Assembly: GCA_021234155.1 (NCBI GenBank)
Contig: JAJEKV010000020.1
Location: forward strand, 5,936,563 to 6,000,562
DNA: 64,000 nucleotides
Source of the DNA: Isoetes taiwanensis
Taxonomy: Eukaryota > Streptophyta > Lycopodiopsida > Isoetales > Isoetaceae
Direction: 5' to 3'
The position numbers and the translations under genes are program-made. This document shows positions 1 through 64,000 of the stretch, one piece after another. How positions within the stretch are numbered: the first letter of the stretch is position 1; each line of letters opens with the position of its first letter. The notes under the pieces are model-generated. The model did not search any database, was not told the origin of the DNA, and saw only the letters and a program-made list of their open reading frames with translations.

Positions 1-447
1 AATACAAAAGAAATGGCAATCATAACCAGCATTGGCATCCACAAATAAGAATATTCATGGGATAAAAAACAAGATATGATTTAAAATCAACACCGAGCTG
101 CCAAGATTGCAAATTCTTCTCTGGAAAAACCACATTATGGCAATGTCACAGTAGTTTTATAGCAAAGCTGGGCAATCCCTAATGGTTGTTTCCAGAAGCA
201 CATAATCTGTAACATCTAGTACAAGATCTTTAACAAATATGGAATGATCTGGACCGGAATCACCATGCCTGTCCTCTATGCCAAAAGATGCCCAGTTCAA
301 CTGAAAAAGTTGTTGACAATTTGGCATTGGCATTCCATTATAAGTTTGAATGGGTTAATAATGCTAGATATATAAGTCTGAATGGGTTAAAAATTCAACA
401 AAACCATAACCCTCAGGATTTCCGGTCTGTTTATTCCATATTTTTTA

Positions 448-1240
448 ACAAAATATCGTTGAGATGTTTCAGACTCCAGCTGCTTAGATATGCTCCTGAT
501 TCTCTCACTTTTATCCTGAACCTGGAGAAACCAATATAAAAATCAGAACACACAAGGCACAAGTGGCTTACTAACCAAGAGAACTTGCTCTTACTTCTTG
601 TTCCAATGAAGTGAGCTTAATTGTCTGTTGTTGAAGCTGCTTAAAAACCTCATTTTTCTCAATATTTAGGCTGTCCTGTCCCTCTTTGCACGGATAGTTT
701 CACATTCCTGGTAAAATTACGTTTAGATCAGAAGTCAATGTTCCAAGCAAGCTCTTAAACCCAAAAACGCAGAACAGTCACCAGTTGCAATCCTTCCAAA
801 TCTTTTGTGGTTCCCTCTAACTTTATTTTGAGTTCAGAAACTTGCAATTCTAGTAAGTGTTTGGTGCCTCTCAACAGGTTAATCTGCATGAACAGCATCA
901 AAATGTAACCATTATTACAAAGGTGACTACAAATTGCATCAAGTTTCTGACTTTCACAAGTTGCAACAGATTATAGTAGGCAGAGACCTTATTCACAACT
1001 TTCATCATCTTAATTTTTACCTTTATCCGTCTTTGCAACTTGACTCTGAAACCGGTATTCTAGCTTGGCATTTTCTTGTTCCAACTTCGTTTTCATTGCA
1101 CTGTACTCTTGAATTACCTGCAGAATACAGGACTGAAAAATGAGAAACATGAATCTAGATTGCCAAAGTCATAATCTGCCTTTTGTTGTTTCCTTAATAA
1201 ACTATGAACCTTTTCTTTCTCATTAGCCATCTCCAAAAAG
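448..1240 (-). pseudogene. Coiled-coil protein gene, several exons, frameshifted
   Basis: Four exons on the minus strand can be read with AG/GT borders: about 1117-1021, 883-782, 707-595 and 521-about 448. A less certain one lies near 1240-1140. The translations are Glu/Lys/Gln/Leu-rich heptad-like sequence (for example KTKLEQENAKLEYRF, ELQVSELKIKLEGTTKDLE, EKNEVFKQLQQQTIKLTSLE), typical of a long coiled coil. Exon 883-782 is exactly 34 codons. Exon 707-595 would be exactly 36 codons without a 5-bp tandem duplication (GGACA twice, near 672-681) that shifts the frame. Phase between the first and second exon also disagrees. The gene may continue off the left edge. I do not recognise the family; a structural or motor-associated coiled coil is possible but not shown. 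Confidence 0.45.
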
Positions 1241-1249
1241 TGCACATCA

Positions 1250-1968
1250 TTTTCATTGCCCATCAATATGTATCCAGAAATCATAAGGTCCCAAAGTTCA
1301 ACATTTCTACCCCATATTCTATCAAACACAGGATTCGAGTCTAAACTAAGGCAAACAATATCCCTTGTAATTGCGATTTTGTTTGCTCATATATTTTGCT
1401 CTCTCTTTTATTTGATGCATGTATTGTTAGACTGGGGCTTTCCACTAACAGCTCGGTGGCTTTCTGGATTTAAAGATGAATCACATTCAAATGCTTGGGA
1501 TTTTTCAGCATTTGTAAGAACCTATGCCATGTATTTAGATGAACGTCTAGAACCAGACTTATTAATTTGAGCATGCACGTGCTTACCTTCATAGTAATTC
1601 TTGCTCTCAATGCATTTCTTCACGCACAGGTCCAAACGTATGCCAAGTCCAGTTCCAGTACTCTCCAAAACCTTCTTCCCTGCTTCGCTGTCTTGAATAT
1701 TCTGGCACAGATGGTCTGGGACGAGGAGGAGGCGGAGGGGGCACAGAAATATTGGATTCTGCCCGACTGCTTCAGCCCCTGTATTATACAATGCCGACCC
1801 ATGCCGGAATAAAATGTGGCTTCCTATACATCTCTGGTTGTGCAAAAGTTCGCCTTTAAGGCCAGAAGAGAAGGTTTTTCTTGCCATAGTTGGATTTGTA
1901 AAAGAAAGAATACGCCCAGAAGCCTGACCTGATTGGAATATAAGAGTAGTTTGCTTAGAGGTGGGCAT
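1250..1968 (-). pseudogene. PPR gene remnant
   Basis: An ATG-started frame from 1968 to 1522 ends in a typical PPR opening (KCIESKNYYEGKHVHAQI). After a stop, PPR-like sequence resumes near 1340-1250 (VFDRIWGRNVELWDLMISGY). PPR proteins bind organellar RNA through tandem ~35-residue helical repeats; here only parts of about two repeats remain, with stops between them. The N-terminal ~100 residues are not PPR-like and might be a targeting region. It abuts the coiled-coil exons on the same strand, so the two may have been joined by rearrangement. Confidence 0.5.
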
Positions 1969-2025
1969 TCCGGCGTGGCCTCCCGCGAATCCAATCCATA
2001 GACCAGACACTAATCTTCACAACCC

Positions 2026-2058
2026 TAAAAAAACCCTTAAAAAAACCCTAAAAATAAT
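2026..2058 (-). promoter_or_regulatory. Telobox-like motifs
   Basis: Three AGGGTTTT/AAGGGTTT-type motifs in a row on the minus strand lie upstream of the minus-strand reading frame that starts at 1968. Single teloboxes are common near plant transcription starts. The spacing is irregular, so this is not a telomere tract. A promoter role is inference. Confidence 0.25.
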
Positions 2059-2074
2059 GGGAGGATATTCACAA

Positions 2075-2255
2075 ACAGCACAAAAAAAGCCCCCACCACA
2101 GGATTTGCCCCCTTCTCTAAAATCAATGGCTAACAAAAGGTTGCACTCTAGACATACTCTTTAAGTACACCTGGATGAATACGGCCACCAAATCATATGA
2201 AAACCTTAGAGAAAACAGTACAAAAACATAAAAAAAACCCCCTGTTATAATGCTA
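2075..2255 (-). repeat. Dispersed MITE-like repeat, family A (copy 1)
   Basis: Read on the minus strand, it starts TAGCATTATAACAGGGGG followed by a T-rich stretch, then a TCTAGAGTGCA motif and an AGCCATTGATTTTAG-like motif. The same start and motif order occur at 4978 (minus), 26540 (plus) and 39033 (plus). The start abuts the last recognisable codons of the Harbinger transposase at 2256, so this copy appears to interrupt or truncate that element. No transposase and no convincing second terminus were found, so the class is unknown. Confidence 0.5.
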
Positions 2256-3521
2256 GATATTCGTTTTACTCGCTCTACATACAACTTATTCTTCCTTTCC
2301 GATGCTATAGTTGCGGTAAGCTTAAAAGTCGCTTTGCCAATCCAACTATTATCAAACCCATCTCTATGTCTAACACAAAGGTTATGCAAGATAAGGCAGG
2401 TTGCAACAATATCTGGTATTCTATCCAACTGAATGTCATTCCTCTTCAGCAAGATTCTCCACCTTGATTTTAACATTCCAAAAGTGCATTCCACAGGCAT
2501 TCTCGTGATAGACTGAATGTAATTCCAATGACACTCCTTTCTGCTTAATCCTTTCTTGTGACCCTTAAATGGAGATAACATCATTTGCCTTGGAGCGTAC
2601 GCTACATCACCAACTAGATAATAATTCCCTAAATGTCCAGCTTTTATCTTTCCATCTTCTGGTTGCTCAGTCAATTTCTAATCATGAATCCTACCGGCCC
2701 ATCCAACATCATAGTCTTGTACACAACAATCAACACTTACAATCACCTGCAACAAAACAGAATAAAACCCCTTCCTATTGTAATAATCTTGAGCATTTTC
2801 ATTAGGTGCAATAATAGGTAGATGGTTGCCGTCAATAGCACCAACAACAAAAGGGATTCCCTTCAGATGCTCAAACTGACGTGATAAAGTATGCATTCTA
2901 TCTGTTGAAGGACACTTTATACATAAATCTTGTAAATGGTCCTTCACTACTGCAAAACTCGCATATTGCCCTCTATGCAGTCGTGTAGCCCACACTATAC
3001 TGATCTACAATTTCCCTAATAGTGTTACCTGTTGCAAGCCTTGTAAGTGCGATACAAATCTTTTTTTCCACAGTTATGGCTGCACGCATGTATGTGTCTT
3101 TAACCAAGTCATGACCTACCATCCAATGGTATTACGGGTCATACTTGCCCCCATGGTGACTCGAACCCAAGTCCTGCTCTGATACCAAATGTAACGTTCC
3201 TAACCAACATGACCTTAACCAACTGGGCAAAATTGTCTAGAAGTTAATGAGTAGTAACGCAACACCAAGATCTTAATGTTCCTAACCGACATGCCCTTAA
3301 CCAACTAGGCAAAACCGTCTAGACTTTCAAGATCCACTCGAGCGATCTCCCATGGGTCCATTACAATCTCTCCCACTAGAACTATGCTCGCAGTCTCTAA
3401 TGGGTCCGTTATAAAGTGTCGGGCCTAACACGCTACACACATATTCAAATGTTGCCCTTGATAATCTTTGCCTACTCTTAAACATATCATCTGTGTACGA
3501 TATTAGTAGGTAGCTTTTCAT
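2256..3521 (-). pseudogene. PIF/Harbinger transposase, broken
   Basis: DDE-type transposase of the PIF/Harbinger superfamily. The N-terminal part is at 3521-3327 (RATFEYVCSVLGPTL). A further stretch near 3090-3005 reads EKKICIALTRLATGNTIREI. The catalytic core runs from 2995 (FVVGAIDGNHLPI, the first-Asp region) through GDVAYAPRQMMLSPFKG to FGMLKSRWRILL and ILHNLCVRH. Defects: an in-frame TAG at 2680-2678, a frameshift near 3000, an inserted LTR-element scrap between 3120 and 3326, and truncation at 2256 by repeat family A. Inactive. The associated Myb/SANT-like partner gene of such elements was not seen. Confidence 0.85.
3120..3326 (-). mobile_element. LTR-retrotransposon scrap with primer-binding site
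   Basis: On the minus strand, 3187-3175 reads TGGTATCAGAGCA, the standard primer-binding site matching plant initiator tRNA-Met. The sequence on its 5' side would be the LTR end. Within it, a ~46-bp block (3195-3240) is repeated at 3279-3324 with few changes. The scrap sits inside the Harbinger transposase. No gag or pol is attached. Confidence 0.55.
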
Positions 3522-3989
3522 AAAAACTGAGGGCCTACTGTAAGCCCATACCTTGCGAACCGCTCTTATCGCTCTACCATCAGTGCAATTTGTTTAGTAA
3601 CAGCACATATCCATCTATTGACCATAGAAAGCAAATATAAGAGCAGGTGATGGTTCCTCAATCAAAGCTCTCAAAATATGATATAGCATCTTTTCCCTTT
3701 TATCCATCATCTCAAGCCTTATTCAGTCATTGAAACAGTTGAATAAGTGAGCAACAAGTCTAATAACTTTGAAATGATGGTTTATAGCAATTTTCTAGAA
3801 AGGAAAAGAAAAGAAAAAAAAATAGAATTTACAATAAGCACAAAGTAAACAACTTCATATGCGAAAACTGATAGTTATGAGTTGAAGACATTAAATTTCA
3901 TCTGCAATGTTGGAAAGTACGTATTTAAAATCTAATACAATGCTGATTTTCAAGTGGTTTCAAACGGAAGGTTTGTGGATCGACATTCA
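3522..3989. other. No recognisable gene
   Basis: AT-rich sequence between the Harbinger remnant and the next degraded coding stretch. No open frame, repeat or RNA gene was recognised. Confidence 0.4.
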
Positions 3990-4790
3990 AAGCTTGTCTG
4001 CAAGCTTGGAGAACGATGCCTCCATTTTTTCCAAAGAGCTACCTTGTGCTCCTCCAATGATGCCATGTCCGTCATCTGACCAAGAAACTCTTTCAGTCCC
4101 TCTTTAATTTCCCGAAGAATTGCATTCTTCTTATTCTAGATGTTTTTCTTGTTCATCACAGTAGATTTCTTTTCTATAGGTTTCTCTTCTACTGTGTCTT
4201 CCGCATCTGATTGCATTGCCTTCGTCTTACTCACGATGGAACCAACCGTAAATTGCCTTGCGCAGATTCGCTCGATTGGCCATGTATTCATCAATCAAGT
4301 TATAGTACTGATACTCCTCTATGCATTGAATATGGCGCCATGGAGATTTGCCAGGATTCATCAGCACCGTAACCCCTTCTCTGATCACCCATTCCCTACT
4401 CTATCATAAGCTTGGGTAGGCAACAGAAATCGTTGCCCTTTTCTGTAAATATCTTCGTGGTCCGGATTTGGAAGCTGAACAATGGTAAAGAGACGACCCA
4501 TAAGCAAGTTTTGTACTGCTTCATAGACCATTTGATATGGATTGCATGATTCTACGCTACATATTGCAAGTAAGCAAACAATGGGTTGACCATGTTTGGT
4601 ACAGAAAAGGAGCCATGCCCGGTACTATATAGCTGCAGCCTTCACGATGTGGAGGAAGGGCTTATATCCTAAATGCAAGCTACGCATGCTAGACATGGCA
4701 CAGTGCCAAAACTGACAGAGCTCACAAAGCTCCTTAAATGCCTTCTCCCTGACATCGAGCTCGAAAGCAATATTCCCAGCTGAAGAACTC
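3990..4790 (-). pseudogene. Degraded unrecognised protein gene
   Basis: Read on the minus strand, the stretch gives protein-like sequence broken by single stops and frame changes. 4790-4410 contains ELCELCQFWHCAMSSMRSL, one stop, then NPYQMVYEAVQNLLMGRLF and DIYRKGQRFLLPTQAYDRVG. 4360-4000 contains YYNLIDEYMANRANLRKAIY and a Lys/Glu-rich tail. Composition and continuity suggest former coding sequence, but I do not recognise the family. It could be a host gene fragment or a transposon accessory ORF. Confidence 0.35.
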
Positions 4791-4819
4791 TAATTTTGGA
4801 ATAGGGCAGGCATGACCTT

Positions 4820-4978
4820 TTTTTGTGCAATTACTCGAGGGATCTTAGCCATCAAATACGAATAGGGCATAGTTGATGTCGTGGATCTCAGCCGTCCAAA
4901 TTAGGGCTGGATCCACGACAGTAAAACATTATAATATAGTATACAAAAACACAAAGGAAATTCCCTGCTATTATGCTA
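4820..4978 (-). repeat. Dispersed MITE-like repeat, family A (copy 2)
   Basis: The minus strand begins TAGCATAATAGCAGGG, followed by a TTTCCTTTGTGTTTTTGTA stretch. This matches the start of the copies at 26540 and 39033 with scattered changes. The interior also holds two related motifs around a GTGGATC core (GTCGTGGATC) at about 4878 and 4912. Confidence 0.45.
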
Positions 4979-5085
4979 GATATATGAGAATGGGATCATA
5001 GTTGTATTGGTTTAGGTGCGATAGTTGCATATGATATCTTGGGCATTTATTAGCACCTCAAACCTCCACTTAGTCTTTAAAAAAT

Positions 5086-5117
5086 CTATTCTATTCTATT
5101 CTATTCTATTCTATTTT
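5086..5117 (+). repeat. (CTATT)n microsatellite
   Basis: About six tandem CTATT units ending in TTTTA. Simple sequence repeat with no visible coding context. Confidence 0.9.
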
Positions 5118-6019
5118 ATGACAAACTCAACATGTTTTTGGTGTAAGTAGATAGACATGAGAATTGAAGGATCGTCGTGCAGTTCATAGTCTCAATTGAG
5201 TTAGAATTCTGAGGGATCTTTGTGAGCCTTTAGCAAGGTTTTGCTATTGTTTTTTAAACTTAACCTGTGGATTCTTGAAGCTTAAGGCATCGTCATTACA
5301 TAGCATGATATCATATCTTTGAGAGTTGAGCTCATACAAGTTTATTGAATATGGTTGAGATTAAAGATCCAATTCTTTATCTTGATTTTCGGTTAAGAAT
5401 GCTTTTGCATTGCATTAATCAATTCATGCATATGCATACCAACTTGTTAGTGTTATGCAAGTCTTGATGAGATGCCGGGTTACCTAGAGGGTTAACCTAG
5501 CAGGCCCGTTACAGGTTCAGAAGTTATGGACTACAGGAAATGTAGAGTTAATCTCTATGAGGCTATGTCACACAATATGTCGGATGAGGCTTGAATGTGG
5601 AGATATGGATACATGGCAGAAGATACCCTATGAATACTGTACAACGGGTCTAATGAAGTAGCAGATGAGATCCATCCTATACTTCGATGCCCTAAGATAT
5701 AGAATTTCTGCTAACCATTACAGATTTCTTTGACCTTTCTGCCAAAGTGTATAAAAATTATCTTGTTGAGGCCATGAGAATCTATATCCAAAGTTTCAAT
5801 GCTTCATTTGCAGACTTAGAGATGATTGAGGTTGAGGGAGATGAGCTCTATTAGAGAACACATTGGATTATTGTTGCATATGTAAAATGTAGTTTTCAAT
5901 GACCTTTAGACCTGATGGTCTCGTAGAATTATTAATCAACATTTCATTTCATCATTTCGATGGTGATGAAAGTAGTATTTTCTTCTTAATTGGCTGCCAA
6001 GTCCTCAATTGCTAAGAAG
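5118..6019. other. No recognisable gene
   Basis: AT-rich intergenic sequence downstream (3' side) of the phytocyanin gene. No open frame of note, no RNA gene and no repeat identified. Confidence 0.4.
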
Positions 6020-6961
6020 TCATAGAAAACTCGTTTGGTGTTGCATGTAGTCAGCTGGTGGAAGCAGTGATTCTGGCGCAGATGCTTGAGGTGGCAATGA
6101 CACTGGAGCTTGAGATGCAAACCCTTCTGAAGATACAATTATACTCACTTTTTGTCCAGTTTTGCAGTGTGTACCCTGCCCTTGCAATGACTTGTTGCAT
6201 GCAAAATAATAGGTACCCTCTTGCCTAGGTGCCTTCCACTGCATTCATGGGCACCATAATAAGAGGTTATCATCTTCATGATATTATGAGCATGAGCACC
6301 ATAACCTATGCATTTCCTATGGGATGCGGCCATGCAGTATTAACGTGAGCAACTTAACATACGTATTTACGGATGAAAATAAAGTTACCCTTGTTATGGG
6401 TCGTGGCACAATCATGATCGATGGTTATTCTATAGGATGGAATCACCACCGTTGGGAATGCGCCACATCAGAGTGACAAGGGTAACTTCATTTTCACAAT
6501 TTATTTACTATCTCCATGCTACACATCATATTTGTAGATCTCTCAAAAAACTCAAAGTCAAAGTTAAGGCTTACTATGTAGGATCCAGACGTCCCGTCGT
6601 CTAGCAACGTTGCTTTTCCAAAGTTGCAGCTATCAAAATCCGCCTTGGAAGATACACATTTTGCTTTGTTGGAGCGTAATTGAACACTGCCAAAACGCTT
6701 GAATTAGATTATGCATCTGTAATCCTAGATCAAAGAAAAAAAAACCTTACCAACTGAGTCTCCAGGTGCGACCGAGTCCTGTGATAAAGCCCAAGCGGCA
6801 TAATCAGGCACTCGTTGCGTTGCAACGTCAAAATCTGTCCATCCTAGTGCGTCCCCAACTGTGACTGTTTTAGCTGATGCCCTATAGACCAAAATAAATG
6901 CAACAGCGGTCAGCAACGTAACTGCTCCCATGCTTCTGCGAGAAAAAAGAAAATGAACCAT
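6020..6961 (-). pseudogene. Phytocyanin (early-nodulin-like), frameshifted
   Basis: Three exons on the minus strand: 6961-6751, 6686-6575 and 6238-6020, with GT-AG borders and matching phases. Exon 1 encodes an N-terminal hydrophobic signal segment (GAVTLLTAVAFILVY) and the start of a plastocyanin-like domain (VGDALGWTDFDV). Exon 2 gives VVFNYAPTKQN then, after a one-base loss, SSKADFDSCNFGKATLLDDG. Exon 3 gives GTYYFACNKS...GTHCKTGQK and a Pro-rich tail (SLPPQASAPESLLPP) with no hydrophobic GPI-anchor signal. Phytocyanins are extracellular blue-copper proteins. Here the first ligand His is Gln (KQN for the usual HN), while Cys, the second His and the stellacyanin-type Gln remain, so type-1 copper binding is doubtful. 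The frameshift makes it a probable pseudogene unless it is an assembly error. Confidence 0.75.
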
Positions 6962-8373
6962 ATATTAGAAGGAATAAGCCACTACAAACTTAAAATTTGA
7001 AGGAATGGATAGTCTACAGCATCAAGTCCAGAACAATGCAGATCAATTTTTAAGTAAAAATGAAGCAATAAAGAGTAGAAGAAACTAGTATTTTCTGGCT
7101 TCATGCAGGAAACAGATCTACATTCTGAATGAAAAACCCACCTGGATCGAAGCTAAACGGATCACTTCCTAAGCTATCCGGCAAAGGAACCCAAGTTTGG
7201 ATAGCATAAAAGAGAGGGAAGCTTCGGCACACCATAGTCAGACTGTACCTAATGGCAGGCCTGTGTAAAGAGGCGTTGTTACAGACTGATTATTTCTCCA
7301 TTTTTTATTTTTATTGCCATTTATATAAACCTTTATAGTTGAATTAATGAAAAGATGCTTTTCAAATTTAAGGTGTCTTTCATTTTGTCCCTTCCACTTC
7401 AGCATTTAGAAAGGGATCTTGCTTCATTTACATTGCAAATTGTAATGGATCTATGTCTTAATTCGATCCTTGAGCATCTTTCAGATATCTTGCTCCACTG
7501 TCCCTCTACAATGATTCTAATATTTAATTCTATAAAATCATGCGTGGCTTTGCCAACAACTCATCTATCTAACCCAGTGTTGGCCAAACTTTTTAGGTCC
7601 CATCAGAAAATTTCTTGTGGTTACTTTGGCTAGTCGTTATCTTGTCTTTAGAGTCAGAACTTCTTATAGTCTTAATAGAAAACCTCAAGAGAACTTGCCG
7701 AAAAATCTCCTACGATACACTAACTCAATCTGAAAATTTTCAATTTCAACCAGTTGATTTCAAATATTCTCAGAACTAACCTCCATATTATGCTTTTGTG
7801 ACTTGAAAGAAGTGGTTATGGTTGCATGGGTGATTCATGCTAACCATCATTCATTTAAATTGGATTTATGTCTGTTCCAAAAGCACGCCACTTTTGCATA
7901 GAGTGTAAATTCTTTACTGGTGGTCAAAAAGCACTGTCCAGACAAGTGCTTTAACTGCTAAAAATCTCGCATCCAACGTGAATTTAACATGCATATTGTG
8001 TTTGAAAATTGAGTATTACAAATAATAAACGTGTCTTTAAACATTAAAGTAGGAAAAATGAGGTACCAACTAATTTAATTATTTCGTAACATCAAATTTT
8101 GTATTAGCTAAGTGCTTTATGTGCTAAGTGCTCTCGCGGAAAGTTGTACACCACCAAAGAATTTACACCCCATACCCTTTTCTCAATATAGTGTTTTGTT
8201 GTGTGACATGCTGTTTTGCATTGTTGCAAATTTTTGCATTGTAGTAGTGGGTGGTTTAACATTTTCTTGTTTTAGTGAGAAGAATGTGGTGTTTCAATAG
8301 CATTTGTAGATAACAACACATCAATATACAGAGAACACTTTTTACATTGTATTCACTTGATATGAAGATTACA
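6962..8373. other. No recognisable gene
   Basis: AT-rich sequence between the phytocyanin start and the end of the FCP1-like gene. The small open frames here have no domain or codon signal I trust. The phytocyanin promoter should lie at its left edge. Confidence 0.4.
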
Positions 8374-9390
8374 TCATGGAGGGACTAGTCCTTTCTTTGT
8401 CAAATAACTCTCAAGATAGGGATCCATCTCCTTAGTCCGATCTAGTTCTGGATGCGTTTTGACAACATCTGATACTGTTTTACCAAAAGCCAAGCCACTC
8501 ATGATGGACATGAATAGTACTAGATTCTCATCTGTTGAGTAATCTTGTGGAGTATAAGTTGGTGGATTTAGAGCCTGACCTTGATTATAAAAGCACTTAA
8601 GAGCATCATCATCTACTATTATGATGTCCTCTTTCTTTTGAATGCCAAGCTGATCCATCATAGTACCAAGATGTTTCACGAAGACCGGTTTGCCATCCGG
8701 ATCTCTTGGATGTGGAAACTTTATACACTTACTTTGGTCCCAAATCGTCACAAAGTCTCGATTCATGCCTGGTAACACCCTAAGTACTTCATCAACATTT
8801 CTGCGTTCCATTGAGGACCAGATGGCAACTCGAAACAATCTGAACGCCTCATTCATCATATCTTCTAAGCGTGGACGAGGATAGATCCACTTAGTATTCG
8901 ATTCTAGAGGGACTTGCTCGAAGTCATCACTGTTAATAAGCTTCTTAGGAAACGTTTTACACATGACACCATTCAGATCGAAGACAATGATTTTGTCACA
9001 AGCAGCAGGTGGAGCCCTGAACCATGGAAAACAAAGAGTTAGCCATGCAAAAGTGTTCTGCAATACACGACAAGCGCGTTTATCCTTCATAAATAAGCTA
9101 CATATCGCGCCTGGCGTGAATTACCTTTCATCGTCGCCGTCATCCGCAGCAGTCGTAGCGTCTACTTCACTCCCCGGATGCTTACTGTCAGAAGCATGAA
9201 CGCCACCGTTAAGTTCGGACATGTTCTCTTCTATGAAAGCTACCACAGAGGTTTGATTCCTAACCTCAGTGGTTGCATCTGAGCTTGCATGATCATCCTG
9301 GCTGCTATCAGCAACTGCCGCAGTCATACCCCCAAGCTGGACATTACCAGTTGGAATGTTATCAAGCATGGACGCCAAATTTTTCTCCAT
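8374..9390 (-). CDS. FCP1/SCP-like HAD phosphatase-fold protein
   Basis: Two exons: 9390-9125 and 9016-8374, separated by a 108-bp GT-AG intron with matching phase 2. The product is 302 residues from the ATG at 9390. Residues 1-88 are acidic and low complexity. The HAD/FCP1-homology domain starts near residue 95 with CDKIIVFDLNGVMCK, continues through AIWSSMERRNVDEVL and ends around EDIIIVDDDALKC. Family members dephosphorylate Ser/Thr on proteins such as the RNA polymerase II tail. In this protein the second Asp of the DxDx motif is Asn (Asp102-Leu-Asn104), so the general acid/base is missing and catalysis may be weak or absent. The frame stays open upstream of the ATG for at least ten codons until PPR-derived DNA, so the original start may have been lost or lie in another exon. 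Confidence 0.75.
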
Positions 9391-9406
9391 GGTCTCACGT
9401 TCCCGC

Positions 9407-10235
9407 TCAGCATGGATGCCTAATCAATGCACCCCATGATGCCATATTTCTAACTGGCATATCATGGAAGATCTTACATGCTTCTCGTAAACTTCCACAT
9501 TTTGCATACATATCAACTAGGCTAGTGCCCACAATCACATCTATTTGTGCACGTTTATTAATTTGGTCATGGATCAGCTTGCCTTGTTCCACAGCCCCAG
9601 TTATGGCACATGCCTTCAAGATATATACCAGTGTGACTATGCCTACCATTATTCCTTGCTCCTGCATTTTACCATAATGTTCTAGTGCCATAAGGCCCTC
9701 ACCATCCACTAATCATTATAGCCCATAATATGTCATCCACATATGTCAACCTCGAAAAGACTTTACAAGCTTCCTCCAGACTCCTGCAGTTCATATACAT
9801 ATCAATCAAACTTGTGGCAATATTCACATCACATTGAATCCCACCCTTGGTGACCTGGCAATGGATGATCCTGCCCTGGGCTATAGCCCCAGTGCTAGCA
9901 CATGCCCGTAGAATGTTTGAAAATGTGGAGCTATTCGGATTTACTCCTGCATCTTGCATTTCTTCAAAACAATGTATAGCAACAATGCCCTCTCCATGTT
10001 CAGTATATCCTGCAATCATTGAATTCCATGACATGATACTAGGACATAATAATGTCCTGAAGACATTAAAAGTTTCCTCCAAACTACCACACTTTGCATA
10101 CATATCAATGAGAGCGCTTCCTATTCTATTATCCAAGTAGACACAATTACTGATAATTTGATAATGTATGGTCCTTCCATGTTCTATGGTCCCTGCCATA
10201 GCACATGCCTTCAAAACACTGCTTCTGCCCTTTGT
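9407..10235 (-). pseudogene. PPR gene remnant (PLS-type repeats)
   Basis: About six PPR-type units read on the minus strand, in two frames joined by a frameshift near 9705. Recognisable pieces include IGSALIDMYAKCGSLEE, SIMSWNSMIAGYTEHGEG, ATSLIDMYMNCRSLEEACKVF and IVGTSLVDMYAKCGSLREACKIF. Plant PPR proteins act in RNA processing in mitochondria and plastids. There is no start, no targeting peptide and no C-terminal E or DYW domain, and the last frame stops 17 bp before the ATG of the FCP1-like gene. It looks like an inserted fragment between the two neighbouring coding blocks. Confidence 0.8.
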
Positions 10236-10672
10236 AAGGTACCAAAGCCAACGGGTTTTTATCTTTGACATGACCCCAATCAGCCGTGGCTAGTACCTTT
10301 TCGAAAAACACTTCAAGGAAATCCCTGGACTGGTCATCGTTGACGAAACTTAAACATCTTCTTGATGTCTTCAGGGCCTCTCTACCAATATACCCTCCAA
10401 CATGCAATTCACAGCAAGTGGTATCAAGTGGTGCAAATGCCTCAACAAGATAGCTTGCCAGATTGATTGCAAACCCATGTTTATTCAAGGGTCCCTTCTC
10501 TTTTGTCAGCAATTCCAGAGTGATGTCTTTCCGGTAGAGGTTAGGAACATCAAATTCCTCGCCTTCATTTGCTTCATCCTCATCATCTGCTTTGTAGAAG
10601 ACATTTTTCAAGTTGGGTTCATCCAAAAGAAAACACTGCCATGCACCTTTATCTGATGCCCCTTTGCTCTTA
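10236..10672 (-). pseudogene. Possible DNA N4/N6-methylase-like domain remnant
   Basis: Open minus-strand frame with an acidic segment (DDEDEANEGEEFDVPNLY), then KHGFAINLASYLVEAFAPLD, TTCCELHVGGYIGREALK and RRCLSFVNDDQSRDFLE. The order 'substrate-facing helix, Gly-rich strand-loop, aligned Arg-Arg, then an acid after a strand' resembles the C-terminal SAM-binding part of DNA N4/N6 methylases. The Gly loop is atypical (HVGGY rather than FxGxG) and no DPPY-type catalytic motif is present. It is cut at the left by PPR sequence and at the right by the CACTA terminus at 10673. The assignment is tentative; it could be an unrelated fern-specific protein. Confidence 0.3.
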
Positions 10673-11190
10673 CATAACAAGAGAATGGACATTTAGCGAC
10701 GTGGGCTTGCGACGTCTGTGCGACGTGACGTCGCAAATAACGTCACCATGCGACGTCAATGCGGCGTCCGCGTCGCTGAACCGCCGCATGCGGCGTGTGG
10801 TGCGGCGTTTGACGCGTGGCGTGGCGGATCCATCACGCCGGTGGGCGCTTGCGCCGGGTGGGCGGCAGGTGTCGCGCCAGTGGGCGCTGCGGCGTCGGCG
10901 TGGCATGCGACGTCTGATGCTTGGCCCATCCGCGGACGCCCGGTGGGCTTGGCGCTGGTGGGCGGTGTGTCTCGCCGGTGGATGTTTCTGGCGTGGCGTC
11001 GCATGCGACGTCGTATATGTGACGTATGTGACGTATGTATCGTATATGACACGTCAGTACGTATATGTGACGTATGTGACATATATGACACGTCAGTACG
11101 TATATGTGACGTATATGACACGTCAGTATGTATATGTGACGTATATGACACGTCAGTACGTATATGTGACGTAGGTAGTCCCATGCGACG
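10673..11190 (+). repeat. CACTA subterminal repeat block with 30-bp tandem repeats
   Basis: GC-rich block with many GCGACGTC, TGCGACG and GCGGCG motifs in both orientations, the kind of subterminal array that CACTA transposases bind. From about 11010 to 11172 it changes to at least four tandem copies of a 30-bp unit made of GTATATGTGAC, GTATATGACA and CGTCAGTAC. Open frames across it are repeat artefacts. Confidence 0.75.
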
Positions 11191-11639
11191 TATATTTTTA
11201 TATACGAAGGTTAATGGTTTTTAGGATTACAAATTCAATACATGCGATTGATACATGCCCGAAAAAGACTCTGACGACCAACCTGCAGCTTCATTTAAGC
11301 GTATTGCCTGCGCATGCATCATCATAGTAGATGTGCTACCGCTATAAATTGTTCATTATAAAACTGACATTGTTCTGTGTCAAAATCTAGTTGTTCCAAG
11401 TTTACAATCCTTGAAGGTAACTTGACAATAGGCTTGTTGTCAATCATTGTTCTTTGAGAGAAGAACGGGATAAAGCCTTAAAATTTGTGCAAGAACATAA
11501 GAAAAATCCCACACTTTTACCTTTTATCCGTAGCAAGCATTATAGTGTTTAATATGACTTGCGGTACCGCTTGTACCCCATAACATGGTTTCTTTGGATC
11601 GATTCCTTATTTCATTGTTAAATCTGATTACGTGGGGCT
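11191..11639. other. CACTA interior without a gene
   Basis: AT-rich sequence between the subterminal block and the first 1.13-kb unit. No open frame or motif recognised. Confidence 0.4.
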
Positions 11640-14402
11640 TCAAGTAGGTGGCAAGACATTCATAAATTCGCAATTAATGCATTGTACGAAAATAAATTCT
11701 GATTTTTTTGCGGCTGAATTCCTAATCCATCTCCAAAGACACGACCCAATTTTGAAATTTTAGGAGAAGGTCTAGGTCAAAGGGTTAGCATTAGAGCGGT
11801 CGGGCGGCAGCCCGCGGGCAACCCGAGCTGGCACCCTTCCCAAGTCAAACGAGGCCGGGGACCTTGGGGATCCCTCACAAGAGGGGAGAGTCAGGACCCC
11901 AAGAGGCGGGATCAAAAAAAGTTCCCGAGCTGACCCTTCTTCTCGGCGGCTCCCCGGGGTGCGACGCTAATGACCACCCTCCGGAGCCCGGTTCCCCTAT
12001 CCCACCGTTGGATCCTCCGTTCGGGGGCCCCTCTTGGGGAAGGCCCAAAAGATTCCAGATCGGGTCCGGGAGAACTTGTCAAACCACGGGGCATCCCGAG
12101 GTCGGCCTTGTAGAAACCGCAGCTGCCTTGTCGGGCATCGGGGAGGCTTCGAATGGCAAAACCACCGCCAAATCGTCCGGAATGGCGAAATTACCCTAGG
12201 GAGCAAGTTACAAGGTCGGTTTTGCAAAAGAAAGAAACACTCACGCCTCCACGACAAGATCCCCATCCACATCCTAGGCCAACCGACTACGAGTGTGATG
12301 GAAGTGAGCTACTTTGGCGCTTCTTGGAGGTCGGGTGGTCTTCCCGCCACGGAACTTGGTCCCCGTGGCAATGTCAACGTTTCGAGTCCATTGGCGAGCC
12401 AAATCGCGATTCCGGAGAGGGGTTGCCCGGCCCGGCCCCTAGGGCCTTGGGAGAGGAAATTCGGGGCAAGCAGCTTAGGGGGGATTTTAGGGTCCGTGTC
12501 TCGGCGTCAACACCCCCACTTCACGCCAAGTCACCTGGCAAGGTCCCGCCCCGAATCTAACAAGGAGAGGGCCTCCAAAACGTAAACCCCGTGGGTTGCG
12601 ATTCTAGAAGGGTTTGCGTTTTGGGGGCGAGACTTGGTCCATTGCACTTGGGACTTGGCCGAGAAGCCGCAGGTGAGAATACGAGCAAGGGGAACCGACG
12701 GAGCAGAGTTTGGGCCTGTCTTCCTCCCGATGTGGCAAGTAGAAGTCGGGGGGCTTTTGGTGATGGCAAGACATTCATAAATTCGCAATTAATGCATTGT
12801 ATGCGAAAATAAATTTCGATTGTTTGCCGGCTGGATTCCTAATCCATCTCAAAGCCACACCCAATTTTGAAATTTTTGGAGAAGGTCTAGGTCAAAGGGT
12901 TAGCATTAGAGCGGTCGGGGCAGCCCGTTGTGGGCAACCGAAGCTGGCACCCTTCCCCAAGTCAAACGAGGCCGGGACCTTGCAGGAATCCCTCACAAGA
13001 GGGGAGAGTCCGGATCCCAAGAGGCGGGATCCAAAAAGTTCCCGAGGCAGACCCTTCCCGGCGCTCCCGAGGGGCCGCGACGCTAATGACCACCCTCCCG
13101 AGCCCGGTTCCCCTATCCGGACCGTTGGATCCTCCGTTCGGGGGCCCCTCTTGGGGAAGGCCCAAAAGATTCCAGATCGGTCCGGGAGAACTTGTCAAAC
13201 CGCGGGGCGTTCTGAGGTCGGCCTTGTAGAAACCGCAGTGTCTTGTCGTTCGGGCATCGGGGAGGCTCCGGAATGGCAAATCGACCCTGGCAAATCGTCC
13301 GGAATGGCGAAATTACCCTAGGGAGCAAGTTACAAGGTCGGTTTTGCAAAAGAAAGAAACACTCACGCCCTCCACGACAGTATCCCGCATCCACATCCTA
13401 GGCCCATTGACTACGAGTGTGATGGAAGTGAGCTACTTTGGCGCTTCTTGGAGGTCGGGTGGTCTTCTGGCCACGGAACTTGGTCCCCACGGCAATGTCG
13501 ACGTTCTGAGTCCATTGGCAGAGCCAAATCGCGATTCCGGAGAGGGGAGGTCGCCCGTCCGTCCCCAGGGCCTTGGGGAGAGGAAATTCAGGGCAAGCAG
13601 CTTCCGGGGGGATTTTAGGGTCCGTGCTCTGGCGTCAACACCCCCACTCCACGTCAAGTCACGGCGCAAGGTCCTGCCCGAATCTAACAAGGAGAGGGCC
13701 TCCAAAACGTAAACCCTGTGGGTTGCCAGGTTCTAGAAGGGTTTGCGTTTTGGGGGCCGAGACTTGGTCTGCTACACTTGGGACCTGGCCGAGAAGCTGC
13801 AGCCGAGAATACGGAGCAAGGGGAACTGACGGAGCGGAGTTTGGGCCTGTCCTCCTCCCGATGTGGCAAGTAGAAGTCGGGGGGCGCTTTTGCAGTGGCA
13901 AGACATTCATAAATTCGCAATTAATGTATTGTACGAAAATAAATTCTGATTTTTTGCCGGTTGATTCCTAATCCATCTCCCAAAGACACTGACCCAATTT
14001 TTGAAATTTTCGGAGAAGGTCTAGGTCAAAGGGTTAGCATTAGAACGGTCGGGGCAGCCCGTTGCAGGGCAACCGAGCTGGCACCCTTCCCCAAGTCAAA
14101 CGAGGCCAGGACCTTGCAGGGATCCCTCACAAGAGGGGAGAGTCCGGACCCCAAGAGGCGGGATCCAAAAAAGTTCCCGAGGCAGCCCTTCCTGGCAGCG
14201 CTCCCCCGGGGGGCTGCATGCTAATGACCACCCTCCCGGAGCCCGGTTCCCCTATCCGACCGTTGGATCCTCCGTTCAGGGGCCCCTCTTCGGGAAGGCC
14301 CAAAAGATTCCAGATCGGTCCGGGAGAACTTGTCAAACCGCGGGGCGTCCTGAGGTCGGCCTCGTAGAAACCGCAGTGTCTTGTCGTTCGGGCACCGGGG
14401 AC
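11640..14402 (+). repeat. ~1.13-kb tandem satellite, 2.5 units, plus orientation
   Basis: The marker GGCAAGACATTCATAAATTC recurs at 11650, 12765 and 13897, giving periods of 1115 and 1132 bp. The third unit stops at 14402. Units are GC-rich and differ by many one- to three-base indels. No unit has a conserved long open frame. The same unit occurs in inverted orientation at 47.5-56.1 kb and as a diverged copy near 33.9-35.1 kb. Confidence 0.92.
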
Positions 14403-17080
14403 TATTTTTTGAACACCCAAATGCTTTTATGTATTGAACCAAATGGTTTTTTTTATGTCAAAAGACACATTACAAAAGATATATTTCAGACCCATTTCAG
14501 AGGATATATCACACTAATAAGTTTTACATTGAGTTGTATTCAACTAAAACAAGGTGCTGCGCACAGAGGGTTGCCCTCTATGGCCGGAGGGTGAAGTAGC
14601 TTAAATCATACTTCAAAGTTATATTTTCACAATCAATCAAAATGGCTACTTCAAAACATCAGAATACTTGATACCATGACTTTATGGGAATTGGCCTGAA
14701 GAAATCTTTGGTGCTCGGCATGGAACATGTATTGCAGAAGCATAAGGACAAGTCTAATAGAGCAGAGAATGGAAATACATGTTTTGTTAGCATAGAAATG
14801 AGAGTAACTCCTTGAAGACCTCTGATCTGTTTTTTGTGGGCAATACCAAAAAGTTATTAATTTCTGCAATTATTTGGTGTAAGAGCTTTTCATGATCTTT
14901 AAGTGTTTATAATATACATTTTTGGGTTGCCATTCGCCTATGTGGTGGTGATGTGAGATATTCGAGGTATATTCCAGAATAATCTGATGACTGCCTGTGG
15001 CCAGTCATTTTACCCGTCGCCTGCGTTAGTGATAGACCCAGTTAACCGGGCAAACTAATATGCATCCATTCCAATGCCGAAGGTGCGAACTACCAGAATC
15101 TGCTACTCTGAGGGATGGGAACTTATCGAGCGCACCCTTCATGACTGTCCGACCGTCCAACCATAGCAATAGCTAAAAAATCTTATGCTGAAGTTAGTTG
15201 TGGTTGAGCATAGCATGTATGCTCATCTTGCAGGATGGCAAAATAGGCAGCAATGTCGAAAAAGTTCGCAGTTTATGTTTTTTTAGAGCTAGTCCACAGT
15301 CTTAGAGCTTTGATCTATAGTTTTAAAGTAGTTTGCGCATCTGGTATGAGCAAACGATTTTGATTTTGGACATTTTCTCATCATACTCTTCCATTTGTAG
15401 GTCATTGCAAGGCTATGATATGAGCATATTGCATTCTTCAGATGGTTTGCAAGTTTGATGGGTTGTCCATGCTCAAAGCGAAGCTGGAGGTATAATTATC
15501 TTACAGGAAAGTAGAGATCTATACATTTTGTCCTTAAAAAAGCTAGAGTATGAATATTTGTCCTGCAAGAATCCAAAATTCAGATACAAAGGGAGCAGCA
15601 AAATTTGAGGTTTGGCTTGAATACAAGTACTACGGCATGTTATACCTAAAAGTGACAAGTGATGCTTGTATAAAAAATGTCTTTCGTGGTTTATCTGCTG
15701 AAATTTCTCGTTGCTACTTTGTAAATCATTTATGAATTATGCACAGGCAGCTTACCTTGATTTATCTATATATGATGTCTTATGTCATTTCTATTTTTCG
15801 CATTGATGGATGCAGTTACCTAAGCTTAGCTCATCCTCTGCATCTTATCTTCCAAATTCTTGCCTTGAAATCAGCTTCCAAAATATCATTTTTTTTATAT
15901 CTTTCACACGGTTCTATTTATGTCTAAACTTCTATTGCAGGTTTGATGGGTTTACAAGCACATTCCAGGATAAGTCATTTAAGAGTTACAATATGGAAAT
16001 TCTCAATCAAGTGTTGTATGTCACTCTCTAGTTCTGTCCTGGGGGTTTCACCTACTATAAAGGGGATACGCCACATGCGTTAATGGGGTCATCAAAAAAC
16101 CCTCCGTATACGCCTTGTCTAACCTTGTAAACACCCCTTCCCATATACATATTACACTGGATTTCCCCCCAGAAAACCCCCTAGCCAAGCCCCTATCCGT
16201 ATGTATACATATGGTTTAGAGTTAAAAAAAAAACACATGTTATATACGCCTTAAACTATGTGACATCCCCAGTGGTTCTGTCTACTCATATCTGACCTAG
16301 CCAGAACCTTTTAGTCAACTGATACATGGGAAACAAAATTCTTCAAAGATTGGATAATTGTTTCTGCATTTTTCTAGTCATTATCTATACTAGACCAAAG
16401 ATATTTGTATTTTGGGTTAATGAAGTTGATAGAAAACCATTTGTGTTGGTAAGACAACTATTGATGGTCTACTCTTAGTACAAGCTGCTTGTTAATTGGT
16501 ATTTTTCCAAGCATACCAGCCACATTTTGGTCCCATGAACCTTCAGAGGTTACAGTTATCAGTATTGTTGTCTTTACACTCTATAGAGAGATACCCATTT
16601 GACTATGTTGGGTCATTCACTTGGGCAATTCTTGGGCATCACTTGTTATGGACCCTGTGCCTTTGGCTGTCTTTAGATGATCGTATTCCAGCTTTTGCAA
16701 GTATCAAGTTAGAGGAATTGTGTTGGCATATTACATCAGTTATGTACTGGCCAAAAGTTGCTCCTTGGTTTCCTAAAACTATCTTTAATTGGTTATGTAC
16801 TGGATGGACAAATAAGATGAAGAAGCCTCCATCTACAACATAGTGGCAAGGGCAACCCACAGTGCATTTTACTCTGCCTCTTTAACGGTTTTTTCTCTCT
16901 CTCTTTTTATCTAGAGGAAGTAATCAAAATAAGACCCAAAAAAAAAAAAAAAAAAAAAGGGAGAGAGAGAGCTTAAATATTGATTCAAAAGAACGAGTGG
17001 ATACAAAATTGTATGCCAGCATTCGCAAAACCCTTTGCTACAAGGGCTACAACTATTTCCAGAGTCAAACATAACGAGTG
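14403..17080. other. Intergenic; no recognisable gene
   Basis: AT-rich sequence. A 115-codon plus-strand open frame at 16496-16843 and a 61-codon frame at 15550-15735 have no recognisable domain. A poly-A run followed by a GA repeat lies near 16938-16970. A stretch around 16050-16260 repeats the short word ATACGCC several times, without clear structure. Confidence 0.4.
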
Positions 17081-18007
17081 TCAAGAGGTAACAACATGGG
17101 CAATTTTCGAATGGCTTTCTTCAGTTTTTTCTGACCACTTAACCCCTTTTAACATTTGATCAAGTGGAACGAATCCTTGAAATGTAACTCCTATTTCTGC
17201 CTTATGCAAAAGAAGGATACCTGACCCAAGATCTGGTCCATGCACTTCACCAGTTAAAGAAAACGTACGGGCATGAATAATCTTTTCCCCTGAGTTTTAG
17301 GATATCGAGTTGCAAAAGCTTTAGGATTCAAATTTCAGGACAACCATACTAACAAGCTAATAAAAAGGAAAGAAACAATATCTTCTATAAAACAGCATAA
17401 TCCACTAACCTTTCTGTTTAGATGTTTTTCTAGACCTTTGACCCATGTTTGCCAAGCCTCAAGACCACCATCAAGGGCTGCACGAATTTCTCCATTATCA
17501 TATGCAGTGATAATGCTTTCAGCCACTTCCTTCAAGTTGCCGTTTAATAACTTATTTGCTTCTACACTGTACACAATATACCACAAAATGTCAGCAGATT
17601 CAGAGATCGATTCACCCCCATATGCAGACTAAAACTTATATGCAACAATAACTGGCATCACCATCTGATCATGCACATCTGGAACATCTGGGATTCATTG
17701 TAAATGCAAATAATTTACAGCATTCTATACGTGATGCTTGAGGACATTAATCTTCTGAGCTCAAATATTACAAGAAACAAAACTTTAAGCTAAGATTTGC
17801 ATCTTGATAATGAGAACCCTTCCAGAAACTCAATGACACTGAAGGCATTTAAGATATCAAACTAACAGAACATATTAATATCACAACAAAACTTGGTTGA
17901 ATAAGACTCACATCTACAAATGAACCGTTTGGTTCAGAAAGAATTCCTGCTTTCACCCAGCAATCTCCAAACATTTGTGCAAGTTTACCACTTGAAAGAA
18001 GCCGAAC
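17081..18007 (-). CDS. Unrecognised gene, 3' three exons
   Basis: Three minus-strand exons with GT-AG borders, all in phase 0: 18007-17912 (32 codons), 17628-17410 (73 codons) and 17281-17081 (67 codons including TGA). Together they give 171 uninterrupted residues, including SSGKLAQMFGDCWVKAGIL, GGESISESADILWYIVYSVE, NLKEVAESIITAYDNGEIR, LGSGILLLHKAEIGVTFQG and LDQMLKGVKWSEKTEES. Intact phases and clean ends suggest a real or recently functional gene. I do not recognise the family. Upstream exons are not visible: the sequence above 18007 is a Copia scrap and tandem repeats, so the gene may be broken at its 5' side. Confidence 0.5.
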
Positions 18008-18009
18008 CT

Positions 18010-18240
18010 GTTCCCTAATGATATAAAAATCTTGTGTTCAATATGATATGTCCTGGCATGGTTCCTCCTGTCACATCACGGTAAACATCGAGCCTCCCAA
18101 CAATCTTTTTAACCACATGAGTTCTTGGGCAGCAGATGTTGCTGATATATTCCGCCTCTGTACTTGACAAAGCAATATCATCAAGAAAGAAGATAAGGCA
18201 TATGGTAATGTGCCTTGTAGTTAGCGCAAAGTGGGTTAAC
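18010..18240 (-). pseudogene. Ty1/Copia RNase H scrap
   Basis: The minus strand gives DIALSSTEAEYIS and, after a one-base frame change, ATSAAQELMWLKRLLG. This is the end of the Copia RNase H domain. It is followed by an IEHK...REQV-like stretch as found just downstream in Copia polyproteins. Frameshifted and detached from the rest of any element. Confidence 0.8.
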
Positions 18241-18482
18241 AGCTTCATTCTCTTCATCCTCCATGTGAATGATCTGCACCTTGGGGCTGAGTTATTGTCA
18301 AAGTATGCAAAATGCGGTTAACAGCTTCATTCTCTTCATCCTCCATGTGGATGATACTGCACCTTGGGGCTGAGTTATTGTCAAAGTACGCAAAATGCGG
18401 TTAACAGCTTCATTCTCTTCATCCTCCATGTAGATGATACTACTTGGGGCTGAGCTATTGTCAAAGTACTTATTGAGGAAAG
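18230..18482 (-). repeat. ~84-bp tandem repeat, three units
   Basis: The word GGTTAACAGCTTCATTCTC recurs at about 18233, 18316 and 18400. On the minus strand each unit can encode MEDEENEAVNRIL-like peptide, so it may be an amplified exon piece. Units differ by a few substitutions and small deletions. Confidence 0.85.
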
Positions 18483-18599
18483 CAGCCATGTTTCTAGAGA
18501 CTCTGCTCATAATTTGGTGCGCAAATGTGCTGAGAGAAAAGACCTGAATGTGGTAGAAGAAAACAGCTAAGCATGGGTCAGAATGGTTTGTATTCAATT

Positions 18600-19030
18600 G
18601 CTATGTTGGATGATCATCTCATTAATTTGTTTGCCACTTGTGGAAGTTTGATGGAAGCAAACCAAGCTTTTAATAAGGTCGCCAACCCAAGTAAGTATAC
18701 TTGGACTACATTGCAGCACATTCAAGCTCGATGAAACAAAAAGGGAGTGCCTTTAGACTGCATGATCCAATGTTGAGGTCAGGCCTGAGGAGCAGTAAGC
18801 ATGTATTTCTTGCTCTCTTCAATCATGCATTGCAACTTAAAACCTTGAGGAAGGAATTCTGGCATAAGGATATCATTGAAAATGGCTTTCATTCTGATGT
18901 TATGATCTGTAACAAATTCAAGATGGAGTAATGCTTGCAAGTTACACCCAAGGCAGTGAGGCTTTTGTTGTTCTAGAATACTACGAAGAAATGCAACAGA
19001 GGAAAATAGAGCCAAACAAGGTCAAAAATA
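18600..19030 (+). pseudogene. PPR gene remnant
   Basis: Plus-strand pieces of PPR repeats, in several frames with stops: LDDHLINLFATCGSLMEANQ, FNKVANPSKYTWTTL, and later KDIIENGFHSDVMICNKF. No intact domain remains. Confidence 0.6.
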
Positions 19031-19450
19031 GGTGTAAACATTTTATCCCAAAAGCATGAATTTCATAAAAAGTACCTCTTGTTCTTGGAAAATCAACAAT
19101 CCAATTGATGGTCCAGAAAAATCTGCAACAACATAGTGAAAGGGTCCAAAAATCTTCACCATTTTATTGAAATGTGTTCTGCCCTTTATTTCGATGCCTG
19201 CCTGTGGTAGAGCCTTTATTGCCTTTATTTATGTAGAAAAAGGTAGAGGCAGGGAGTATGAAATGGCAGGGATTCCTAATTTCCTAGGAGGAGGAGCAGA
19301 TGGCATGAAGGAGTTCATTATCTGACTTTGCTGCCTTCCGACGTATACACATTCTGCTTTGCTTGCATCGTCGAATGTACAATCAAATACAAGATTCCAG
19401 GATCCTAAAAATTTCGACTTTGCTTTTAAAACCTCTTCTTTGATTCTGCC

Positions 19451-19741
19451 ATGGCCACCTTCTGCACAACAATAAACGCACCTATTCGCACCTCCAACAA
19501 AATGCACCTGGCCAACTCTAACAACTTCAAAAACCTGAAAATCAGAGGCTCCGGTGTAGAAGCTCCTCCCTCCAAAGCCAAAGATTTTCTGGAAGCTCCA
19601 CAATTGACAGCAACAGCGAGCCGGGCCTCCCAAAAGAAGCGCCTTGCCAGTTACCCGGTTCGCTTCAAGAAATCAGACGTCGAAGCTGACCGCCAGTTTA
19701 CAGGAAATAGGAGGTTTTTAGCAGTCACTAGCATATCCTAG
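19451..19741 (+). CDS. Possible first exon with plastid-transit-like peptide
   Basis: Open from ATG at 19451 for 96 codons. The N-terminus (MATFCTTINAPIRTSNK) is Ser/Thr-rich, basic and poor in acids, like a plastid transit peptide. The rest is basic with no domain I recognise. An overlapping minus-strand frame is also open, so coding strand and reality are uncertain. No following exon was identified. Confidence 0.22.
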   Translation: MATFCTTINAPIRTSNKMHLANSNNFKNLKIRGSGVEAPPSKAKDFLEAPQLTATASRASQKKRLASYPVRFKKSDVEADRQFTGNRRFLAVTSIS

Positions 19742-21382
19742 GGATATTCAAGAATATACCTAGGATATGCCAAAAGCCCACATAAACAAGGGTTTGCCTC
19801 CCTAGGGGCAACTCAAAAACTATCGATTCACCATTCCACTTCTTTCGCCTCTCCAATCCTTCTTTTATCTGAAACAAATGAGGGCAAAAAAGCAGATAAA
19901 AAGCTGCTCGACCTTAGCTTTTGTGCTTCTTGCCTAACTCCAGAAAGATTATATCTGCCTTCATCTAGTTCATCATAAATAAGATTTAGCATATCAGTCT
20001 TACTTTTCGGGCAACAAAACATCGAAAAAAAAAGGCAGAAAGATTTTGATTTTAAGTTAGGAAGAACTTTGCTCACATAATACGCTAGAAAAATGCTGGA
20101 AAAACTCATTGCCCTGGCTGGATTTGGATCGGAGTTTCTTTATCAAATGCCTGCAGAGTCTTCAGCTTTAATCAAAAGCAAAGCAGTCAAAGCAAAGCAA
20201 AGAATCTAGATGGCATGACTTGGTGGTCTGTTTACTCTGCTTTAGGTTTTAGAGTACCTTCTTCATGGATTTTTGACAGTATTGATAGCGTTTTGGCCGC
20301 TCTTACCGCAGCCAAAGCCCAGGATTTTGACAGATAATGGCGCTTTCCAGCATTCCTAAGTTGCCCTGCCGCTGGTTTATTCCCCTGTTCAGAACAGAAT
20401 ACGCTTCACTTGACGAAAAAACAAGGAAGAATAATCACTTTAACTTGTTTTACAAGATCTGCAAAAAACACAAATACTGTAGTAAAGCGCAGGCTAGAAT
20501 CCAGGCAGCTTGTGTGATTTGAGATCCACCATTTTTAGCCATAGTTAGAAGTTAGGAGTTAGGAATTAGCTAATGCCTAACGTATAATAACGTCTAACTA
20601 GCTATTCTCAAACATACTAACGCCGTTAGTTTCGCCACAAAAAAAAAATTTCAGATTTTGGAAATTTAATATATCATGTGGACTAATTTTGACACGCAGA
20701 TTACGAATTTGCAATAAAAAGAACTAAAATCATACTCTGTCTTATGCCAATCACAAGTTGCATTGTTAACATAAACCTCTCATTCCAAAATGTAATTCAA
20801 TGCTGTGCGGCAATCGAGTAGTTCAGAAGGGCATAAGATACAAGCTACAGCCTACAGGTGGGATAAATTCTTTGGTACCCTTATTAGGTTTTGAATTTGC
20901 ATTAGTATCTCTACTGGCTTGAAGTAAAAAAGCAGTGAATGATAATGTGAAAATGAGCAAAGGGAATACTGAACGGAAGGCATTTTCTAGGTTTTTAAGC
21001 TATGTGAATGGGCTGTTGATTGCCCAAAATAAACCCCATCAGCTGCAAGTTGCTGCATCCCATGGAGAGCCACTAAAGATCAGGAAATGCAGTACACAGA
21101 CAACAAAGCTTCATTTCTCTATTTTCATTCTCTGTTTTCTTACATTTAGAAAACCGATGGTCTTCATTCTCTGTTTTCTTACATTTAGAAAATCCTTACC
21201 TCTGAGATGGTATGGTGAGCCGATCTGCTGCTTACTACTCAGCACGAATCAAAAGAATAGCAGAAGTGGACTTTCCAACAGAGACTTCCATAGCATTCAT
21301 CGATTTTCGACTGCATTCCGCCCCTCTGGCCGCCAAAACAACCGTAGCAATGTATTCGGGAGGGAAAACTGAACACAGGGGG
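19742..21382. other. Intergenic; weak open frames only
   Basis: Contains a 93-codon minus-strand frame (20109-19828) and a 145-codon plus-strand frame (20935-21372), neither recognised. The latter contains a ~30-bp direct duplication (21124-21153 and 21162-21191). A second plus frame starts at 21212 (AEVDFPTETSIAFIDFRLHS). It is protein-like and runs into the start of the retroelement at 21383, so an exon may have been interrupted here. Confidence 0.3.
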
Positions 21383-23445
21383 TTTTTTTCTTTTTTTTTT
21401 TTTATTTATTTAAGATAAACCCCTGTAGTATCAGGGTTATGTTTATATAGATAACGGATGGTCCAGTAGTAATAACATTTTAGTGGCTTTAGTCTATCTA
21501 CAATATAGACAAGGGGATGTGTTAATATTTGACAGTTAAATGATTGTGTCGGAATTTACATATTGAAGGTAAGATACACCCATTAGACACATAAATATGA
21601 ATGATATGTGTGTGGATATTGCAATAGAAGGCTTATATTTAACAATAAAATACTGGCAGCTTAAGATCGAGCTTACACTAATAAGAAACCATGGTGGAAA
21701 TACCCATTAATGATACTGGTATGGGTATAAGGGACCTTTCTTAACTATTTAGGTTATCTAACCTATCCCGATTAGGGTTGACCATATCCAGCATCCTAAC
21801 CTAAAGATGCATGCGGCGGGGTTATGAGTTTTGGTACAGACGGAGAAGAGCCATCCGACTTTGATAGTGAATGGCTTAACGCCGAAGCACTTAGACGTGA
21901 TTTTGAAGATTGTGGGTTATACAGTGATAACGAAGACAGGGATATGGAAGCTAGAGGCTCCAGGGGAGGCTTCGGGCTGAATAGGAACCCTTATAACAAG
22001 GAAGACAGGGATAGCTTTCAAAAGGGACCTAGAGCTTCTGGAAGAAAGAGACAAGGAGATTTTAATACCGCTCAAACTGTGGATGAAACACAAGATATGG
22101 ATGACGATCTAGAACTGAATCAGGTTTATCGATCTATTCTGTCTTGTTAACTCTAAAACTGATTGTATAAATAGAACATTATGGGTTTAACATAAATAGA
22201 TATCTAGCAATCCATTGATATTTATCCGATAGTAACCTGCGACATCTGTTTAGTATGTTGCATGCTAAGTTATGATTCTTAAAGCCATCGAAAAGCCTCA
22301 TGTGATTATACCTTTGGCTCATATTAATGAGTATATCAGGATCTGTCATGTTTAAAAGAGCATATGTTTATGATTAAAATCTCTAATCTGGTATAGTCTT
22401 ATTCATACATCCTTTATTAACCCAAGGGGCAAAAGAGGACAATGGGTGACCAGCGAAGAGCTGAAAACCCCAATGGACCTTTTGGCCCTTGCCCTGTTAC
22501 CAAGATTATTGCTAACAGAGTATTGATTGGCTGCAGGTACGGGGTTTTCCTCCCATTGTCCACTTTTTGTTCTTTAGGTTTTTTCTGGATGGATGGGTAA
22601 GATTGTCACTTGAAGATGCCATGGTATAACTTGGTCTCGGATCTCAGGTTACACATAAAAGGAAAACATGAGGGATACCAGTTCTGGTCACATAATATAC
22701 ACCTCTAAATATGCTGATTTATAATATTTATGCCAGCAGTAGTACATTGTCATTGCTTATAAAGTAAATTTGGCAATAACAGGTTTAGAATGTTTGACAT
22801 ATGGCCCAGATATGCTACTATGAAGTTCTCTAGTTAGCATTTGATGACCAAAAACAGTATCTACGAGATCATATAGATTTGACTCTATAATTTTGGCTTA
22901 AGCATGATTGCTAGTTTATGTAATTGGTCTTAATGAGGCCTCATTTCGTTGAAAACTAATAGAAATCATCTTTTATGAAACTGATACATGTATTTCGTTA
23001 CTGTCTATGAATTTAGGCTGATCAATGAACTTATGTGTCTTGAGTTATAAGTATAAACCCGGGGCTGGTTATACCTTTCTGATTATTGATCAAACAATCC
23101 GTGGTTTAGACTATGGAATTCTATCTTGAGATGGTGGCTGTCCTTTAAATATATCATAAGAAACAATAGATTTCAATGGCATGTGGTTAAATTTACAAAT
23201 GACTGTAAAGCTTGAATACAAGCTAAAACTGGTTGAATGGGTCCAAAGCTTGAAGTGTACATAAGATCTAGCTTCAATATTCTATGACTTAGATACTACA
23301 GTTTAACATATTGCTGTAAATACATGAATAAGAGACATAAAATATGTAAATGAGTAAATTAATGTTGAAGGAGACATGGTAATAGCCTTATATTGGATTA
23401 TATGGCCTAATTTTTTGAAAAAAAGTAGATATATTCTGCAGAGTT
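21383..23445 (+). repeat. Left pseudo-LTR of the PLE
   Basis: Direct repeat of 31809-33867. It starts with a GGGGGTTTTTTT run, then AAGATAAACCCCTGTAGTAT, and ends at CTGCAGAGTT. Differences from the right copy are a few substitutions plus an 11-bp insertion in the right copy near 32131. In exon 1 only about four of 300 bases differ. This high identity suggests that the tandem structure is recent. Confidence 0.9.
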
Positions 23446-26400
23446 TGGTGGGTCCTAAGATACTATACTGGATTCGCTCAGTCCAGATATAGGATGATAA
23501 TACTACCAAAGGATTGACTGAGGTGGATGTTCGTGCTATGATTAAATAGTTCAAACCGGCTTTTTTTTAGACACTTCATCACATTTGGTACATCCAATGT
23601 TATCTATGGCTTGCTTACTATCTGTTTGAGCTTTTAGGTAAAACCCAGGAATCTTTCCAGGATTTTGTATATAAATGAATAATCTAATGATTGATACATT
23701 AAAATGATACAGTAATTGAAAGTCTTGTAACTGCTGGAAATTTTGCATATCGTATTACTAAAGAATTTTGCTCTACAGGATAACTATGAGGATGAAGAGG
23801 AATTCGAGATTATACCCCCTACCTGGAACAGTCACCTGATTGCCATAGGGTATGATAAAAATAGAATTGAGTGCCCGAATGCGGCTGTTCAAACTATTCT
23901 CTGCTGCATTAGAAATATGAAGGTGCATGAACTTATTCTGGAAAGGGAGGCTATTCGACTACCAGAACAAATTTCTGCAGTCACGCATTTGGGATTTAAT
24001 GAGTGGCTTCTACTACTCCCAAAGATCAACAAATTATCAGACAAAGAAGAAGAGGTATGGGCCTTTATTTCTGATCTATATGCAAGCTTACCACAAAAGA
24101 TATATGAATGCACCAAGGAAGAAGATGACTGCAACAAAAAATTCATTATAGGAGTGACAGCTTTAGAAGATGCCAATGACCTTAAAAATTCCCATGGAAA
24201 AGAAGAAGCTTTGCTACGTATGAATGTTGCAGAAAACTCTAAAAATGATCTAGACACCTCGGATGATATCTTTGGTGCAGATTTGTTAACTGAGGAGGAC
24301 AAGGCAGTACTTATACCTAAAGAGGCAGGGAATACACATGATAAAGAAATGGACTTCAAAATTAACTTGAATAATTGCCTGAAATTCCCTATTATACCTA
24401 GCAGGTTAGTAGAATGTCAAGGATTACTATGTAACCAGGCTTTGTGGCGCACCAAAAACTTTGGGGCTTTAGCTCCTATTAGTGAAGAAGCATGGTGCAT
24501 CCTAGGAATTATTACCAAGGAAAGAGTCTGCCAAGCAAAAACTGAGGCCTTCAAGATGGTCAGAATGAAAAAAACCAGAATTAAGCTCGAAGTTACTACC
24601 AGGTTCTTTGATAAGAAATGCATGAAAAGTGATCAGATGATACTATGCCAAAAAGGCCATATGGCATACACCAATATTCTAAGGGATGATTTCTTTCTGA
24701 AAAGACTGTGGCGGACTATGTGCCCGTACTTTAAGTGCATATGTGAGGATAAAATCAAGAACAAACGGAGTAACCAGTATAACCCCAATCAATGTGGTGA
24801 AAGCATGATCTGGTTCGACCAAGCCATTTGGTACATGCTGAATAACTTGAGCTCTATTTACCCCAATATGTCCACTGCCGGACAAATGGTGGCATTTAGA
24901 AACTGCCTAAAGACTGTCTTGAAAAGTGGGGTGGCAGCATTTATTGCATACCTGGACGTCAGAAAAATGCTGGTTGATATGACCATGACTCAGGCTGCTG
25001 ACCCAAAGGGCTGATCTTAAAATTACACACCCAAAAGGACTTATGTGTGATGTATGTGAAAAGACAATAAAACCTGTGGAGTTTTTAAAGAATACTTATG
25101 GTACAGCCAGCTCCAACAGTTATAGATCAACTAAGCAGAATTCTGTATCAAAATCAAAGGGGAGCAACATAAACATTAATGCTCCGCCTATAATTACTAT
25201 AAGACCAGGCATAACCTGCATGAATGCAATGTCTGATGGTAGCAATATAGAAGGTTTGGGGACACCCCGCAACGTGGGACACTCTGTCACTAAAGGGAGC
25301 AAAAATGCATTTAAGTGGAAATGGGCAGCACTGTACAAGCCCTTGTTTATGAAAAATAAGGTATGTCTTGCTCTATTTGAAATTGTATCCATGTATGCAT
25401 TTGCTGTTTCTATGGTTATGATTACATTTGTGAATAAAAGTTGGGTCTAATCCTAGTTGGATGACACTAACAACATTGGACACCTCATTAGTTATGAGGT
25501 AATCCTAGGCCATGTGGCTTATTCTATCCTACTTCAGTTATCGAAGTCTGATGATCTGAATAGCCGTAAATACCCATCTAATGTCCTGAACACCTATAGA
25601 ACTAAAGTACTAATTATTTGGTAGTTCTAACTATATTCTTCTTTCAGAAATCGAAAATTTTACAGAAAGATGTGTTGGGCAGACTACATCTTAAAGATTA
25701 CTCCCCCAAACAGAACCTTAAGATTGTACACAACACCTTTTTATCCAAAATACTGGACAAGGTTTGTATACCCAAAATAATACATGGAGTGATGGTGGAT
25801 TGCCTAGGGGAAATTGGAGAAGCAATCATGAGTGATACTATGTTTGCATGGAGCTATACAGAAAATATGAGAGACCTATGTTACAAACCCTACTATATCT
25901 TTGCTCAAGAGAGTGAAGATGTCTGCCCTTGTTCTATTCTGCAACTAAAGAGGTTTGTAGATCCAAGTATTGGCCACATAAGAACTACAGACTGTATGGT
26001 AGTTCAAAATAAACAACTGAGGAAGATGCTTATGCAAGGTCTGAATCATATCCCGGATAAGAGTCTTGTTTGGAAGGAATTCAAAAATGACATGGAAGCC
26101 ACCATTGATAAACTAGTCGAAATGCATAAATACACATATCCACACATTGACGATGAGATCAGGGCTAAGGTTTACCATAGAGTATGCTAAACAGAAGATC
26201 AAGGACTCCTTTATGAAGGATAATACTAGAAAATTCCCGCTAAGTGATATCAAGGTGATTAACAGTATAATCTGGCTCAATAAGTTCCTATATGTCTCTG
26301 GAGTGGACAAGGCTACAAATAACCCAGTCTTCATATGTCCCAGACATGTGAAAGAAATGGCTGATTTAAGACTTCAAAGCAAAGATTTCAGACTAGTTGA

Positions 26401-26539
26401 AATGGAACAGGTTGCTGTTATCTGGAAATGTAAAACAGAGATGGTAAATATTATGCAGTATACAAAAGATAGCTGTGAAAAATTACCATATTTGTTAGGG
26501 GTTTATAAGGCCCATAAAAAGGAATATCGATGGATCAAT

Positions 26540-26815
26540 ATGTAGCATTATAACAGGGGGTTTTTTTTGTGATTTTATACGCTTTTTGGCATGGTTTTCA
26601 TATGATTTCATGGGCGTATTGCACGAGGCATACTAATCAGTACATCTAGAGTGCACTAAGTTTTTGCATGCAATTTGTGCAATTTTGTTTCATCCTCCTC
26701 AATGGTTAAGATCAGAGGGCTTACAAAGAAAGCCCTCTTTTAATTCAAAAAGATCCAAGGGCTTATAATCAAAGCCCTTTTCTTTCATGCATTTCTTCCC
26801 TTGGTAATTCAATGG
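26540..26815 (+). repeat. Dispersed MITE-like repeat, family A (copy 3)
   Basis: Starts TAGCATTATAACAGGGGG, then a T-run, GATTTTATACGC, CATATGATTTCATG, TACATCTAGAGTGCA and two AAAGCCCT-containing stretches. The order and words match the copy at 39033. Its first base falls directly at the break in the RT frame. Confidence 0.6.
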
Positions 26816-27028
26816 TCACAACGTTTTTTTTTTTTAATAGAACCCATTGCATTTTAAGGGAGAAAAGGACGGGCCTCAAGCATCGAGAGAGAATTAAGAG
26901 AGACTTATTAGGCCTTCTTTGGCGGCTGCAGCAGGTCAGTAGCCGGATCAAGCGTTTGGCGTTAGTGCGGCTACAACATGCCGGAATCCAGGTAGGCTGC
27001 AGTTGCTTGAGCTAGCGCAAAGGGTTTT

Positions 27029-27686
27029 TTTGAGGTTACGCATGATATTTCCCATCTTACATGTGCTGATTTTCTCCGTGGTCCGGGGGTTCAGACCCCA
27101 ATCATTTTGCGATTTTCAATTGTAATTCACGAAAGAGGGAGTCCAGAAACATTACGAGATCCTAGGGGATTTGCTGTTAAATTTTACACCAGAGAGGTAA
27201 TATGGTCGGTTGCAACTTAAAATTCGATGAGCTTTTCTCACATCAGCTGATTTTGTTATGGCTTACCAGGGTAACTTTGACATGGTTGGAAACAATTTTC
27301 CAGTGTTTTTTGTAAGGGATGGTATGAAATTCCCTGATATGGTCCATGCTTTAAAACCAAATCCGAAATCTCATATTCAGGAAAATTGGAGAATCTTGGA
27401 TTTCTTCTCTCATCATCCTGAGAGTCTGCACATGTTTACCTTCCTTTTTGATGACGTGGGGATCCCATTGAACTACAGGCATATGCCAGGATTTGGCGTT
27501 CACACTTTTACCTTGATAAATAAAGCCGGCACCTTGATAAATAAAGCTGGCAAACGCACCTATGTGAAGTTCCACTGGATTCCAACCTGTGGGGAAAAGA
27601 ATCTTCTGGATGATGAAGCAGTTGTTGTTGGAGGTTCAAATCATAGTCATGCAACTAAGGACCTATATGATGCTATTGCAGCAGGA
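27029..27686 (+). pseudogene. Catalase gene fragment with one intron
   Basis: Exon 27029-27196 reads [20 protein letters not shown] and continues to [15 protein letters not shown] 73-bp GT-AG intron (27197-27269) follows. Exon 27270-27686 continues [20 protein letters not shown] through [20 protein letters not shown] to [16 protein letters not shown]. This corresponds to the middle ~190 residues of a ~490-residue plant peroxisomal catalase. The N-terminal catalytic His region, the heme-Tyr region and the C-terminal targeting signal are missing. A 21-bp in-frame tandem duplication repeats TLINKAG (27511-27552). The frame is otherwise open. The retained intron shows capture as DNA, not by retrotransposition. 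Sequence after 27686 is unrelated. Confidence 0.9.
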
Positions 27687-28169
27687 TATGTTCACTGTGT
27701 TTTTACAGAACAAGAGTCTCTCATTCCAGCTTTTGCCCATTTAATTTCAGTTTTCAACCTTCCCTTATCGGTAGTGTCATGCCTGCACGCATGTGCCCCT
27801 TCTTAAATTTTACACCTACTTGCAAAACTAGTTCCCTTGTTGCAGCTTTTTTCTGTAATGTATCAACATCAGACCAGACGCTATTTGTTGCTTCAGGCCA
27901 GACGCTATTTGTTCTACCATAATGCCAGGCAGCTTGGGTTCTTCGGGGAGTTTAAAACAAGAACTGACACAAAGACTGAAGATTTAGAAGCAGAAGCAAG
28001 TAAATGAAACAGCTTGCTTACATTTTCTCCCTCCTTTCATTCATAAAATGGCCGTGAATGTATAGTTGCAGAGTATGTATTCACAAGTACAATGCGTTGG
28101 GAGCTTGTCAAGTGAGGGCTCAACATGTTTTTGTATAGTAAGTTCTTTTTGTTTTTCATCTCTTTCAAA
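27687..28169 (+). other. Insert interior, unrecognised
   Basis: The catalase frame runs on into unrelated sequence and stops at 27806. A later plus-strand stretch (about 27890-28005) reads YHNARQLGFFGEFKTRTDT and may be another captured exon piece of unknown origin. Confidence 0.3.
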
Positions 28170-28740
28170 TAATGCACAGACAGGGGATTGCACATTGAAG
28201 ATCAGATTTTGAAGAATGGCCTTCTGGTTGAGGTTTCTGTGAGAAGCACCATTGTGGATATGCATGCCAAATATGGGAGGTTACAAAGGTCTTTGTCATG
28301 TTGGGAAATAGGGATGTGGTAACATGGAATGCAATAAATAATGGTTACACAGCATGTCAAAGTTCTTCTTTGCACTAGAGTGCTTTGAGAGAATGCAACT
28401 GAAGGAAATAAAACCAGACAGAATAAGCTTTTTGAGTCTTATGTGTGCCAGCATTGGGAAAGTAGAGAGGGCCAGATGCATTCATGAACTAATTAATGAG
28501 ACAGGCCTCCAATCTGACATTTCTATGGGAAGTATGGTGTAGATATACATGTTGTACATAAATGTGGAATTGTAAAGTAAGCTCATAGTATCTTTAGCCA
28601 AATGCTAATCAAAACAAAGCATGATGGAATGCAATGATTATAGGGTATACTCAAAATGCTGAAGACCTCGTTGCACTAGAATATTTTGAGAATATGCAGC
28701 AGAATGATGTAAAGTCAGACAGTATTATGTTGTCAATATC
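28170..28740 (+). pseudogene. PPR gene fragments
   Basis: Pieces in several frames: STIVDMHAKYGRLQ, NRDVVTWNAINNGYT, ALECFERMQLKEIKPDRISF, CIHELINETGLQSDIS and NAMIIGYTQNAEDLVALEYF. At least three PPR units, broken by frameshifts and stops. Same orientation as the catalase fragment. Confidence 0.7.
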
Positions 28741-28914
28741 ATCTAATGGTATCGTTAGCATTCGCAATGGTTCACCATCCGCTATCATTCACCATGTGTT
28801 ATGTTTTATGTTTTACTGTGTTGTGCTTTTTAGTAATAAATATTTAGGCCCATAAAGTTTACCTATGCTTGCTTTAGTTAGGGCCCGAAGGGCCCAAAAT
28901 TTTTTTTAATATAA

Positions 28915-29363
28915 CAACCAACACGCAACTACCATTAACATTATTAACACAAACCATTGCATTTAACACATTTAAATTCAAATCCCCCTTAAACCCCCTT
29001 TGGTTTGGGTGCATATTCACACGGGGGGTTACTCCGGGCAACGAGAGCTGTCGGATGGGCATATTTGCTCATTATTCTAAGATCTGGATCGTACATAGCG
29101 ATCCTCGTTTGTGGGGTATGCATATACAAGTTTTTGTATACTGTATATTAAAGTTTGCAAAATACTATAAGGTTCCAGAGAATATACTTAATGGCGTTAA
29201 TTTTATACATGTATTGTAAATTTTTTGGAGCTCTCGCTGCCCTACGTAACCCCCCGTGTGAATATGCACCCAAACCAAAGGGGGTTTAAGGGGGATTTGA
29301 ATTTAAATGTGTTAAATGCAATGGTTTGTGTTAATAATGTTAATGGTAGTTGCGTGTTGGTTG
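28915..29363. repeat. Inverted repeat with ~134-bp arms
   Basis: 28915-29049 and 29230-29363 are reverse complements with only a few mismatches near the inner ends. The outer ends are CAACCAACACGCAAC and its complement; the loop is ~180 bp. It may be a foldback/MITE or a hairpin-RNA source. Just outside, at 28879, is a GGGCCCGAAGGGCCC word, with a similar GGCCCCGAAGGGGCC word at 39989. The two matching open frames on opposite strands are artefacts of this symmetry. Confidence 0.85.
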
Positions 29364-29446
29364 ACGCACATAGAACGGTATACACTAGATTCTCTAATGT
29401 TATCACTGCTGTGCTCAACATGATAGTGGAAATATGGCCTAGTATG

Positions 29447-30021
29447 TCGTCGATTCGCGTAGCGAATCGGCATTCTTGCTCAAGACGAGCATGCATGCAT
29501 TGCATGCGTCGCATGCATGCATCGCATGCGTTTTGGGTCGTTCTTCCGGTTGGGCGTTTGCTACTTATTGCGGAATTCTTCATCGACGTTTCATCGGCGC
29601 TTCCTCTTCTCTCAGCAGTACCTTATTCTCTTTGAATTGTTTCCAGGCAGGGGAGGGGCTTCTTCCTGCCTGGTTTGGCCAATTTGGCGTTGTTTTCCTG
29701 CTGTCCTTTCCGGCCTTTAGCCTTCATCTTGTGACCTTCGTCCTCGATCCTAGTTTGTTAAGGAAGTCCTTTGGTATTCGGGCGCTTTGTTGGTTTCATG
29801 CAGTCGAATTGCGGTAAGAATGTCGTCGATTCGGCGTAGCGAATCGGCATTCTTGCTCAAGACGAAAGCATGCATGCATTGCATGCGCCGCGATGCATGC
29901 ATCGCGATGCGTTTTTGGGTCGTTCTTCCGGTTGGCGTTTGCTACTTATTGCGGAATTCTTCATCGACGTTTCATCGGGCGCTTCCTCTTCTCTCGCCAG
30001 TACCTTATTCTCTTTGAACCC
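29447..30021 (+). repeat. ~195-bp direct duplication with palindromic core
   Basis: 29447-29640 and 29822-30020 share a block starting GTCGTCGATTCG and ending TACCTTATTCTCTTTGAA. Each copy contains a GATTCG...CGAATC palindrome and nested GCATGC palindromes. A further shared word, TCGGGCGCTTTGTTGG, occurs at about 29777 and 30496. Copies differ by small indels. Confidence 0.85.
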
Positions 30022-30253
30022 ACCCTCCCCCCCTTTCTTTGTTTATTATATTTTGTACAAGTTCTGTTTTTCATGTTTTTCCACCCGGTGGGTGATGCTT
30101 TTTTTCCGCCCACTGGGTGATGCTATTCTCTGGTATGTTTCTCGTTTGTTGTGTTGGTGATGTGCGTACTGGGTTGGTGGCGCCATCCGCTTTGACTTCT
30201 CCATCGCGGGGGTTTTGGGGCGATTCTATGCCTTACGTTTGTCTAAGCCCCCC

Positions 30254-30336
30254 TTGCCGAAGGCTTATCACTAGGGTTTTTCCTCGAAAACCCGAAAGGG
30301 CGGGGTTTTTTAATCCCGGTGATAAGCTTTCGGCAG
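30254..30336. repeat. Stem-loop
   Basis: TGCCGAAGGCTTATCAC and GTGATAAGCTTTCGGCA form a 17-bp stem with one mismatch, around an ~50-base GC-rich loop that can pair further. It might be a transposon terminal hairpin (Helitron-like), but no CTRR end follows closely. Confidence 0.6.
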
Positions 30337-31623
30337 GTACATCAGCCACTCATCTATTAGCATTGTATTTGTTTTTGGGGTCCAAATGATATAATTGGAT
30401 TTTCCCTTTATTTTTCGTGGGTAGTTCGCATGTGTGCGGCTATCCACTGTCCACCATTGTAGAAATCTGCTGAGATGAATGAGAAGCCTATCTATCGGGC
30501 GCTTTGTTGGTTTCATGCGAGTCGCAGTGCAAGTATTGCTAGAAAGTCATGTGAACAATTCTGTAATCTGTTCCCTAATAAAATAAACCCCAACTGGATG
30601 GTACAATCCATATATGATGTGGTCCTGAATATGCCAGATAAAATCACTGACATATTTGTTGCTGATATCACAAGATGCTATGAATGCATACCACTGATGG
30701 GCGAATCAGGTATATGCCATGTGATTTCTATGATCATACATGAAACATGGGAATATATGAAGGGGTTACATTATAACAATAAACTCTGGATTAAGTATGA
30801 TAAAGAAGAGCAATATATAGCCAAATGGTTCAAGGTGGACCCAAAAGGGAAATGCTGGAATTTAATGACCAAGGATATCTGCATACAGGCTAATCTATGG
30901 TTACTCACAAATTGCTATATTATGAAAGGGCAGAAGACTTGGTTACAGATCAGTGGGATACCCATGGGATTCGCATGCAGCCCATGTTGGTGCAATTTAT
31001 ATCTCGCTTGGTTTGAAGCAAAATTCATGTACAATTTGGCAAAACAAGGAAGATACAATGAAGCAGGTTTATTCAAGCATACATACAGGTATATGGATGA
31101 TGTACTGTCACTAAATTGTCCTGATATCAGAAAGTTTTTGCAACTGTTGGATGATGGCAGCAATGATGACTTACAAATATATGACATTAGATATCTTGGG
31201 GTTAAAGAGGAAACTATATTCAAAATAAAGGATGACCCTAACTGTAAGTTTGGCTATAAAGGAAACTTTCTGAACATGACTATTGAGATTCTCAGTAGGG
31301 CCAAAGGGATTTACAGAACTACCAGATATGATAAGAGGGATGAACTCCCTTTTGTTGCTATCAAATACATCCATGCTAATAGTTGTAGACCGTATTTTCA
31401 AGCAAGAAATGTCATTATCTCCCAAATCCTATCATACATGTATATTAATACATGCCCCAAGACTGCTGCAAAGGACATCATGATGATTATTAAAACCTTC
31501 ATGGAAAACGGGTTTGACAAAAAAGGTCTCAATACAAGTGTACACAAATATGTGTGCAACAATCCATTTCCGGGTCTAAGATATGACGCTGAAATTCTAC
31601 AAAGTTATCTTACACCGAAATAA

Positions 31624-31808
31624 ATAAGGTATGTCTTTATTTATTGCTACTATAAAAAGCTGTTCCTTGATTTAGGCTTAGTATGGGTATGGTTTAACCC
31701 CTGCTGTGATAGTGGGGGTTAGCCATTCCCATGGTCACGGTAATCATTAAGCAGTATGTTTACATGCTGTATAGGGTGTGTTAAACTGTACTTCCAGGGA
31801 TGGGGGTG
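31624..31808 (+). other. PLE 3' untranslated region
   Basis: Follows the RT stop. It contains a short stem (TAACCCC with GGGGTTA, about 31697-31721) and leads into the right pseudo-LTR. No hammerhead-ribozyme core was seen. Confidence 0.45.
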
Positions 31809-33867
31809 GGTTTTTTTATTTAAGATAAACCCCTGTAGTATCAGGGTTATGTTTATATAGATAACGGATGGTCCAGTAGTAATAACATTTTAGTGGCTTT
31901 AGTCTATCTACAATATAGACAAGGGGATGTGTTAATATTTGACAGTTAAATGATTGTGTCGGAATTTACATATTGAAGGTAAGATACACCCATTAGACAC
32001 ATAAATATGAATGATATGTGTGTGGATATTGCAATAGAAGGCTTATATTTAACAATAAAATACTGGCAGCTTAAGATCGAGCTTACACTAATAAGAAACC
32101 ATGGTGGAAATACCCATTAATGATACTGGTATTATTTCTCTATGGGTATAAGGGACCTTTGTTAACTATTTAGGTTATCTAACCTATCCCGATTAGGGTT
32201 GACCATATCCAGCATCCTAACCTAAAGATGCATGCGGCGGCGTTATGAGTTTTGGTACAGACGGAGAAGAGTCATCCGACTCTGATAGTGAATGGCTTAA
32301 CGCCGAAGCACTTAGACATGATTTTGAAGATTGTGGGTTATACAGTGATAACGAAGACAGGGATATGGAAGCTAGAGGCTCCAGGGGAGGCTTCGGGCTG
32401 AATAGGAACCCTTATAACAAGGAAGACAGGGATAGCTTTCAAAAGGGACCTAGAGCTTCTGGAAGAAAGAGACAAGGAGATTTTAATACCGCTCAAACTG
32501 TGGATGAAACACAAGATATGGATGACGATCTAGAACTAAATCAGGTTTATCGATCTATTCTGTCTTGTTAACTCTAAACTGATTGTATAAATAGAACCTT
32601 ATGGGTTTAACATAAATAGATATCTAGCAATCCATTGATATTTATCTGATAGTAACCTGCGACATCTGTTTAGTATGTTGCATGCTAAGTTATGATTCTT
32701 AAAGCCATCGAAAAGCCTCATATGATTATACCTTTGGCTCATATTAATGAGTATATCAGGATCTGTCATGTTTAAAAGAGCATATGTTTATGATTAAAAT
32801 CTCTAATCTGGTATAGTCGTATTCATACATCTTTTATTAACCCAAGGGGCAAAAGAGGACAATGGGTGACCAGCGAAGAGCTGAAAACCCCATTGTACCT
32901 TTTGGCCCTTGCCCTGTTACCAAGATTATTGCTAACAGAGTATTGATTGGCTGCAGGTACGGGGTTTTCCTCCCATTGTCCACTTTTTGTTCTTTAGGTT
33001 TTTTCTGGATGGATGGGTAAGATTGTCACTTGAAGATGCCATGGTATAACTTGGTCTCGGATCTCAGGTTACACATAAAACGAAAACATGAGGGATACCA
33101 GTTCTGGTCACATAATATACACCTCTAAATATGCTGATTTATAATATTTATGCCAGCAGTAGTACATTGTCATTGCTTATAAAGTAAATTTGGCAATAAC
33201 AGGTTTAGAATGTTTGACATATGGCCCAGATATGCTACTATGAAGTTCTCTAGTTAGCATTTGATGACCAAAAAAAAAGATTCACGAGATCATATAGATT
33301 TGACTCTATAATTTTGGCTTAAGCATGATTGCTAGTTTATGTAATTGGTCTTAATGAGGCCTCATTTCGTTGAAAACTAATAGAAATCATCTTTTATGAA
33401 ACTGATACATGTATTTTGTTACTGTCTATGAATTTAGGCTGATCAATGAACTTATGTGTCTTGAGTTATAAGTATAAACCCGGGGCTGGTTATACCTTTC
33501 TGATTATTGATCAAACAATCCGTGGTTTAGACTATGGAATTCTATCTTGAGATGGTGGCTGTCCTTTAAATATATTTATAAGAAACAGTAGATTTCAATG
33601 GCATGTGGTTAAATTTACAAATGACTGTAAAGCTTGAATACAAGCTAAAACTGGTTGAATGGGTCCAAAGCTTGAAGTGTACATAAGATCTAGCTTCAAT
33701 ATTCTATGACTTAGATACTACAGTTTAACATATTGCTGTAAATACATGAATAAGAGACATAAAATATGTAAATGAGTAAATTAATGTTGAAGGAGACATG
33801 GTAATAGCCTTATATTGGATTATATGGCCTAATTTTTTGAAAAAAAGTAGATATATTCTGCAGAGTT
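31809..33867 (+). repeat. Right pseudo-LTR of the PLE, truncated
   Basis: Near-identical copy of 21383-23445. It contains a second exon 1 (32245-32544, 100 codons, open), followed by the intron 1 donor at 32545. The homology stops at 33867, where satellite-like sequence begins, so the second copy has lost its remaining coding exons. Confidence 0.9.
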
Positions 33868-33868
33868 A

Positions 33869-34272
33869 TCCTCCTCCCAGTGTGGCAATTAGAAGTCAAG
33901 AGCACCTTTTGCAGTAGCAAAATTGTTTGGGATCATTCGGGATAGCCAATAGATCCAAACTCTGTTATTTCAGTTGCCATGGCTCAGCATGTGTGTTTAG
34001 CAAAGGGCACCTAGCTATCCAAGAAAATGACCACGTTTTGGCCTCCAAAACGTAAACCCTGTGTGTTGCTAGGTTATTGTAGGGTTTATGTTTCGGAGGC
34101 CAAAACGTGGTCGTTTTCTTGGACAGCTAGGTACACCTTTGCTAAACACACATGCGGAGCCATGGCAACTAAAATAACAGAGTTTGGATCTATTGGCCAT
34201 CCCGAATGATCCCAAACAATTTTCCTACTGCAAAAGGCGCTCTTGACTTCTAATTGCCACACTGAGAGGAGG
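33869..34272. repeat. Foldback with ~192-bp arms
   Basis: 33869-34060 and 34081-34272 are near-perfect reverse complements around a ~20-base centre. The sequence belongs to the 1.13-kb satellite family (words for CTCCTCCC-GTGTGGCAA and CCAAAACGTAAACCCTG). One satellite segment has therefore been duplicated head to head. If transcribed, it would form a long hairpin. Confidence 0.88.
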
Positions 34273-35160
34273 ACAGCTCCAGACCCCATTCCATCAGTTC
34301 CTATTGCTTCATGTTTTCAATTGCAGCTTCTCAACCATGTCCCAAGTGCAACCGACTAAAACTCGACCCCCATAATGTAAACCCTTCAATAACCTAGCAA
34401 CACACATGGTTTACATTTCGGAGGCCATATTCTAGTCAGATTCGACCCGGATCTTGCACAATGTCATCACGTAGAGGGAGGGTGTTGATGCCAGAAGACG
34501 GACCCTTAAAACCTTCCGGAAGCAGTTCGCCCTAAAGGTCCTCTCCCGAAGGCCCCTGGCCACGGACGGGCAACTCTCCCACTCCAAAACTGTGAATTGA
34601 CTCTCCTAATGGACTCGAAACGTCGACTTTACCCTGGGGACCAAGTTTCGTGGGCAGAAGAACACACCTTCTCCAAGAAGCACCAAAGTAGCTCATGTCC
34701 AACATGTTCGCAGTCAATTAGCCTAGGAGGTGGTTGCAGAATACTGCCATGTAGAGGGTTCGTGTTTCTTTCGTTGCCAAAAATGACCATGTAACTTAGT
34801 CCCTGGGGTAATTTTGCCATTCCGGACGATACGGCGAAGTCGAATCTCCATTCCAGAGCCTTTGGCATGCCCCAACGACAAAACACTTGGTTTTCTATGC
34901 GGTCAACTCGCAGGATTTTTCTGAGCCCGCTCGAAGCAGATTACTTGAATGGCGGATTCAACGGGCCGGATAGGAAAATTGGGGGGGGGGGGGGAAGGGG
35001 GCATTGTCATTTGCCCTCCCAAAGGAGTTGACGGAGAAAGGCTGCCTCCACAACCTTTCTGAGGTCTATCTCCGGGGGTCTGGCCTCTCCCTTCTGGTGA
35101 GGAAGCCGCGCAAAGTCCTGGCCTGATTTGATTTGGGGAAGGGTGTCAGCGCTTTAACTT
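34273..35160 (-). repeat. Diverged 1.13-kb satellite unit with poly-G run
   Basis: Same landmark words in the same order as in the 47.5-56 kb array (for example GTTTACATTTCGGAGGCC, CTCTCCCGAAGGCC, GACCAAGTTTCGTGG, AACGACAAAACACTT), but more diverged. A run of 14 G at 34981-34994 interrupts it. Orientation is as in the right-hand array. Confidence 0.75.
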
Positions 35161-35403
35161 CTTCAAGATCCCTTTATTCTATCCCTTGCCAAACTCCTCT
35201 ACCAAAAATTTGAAAGGTTATCATATTTCTTGCATAAAGTCCTAGTCATCATATCCATGTCACCATCATCAAGCCATGTCACCCAAAATTGCCAACATCA
35301 CTTAATGAAAAGACCAAAGATGGACATCTTTTCATTTTTGGCCTAGTCAAAACCTGTCCTTGCTTACTTGGCATGCCATGTCACCACTTGGAGTGCCTAG
35401 GTG
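35161..35403. other. Lead-in to minisatellite
   Basis: No gene. Short words related to the minisatellite (TGGCATGCC, GCCTAGGTGG) begin near 35360. Confidence 0.4.
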
Positions 35404-36293
35404 GCATGCCTGAGTCACCTTGGCATGTTGGAGCCCGTGTGGCATGTTGGAGCCACCTTGGCATGTTTGAGCCTAGGTGGCATGTTGGAGTCTAGGTGGC
35501 GTGTTTTAGCCACCTTGGCATGTTGGAGCCTAGGTGGCATGTTTGAGACCACCTTGGCATGTCTGAGCCTAGGTGGCATGTTGGAGCCACCATGGCATGT
35601 TGGAGCCACCTTGGCATGTTTGAGCCTAGATGGCATGTTGGAGCCACCTTGGCATGTTTGAGCCACCTTGGCATGTTTGAGCCTAGGTGGCATGTTTGAG
35701 CCACCTTGTCATGTTGGAGCCCACATGGCATGTTGGAGCCTATGTGGCATGTTGGAGCCCGCGTGGCATGTTTGAGCCCTCTTGGCTTGTTTGCGCCACC
35801 TTGGCATGTTTGAGCCAAGGTGGCATGTTGGAGTCTAGGTGGCATGTTGTGAGCCACCTTAGCATGTTTGAGCCTAGGTGGCATGTTGGAGCCTAGGTGG
35901 CATGTTTGAGCCACCTTGCCACGTTTGAGCCACCTTGGCATGTTGGAGCCTAGGTGGCATGTTGGACCCCGCGTGGCATGTTTGAGCCACCTTGGCATGT
36001 TGAAGCCTAGGTGGCATGTTTGCCACCTTGGCATGTTGGAGCCCACATGGCATTATGGAGTCCACGTGGCATGTTTGAGCCACCTTGGCATATTGGAGCC
36101 TAGGTGGCATGTTGGAGCCTAGGTGGCATGTTTGAGCCCACCTTGGCATGTTTGAGCCGCCTGGTATGTTTGAGCCTAGGTGGCATGTTGGAGCCACCTT
36201 GGCATGTTGGAGCCCACGTGGCATTATGGAGTCCACATGGCATGTTTGACCCACCTTGGCATGTTGGAGCCTAGGTGGCATGTTGGAGCCTAT
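35404..36293 (+). repeat. 19-bp minisatellite array, left part
   Basis: About 47 units of 19 bp with consensus GAGCC(TAGGT or ACCTT)GGCATGTT(G/T). The two unit types often alternate. Long open frames on both strands encode only repeats such as HLGSNMPRWLKHA and are artefacts. The array is interrupted at 36293 by an inserted element and continues at 43147. Confidence 0.95.
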
Positions 36294-38224
36294 CACAAGG
36301 CCCCCAAAAAAGAACACGCATAAATAATCACCATGAAAACTAGTATAAGTGTGATTTTTCATACTGATAAATTGTAATCTCATAAAAAACTATATATTCT
36401 ACATGGTTTTGTAAATCATTACTAGTTTGCATCATATTTTTGATACTAATTCTATTTCTTATACTAGTTTCTTGAAATCATCACTAGTTGGGAGGTGTTT
36501 TTCTAGCGTGCATTTTTAATACTGTAATATAGGATGATTTCTAATGCTAATTGTCAATAACCTATATGGTTTTTGTAATATAGTTCTAATGCGCTAAACT
36601 TAGTTCAAAGATCGCATTTGATTTTGCAAATATGCTATGCTTTTGCTACTTGCTTATTCTATAGTCCATTTTGATCTGGTTTATATTGTTGCTTTTATTA
36701 TAAAGCCACTATTAATTTTCCATATTAACTAGTCATTCCAACTACTATACCTAATTCTTCAGGTGTTGCAATCTTCAAAAGCATTAGAATATCTTAATAG
36801 CCAGGAACTTCAGTTCACCATCTCTCTGTAGTATGTGGTATTGGGTGTCGATGAATGGTGATAAGTATGGATATGCCACATTATCTATAGTTTTGTCGAT
36901 GGATGAGAATAGACCCATAGTCGTTTCTTCGTCAAAAGATATTTGTTAGACTTTGCCATCTCAATTAACACTCTTAAGGTTGGTACGATTGACTAGATAG
37001 TCATTCTCCAACATTAAACTAGAAAGGATTATTGAAATTTTGACCAGCATACCTTGGGACTTAGCGGCCATGGTAAATTCAGATTTGACTGATTACAAGT
37101 GTTTTAATCACCTAGAGGTCTACGTGGCTCATAAATATGGGTGATCATGCCATTGAATAATGTTTTAGAAAATGTTTGTTGAAGGATGCATTATCTTTTC
37201 TTTCATTCACATCTTTCTCTCTAGCCATAGATCAGTTTGAGTAGGAAGTTATACAATACAAGTTCAATGTCGTAAACAACTTGAGTGAACTTATGGTCCA
37301 CTAGATTGGGTGCTATTTGTAGGGCATTGTTACATTTTGACAAATAAAATACATTTATTAATTAATTGATATATATTTTGTAGGGAATGACATGTGCTAT
37401 CTTTAGCATGTAGTGCACAACTACGTATAGCCATCTATAACAATTGAAGGAATTAAAAAAAGGGTTCTCAAGAATGCGTTCTAGAGCTCGAACATTCTAA
37501 AACATTGTACTTTGGGTTTTTGCAAAGTTTAAAAAAAAAATCTATCTTTAGATTGAGGTGCTTATCCATGAGCATGGGAGCACTTGTTGAAGTATGCTTT
37601 TACTGTAATATTTACAATTTGTAACTTAATTAGCAGAAACAAATGAATGCCAATAAATGCTTTGGCTACTTCCGGGTGGGCTTGGGATACTTTAGGTATG
37701 TTAAATATGCTAGCCCCTTGACGATCATCTTTAATAAACAAAAGTCATTAGATTTTCTATATTATTTAATAGTCGAATTCCAGCCTCTTTGGTAGAACCT
37801 TCAGCGCCATCAGATCCAACATGGGCATCATACCTTGTCACTGGTTCTAGAAGGTTCAGATAAACCAGTCTTCCTGCACTGGATCAACTTAGTTTGGTTG
37901 CTTAATCTGATGATATGAACTAGTGAATCCAAAAAAAGCAAAAAATGCTGCCAGTAAATCCAAGGACTGCTTAGAAAAACATTGGGAAGAATTTAGGAGT
38001 TTGCATGTCTGAATTATGTGGTGGGTGGAAGATGGTGCTCTTATGCGTGGGTGAGGCAAATATGCATCAGCACATTGAGGAGCGAACATTTGCAATAGTG
38101 GTAAGTATTTAGTAGACTAAAGCACCTGATGAGAGTATTGTGGCAGATCCGAATTGACTTGTACAGAAATGTCGGATTTTTGGATGCCATTTGGCAACAA
38201 ACCTATGGCCAATTTAATTCTGAC

Positions 38225-38257
<33 letters not shown>

Positions 38258-39032
38258 GGGGGAGGAGGGCAAGTTGCCTTCAGAATCTGAGCCACAATAA
38301 TCTATTACGTCTCTATTGGAATACGCACCTCTACAAAATCCAGCAATTTGAGTTCTCTATACTAAGTAGGAGACTGCAAAAAGTGTGACGACATCAGAGT
38401 GACTTTTTTATGCCCATGCATGTTTGATATATCCCTGTGAGAGGTGCTTCAATAGTTATGTTAAATTCCTTTTATAAATTACAAGTTATAATAATGTAGT
38501 CGTGTGCTTGCAGGTTTGAATTGTGTGCCATCCAAGTAATGTCTGGGAGGTGTGTTGCAGCTTACTATGCCCTTGTGGGAGCGGTCCATAGTTGGCACAA
38601 AGAAGAAAGAGGAGAGAGAAACTAATGTTGTAACTGGGAAAACATGTAATGCGAAATTGGCTAGCCAAATGTTTAGTGTAGGGAAGTTCCATGTGGTAGC
38701 ACCATATTAAAAAAGTACAACATTAAAAATTGTAACTTGAGCTGTTGAAGAAGTTGTTGCTCTTTATTTCTCCAGTTCCAAATTCTCATGGTTCATTTGA
38801 ACCTTATCAATCAAACATCTCTACATAGGTGATGTTTCAAATGAAAAACAGTGGGATCTGGGCTAAAAAAAACTATCAATTCATTCGCCAAATCCAGTTT
38901 TATTTTTCACAAATCTACTAATTGATACATTGGGGTACAACAATTGATTTATTTTGTGCCTCCCCTCTGAGATTGTTTTCAATCTTTCTAAAATCTAGTA
39001 ATGGATGAAGCTCCACTTTTCGGAACTAATAT

Positions 39033-39410
39033 GTAGCATAATAACAGGGGGTTTTCTTTGTGTTTTTGTACGCTTTTCACTAAGGTTTTCCTATGATTTC
39101 GTGATGTATTCAAATGGATGTACTAATGCGTACATCTAGAGTGCATCATTTCTGAGCCATTGATTTTAGCCTTTTTTTTTTCCAATGGTCAACAACCAAT
39201 GGCTCACAACAAAAGCCCTTTTTTTTGTGCGTGTGGTGCATAATGGTCAACAACCAATGGCTCACAACAAAAGCTCTTTTTTTTGTGTGTGTGGTGCATA
39301 ATGGTCAACAACCAATGGCTCACAACAAAAGCCCTCTTTTGTGTGTGTGGTGCATAATGGGCACATGAAGGGCGCATGTAGTGCGGTTTTCCAGGCAACA
39401 CATTTCTTAT
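39033..39410 (+). repeat. Dispersed MITE-like repeat, family A (copy 4)
   Basis: Starts TAGCATAATAACAGGGGG and follows the copy at 26540 through TACGCTTTT, CCTATGATTTCGTG, TACATCTAGAGTGCA and AGCCATTGATTTTAG. Its tail holds three ~59-bp tandem units with CAATGGTCAACAACCAATGG and AAAGCCC followed by a T-run. Confidence 0.65.
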
Positions 39411-41753
39411 CATAACTTTTGATCCGAGCTCGTTTTGAGATGATTTTTATTGCGTTGGAAAGCTCTCTCCGAGATCTTTTGATAGTGTATGTTATGGATA
39501 TGTTTGGTTAAGTTATCTATGCTAAAACAGCAATTTTCCGGCCGGGTTTGGTAGGCTTTTACATCCTACCGGTGATTATCTACAGGATTGCGCTATTGGA
39601 TATTGTTTTATGGCTCATTCAATGAAGCCCGCAAAAAAATTACCATGCATTTTAGATTTTGAGGCTTCTAGATCCTTGTGCTAACAAGCAGAAAAGTTTC
39701 CCACTTTGGTTTCTCACCACAAGAATCCATTGAGGCCAAAGGTTGCTGTTAAATTCCAGTTGAAAAATGTTTGTGTATGGGTGTTGCAAACTTTATGAGT
39801 TTCAGAATAATGGGATCAATCTGCTCTATCTTTATGGTAACTTTTACTTATGTTCTATTTGTTTTATTGTGATGAAATTCAAAAGTTACAGGTGATGAAA
39901 GCCTCAAATGAATTCTAGTTTTTTTCTGGTTTGAATTCTAAAATTTTTGTCTCACCAGGGGGGGGAGGGGGGCTGTGATGTCCTTAAGGCCCCGAAGGGG
40001 CCAAAATTTTTTTTTTGCCCCAAGAGAAAAAGTAAAGGCAATTTGACAATTTCAAAAACTGCAGGAGCATTGTTGGGAAATACTCCATTAGAGTTCTCCA
40101 ATCATTCTTCCACACAGGTTTAAATTTTGGAATTCAAAAAAGTGATGGCCGTTGATTTTTTCTTTGGTTTTTTTTTTGCCGTACATTTGTGGACGACAGA
40201 AGCAGGCCCCTTCAAATTCGTGCAACTGCGTGGAGATGTGCGGATCTGCACATGGGTTTCCAGATTTGTTGGAGCCGGATGGCAAACTATATCTTCCAAT
40301 TCCTGTTTTGGATTTGCTAGTCTGTGCTGCGGCTTGCAAATCAGTGCCATCATGGGCCGGATGATCTTTGTAAACGCTTCCCCTTTCTGGTTGTAAACAC
40401 TTCCTCTGTTCAGGCTTAGAATATGCAGATTAAACGGTACCCAGCTGCCGAATGCCGCTTTGAATCGTTGCAACAACTCTTAAATGAAGGCCTTGGCTAT
40501 AGCTATGGCATCATGACTGACCGAAAAGCCTTTTCCAGGCCCTAGAGAGCAAGCAATGGATGGGATATTTAGATTTTTGATGGTTTCAAAGATGGCTCCT
40601 TCTTGCTATGGACGCATGGGCCTGCCTCCATTCAGCAAAAAGCATGCCTCTGTTATGCAAAAATGGAGAACATGTTTTTATTTGAGCGATTTTTAGAGGG
40701 TTGCGTATTTGTGGTTGGAGGCCAGCAGAAGGATGGAGCCAAAGACATTTCTTTAATTGACATTACAGGTCTCCGGCTCCGGCTCCTGAGTCTCTGCGTC
40801 TCTCCCCATCGTGAATCTGGATCGTGCATGTAAGCCCTGTGCTGGCTGGAGCATGGAGCTCCTTCTGATTTGGATTTGGATTTTGCCACGTGTGCAGTGT
40901 GCAGTAATATCCAAAGGATGAGCGATTTTTTAATTTTTGTTTTCCAAACCCATTAGAGTTCAAGACCCCATTAGAGTTTGACCCCATAAATATAAAGGGC
41001 TTTTTTTTTTTAATTTTTCTTTTAATTCCTCACTTGATAACGCCCCAAACCCTATTTCCCTCCATTTTTCTAATGCGGGAAATGGCAGTGTGTTGAGAGC
41101 TCCCATTTGGTTTTTTCACGGATGCAGCCATGTTCCACTTAGCAGCGTCCATATGACCTAAAGGATGCCGATCCATAACATAGGGCAGGAAACATGCTTC
41201 TTTGAGAACAAGCATAGGCATGGCAGTTTACCTGAGGCTCTTCACAAAATATAGGCATCCGACCAGCGTATTTTAGCTCTTGCTCTATGCTTGGTTGCTT
41301 TCTTATTTCTTTGATTTTTTTGTTTTTGGAGCTCTTGTTTTGTTGCATTAGATTTCAAGCATGAGTTGTGTTACGGATCAATTTCTTATCTTATATTTTG
41401 TGCTCGGTGTTGTTGGGGAAGAGGATCCCTGCGCAGTTCCGCGGTACCGTCTATGCAACCCGAAACTGGATTAGGAAGAGGTTAGTTGCTTGGTTATTGG
41501 TGTTTTGATTTCTTTGTTGGAAACGCAAAGTGGTGAGCGTGATTGAAGCGGGATGCAATAGTTTCAATTCGAAACTCTGTCCACGGTGATGGTTATGCAG
41601 GCAGGGCTTTAGGCTGGAAAATTAAAACCCCACCGTGATCTATGCTTATTTTGCTTATTTTGGAGGAAGTATGTATTTCGATTTCAACATCTCAAGATCC
41701 TATCTTGACCGGTAAAAGATCTTTTATTGGGTGCACGTGAAGTTCAAAGATTG

Positions 41754-42312
41754 GTTTGAGCTTATTTTTGTTAAAAGCATTGTACAAAGGTTAGATCCTA
41801 GTTGATGTTTGGCATGATTGCATGGCTATTCCTTAGTGCTTATCTGTTTCCATTTGTTAGAGCAGACTACATTTGACTCGGAAGATATTTTTATTATCTT
41901 CAACGGTTTATTCATCTAGTTTATTCATCTTACGTATGATCCGAACTGTCTTTTTCGGGGTTATTTATGGGGTTAACAGGGGCCAAATGGCTTTCTTGCA
42001 TATTACACTAGGTAATGCTTTCTTGACTGGTACGTAGTTGCAGCATTGATTTGAGCTTATTTTTGTTAAAAGCATTGTACAAAGGTTAGATCCTAGTTGA
42101 TGTTTGGCATGATTGCATGGCTATTCCTTAGTGCTTATCTATTTCCATTTGTTAGAGCAGACCACATTTGACTCTGGAAGATATTTTTATTATCTTCAAC
42201 AGTTTATTCATCTAGTTTATTCATCTTCTGTATGATCCGAACCTGTCTTTTTTCAGGGTTATTACTGGGGTTAACAGGGCCAAATGGCTTTCTTGCATAT
42301 TACACTAGGTAA
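41754..42312 (+). repeat. 296-bp direct tandem duplication
   Basis: 41754-42049 and 42050-42312 share the block that begins TTGAGCTTATTTTTGTTAAA and ends CACTAGGTAATGC. Copies differ by a few substitutions and one-base indels. No coding frame spans it. Confidence 0.9.
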
Positions 42313-43146
42313 TGCTCCTTTCTTTCCATGCTTTTAAGCAATCTGGCTTCTAAATTGCTCATTCCGTTTAGGAATGATTATGCTTCTAAAGAAATTTGGC
42401 TTCTAAATTGGTCATTCCTTTTAGGTGTCTGGCTCTTTAGAAACAGACCACATGATTATATCTGATCTAATTGTATTGTGAAACACATGGTAAGATTGTG
42501 GGTTCAACTCCCACATGTTCACCTTCCCATTATAGTCACAAAATTCCCTAAATCCTCTACTGCATTGTCATACAACACTATTAAATATCATACGCTCAAA
42601 ATTAGGTTGTAAAATTATACTGGTAAACTATTTGATAATATTGCAGTGGTTAACCATTTGGTATCATGCAAAAAAAAATCATACTAGCAAATCTAAACCA
42701 ACTATACTTATCATATGTCGTTGTTACAATTATTTACTATAAATTCATACTAGCAAACCTAAACCAGTTACATTTATCGTATGTTGTTACGTTTAATCAC
42801 TATAAATCATTGTAACATAGACACTTAAAATTATCATGTGTATATGCTAAGGAAGATAGATGGGATTGATAATCATTCTATTAAACTAGACATATTAAGC
42901 AATAATGCACATCATATATTTTAAGTTGTTATAAAGACTGACTATAACTATCATGTTCTACTACCATATAAAAAAACAATGATCTTTTATCACGTCATGG
43001 AATTGTATTGATGAACTATAATGTATAACCAGATATGGTTTGTAAACTTTTTGGCCCACATATCGGTAATGATTTTAAGATTTGGTTTTCACTAATAAAT
43101 CATTTCAAAAAAATCATACTGATTCAATTTTGGGGGCCTTGTGTAT

Positions 43147-43352
43147 GTGGCATGTTGGAGCCCGCGTGGCATGTTTTCGAGCCATCTTGGCTTGTTTGCG
43201 CCACCTTGGCATGTTTGAGCCAAGGTGGCATGTTGGCCTTGGCATGTTGGAGCCTACGAGGCATGTTGTGAGCCACCTTAGCATGTTTGAGCCTAGGTGG
43301 CATGTTGGAGCCTAGGTGGCATGTTTGAGCCACCTTGCCATGTTTGAGCCAC
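43147..43352 (+). repeat. 19-bp minisatellite array, right part
   Basis: Continuation of the 35.4-36.3 kb array after the inserted element: about ten units, several damaged, ending in GAGCCACGTGGCC near 43356. Confidence 0.92.
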
Positions 43353-44722
43353 GTGGCCTTGATATTCTTGTAGTATAGTTACTATAAACTTTTCTCCATT
43401 TGGCTTAGCTGCCACTTTACATTTTACTCTCCACATTACTCTATAAATTTTATTTGTGATCTGAGACCGGTTGGATATCCTTCCACGTATGGCCTTACCA
43501 ATGGGGAGCCTTTGAAACTAAGGATGGTTAGTATCCTCGTGTAGTTGAGAAGTTCTTTGTGCATGTTTGGTGTCTCTGTGCCATGAACTATGTGGTGCCT
43601 TAGCTTGTGTGTCATCCTTTGGTTTGTGGTCTGATCTTATTTTCTTTTATTGTTGTTTTAAGGAATTGGTACTGACTTCTTTGATTGGCACAGTTGTCGT
43701 TTCTCTCTCTCTATGGGCATGATTGCCATTTGCTATTGTTTCTCAATTCTATAAGTTATTGTTTATTTGACGCCAGTCAGATGTCCTTCCCCGTTCGAAC
43801 CATCAATTGGTATTGTGTCGACGGATGTCCTTCCCCGGCTGGTGCTCTATTATTGTGAGATGTCATATTGGAAGTCTCACGTCGCCTGGGCTTGTGAGAG
43901 GTGGGCCTCTTCTTGTCGGGGTGTAGTGTCCTTTTTGTCCAAGTTGTGTCCTCTTTGTCCAAGTCATCTACACAAGAATGATACGATTCTGTGGATAGAA
44001 TATCCATAGAATTGCCATTCTTGGGTAGGGGGCATTGGACTATTTATATACATGCCCCTGTCTATGCGCCTTATCGGCGTTACATTGCAAATAAAAAATT
44101 TTCTTTTCTTTACACAAAATGTCCCACCTCTTCCCCCTTTCTATCTTGACAACATCGTGTTGTCCTGTCTTGCCACGTATTGACTACTTCCCATGCAGGC
44201 TGAACATTCCTGCATGGACTATTGGTTTCTCTAACTTGGATTCTTGCAGGTTGTGGAGGAATACTAGTTGGGTATTCTTAAGGAGGGTCGTTGTTCTTAC
44301 CGTTGATCACTTTTCCCAAGGATTGGGTCGAGCACTCTCGACGCGGTCATTAAGCAGTTGTTTCGGGCTGTTGGGATCGTGAAGGACCTTTCTTCTGTTA
44401 TCATTATTGCGGAGGAATCTTAGCTGGATCCTGCATTAAGGGGGTCATTGTTCTTGCCATTGATCAATTTTCCCAAGGATTGGGGTCAAGCACTCTAGAC
44501 ACAGTCAATATTGTTAGGGTCGTGAAGGACATTTTTAGGGTTCTACTATCATTATACATAAGCTGTGTATATTCAATTATCCATATAGCCCCCATATTGG
44601 GGGCCCATGTACTTTATCTTGTTTGCAATGAAACACGCATCTTCAAGGTTCTTCTTCTTCGGGGTGTAGTGTCCTCTTTGTCCAAGTTGTGTCCTCTTTG
44701 TCCAAATCATCTACGCAAGAAT
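43353..44722. repeat. Degenerate LTR-like sequence with internal duplications
   Basis: A ~60-bp block (GGGTGTAGTGTCC then TTTGTCCAAGTTGTGTCC) occurs near 43918 and 44662. A ~100-bp block occurs at 44251-44352 and 44405-44512. A GTCATATTGGAAGTCTCAC word resembles plant LTR ends. No gag or pol frames. Probably remains of LTR elements. Confidence 0.35.
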
Positions 44723-45083
44723 TCTAGTACTCTTCATAGAAAAGATATTAAGGCAACGTGTACCAAACAAACTACTATGTATGTTTATGTATAGTAAAAT
44801 TTTGGCAAAAAAATACCTACTTATAGTGCAAAGAAAGCTATTGTGATTGAAGTAGATATATTATAGCTTAATACAAATACTCATCGAATCTCAAACTAAG
44901 ATTATAAACTTATATTTTTCTTGAACTCTCTAGAAGTTCAACCTTTTATTTTAAAAGCGGTGAAGCAAACTATGTTCATCAAACAAAAGCACATAATTGG
45001 ATTAGCCTTGTATATGTCCAAAAAGAACGTCAACTCCAAATCCTTTTTACAAAAGTTCAGTTAATACCCAGCAACGCTGGGCA
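44723..45083 (+). repeat. Dispersed repeat pair, copy 1
   Basis: Starts CTAGTACTCTTCATAGAAAAG, runs through GTGAAGCAAACTATGTTCATC, and is followed by a CCCAGCAACGCTGGG stem-loop. The same sequence in the same orientation is at 57490-57790, with that stem-loop on the other side. The two copies flank the 45.3-56.4 kb CACTA element. Confidence 0.7.
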
Positions 45084-45310
45084 CTTTTCTCGTGATATAA
45101 TAAACTTTACAGAAGATGCATGAGATACATTATGCAAATTCGTTGTATATATTTCTCTTTCATACAGGCTCTAGCATTTGCATCACACGCCTAGAACTTT
45201 TATAGAAGTCAAATCCAATTCTTTACTTGTTCTACAATTCATTGTCTTCAATCACAATCTTGATCATTTTCTATTTTACTCTCCAAAGCTCTTGCAATGC
45301 AAGAGATCAT

Positions 45311-45552
45311 CACAACAAGAAAAGGGTCATTTAGCGACGTCTATAGCGACGTCTGAGCGACGTCTATGCGACGTCTGACGGCGTCGCACAGACGTCGTTG
45401 CAGACACGTCGCATGCGACGTGCGTCGCATGCGACGTCGGCAGGCGTCGCTCAGACGTCGCGCAGACGTGACTCAGACGTGACTCAGACGCCTTTCGGAC
45501 GTCGAGATCGCGGGACGGACGTCGCGTCGCGGCGTCAAAAAAAAAAAAAAAA

Positions 45553-45584
<32 letters not shown>

Positions 45585-45590
45585 GGAAAG
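45311..45590 (+). repeat. CACTA left subterminal repeats and poly-A
   Basis: About 25 GCGACGTC/CAGACGTC words within 230 bp, in both orientations, then A-runs of about 20 and 23 bases (45538-45586). These are typical binding arrays for a CACTA transposase and a likely target of dense CG methylation. Confidence 0.8.
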
Positions 45591-46279
45591 AATTTTAATA
45601 GTTAGTTACAATATCATATACAAGAGGCAAGAGGCGAGTAGTGGCTATCTTTACGTGTTCCCTGTTAGGGGAAAACCCGTATAGCCAATTCTATAACAAT
45701 ACGACCAATATTAGACAATGACATTGAAAGTTAACGTGAACTAAGAGTTTATAGCACTTACGAATCTATGTAAAAAGCCTTTTCGGCCGCCGTAACCCAA
45801 GTGAGGCGAATTCGTTTGTTTGAAGTTGCCTTGGCGGTCCAGTGAGGCGAGATGTTTTTCTTGGAATCTTTTGCACGTTCGAAAGTGATCCGATTGCAAG
45901 GAATACAACATGACAAGTTAAATGTCTTATTTCGAATTGAGCGAATGGCAACAAATAACAAATACCTTGATATCTTCCTTATGGATGATTAAGTGGTTTA
46001 GGGACCTTTGACCAATCGCCTCCCAATTTTTTGGCATTCGACTTCAATTTTGCAATCACTCTTTGCCTTTTCTATAAATCGATAGATTAACACAAAACAA
46101 AAGAATAAAAATAAGACTATGACTAGGTCATGTACCTTCTTTTTCGAAGCAGCTCCCCATCATCGAAATGAGCCCCTTCCAAATCTGGATTAGTAGGATT
46201 AAAAGCTAGAGTTGGCTAACATACGCTTTAGGGTTATAAGCTAGATTTGGCCACCTCTACCTAAGAATTACAAGAAAAG
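45591..46279. other. CACTA interior, no recognised gene
   Basis: A minus-strand frame at 45961-45758 (RIRLTWVTAAEKAFYIDS) is protein-like but unrecognised; it might be an old transposase or host fragment. Confidence 0.25.
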
Positions 46280-46566
46280 TCGACTTGGACCCGAACACTG
46301 GTCATCTCCACTCGTAGTGGAGCCTACCGCGTGCCCTTGAACAAGCCACTACAATTTTATTTTAAGCCTAAAAATAACAAGTGGTCGTGGACTTGAACCC
46401 GGCACGTGGCCCTCTCCACTCTAGGTGGAGCCCGCCGTGCCCTTGAACAAGCCACTCCTTAACCTAGGAAAAAATATATGATCGTAGTGAAGTGGACTTG
46501 AACCGGGTACATGGTCCTCCCCACTCTAGGTGGAGCCGACCCGTGCCCTTGAACAAGCCACTCCAT
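46280..46566 (-). repeat. Three ~106-bp repeats with hairpin core and B-box-like word
   Basis: On the minus strand each unit has GTGGCTTGTTCAAGGGCACG, a CTCCAC/GTGGAG hairpin and a GGGTTCAAGTCCACG-like word resembling a tRNA B box. Units lie at about 46283, 46391 and 46496. The outer AGTGG/CCACT can pair, but the T-stem does not, so these are tRNA-like at best (perhaps SINE-derived) and not functional tRNA genes. Confidence 0.5.
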
Positions 46567-46669
46567 CAATTTTTTTTAACCTGCTTAAAATTATAAAAAT
46601 AAAATGCAAGCGCGATCAACTTACCAAAAGAAGGACGTGTGTAACAAGATCCTGACGGGTCCAAATCGA

Positions 46670-47010
46670 AATAAAAAGCAACAAAGAGTTAGAAGAATAA
46701 GAACAACGGAAAAAAAAGATCGAAGAAGAAACAAAAAAAAATAAAGAAGATGAAGAAATAGTAAAACAAGAAAGAAAAAAAATGAATGAATCAAAGAAGA
46801 AGAGAAGGGGAAAGAGGAGAAAAAAGAAATTAGGGGAAGAAAGAGAAGAATGGAAGAAATAAGAGAATGAAATGGAAGAAGATAGAAGAATGGAAGAATG
46901 GAAGAGTGAAATAAGGGAAGAATCGAAGAAAGAAATGAGGAAAGAAGGAAAAAGAAGAAGAATGAAGAAACAAGAAGAAGAAAAAGAAGGAAAGAGATAG
47001 AAAAAAAAAT
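46670..47010 (+). repeat. Polypurine tract
   Basis: About 340 bp almost entirely A and G on the plus strand, mostly GAAGAA/AAGAAA words with few pyrimidines. It has no coding sense and is within the CACTA element. Confidence 0.9.
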
Positions 47011-47189
47011 TTGAAATCTACACTAAATCATTCAATCAAAAAAACCATTCAATCCAAAAACCATGATCTACTAACCTTAAAAAGAGTGCTTGCAAGTCGT
47101 TCAAGGTCGTAGCGCCGAAGATCGCCCAAAATAGTCGATAGAAGGAAGCCTAGGAATGGTCCCGGAAAAGACGGCCCGCGGGACTGTAA

Positions 47190-47330
47190 AAAACACACGG
47201 CGTCGCATGCGACGTCGCGACGTCGCATGCGACGTAATTTTGAAATCGTATATACGATTTCAAAAATCGTATATACGACGCATGCGACGTGTCCGTGACG
47301 TATTTTGTTATAGCGACGTCTAACACTTTT
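47190..47330. repeat. Internal GCGACGTC block
   Basis: CGTCGCATGCGACG palindromes and a mirrored ATCGTATATACGAT pair, closing with TATAGCGACGTCTAAC. Resembles CACTA subterminal sequence but lies inside the element. Possibly the remaining end of a nested copy. Confidence 0.55.
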
Positions 47331-47464
47331 TAATTTTTTTGGTGCCTTTTTTTCATCTGATGGTCATGAAAGTTTGTCCTTATGCTAATTTGGACATTCC
47401 CGAGTCATATATGCAGTCAAAATCGCATTCCGGATTTAACCAATCTTCTATTGCTACTACTTAC

Positions 47465-50400
47465 AAATGTTTGAGCCTGGGGTGGCATGTTTGAGCCTGG
47501 GGTGGCGGTTTGATAAGTTCTCCCGGACGGATGTTGGATTTTTTTGGCCCTTATCGAACGAGGGCCCTTGAACGAAGGATTCAATGGTCGGATAGGGGAA
47601 CCGAGATCCGGGAGTGTGGTCTTTAGCGTACGGCCCCCCGGGGGAGCGCTGCCAGGAAAGGCTACCTTGGGAAACTTTTTGGGGCTCGCCTCTGGGGGTT
47701 CAGACTCTCCCCTCTAATGAGACGGCCTTGCAAGGTCCTGGCCTTGTTTGACTTGGGCAAGTGTGCGGCTTCGTTTGCTTAACAACAGTTTGCCGGACCG
47801 TTCTAATGCAAACACTTTGATCTAAACCTTGTCCGGAAATTTTGAAAACTGGCCTGTATGTTGGTGATGACTTAGGAAGCCTGCTGACAAAAAATCATAA
47901 TTTAATTCCGTACTATGCATTAATTACGAATTTATGAATGTCTTGCTACTACAAAAGCTGCCCTTTACTTCTAACTGCCACAACGGGAGGAGTACAGATC
48001 CAAACTCCATTCCGTCAGTTCCCCTTGCTTTGCGTTCTCAACTGCATCTTATCGGCCAAGTGCCAAGTGCAAAAGACCAAAACTCAGCACCCAAAACGTA
48101 AACCCTGCTAGAACCTGGCAACTCATAGGGTTTACGTTTCGGAGGCTCTATCCTTGTCAAATTCGACTAGGACCTTGCGCCGTGTCTTGACGTAGAGGAG
48201 TGGTGTTGACGCCAGAGCACGGACCCTAAAACAACCTCGAAACTTGACTTGCCCTAAAAAGTCCTCTCCGGGGTCTCCTGGCGACGGGACGGGCAACTTC
48301 CCCTCTCCGAATCGCGGATTCGCTCGCCAATGGACTCGGAATGTCGACATTGTCCTGGTGACCAAGTTTCGTGGCCAGAAGACCACCCCTTCTCGAGGTA
48401 GCGTCAAACTATCTCATGTCCAACACACTCGTAGTCAATTGACCTAGGAGGTGGGTGTCGAATACTGCAACGTAGGGCGTAAGTGTTTCTTTCTTTTGCA
48501 AAACTGACCATGCAACTTGGTCTCTAGGGTAATTTCGGCCTCCCGGACGATGTGGAGAAGTCGAATCGCCATTCCGGAGCCTCCGCAATGTCTGAACGAC
48601 AAAACACTTTGGTTTCTACACGGTCGACCGCAGGACGCTTCGCGGTTTGATAAGTTCTCACGGACGGATGTTGGAGTTTTTTGGACCTTATCGAGACAGG
48701 ACCCTTGAACGAAGGATTCAACGGTCGGATAGGGGAACCGAGATCCGGGAGTGTGGTCTTTAGCGTACGGCCCCCCGGGGGAGCGCTGCCAGGAAAGGCT
48801 GCCTCGGGAAACTTTTTGGGGCTCGCCTCCTGGGGTCCGGACTCTCCCCTCTAATGAGGTGGCCTTGCAAGGTCCTGGCCTTGTTTGACTTGGGCAAGTA
48901 TGCCAGCTCGGCTGCCCAACAACAGGCTGCCCGGACCGTTCTAATGCAAATACTTTGATCTAAATCTTGTCCGGAAATTTTGAAAAGTGGCATGTATGTT
49001 GGCGATGACTTAGGAAGCCTGCTGACAAAAAATCAGAATTTAATTCCGTACTATGCATTAATTACGAATTTATGAATGTCTTGCTACTGCAAAAGCTGCC
49101 CTTTACTTCTAACTGCCACAACGGGAGGAGTACAGATCCAAACTCCATTCCGTCAGTTCCCCTTGCTTCGCGTTCTCAACTGCATCTTATCGGCCAAGTC
49201 CCAAGTGCAAAGGACCAAAACTCGGCACCCAAAACGCAAACCCTGCTAGAACCTGACAACTCATAGGGTTTACGTTTCGGAGGCTCTATCCTTGTCAGAT
49301 TCGACTAGGACCTTGCGCCGTGTCTTGACATAGAGGGGGGGTGTTGACGCCAGAGTAAGGACCCTAAAAACCATCCGGAAGCAGCTTGCCCCAAAAGTCC
49401 TCTCCCGAAGGCCCTGGCGACGGACGGGCAACTTCCCCTCTCTGGAATCGTGATTCGGCTCTGCCAATGGACTCGGAATATCGACATTGTCCTGGTGACC
49501 AAGTTTCGTGGCCAGAAGACCACCCCTTCTCGAGGTAGCGTCAAACTATCTCATGTCCAACACACTCGTAGTCAATTGACCTAGGAGGTGGGTGTCGAAT
49601 CTTCAAACGTGGGGCTTAAGTGTTTCTTTCTTTTGCAAAACCCCGACCATGCAACTTGGTCTCTAGGGTAATTTCGCCTCCTGACGATGTGGAGAAGTCG
49701 AATCGCCATTCGAGCCTCGCAATGTCCGAACGACAAAACACTTTGGTTTCTACACGGCCGACCCGGGGCGCCAGCGGTTTGATAAGTTCTCACGGACGGA
49801 TGTTGGAGTTTTTGGACCTTATCGAGCGGGACCCTTGAGCGAAGGATTCAACGGCCGGATAGGGGAACCGAGATCGGGGAGTGTGGTCTTTAGCGTCACG
49901 GCCCCCGGGGAGCTGCCGCCAGAAAGGCTGCCTCGGGGAAACTTTTTTGGGGCTCGCCTCGGGTTCGTGACTCTCCCCTCTAATGAGGCGGCCTTGCAAG
50001 GTCCCCGCCTTGTTTGACTTGGGCAAGTGTGCCGGCTTCGCCCAACAACGCTGCCGGACCGTTCTAATGCAAACACTTTGATCTAAACCTTGTCAGGAAT
50101 TTTGAAAACCGGGTCAGATGTTGGCGATGACTTAGGAAGCTTGCTAGGAACCCGACAACTCATAGGGTTTACGTTTCGGAGGCTCTATCCTTGTCAGATT
50201 CGACTAGGACCTTGCGCCGTGTCTTGACATAGAGGGGGGTGTTGGCCGCAGCACGGACCCTAAAAACATCCCGAAGCGGCTTGCCCCAAAAGTCCTCTCC
50301 CCGAAGGCCCCGCGGCGACGGACGGGCAACTTCCTCTCGAATCGGATTCGGCTCGCCAATGGACTCGAATATCGACATTGTCCCGGTGACCAAGTTTCAG

Positions 50401-53400
50401 GTGGCAAGACCACCCCCTTCGAGGTAGCGCCAAACTATCTCATGTCCAACACACCGTAGTCAATTGACCTAGGAGGTGGGTGTCGAATACTGCAACGTAG
50501 GGCGTAAGTGTTTCTTTCTTTTGCAAAACTGACCATGCAACTTGGTCTCTAGGGTAATTTCGGCCTCCCGGACGATGTGGAGAAGTCGAATCGCCATTCC
50601 CGAGCCTCCCGCAATGTCCGAACGACAAAACACTTTGGTTTTACACTGATGGCCGACCCCAGACGCCAGCGGTTTGATAAGTTCTCACGCGGACGGATGT
50701 TGGAGTTTTTGGACCTTATCGAGGACGGGACCCTTGAACGAAGGATTCAACGGTCCGGATAGGGGAACCGAGATCCCGGAGTGTGGTCTTTAGCGCACGG
50801 CCCCACCTGGGAGCGCCGCCAGAAAGGTTGCCTCGAAACTTTTGGGGCTCGCCTCCGGGGTTGAGACTCTCCCTCTAATGAGGCCGTTGCAAGGTCCCCG
50901 CCTTGTTTGACTTGGGCAAGTGTGCCGGCTCGGCTGCCCAACACAGCTGCCGGGACCGTTCTAATGCAAACACTTTGATCTAAACCTTGTCAGGAAATTT
51001 TGAAAACCGGCCCGTATGTTGGTGATGACTTAGGAAGCCTGCCGACAAAAATCATAATTTAATTCCGTACTATGCATTAATTACGAATTTATGAATGTCT
51101 TGCTACTACAAAAGTCGCCCTTTACTTTAACCGCCACAACGGAGGAGTACAGATCCAAACTCCATTCCGTCGGTTCCCTTGCTTTATGTTCTCAATCGCA
51201 TCTTATCGGCCAAGTGCCAAGTGCAAAGACCAAAACTTCAGCACCCAAAACGCAAAACCCCGCTAGAACCCGGCAACTCATAGGGTTTACGCTTTGGAGG
51301 CTCTATCCTTGTCGATTCGACTAGGACCTGGCGCCGTGTCTTGACGTAGAGGAGTGGTGTTGACGGCGCAGCACGGACCCTAAAACAACTCCGAAACAGC
51401 TTTGCCCCAAAAGTCCTCTCCCGAAGGCCCCCCGGCGACGGACGGGCAACTTCCCTCTCCGGAATCGTGATTCGCTCGCCAATGGACTCGGAATGTCGAC
51501 ATTGTCCCCGGGTGACCAAGTTTCGCGGGCCGAAGACCACCCTTCTCGAGGTAGCGTCAAACTATCTCATGTCCAACACACTTTCGTAGTCAATTGGCTT
51601 AGGAGGTGGGCTGTCCGAATCGCAACGTAGGGCGTAAGTGTTTCTTTCTTTTGCAAAACGGACCGTGCAACTTGGTCTCTACGGTAATTTCGGCCTCCCG
51701 GACGATGTGGCGAAGTCGAATCGCCATTCCGGAGCCTCCGCAATGTCCGAACGACAAAACACTTTGGTTTCTACCCTACGATCGACCAGAGGAAGGCGGG
51801 GTTTGATAAGTTCTCACGGACGGATGTTGGATTTTTTTGGACCTTATCGAGACAGGGCCCTTGAACGAAGGATTCAACGGTCGGATAGGGGAACCGAGAT
51901 CCGGGAGTGTGGTCTTTAGCGTACGGCCCCCTACCGGGAGCGCCGCCAGAAAGGCTGCCTCGAAACTTTTTGGGGCTCGCCTCACGGGGTCCGGACTCTC
52001 CCCTCTAATGAGGTGGCCTTGCAAGGTCCCGCCTTGTTTGACTTGGGCAAGTATATGCTTAATGGGCTGCCCAACAACAGGCTGCCGGACCGTTCTAATG
52101 CAAATACTTTGATCTAAATCTTGTCCGGAAATTTTGAAAAGTGGCATGTATGTTGGCGATGACTTAGGAAAGCTGCCAACGACAAAAAATCAGAATTTAA
52201 TTCCGTACTATGCATTAATTACGAATTTATGAATGTCTTGCTACCGCAAAAGTCGCCTTTACTTCTAACCGCCACAACGGGAGGAGTACAGATCCAAACT
52301 CCATTCCGCAGTTCCCTTGCCAGCGTTCTCAATCGCATCTTATCGCCAAGTCCCAAGTGCAAAGGACCAAAACTTCGGCACCCAAAACGCAAACCCCGCT
52401 AGAACCTGACAACTCATAGGGTTTACGTTTCGGAGGCTCTATCCTTGTCAGATTCGACTAGGACCTTGCGCCGTGTCTTGACATAGAGGGGGGGTGTTGA
52501 CGCCAGAGCATGGACCCTAAAAACCATCCGGAAGCAGCTTGCCCCAAAAGTCCTCTCCCGAAGGCCCTGGCGACGGACGGGCAACTTCCCCTCTCTGGAA
52601 TCGTGATTCGGCTCTGCCAATGGACTCGGAATATCGACATTGTCCTGGTGACCAAGTTTCGTGGCCAGAAGACCACCCCTTCTCGAGGTAGCGTCAAACT
52701 ATCTCATGTCCAACACACTCGTAGTCAATTGACCTAGGAGGTGGGTGTCGAATACTGCAACGTAGGGCGTAAGTGTTTCTTTCTTTTGCAAAACTGACCA
52801 TGCAACTTGGTCTCTAGGGTAATTTCGGCCTCCCGGACGATGTGGAGAAGTCGAATCGCCATTCCGGAGCCTCCGCAATGTCTGAACGACAAAACACTTT
52901 GGTTTCTACACGGCCGATCGGGGACGCCTTCGTGGTTTGATAAGTTCTCACGGGACGGATGTTGGAGTTTTTGGACCTTATCGAGACAGGACCCTTGAAC
53001 GAAGGATTCAACGGCCGGATAGGGGAACCGAGATCCGGAGTGTGGTCTTTTAGCGACGGCCCCACCTGGGAGAGCCGGCCAGAAAGGCCGCCTCGGGGAA
53101 CTTTTTGGGGCTCGCCTCCGGGGTCGGACTCTCCCCTCTAATGAGGCGGCCTTGCAAGGTCCTGGCCTTGTTTGACTTGGGCAAGTGTGCATTTCGGCTG
53201 CCCAACAACAGGCTGCCCGGACCATTCTAATGCAAACACTTTGATCTAAACCTTGTCCGGAAATTTTGAAAACTGGCCTGTATGTTGGCGATGACTTAGG
53301 AAGCTCACGACAAAAAATCAGAATTTAATTCCGTACTATGCATTAATTACGAATTTATGAATGTCTTGCTACTTTGCAAAAGTCGCCCTTTACTTCTAAC

Positions 53401-56105
53401 CGCCACAACGAGGAGAGTACAGATCCAAACTCCATTCCGTCGGTTCCCCTTCCTTCGCGTTCAATCTGATCTTATCGGCCAAGTCCCAAGTGCAAAGACC
53501 AAAACTTCGGCACCCAAAATGCAAACCCCTGCTAGAACCCGGCAACTCATAGGGTTTACGTTTGGAGGCTCTATCCTTGTCCGATTCGACTAGGACCTTG
53601 GCGCGATGTCTTGGCGTAGGGGGTGTTGACACCGGCGGGGACCCTAAAACCATCAGGAGGCGGCTTGCCCCAAAAATCCTCTCCCGAAGGCCCCGGGCGA
53701 CGGACGGGCAACTTCCCTCCGGAATCGTGATTCGCTCGCCAATTGACTCAAACGTCGACATTGTCCGGGGACCAAGTTTCATGGCGGAAGACCACCCTTC
53801 TCGAGGAGGCGTCAAACTATCTCATGTCCAACACACTCATAGTCAATTGGCCTAGGAGGTGGTCGGCCGAATCACCGCAACGAGGGCGAAGTGTTTCTTT
53901 CTTTTGCAAAATGGCCCGCAACTTGGTCTCTAGGGTAATTTCGGCCTCCCAGGACGATGTGGCGAGGTTAAGTCGAATCGTCATTCCGAGCCTCCGCAAT
54001 GTCCGAACGATAAAACACTTTGGTTTCTACACTGCCGACCGCGGGACGAAAAGCGGTTTGATAAGTTCTCGGGGACGGATGTTGGATTTTTTGGACCTTA
54101 TCGAGACGGGGCCCTTGAACGAAGGAGGATTCAGCGATCGGATAGGGGAACCGAGATCCGCGGAGTGTGGTCTTTAGCGTCACGGCGGGAGAGCCCGCCA
54201 GAAAGGGCCTCGAGGAAACTTTTGGGGGGGCTTCTTGGGGTCAGGACTCTCCCCTCTAATGAGGTGGCCTTGCAAGGTCCTGTCCTTGTTTGACTTGGGC
54301 AAGTGTGCCGGCTTCATTTTGCCCAACAACAAAGGCTGCCCGGACCGTTCTAATGCAAACACTTTGATCTAAACCTTGTCCAGAAATTTTGGCGGCCTGT
54401 ATCTTGGCGATGACTTAGGAAGCCTGGCTGACAAAAAATCAAAATTTAATTCCGTACTATGCATTAATTACGAATTTATGAATGTCTTGCTACGCAAAAG
54501 TCGCCCTTTACTTCTAAGCGCCACAGCGGGAGGAGAGGGCAGATCCAAACTCCATTCCGCTGGGGTTCCCTTGCGCGGCGTTCTCAATCGCATCTTATCG
54601 GCCAAGTCCCAAGTGCAAAAGACCAAAACTTCGGCACCCAAAATGCAAACCACCGCTAGAACACGGCAACTCATAGGGTTTTACGTTTGGGAGGCTCTAT
54701 CCTTGTCAGATTCGACTAGGACCTTGCGCCGTGTCTTGACGTAGAGGGGGGGTGTTGACACCAGAGCAGGGACCCTAAAAACCATCCGGAAGCAGCTTGC
54801 CCCAAAAATCCTCTCCCGAAGGCCCTGGCGACGGACGGGCAACTTCCCCTCTCCGGAATCGTGATTCGGCTCTGCCAATTGACTCGAAACGTCGACATTC
54901 CCCTGGGGACCAAGTTTCATGGCCAGAAGACCACCCCTTCTCGAGGAAGCGTCAAACTATCTCATGTCCAACACACTCATAGTCAATTGGCCTAGGAGGT
55001 GGGTACATCCGAATCACCGCAACGTAGGGCGTAAGTGTTTCTTTCTTTTGCAAAATGACCGTGCAACTTGGTCTCTAGGGTAATTCGGCCTCGGACGATG
55101 TAAGTCGAATCGCCATTCCCGAGCCTCCGCAATGTCCGAACGACAAAACACTTTGGTTTCTACACCTGGCCGACCGCGGGGCGCCAAGCAGATTTGATAA
55201 GTTCTCCTGCACGGATGTTGGATTTTTGGACCTTATCGAGCCGGGGCCCTTGAACGAAGGATTCAACGGCCGGATAGGGGAACCGAGATCCGTGGAGTGT
55301 GGTCTTTAGCGTCACGGCCCTCCGGGGAGCCGCCAGAAAGGTCGCCTCGGGGAAACTTTTGTGGGCTCGCCTCTTGGGGTTCAGACTCTCCCTCTAATGA
55401 GGCGGCCTTGCAAGGTCATGGCCTTGTTTGACTTGGGCAAGTGTGCGCAAATTTCGGTACGCCCAACAACAGTCGCCGGGACCGTACTAATGCAAACACT
55501 TTGATCTAAACCTTGTCGGAAATTTTGAAAACTGGCATGTACGTTGGCGATGACTTAGGAAGCCTCACGACAAAAATCAGAATTTAATTCCTTACTATGC
55601 ATTAATTACGAATTTATGAATGTCTTGCTACTGCTCAACAACAAGCTGCCTAGACCGTTCCAATGCTACCTATTTGATCAGAACTTTATCCGGAAATTCT
55701 GAAAATTTGCCTGTATTTGGGGATGACCTAGGAAGCCAACCGACAAAAATCAGAATTTAATTCCATACCATGCATTAATTACGAATTTATGAAGCATGAA
55801 TGCAAAAAGAACGATAACTAAACAATTTCGCATCGAAAAAGGTGGAATTTTGACAAGTGGTGCAACGTGCCGGTGCGGACATGAGAAAAACATTTCACTA
55901 GGATATGCGATGTTGGTGCATGAAAAAGCGCCCGAGGCTTCCGAGAGCTCACATGCCGCCACAAAAGTTCTCTTACGAAGGCCCTGGCGATGGACGAGCA
56001 ATTTCCCCTCTCCAAAACCATGATTTGGCTCTTCCAATGGACTCAGAATATCGACATTACCCTGGGGACCAAGTTTTGTGGCCAGAAGACCACCCTTGTT
56101 CTCCA
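47465..56105 (-). repeat. ~1.13-kb tandem satellite, about 7 units, minus orientation
   Basis: The word GAATTTATGAATGTC recurs at 47928, 49066, 51085, 52223, 53351, 54472 and 55610 (periods 1138, 2019, 1138, 1128, 1121, 1138). The 2019-bp step is two units with ~240 bp deleted near 50140. A partial unit (word again at 55783, further matches 55960-56105) closes the array. Two 19-bp minisatellite-like units (GAGCCTGGGGTGGCATGTTT) sit at its left edge, 47473-47512. Many one-base indels distinguish units. Small open frames are not conserved between units. Confidence 0.93.
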
Positions 56106-56118
56106 AAAAGAACAAAGT

Positions 56119-56383
56119 ACACTAGACGTCTAGCAGACGTCCCGCGCGACGTCACGTCGCACGCGACGTCACGTCGCACAAAAGTGATGCACGCGATGCG
56201 ACGTGGTCGTACACCTGGCGTGACAGATCTGCCACGTCACGGTGTCAGACGTCGCACCACACGTCGCATGCGACGTGTCTGCGACGTGACGTCGCATTGA
56301 CGTCGCATGGTGACGTTATTTGCGATGTCACGTCGCACAGACGTCGCAAGCCCACGTCGCTAAATGTCCATTCTCTTGTTGTG
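56119..56383 (-). repeat. CACTA right subterminal repeats
   Basis: Dense GCGACGTC/CACGTCGC words ending in ...TTCTCTTGTTGTG at 56383. The outer ~90 bp equals the start of the 10,673 copy. An inner CACTAGACGTC word at 56119 might be the end of a smaller nested element, but GTA before it does not match CAT after 56383. Confidence 0.75.
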
Positions 56384-57844
56384 CATGAGCCGATGCAAAA
56401 GGGCATTTTGAAAAAGGTAAGTACAAGTACTAGCAAAGCAAGCTATCTTGGTTGTATGGAGGTCTTCATCAAATTTATTAACTACCTCTTTATCTACATA
56501 CAAGTCTCCACATTGAAAGTTTAGTTGCATCTCACTATCAAGATATTCGATTTTGTAGTTAAAGGCCCTCAAACTTCTCTTCTAATCACCAAACTAATCG
56601 CCAAGGTAGGTTTGGATTTGTGTGTGTAACAAATTTCCTGCATGTAGTAGCGTAGTGCACGCAGTATGAGATATGCACGATAGCACATAATGAGATCTTG
56701 ATTCTGCCTGATGTCGGTTGCTGGCACCCTATTCTACAGTTAAATTCTATAAAATGCAAGACACCAACTCAGGAGTTTCACCCCTACTTAAATTATAAGG
56801 ATTATGATAATGCAAGTAGACATCTTCAGCAAATTTGCCTAGAGTGCAGGTTTAGTTGTCTGTAATCCAACACAAGAGAATGGTTCTACATGGAAGACAA
56901 GACATGATAGTCCATAGAAAATTTAGATATGTTCAACATAAAAACATTTATCAGAGCATTTCTTTGGTGCTATTTCCAACCTGGCTTATAAATCACATGG
57001 GTGTATGATGCATACAATATCTCCAATACTCTTGTAATTATGCCAGAGCATAGATTTTGAACATAGCTTTTCAAGGTCATATGAAACTAGGTTTCTGGTA
57101 TTGCTTCATGATCATGCCATTTCAATCTGTATAATAGGACCCCCCAGATTTCATTAGCATACAAGCTATTGGCAACCCAAGAGTTCCTTTTCAAAGGGCC
57201 AATAAAAATGTGAGATCCATAACATAATAGACTTTTAGAGTGGTTGAGATCTACTTGCTATAGATGACTCCACAATCTAGTTGTACGATTTCTTCATACT
57301 TTTAATACACTTGCACTGTAAATCCATGATAATAATGTTAAAGGTATTAAGTGTTTGGTTGGACACCAAGACCAATATGCTATCCAAAAACAATGTACTT
57401 AAGTTGCACATAAAAACTACAAGAACAACAATTGATAATCATTACATGCCCTGGTGGCACAACTCTACTGTAGCCAGCAACGCTGGGCATTTTAGTACTC
57501 TTCATATAAAAGACATTAAGGCATCATGTACCTAACATATGTAGAGTAAAAATTTGGCAAAAAATACCTACTTATGGTGAAAGAATGCTATTGTGATTGA
57601 AGTAGATCTATTGTAGCTTAACGAAAATACTCATAAGAATATCAAACTTAAGAGTATAAACTTATATTTCTCTTAAACTCTCTAGACGTTCAACCTTTTA
57701 TATTGAAAGAGGTGAAGCAAACTATGTTCATCAAACACAAGCACATAGTTGTGTCAGCCTTATATATGCAAAGCGAAAGAAAGTGCACCATTAAGCATGA
57801 TAAGCGGTTTATCAAGTTGTGCTTTCTACCCCACGGCATTGTTA
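56384..57844. other. Intergenic, with dispersed repeat copy 2
   Basis: No gene recognised. 57490-57790 is the second copy of the 44723-45083 repeat, with the CAGCAACGCTGGG stem-loop at about 57475. The stretch just after the CACTA end (GCATTTTGAAAAAG followed by GTAAGTA) looks like an exon end with splice donor, but no protein context was found. Confidence 0.4.
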
Positions 57845-60826
57845 TCATTTTTTTCCCAAAGTTAGAAGCCTGCTGGATTGAATCATTTTTGTGATCAAGA
57901 AGCCAAGAGCCGCAACATTAGTTTTAGTGATCTTGCAATTTGGGCAATTTTCAAGTTCCAATACGGGACTGGTATTGGAATCCAATTTTAGCTCTCGTAG
58001 TTCTGGGCAGTTTTGCAAGCTCACTGTCTCCATCATGTTACAGTAAGTCAAATCCAGGATTCCTAGTTTTGGGCAATTTTGGACCTGCACTGTCTTCATG
58101 CTTTTGCAATTAAAACGTAGATCTTGCAGCTTTGGGCAGTTTTGGACTCTCAGTATATTTATGCTAGAAGCAGAGATGGATGCATTCTGCAGAGTTCTGC
58201 AATTTTGGAGGCAGACAGTATCTATCATAGAACTTGAATCCGAAACATCGAGTTGCTCCAGCCCCTGGCCTGAAGCCGTGAACTTAGATAGAGGCCAACC
58301 ACTTAGTCTCATATTCCTAAACCTTGCGAAGCCTGGATTTTCAAACATAAGTGCCCAATGCCTTGACAATCGCAGATTTTCTTGAACATCACGGATGGTA
58401 GGACGACTAAGGCTTAAAAATTCGGCAATCTTGGCAGGCCTAAGGCACCCCAAGAATTCACAGCTGCATGTACATTCTAAATGTAGCTCAACACGATTCA
58501 TCTTTCTTCCCCAATCATCAACTGCTTCTCCAACAACCTGATTTATCTTGTTTAAATAAATGTCTTCTAAATTAGTGAAATACCAGAATGTGGTTGAAAT
58601 CTCTATACTGGGTGCATCAATGTGAAGCAATCGAAGTGGTAATGAAGTGTCGCTTGTCTCGGGAATAACAACGCTTATTTTGGTGTCAATCCACACCTCA
58701 GTTAATGTGCTAAGGATTCCAAAATTCAGATTCACTTTTTCAAAGCCGTTCAAGCGTCTTTCCTCTTCAAGCGTCTTTCCTCGTCTTTCCTCTTTCAAGC
58801 GGCTCAGCCATGATACCGGAGCTTTTGAACCACGAAGAAATCTTAGACTGGTAAGGCTGAGCAAAGCATCGAAAGGAAAATCCTCTAGATTTGGGCAGTC
58901 CCGGAAATCAAGATTGGAAAGCTTAGTCAAGCCAACAATGGAGGCAAATTCTATCTTCTTCAACTTGCTGTTCCAACTTACATCCAACGTGATGAGGTGA
59001 GTTAAGGAACCCACACAATCTGGCAATACTGAAATGGATGTGTTGCTTAACGCAAGTATCTTGAGATTGGGAAAAGATACAAGAAATGAGACCTCGGTAA
59101 GCTTGTTCAAGTTGCGCAAATGCAAGGTGGTAACATGTTTAGTTGCTAGAAGTCTCTCAAGTTCACGATGGCTCTCATTTGATCTATCAGCTAAAGCAAT
59201 ACGGCGCAGTCTGTTCTTCTTACAGAAGCTTTTCAGATCCATTTGTGCGAAGTTGAAATAGGACCCCTTTCTTTCTTTATCCAAAATATGGACTGCAAGA
59301 TCATGGAGAATATCATGCAACTTGTATACATTATCATATTCTCTTAAATAAAAAGGCCCAATTTCTTTTTGTTTTCTAAACCTCTCAATAAGCCCATATT
59401 GTTCCAGCTTCCACACAATTTTGTTAAATTCAGATTTGTTGTCTGCAAGGCCTTCAGCTTCCCAATACGTATCAAAATCGCTCAAGTCAAAGTGTGCACC
59501 ACGGGGAAGCACAGTCAAATAGAGGAAATAGTTCTGATGCTTAGAATGTGGCAAGGCATCATAACTAATCTTTAATCTTGCATAATAAGCTGCAGTTTTT
59601 TTCCAATGATCATCATCGAACTGCTTTGCCCTTTGTAACTTGGCCACACTGGATTTCCAGTTCTCGACGTCAGGATGGCAACTGCTCATCAAACGGCCAA
59701 ACAGTTTCAAAAGAAGTGGAAGGCCCTCACATGCTTCCACAGCATCTTCAATGATATCATGAGGAATTTCATCAGGCGGTTCAGACTTACCACCAAATGC
59801 ATAGATGCACATGACCTTCTTAGCATCATCTTTATTCTCTAATTTCCCCATTTTCACTCTTGGTGCATGCATCCTTGTATCAAATGGTTCTCGACGACTA
59901 GTGACCAGTATTTTAACATGCCCATTTTTCTCAGTTGCTCCTTGTAAGCTTGGTGTTAAAATATTATTCTCATCAGAATCCCACACATCATCTAATATCA
60001 ACAACAATTTTTCCATTTCAGATATTACTTTGGTGAGGTCCTCTTCTTGTGTATCACTGTTCTTAAGTTTTTTGCAGAGATTCTTCTTCACATCATCCTC
60101 AGTAATGTCCTTGCCAAAGTACATCCAGAATATTTTGTCACCAAAATGCTTTTTGATCCTTTCTTCTTCCTGGACTTTTAAGGAGAGCAAGGTCTTGCCC
60201 GAACCTGGGATGCCATGTATCCATACCCAGGGGGAACAATTAGACTCATCTAGTAAGAGATTCACCACCGTTTCCATTTTCTCTTCCAATCCAATAGGTT
60301 GAACAGGCTCAAAATCATAAGACTTACCTGTTATCACCTCGTTGCTGCTACTGGAAGAGGAAGAAGCGCTAGAACTAGGCCCCTCCTCCAGCTTGCGTTT
60401 ATACTTCTCTTTGAAAAGGGAGATTTTATTGGCAGAATCATACTGCTTCCACAATCTGCAAATAAAAAAAAATCATGAAAATTCCGAATGCAAAAGCTGA
60501 AAATTATATCCATCAACTTAAAGACGGGACTTTGAAAAAGATAATCGATCTGATGCTAATGAATACCTCCTTATGATGTTCGAATCATTACACGCCACGT
60601 CGTACTCGTAAATCAAGCCAAATCCTTCATCGAGCATCTTGGTGGTGGTCATGTCATAATAGTTGTTGCTTGCAGCCTCCTGTAGTTTCTCTTCTAGATC
60701 GGAACACCGAGACTCTGCATCACGAATGGTCTGGAACGCAGGGAATCCAATACTCCAACAAGAAACCCATGGAATTTCTTTCACCAAATCCCAGAGGCAG
60801 GAGACAGAGATAAGTTGGAGGCACAT
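57845..60826 (-). CDS. CC-NB-ARC-LRR (CNL) disease-resistance protein
   Basis: Two exons: 60826-60567 and 60455-57845, joined in phase 2 across an intron with GT-AG borders. 956 residues from the first in-frame ATG (60826); an upstream in-frame TGA rules out a longer start in this exon. Order: helical N-terminus (LWDLVKEIPWVSCW, DLEEKLQEAA), a Ser-rich linker near residue 112-124, then NB-ARC with P-loop GIPGSGKT (about 168-175), Walker B LLLILDDVWDS, RNBS-B KILVTSRREPF, GLPL-type CEGLPLLLKLFGR, RNBS-D-like YFLYLTVLPRG, and LHD in place of MHD (VYKLHDILHDLAVHIL). LRRs follow to the end, finishing with repeated QNCPKL-type units. Such intracellular receptors detect pathogen effectors and trigger immunity through ATP-dependent oligomerisation. 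No stop or frameshift. An extra 5' exon cannot be excluded, because the CC part seems short. Confidence 0.9.
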
Positions 60827-60883
60827 TTTAACTTGCAAATTCTTTGCTAAACTGCAGAGAGCCAAACGCAAATTGTGATTCAA

Positions 60884-61412
60884 TTGACTTGGTTGGCTTC
60901 CTCATCCGAATTTCTTCTTTATTGGATCAACGTGGATGGCCAAGATTTGAAATCCAGTGGATCTGCCCTTCAAGTTGCTAATCCAGCTCCTAAATTAGCC
61001 TGCTTCGCACACAGACTGCAACTTGCCTCGATGTTGTGTCAGGATACATTAAGTTAGATGAAGGACTTTATCAGACATCTTGTTGTTCATTTTATTATCA
61101 CGCGGCATTTGGGCCACCACAAAATGAATGACCTCCGGTCCTCTCAACAAGAAGCTGAAGTAACGTTGTTTGGATGCTTTTTTGGTATGCTTCTCCGAGC
61201 ATTAAATAGGTAGCAGCATAAAAGGAATTGCTTGATCTTCAAGAGCTTATTGTTCTTTTTTAAGACAAAGTTAGGCATTAGCAAATTGTTTGGATGCTAC
61301 CTTTGGCACGTTAACCATGCTTCTAAGTGAGCAGCATAAACGTTGCTCGAGGTTGTGTTTTTGGTTAGCTTTTGTATGTCCATAAGCCTTTTGCACTATT
61401 TGACTCAAGATT
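60884..61412. other. Region upstream of the CNL gene
   Basis: No gene recognised; likely contains the CNL promoter. A minus-strand ATG at about 60914 is out of frame with the CNL exon. Confidence 0.4.
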
Positions 61413-61800
61413 CACTACAAAAAAAATTTGCCCTGTTACGACGTCTATTACGACGTCCAGACGTCGTTTGAACGTCGATGAACGACGCCAAAAAGTCGAT
61501 GAACGACGCCTATAACGACGTCTGCACGTCGTTTTACGACGCGGACGCATCGCTATACGCGTCGCAACGGCGTCGTCTTAAAGCGACGACGTGACGTCGT
61601 TCAACGACGCCACGTACACGTGGCTGCCACGCGGCCGGGCGGCCAGCGTGGCATCGGCGAGCGGGTTGCTGACGTGGCAACCACGTGTTTGACGTCGTTT
61701 AACGACGTCACGTACACGTGGCAGCCACGCGGCCGGGCAGTTAGCGCGGCGGTGCCAGCGCCGTTGCTGACGTGACGTTGCTTACGTGTATTAAAAAAAC
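61413..61800 (+). mobile_element. CACTA terminus of a second family
   Basis: Starts CACTACAAAAAAAATTTGCC at 61413 (preceded by ATT) and continues with many ACGACGTC/ACGTCGTT words, then two related ~60-bp segments with CACGTACACGTGGC. Textbook CACTA end and subterminal array. No opposite end was found before 64000, and the GC-rich part ends abruptly near 61790, so it may be truncated. Confidence 0.7.
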
Positions 61801-64000
61801 TAGCAAAAAGGCACGCCAGAGGCCATAGAAAATAAAGGCGCATGAAAATTAGGGCAAGGTATTTGAATAGGAAAGAGTAATTGAATTATGTTTGTATGGT
61901 TTGGTGTAAACATTTTGAAAGCTAAGGAGGATTGAAAACATAGCTAGCCTAGCATAATTGTGTAATTTATTAGTAAATAGTGTTGCATTGCTTTCCAATT
62001 ACAACGTGTAGAATGCTTTTGATTTAAAAAGGCAGGATACATCTACAAGGCAGGATATTGACTTCATTAAATTTGGATGCAAACATGGATACGGTGCAAA
62101 ATCTTCAGCTGGAATGTTACGAACCTACAAGAAATCCTTGGGTCCTATATATCGTTTATTGCCTAAATAAGATGAAGATGGTTGAGAGATATTGGAGGGT
62201 TTATAGTTAGTATGGATGGGTTTAATCATATTGCAGGGTATGTAGTTGGTCTAGATGGACAAAAGCTCCAGAACTTGGAGCATGTAGCTACACACAAATA
62301 TGCTCATTTGCTACAACATTAGTTTGAAGCCCAGGATTCAATTAAATTTGTAGTCTCTACATATAGATATAGGTGTAAAAATTTGAAATCTCAAGTATGG
62401 AAAAAATTGGGTATCAAAATAAACAAAAATATATGTATATCAATTAGGGGTGATAGCTCATGGACGAGCGATTGCGTGCATGCGTGGATGCAAGAGGTCT
62501 GGGGATCGAAAACTCACAACATCAACTAGCTTTTGTTATCGTTCTAATATTTGCCTTTCAAGGGTGCAATTCCATTTTGTTATCTGCCTTTCAAAGGGTG
62601 CAATTCCATTGTGTTATCGTTCTTATATTTTCCTTTAAAGGGTGCAATTGCAAATCATTATTTACGGGACAAAAGGCGACCAAGAAATATTGGCATCATT
62701 GGAATGGTCAAGGGCGGCAGAGTAAACACAAACAACACTTTAGTTCTGATCGACTTGCATTTTTATAATAGATACATATGTTGGGTGCCAACAAGCCACT
62801 TAGCCTTATACAACAATGTTCTATTAACATCTATTGTGAAAGTTGCAAGAGTATGTCGATAGGGTCTTTGTTTAATAAACATTTGTTCATTGTTGGACAT
62901 AAGGGATTAACTGCATGAGCTTGCGCAGATTGGGCATACTTTGGTATATGTCAAATATCCCTTGTAGACGCCGTAAACCTGTTGTTGGAGAACCAATAGT
63001 CAAAGTTTATCTTGAATCGTCATAATATTTTAATGCATGCCAGTTAGAAGATTTTTGAGGACTTGAAAGTCATATGTAGCAGGAAGAGAGACATTATTCT
63101 TTGGGCTTCAAAGAAACTAGTCTGCGTAAGCTTGAGCATTACATGAAGTTTGAGATTAAGGTTATTCTAAACAACTTAAGAAATGCTTTTCTTATTTTAT
63201 AGCTTGAAGGGCTAAAACAACTAAATGTTATAGCAGCTGGACTGCATTGTGATGCTATCAAGCTTAACAAAGATGAGCAAAGACTTTGCCACTAAACATC
63301 TAGATATCCAAGTTTGCACCGCTCATGAGCAATTGTACCGATACACTTTACATCTTCACTATCACATAGCACATTGTATATGGTTTCAAAATGGAAATGC
63401 CGGATGGGCTATCTCAATGAAGCTAAAGGAGAGAGTGCAAGGACCATTTTAGCTTCAATACAGTTTTTAGTTTCCAAACGATGTTCTCGCTATTTGAACT
63501 TACCTTCAAGGCACGCTGTACGTAACGCACAATGATAGCAATATTTTGACATCGAGACTCCAAATGAAGATGGTACAACATCAAACGCATCAAACCGGAA
63601 ATTAAAAGTGTAAGAACCGGCAGGAGGAAATGCTTTAATTACCCATGATAATCCAAAAGAAAGTAAACCTACACCTACCAAATTGTCTCCACTTATGGCT
63701 TCATCCGCAAATTTGAATCGACTCAAGCCAATGAAAGAAGAATGTGCAAAAACTGTCTCGGTGCAAGGCCATCTTTGTACCGCCGATAACGATGCATATC
63801 GATAAATTAAACTATTCTTATTTTTTACCAAGTACTTTGTTAGCTCTAGGATTAACAAATAATACACACCTCTAGGTAGTATTTTGGTTGTGGAACAACA
63901 AGCTTTTTCAAAGTATCAAAGCTTATATAGCGATTACGTGATAAAAACCATATGCCATCTCAAGATGCCCCATGTTTCAAAATAAATGCATCGTATTTTT
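61801..64000. other. Intergenic; minisatellite and weak open frames
   Basis: AT-rich. At about 62537-62648 three imperfect ~40-50-bp units share CCTTTCAAGGGTGCAATT. A 125-codon minus-strand frame (63867-63490, with SWVIKAFPPAGSYTFNFRFD) is protein-like but unrecognised; it might be an exon of a gene outside the window. Nothing else supportable. Confidence 0.35.

Follow-up and report, generated by a model that had tools for sequence, protein, structure and literature searches.

Coding exons and repeats of the element

The window (the whole 64,000-nt stretch of Isoetes taiwanensis DNA analysed here) carries, at about 21383–33867, a repeat-bounded unit with two introns and a reverse transcriptase (RT), and its sequence supports reading it as a degenerate member of a multi-copy family of Penelope-like retroelements (PLEs) without a recognisable endonuclease (Table 1). 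The RT motifs named in the original prediction (ADITRCYECIPL, GIPMGFACSPCWCNL and YRYMDDVLSL) are all present in the window, together with the GLNHIP and KAHKKEYRWI blocks. The pseudo-LTRs predicted to carry exon 1 were borne out by direct repeats with 98–100% identity by 290–300-nt blocks, both containing exon 1; the second repeat stops about 115 bp short of the end point used by 12 of 15 family copies. Both proposed phase-0 introns have GT..AG at their ends in the window, and related copies keep the same boundaries and phase. The frame closes shortly after the RT, as had been predicted, and related copies share this end point. The unit opens with the pseudo-LTR and proceeds through exon 1, intron 1, a separately terminated exon 2, intron 2 and the RT-bearing exon 3 to the 3′ RNA motif and a T8 tract, beyond which comes the next unit, partial or whole. 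The window copy itself is dead: its frames are broken in exons 2 and 3, and its RT is split by two insertions with a short RT piece surviving between them.

Table 1 Features of the element copy in the window
Feature	Position	Strand	Evidence or remark
5′ boundary T run (T7 C T13)	21383–21403	+	5′ T runs in 20/20 copies with resolved boundary
Pseudo-LTR 1, portion repeated in window copy	21401–23445	+	Direct-repeat comparison
Exon 1, 100 codons including ATG, RGG-type	21824–22123	+	Donor CAG/GT, phase 0
Intron 1	22124–23778	+	Acceptor CAG/GA in 22/22 copies; phase-0 CAG/GT donor in 12/14 parsed
Conserved structured RNA island within intron 1	22418–22600	+	Present in 22/22 copies; fold z −2.95; covariation
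Proposed RT-start box: hairpin, GGC, T8 (23561–23568), second hairpin	23505–23600	+	T8 is the end of 12/15 copies; hairpin weak in window copy
Exon 2 (ORF1)	23779–25360	+	Frame broken near 25011; stop codon 25357–25359
Intron 2	25361–25647	+	GT..AG ends
Exon 3 (RT ORF), first piece	25648–26536	+	Frame broken near 26190
Insertion 1, including foldback element 28915–29363	26537–29363	not assigned (.)	
Exon 3, second piece (AHRTVYTRFSNVITAVLNMIVEIWP)	29364–29440	+	
Insertion 2	29441–30529	not assigned (.)	
Exon 3, RT core, terminated by TAA	30530–31623	+	
Donor-like AATAAG/GTAT directly past RT stop	31624–31632	+	AG/GTA in 17/21 readable copies
3′ RNA motif with alternative pairings X–A and X–B, a loop–K pairing and a G-rich end	31683–31810	+	
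T7 at unit junction	31811–31817	+	
Pseudo-LTR 2, cut short within intron 1	31811–33867	+	
Exon 1, second copy, in pseudo-LTR 2	32245–32544	+	
Intron-1 RNA island, second copy	32838–33020	+	

A multi-copy family under purifying selection

The element is real, a repeated, multi-copy family and not a product of chance. Genome searches returned at least 109 matches to the RT profile (from 107 scored candidates out of about 4112) and at least 102 to the exon-2 profile (from 101 out of about 3614), with best matches outside the window of E 2.5e-245 and E 4.9e-232, respectively. Many related genomic matches have long open frames, the longest among the matches listed being 751 aa (RT search) and 603 aa (exon-2 search), which agrees with introns being kept in genomic copies. 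Copies were selected for having exon 2 and RT, leaving badly truncated copies unrepresented; terminal repeats were found in 21 of 22, the exception being L010. Exon 2 shows conservation and purifying selection; ORF1 and RT gave a dN/dS of 0.08 in the single measurable pair.

Pairs of RT matches lie head to tail, 4–8 kb apart, on contigs C1031, C1084, C918, C73 and C703. Such an arrangement could also come from DNA-level tandem amplification, or from fill-in during repair of T runs, in a family that is not retrotransposing now; this is highly unlikely, however, as the family is spread over dozens of contigs, its copies having unrelated flanks but the same two ends.

Two predicted proteins with a shared leader

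The original prediction that some 650 residues precede the RT in one long protein did not survive comparison with other copies. Exon 2 has its own stop, 1–7 nt upstream of the intron-2 donor, in all 11 copies read, and we therefore rejected a single frame of ~1320 aa. In the frame common to other copies, exon 2 of the window ends ...MGSTVQALVYEK-stop, one base before the donor. Because exon 2 carries its own stop and exon 1 fits either exon 2 or exon 3 in phase 0, the best reading is of two proteins sharing an exon-1 leader (exons 1+2 and exons 1+3) through predicted alternative splicing. One candidate intron-1-less match, at C1078:15114374-15114700, spans exons 1 and 2 with one TAG and two TAA codons and may represent a processed copy; matches can, though, extend into an intron by chance, as at C1007:20208868 in the same exon 1–exon 2 search.

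For the region upstream of the RT, where an HMM search had been suggested, exons 1–2 gave no match to a remote homologue, including by Pfam on 13 exon-2 proteins, and single-sequence structure models (pLDDT 31.6 for exon 2, and 37.6) were too poor for use. Conserved Cys, His and Asp residues are visible in exon 2. Together with the conservation of exon 2, its purifying selection and the lack of a known homologue, these residues would suit an undescribed endonuclease with which the element itself cuts T/A runs, yet we consider this quite improbable, as no target duplication is supported and the exon-2 model provides no support from its fold.

Element class and endonuclease

PLE RTs form a clade sister to TERT; canonical endonuclease-positive (EN+) PLEs carry a GIY-YIG domain after the RT, and Naiad and Chlamys have an N-terminal endonuclease. 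LINEs are marked by an APE or REL endonuclease, a poly(A) 3′ end and target duplication, and LTR retrotransposons by integrase, protease and RNase H. The Isoetes element is likely a PLE, judging by its sequence. It has pseudo-LTRs, tandem or partial tandem units and introns kept in genomic copies, all PLE traits, and it has two ORFs and an RT without an endonuclease, a trait of telomere-associated EN-deficient PLEs. Pfam RVT_1 matched 11 of 11 RT proteins, below the curated cut-off where shown. When the RT profile was compared with the ORFs of five loci, the plant's own TERT matched best, above the Gypsy-type RTs tried, in a weak match (10.3 bits, E 2.3e-4, about 50 residues) among few comparisons. 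Virus, prokaryote and plasmid collections held no useful RT relatives.

The predicted lack of GIY-YIG stands at the level of Pfam, which a more diverged domain could escape: none was found in exon 1, in 13 of 13 exon-2 proteins or in 11 of 11 RT proteins, and neither the canonical EN+ form nor a Naiad/Chlamys-type GIY-YIG appeared after or before the RT (Pfam, exons 1–3). We rejected a LINE on the coding exons (Pfam on exons 2–3) and the absence of supported target duplication, and an LTR retrotransposon on the absence of integrase, protease or RNase H Pfam matches in exons 2–3. A hammerhead ribozyme in the pseudo-LTR is described as a common PLE feature in the available text of PMC6431247; the window copy and L001–L003 gave no hammerhead match with E up to 5 and no useful match to known ribozymes or RNA families.

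Copies end in lengthened T runs and seem to insert at T runs

The outer T runs of copies exceed the element's own T8 on both sides. T runs form the 5′ boundary in 20 of 20 copies in which it is resolved (two of 22, L010 and L018, gave none), and in 19 of these 20 the boundary run exceeds the inner run (median 18.5 versus 8; range 8–31); at the 3′ end it does so in 11 of 11 (median 15 versus 8). The inner junction of L022 is T8. Copies start at the T8 of the unit junction, and 12 of 15 resolved 3′ ends stop at a hairpin-plus-T8 box inside intron 1, with L036, L042 and the window copy ending elsewhere. Seven of the 22 copies were left out of this tally: L004, which a further insertion interrupts; L010, in which no repeat was found; L014, L018, L032 and L038, whose repeat reaches the piece end; and L016, whose repeat continues into exon 2.

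Nine right flanks were queried for element-free paralogs, which were informative for five copies. T runs were present in 5/5 paralogs of L030 (T10 or more), 7/8 of L040 (T5 or more), 4/5 of L006, 1/1 of L020 (T26) and, with both flanks present, 4/4 of L028 (T6–T8), where insertion turned the T6–T8 site into T23 and T16. No target duplication stood up when flanks of copies were compared against a cross-copy control. The L020 candidate (score 21 versus a cross-copy maximum of 16.5) was dropped because the element-free paralog L136 has the same repeat, and the score of 13 for L036 is due to a left flank that, by eye, is another PLE end. The telomeric setting raised in the original prediction was not recovered, with no run of two or more TTTAGGG units in loci L001–L053, in contrast to the junctions with host telomere repeats that mark telomere-associated EN-deficient PLEs; the telomere motif itself is present in the genome.

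For L006, L030 and L040, the paralogs with T runs prove to be the termini of other repeats, resembling poly(A) tails on the opposite strand, and the genome has many GIY-YIG frames (at least 121 matches; 150 of 263 candidates scored). Both observations would fit an element mobilised in trans, with the enzymes supplied by, for example, a LINE or a free GIY-YIG protein. We regard this as unlikely, given that no target duplication is supported, that none of 12 GIY-YIG loci examined has an RT or exon-2 profile match, that among the matches listed every GIY-YIG is, by eye, more than 30 kb away from any RT match, and that the element-specific ends point to its own RT.

Structured RNAs and the template strand

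An alternative for the T runs is that a polyadenylated antisense transcript is copied, in which case the 5′ T run would be the poly(A) tail and the introns would be kept as unspliceable in antisense. The available text of PMC3846280 argues for an antisense template from palindromes and intron retention, and leaves both this and an unspliced sense template possible for PLE intron retention. The long and variable 5′ T run would fit such a tail, and three of the four helices of the intron-1 island are more stable in antisense. Against this, 39 of 41 copies have a 3′-boundary box hairpin whose sense form is the more stable (control, 255 of 440 other windows), G-U exceed A-C pairs in the 3′ motif (52:10, 39:18 and 22:8), and the 3′ T run is also lengthened, which a tail at one end does not account for; we judge an antisense template improbable. 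The window copy is an exception: shuffled sequences fold as well as its box region, and the hairpin there has no advantage in sense over antisense.

The 3′ motif shows covariation for two rival pairings (X with A, X with B) and for a pseudoknot (loop with K); the set comprised 62 looked at, 60 found, 57 kept, 56 distinct and 38 after thinning, without L022, L073 and L097. Covariation in the intron-1 island was tested by permutation, but an unproposed helix, d-b2, was also strong (z −3.5), so this test is not clean. An HDV-like fold of the island was rejected, as its required helix a-a2 is unsupported (199 of 2000 permutations reach it).

Proposed mechanism

We favour, as reasonably probable, a model of an EN-free PLE with internal RT start at the intron-1 box on unspliced sense RNA, T-run insertion and two spliced proteins, of which splicing, initiation and template strand are predicted. 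Exon 1 would be spliced to exon 2, giving the ORF1 protein, or to exon 3, giving the RT protein. In the anole element PAc, according to the available text of PMC11167929, RT initiation is internal, in a stem-loop, and coincides with genomic copy ends; by analogy, the intron-1 box would be the RT start and unspliced RNA the sole template. The RT would initiate at the hairpin/U8 box in intron 1 of the downstream repeat, where an A tract exposed by a break or nick in a T/A run would pair with U8 and prime copying; the cDNA would carry A8 at its far end, and this would pair with the T run on its other side. The outcome would be homopolymer growth at both ends and no target duplication, with no endonuclease needed. 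Introns would always be kept because a spliced mRNA would have lost the start box.

A further-reaching version, which we offer tentatively and consider somewhat doubtful, is a telomerase-like spread through the chromosome interior: the EN-free RT, with its own pseudoknotted RNA, would extend A-tract 3′ ends at broken T/A runs, the intron would filter message from template, and the 3′ motif would be a two-state switch between stopping at the unit junction and reading on, setting solo repeat versus full copy.

New here are T-run ends longer than the element's own T8, T runs at element-free paralogous sites, the intron-1 end box and the covarying 3′ motif. If the intron-1 start box is correct, splicing alone would separate message from template and would explain intron-bearing DNA copies. 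Copies interspersed at T tracts would show that EN-deficient PLEs can leave telomeres by swapping a short primer-pairing sequence, and the 3′ motif, if it switches, would be a new structured RNA adjoining a telomerase-related RT.

Comparison with known systems

The direct terminal repeats carrying the gene start resemble those of LTR retrotransposons, and the G-rich sequence immediately upstream of the 3′ repeat is one we take to resemble a polypurine tract. Unlike LTR retrotransposons, the Isoetes element keeps introns and ends in T runs, and protease, integrase and RNase H were not seen in its coding exons. Its likeness to telomerase lies in the RT-profile match to TERT, best among the ORFs of five loci but weak, and in the pseudoknotted RNA that both would have; unlike telomerase, it has no visible telomere repeat template.

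The EN-deficient PLEs Athena/Terminons of rotifers, Coprina of fungi and a Selaginella element share with the Isoetes element an RT without GIY-YIG in frame, two ORFs and head-to-tail arrays. In contrast to these, the Isoetes element has T8 and A tracts instead of telomere repeats, of which none were seen in L001–L053, and it gave no hammerhead match (E up to 5, four copies). In Terminons, the primer end pairs with a short simple repeat displayed on a structured RNA, as the available text of PMC6431247 has it.

As described in the available text of PMC11167929, Poseidon/PAc of Anolis, a canonical EN+ PLE, resembles the Isoetes element in its tandem or partial tandem units, pseudo-LTRs and AT-rich targets, and in an internal RT start at a stem-loop marking genomic copy ends, which in the Isoetes element is a proposed feature. 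PAc has GIY-YIG and a hammerhead, neither of which was found in the Isoetes element, and its start stem-loop lies within the ORF, whereas the start proposed here lies within intron 1.

A multi-copy element with terminal repeats

The window corresponds to G000:C1019:5936563-6000562. All of the RT motifs, the GLNHIP block and the KAHKKEYRWI block claimed in the original prediction were located in the window. Direct repeats some 2 kb long, with blockwise identities of 98-100%, bound the window copy, which is dead, carrying frame breaks and two insertions. The insertions opening with TATGTAGCATNATAACAGGGGG-T7 in this copy and in the copy L004 (downstream piece L005) are an unnamed second mobile element. 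The nested inverted repeats directly 3' of the element gave Rfam miRNA-precursor matches that were all under gathering scores.

Features in and around the window copy
Feature	Position in window	Remarks
Intron-1 island	22418-22600	structured RNA stretch
TGGCTGCAGGTACGG	22540-22580	within intron-1 island
Frame break 1	near 25011	
Frame break 2	near 26190	
Insertion 1	about 26537-29363	
TATGTAGCATNATAACAGGGGG-T7	26537-26560	common start of insertions here and in L004
Foldback element	28915-29363	in RT exon; arms 135 nt, 97% complementary
RT piece left between insertions	about 29364-29440	
Insertion 2	about 29441-30529	
Nested inverted repeats	33863-34443	
19-nt tandem array	35345-36389	repetitive open frame on minus strand

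Searching the assembly (1,658,258,908 bases, 1110 contigs) listed 109 matches to an RT piece (a rough pre-screen gave about 4112 candidates, 107 of which were scored) and 102 to an exon-2 piece (about 3614 candidates, 101 scored). Relatives are spread over dozens of contigs, many with open frames of about 530 aa in exon 2 and about 690-700 aa in exon 3, and RT matches lie in head-to-tail pairs on five contigs (C1031, C1084, C918, C73 and C703). We compared upstream with downstream repeats in 22 copies (the window copy, L001 and 20 taken as flank pairs), inspecting junctions alone in two more, L002 and L003. Terminal repeats were present in 21 of the 22 (absent in L010), with main-stretch identities of 89.6-99.7% in most.

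Copies end at the unit junction and within intron 1

In all 20 copies whose 5' boundary was resolved, the 5' end fell at the unit-junction position, where a T tract gives way to AT-rich sequence. The longest outer T run there was 8-31 (median 18.5) versus 7-10 (median 8) at the inner junction, and exceeded the inner run in 19 of 20 copies, being equal in L042. Of 15 copies whose 3' end was resolved, 12 had it at the second T8, within intron 1; in 11 of these the T run was lengthened to 9-25 (median 15) versus 7-8 inside, and the last base of L008 immediately precedes the intron-1 T8. Of the three other 3' ends, that of L036 lies in the 5' portion of the box, and those of L042 and the window copy lie earlier.

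The intron-1 T8 is flanked by one hairpin on its 5' side and a second on its 3' side. Among 42 copies inspected, one (L101) was dropped, having no T run in its piece; the box hairpin was more stable in the sense than in the antisense strand in 39 of the remaining 41 (exceptions, the window copy and L117), as against 255 of 440 other 44-nt windows from the same copies. The fold of the window box was no better than shuffles (z -0.03).

We also sought paralogous sites with nine right flanks, none being informative for L012, L024, L034 or L036. Four L028 paralogs retain the two flanks with T6-T8 between them, compared with T23 and T16 at the filled site; a single L020 paralog likewise retains both flanks, with T26 between them. 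The right flanks of L030, L040 and L006 are the end of another repeat, which in paralogs is preceded by T10 or more (5/5), T5 or more (7/8) and T5 or more (4/5), respectively. In L012, L036 and L002 the left flank terminates in the box of another element (by eye; L012 also in the T-run comparison). Target duplication was tested in 15 copies, and same-copy scores fell within 210 cross-copy controls (maximum 16.5) except for L020 (21.0), a candidate that was dropped as a paralog without the element has the same repeat. Because T runs occur at paralogous sites and no target duplication survived, the element ends resemble homopolymer joins that lack a duplication.

Two predicted messages with a common leader

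A tblastn search detected exon 1 in 16 of 22 copies (weakly in L042, in part in L001 and L008), with a phase-0 CAG|GT donor 297-321 nt past the ATG in 12 of 14 parsed copies. The CAG|GA acceptor of exon 2 was found in 22/22. In all 11 copies read, the exon-2 stop codon is followed 1-7 nt on by a GT donor (AG|GT in ten, GG|GT in L046), and likewise in the window copy when read in the conserved frame. Exon 3 starts in phase 0, 24 nt ahead of a K/R-D pair, in 10/10 readable copies (by eye). Since the stop-to-donor spacing varies among copies (1, 5, 6 or 7 nt), copies do not share a constant frame across exons 2 and 3, whereas they do across exons 1 and 2 and across exons 1 and 3. We therefore infer two messages with exon 1 as their common leader, one continuing into exon 2 (about 627 aa) and the other into exon 3 (about 790 aa). 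Of 21 readable copies, 17 have an additional AG|GTA 3' of the RT stop.

The exon-3 RT matched RVT_1 in 11/11 members (Pfam; best E 1.6e-6) and had no match in a PDB search. Exon 2 gave no significant Pfam match in 13/13 members searched and none in PDB, and exon 1 no significant Pfam match. For the single copy pair with measurable dS, dN/dS was 0.08 in exon 2 and exon 3 alike.

Elsewhere in the genome, GIY-YIG frames (L144-L150, L055) adjoin helicase-like frames resembling Helitron ends, a label given by eye, and thus a Helitron family with GIY-YIG may exist here. A second, low-complexity TERT (L057, G000:C1062) is unlike the plant TERT (L056); contig C1062 may come from another eukaryote, such as a fungus.

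Structured RNA before the unit junction and in intron 1

We found the 3' motif in 60 of 62 copies inspected, kept 57 (56 distinct) and thinned these to 38 sequences of <85% identity. Strand X pairs with nearby A and with more distant B, and a hairpin loop pairs with K. For X-A, X-B and loop-K, none of 2000 permutations matched the within-sequence energy (n=38; z near -8, -12 and -10.5, respectively), versus z of -1.8 to 2.5 for six unproposed pairings, the sole guard here, as the permutations ignore relatedness. The loop-K run was 4 or shorter in 6/38 sequences. In the sense strand, G-U versus A-C pairs numbered 39:18 (X-A), 52:10 (X-B) and 22:8 (loop-K). X-A and X-B draw on shared bases and are mutually exclusive, so the sequence points to a possible switch between them. 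The window motif folds better than all shuffles (z -3.55).

The intron-1 island was present in 22/22 copies, with a profile built from four of them. Four helices were better than all 2000 permutations, as was an unproposed helix, d-b2; the proposed helix a-a2 failed the same test (2000 permutations), and the strand evidence was mixed. No shuffle folded as well as the window island (z -2.95). Rfam searches of the window copy and of L001-L003 yielded neither a useful family nor a hammerhead among matches up to E 5. Within the island, TGGCTGCAGGTACGG is a nearly invariant joined acceptor-donor look-alike that may act as a decoy or as a site for stepwise splicing.

Relation to known elements

In the passages covered, the literature did not describe an element of this kind from Isoetes, nor an RT start site within an intron, and the main text of the Isoetes taiwanensis genome paper does not mention Penelope (PMC8566536). 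An EN-deficient PLE has been reported in a plant, Selaginella (PMC12477314).

In PAc, the canonical PLE of anole, reverse transcription initiates RNA-internally at a stem-loop, and start sites coincide with genomic copy ends (PMC11167929). Terminons, telomeric rotifer elements, join telomeres via a short repeat exposed beside a ribozyme fold (PMC6431247). By analogy with both, the box hairpin and U8 would form the RT start site, with an A tract as primer. Because the box sits in intron 1, unspliced RNA would be the sole possible template; the portions covered of PMC3846280 left such a template open, alongside an antisense one.
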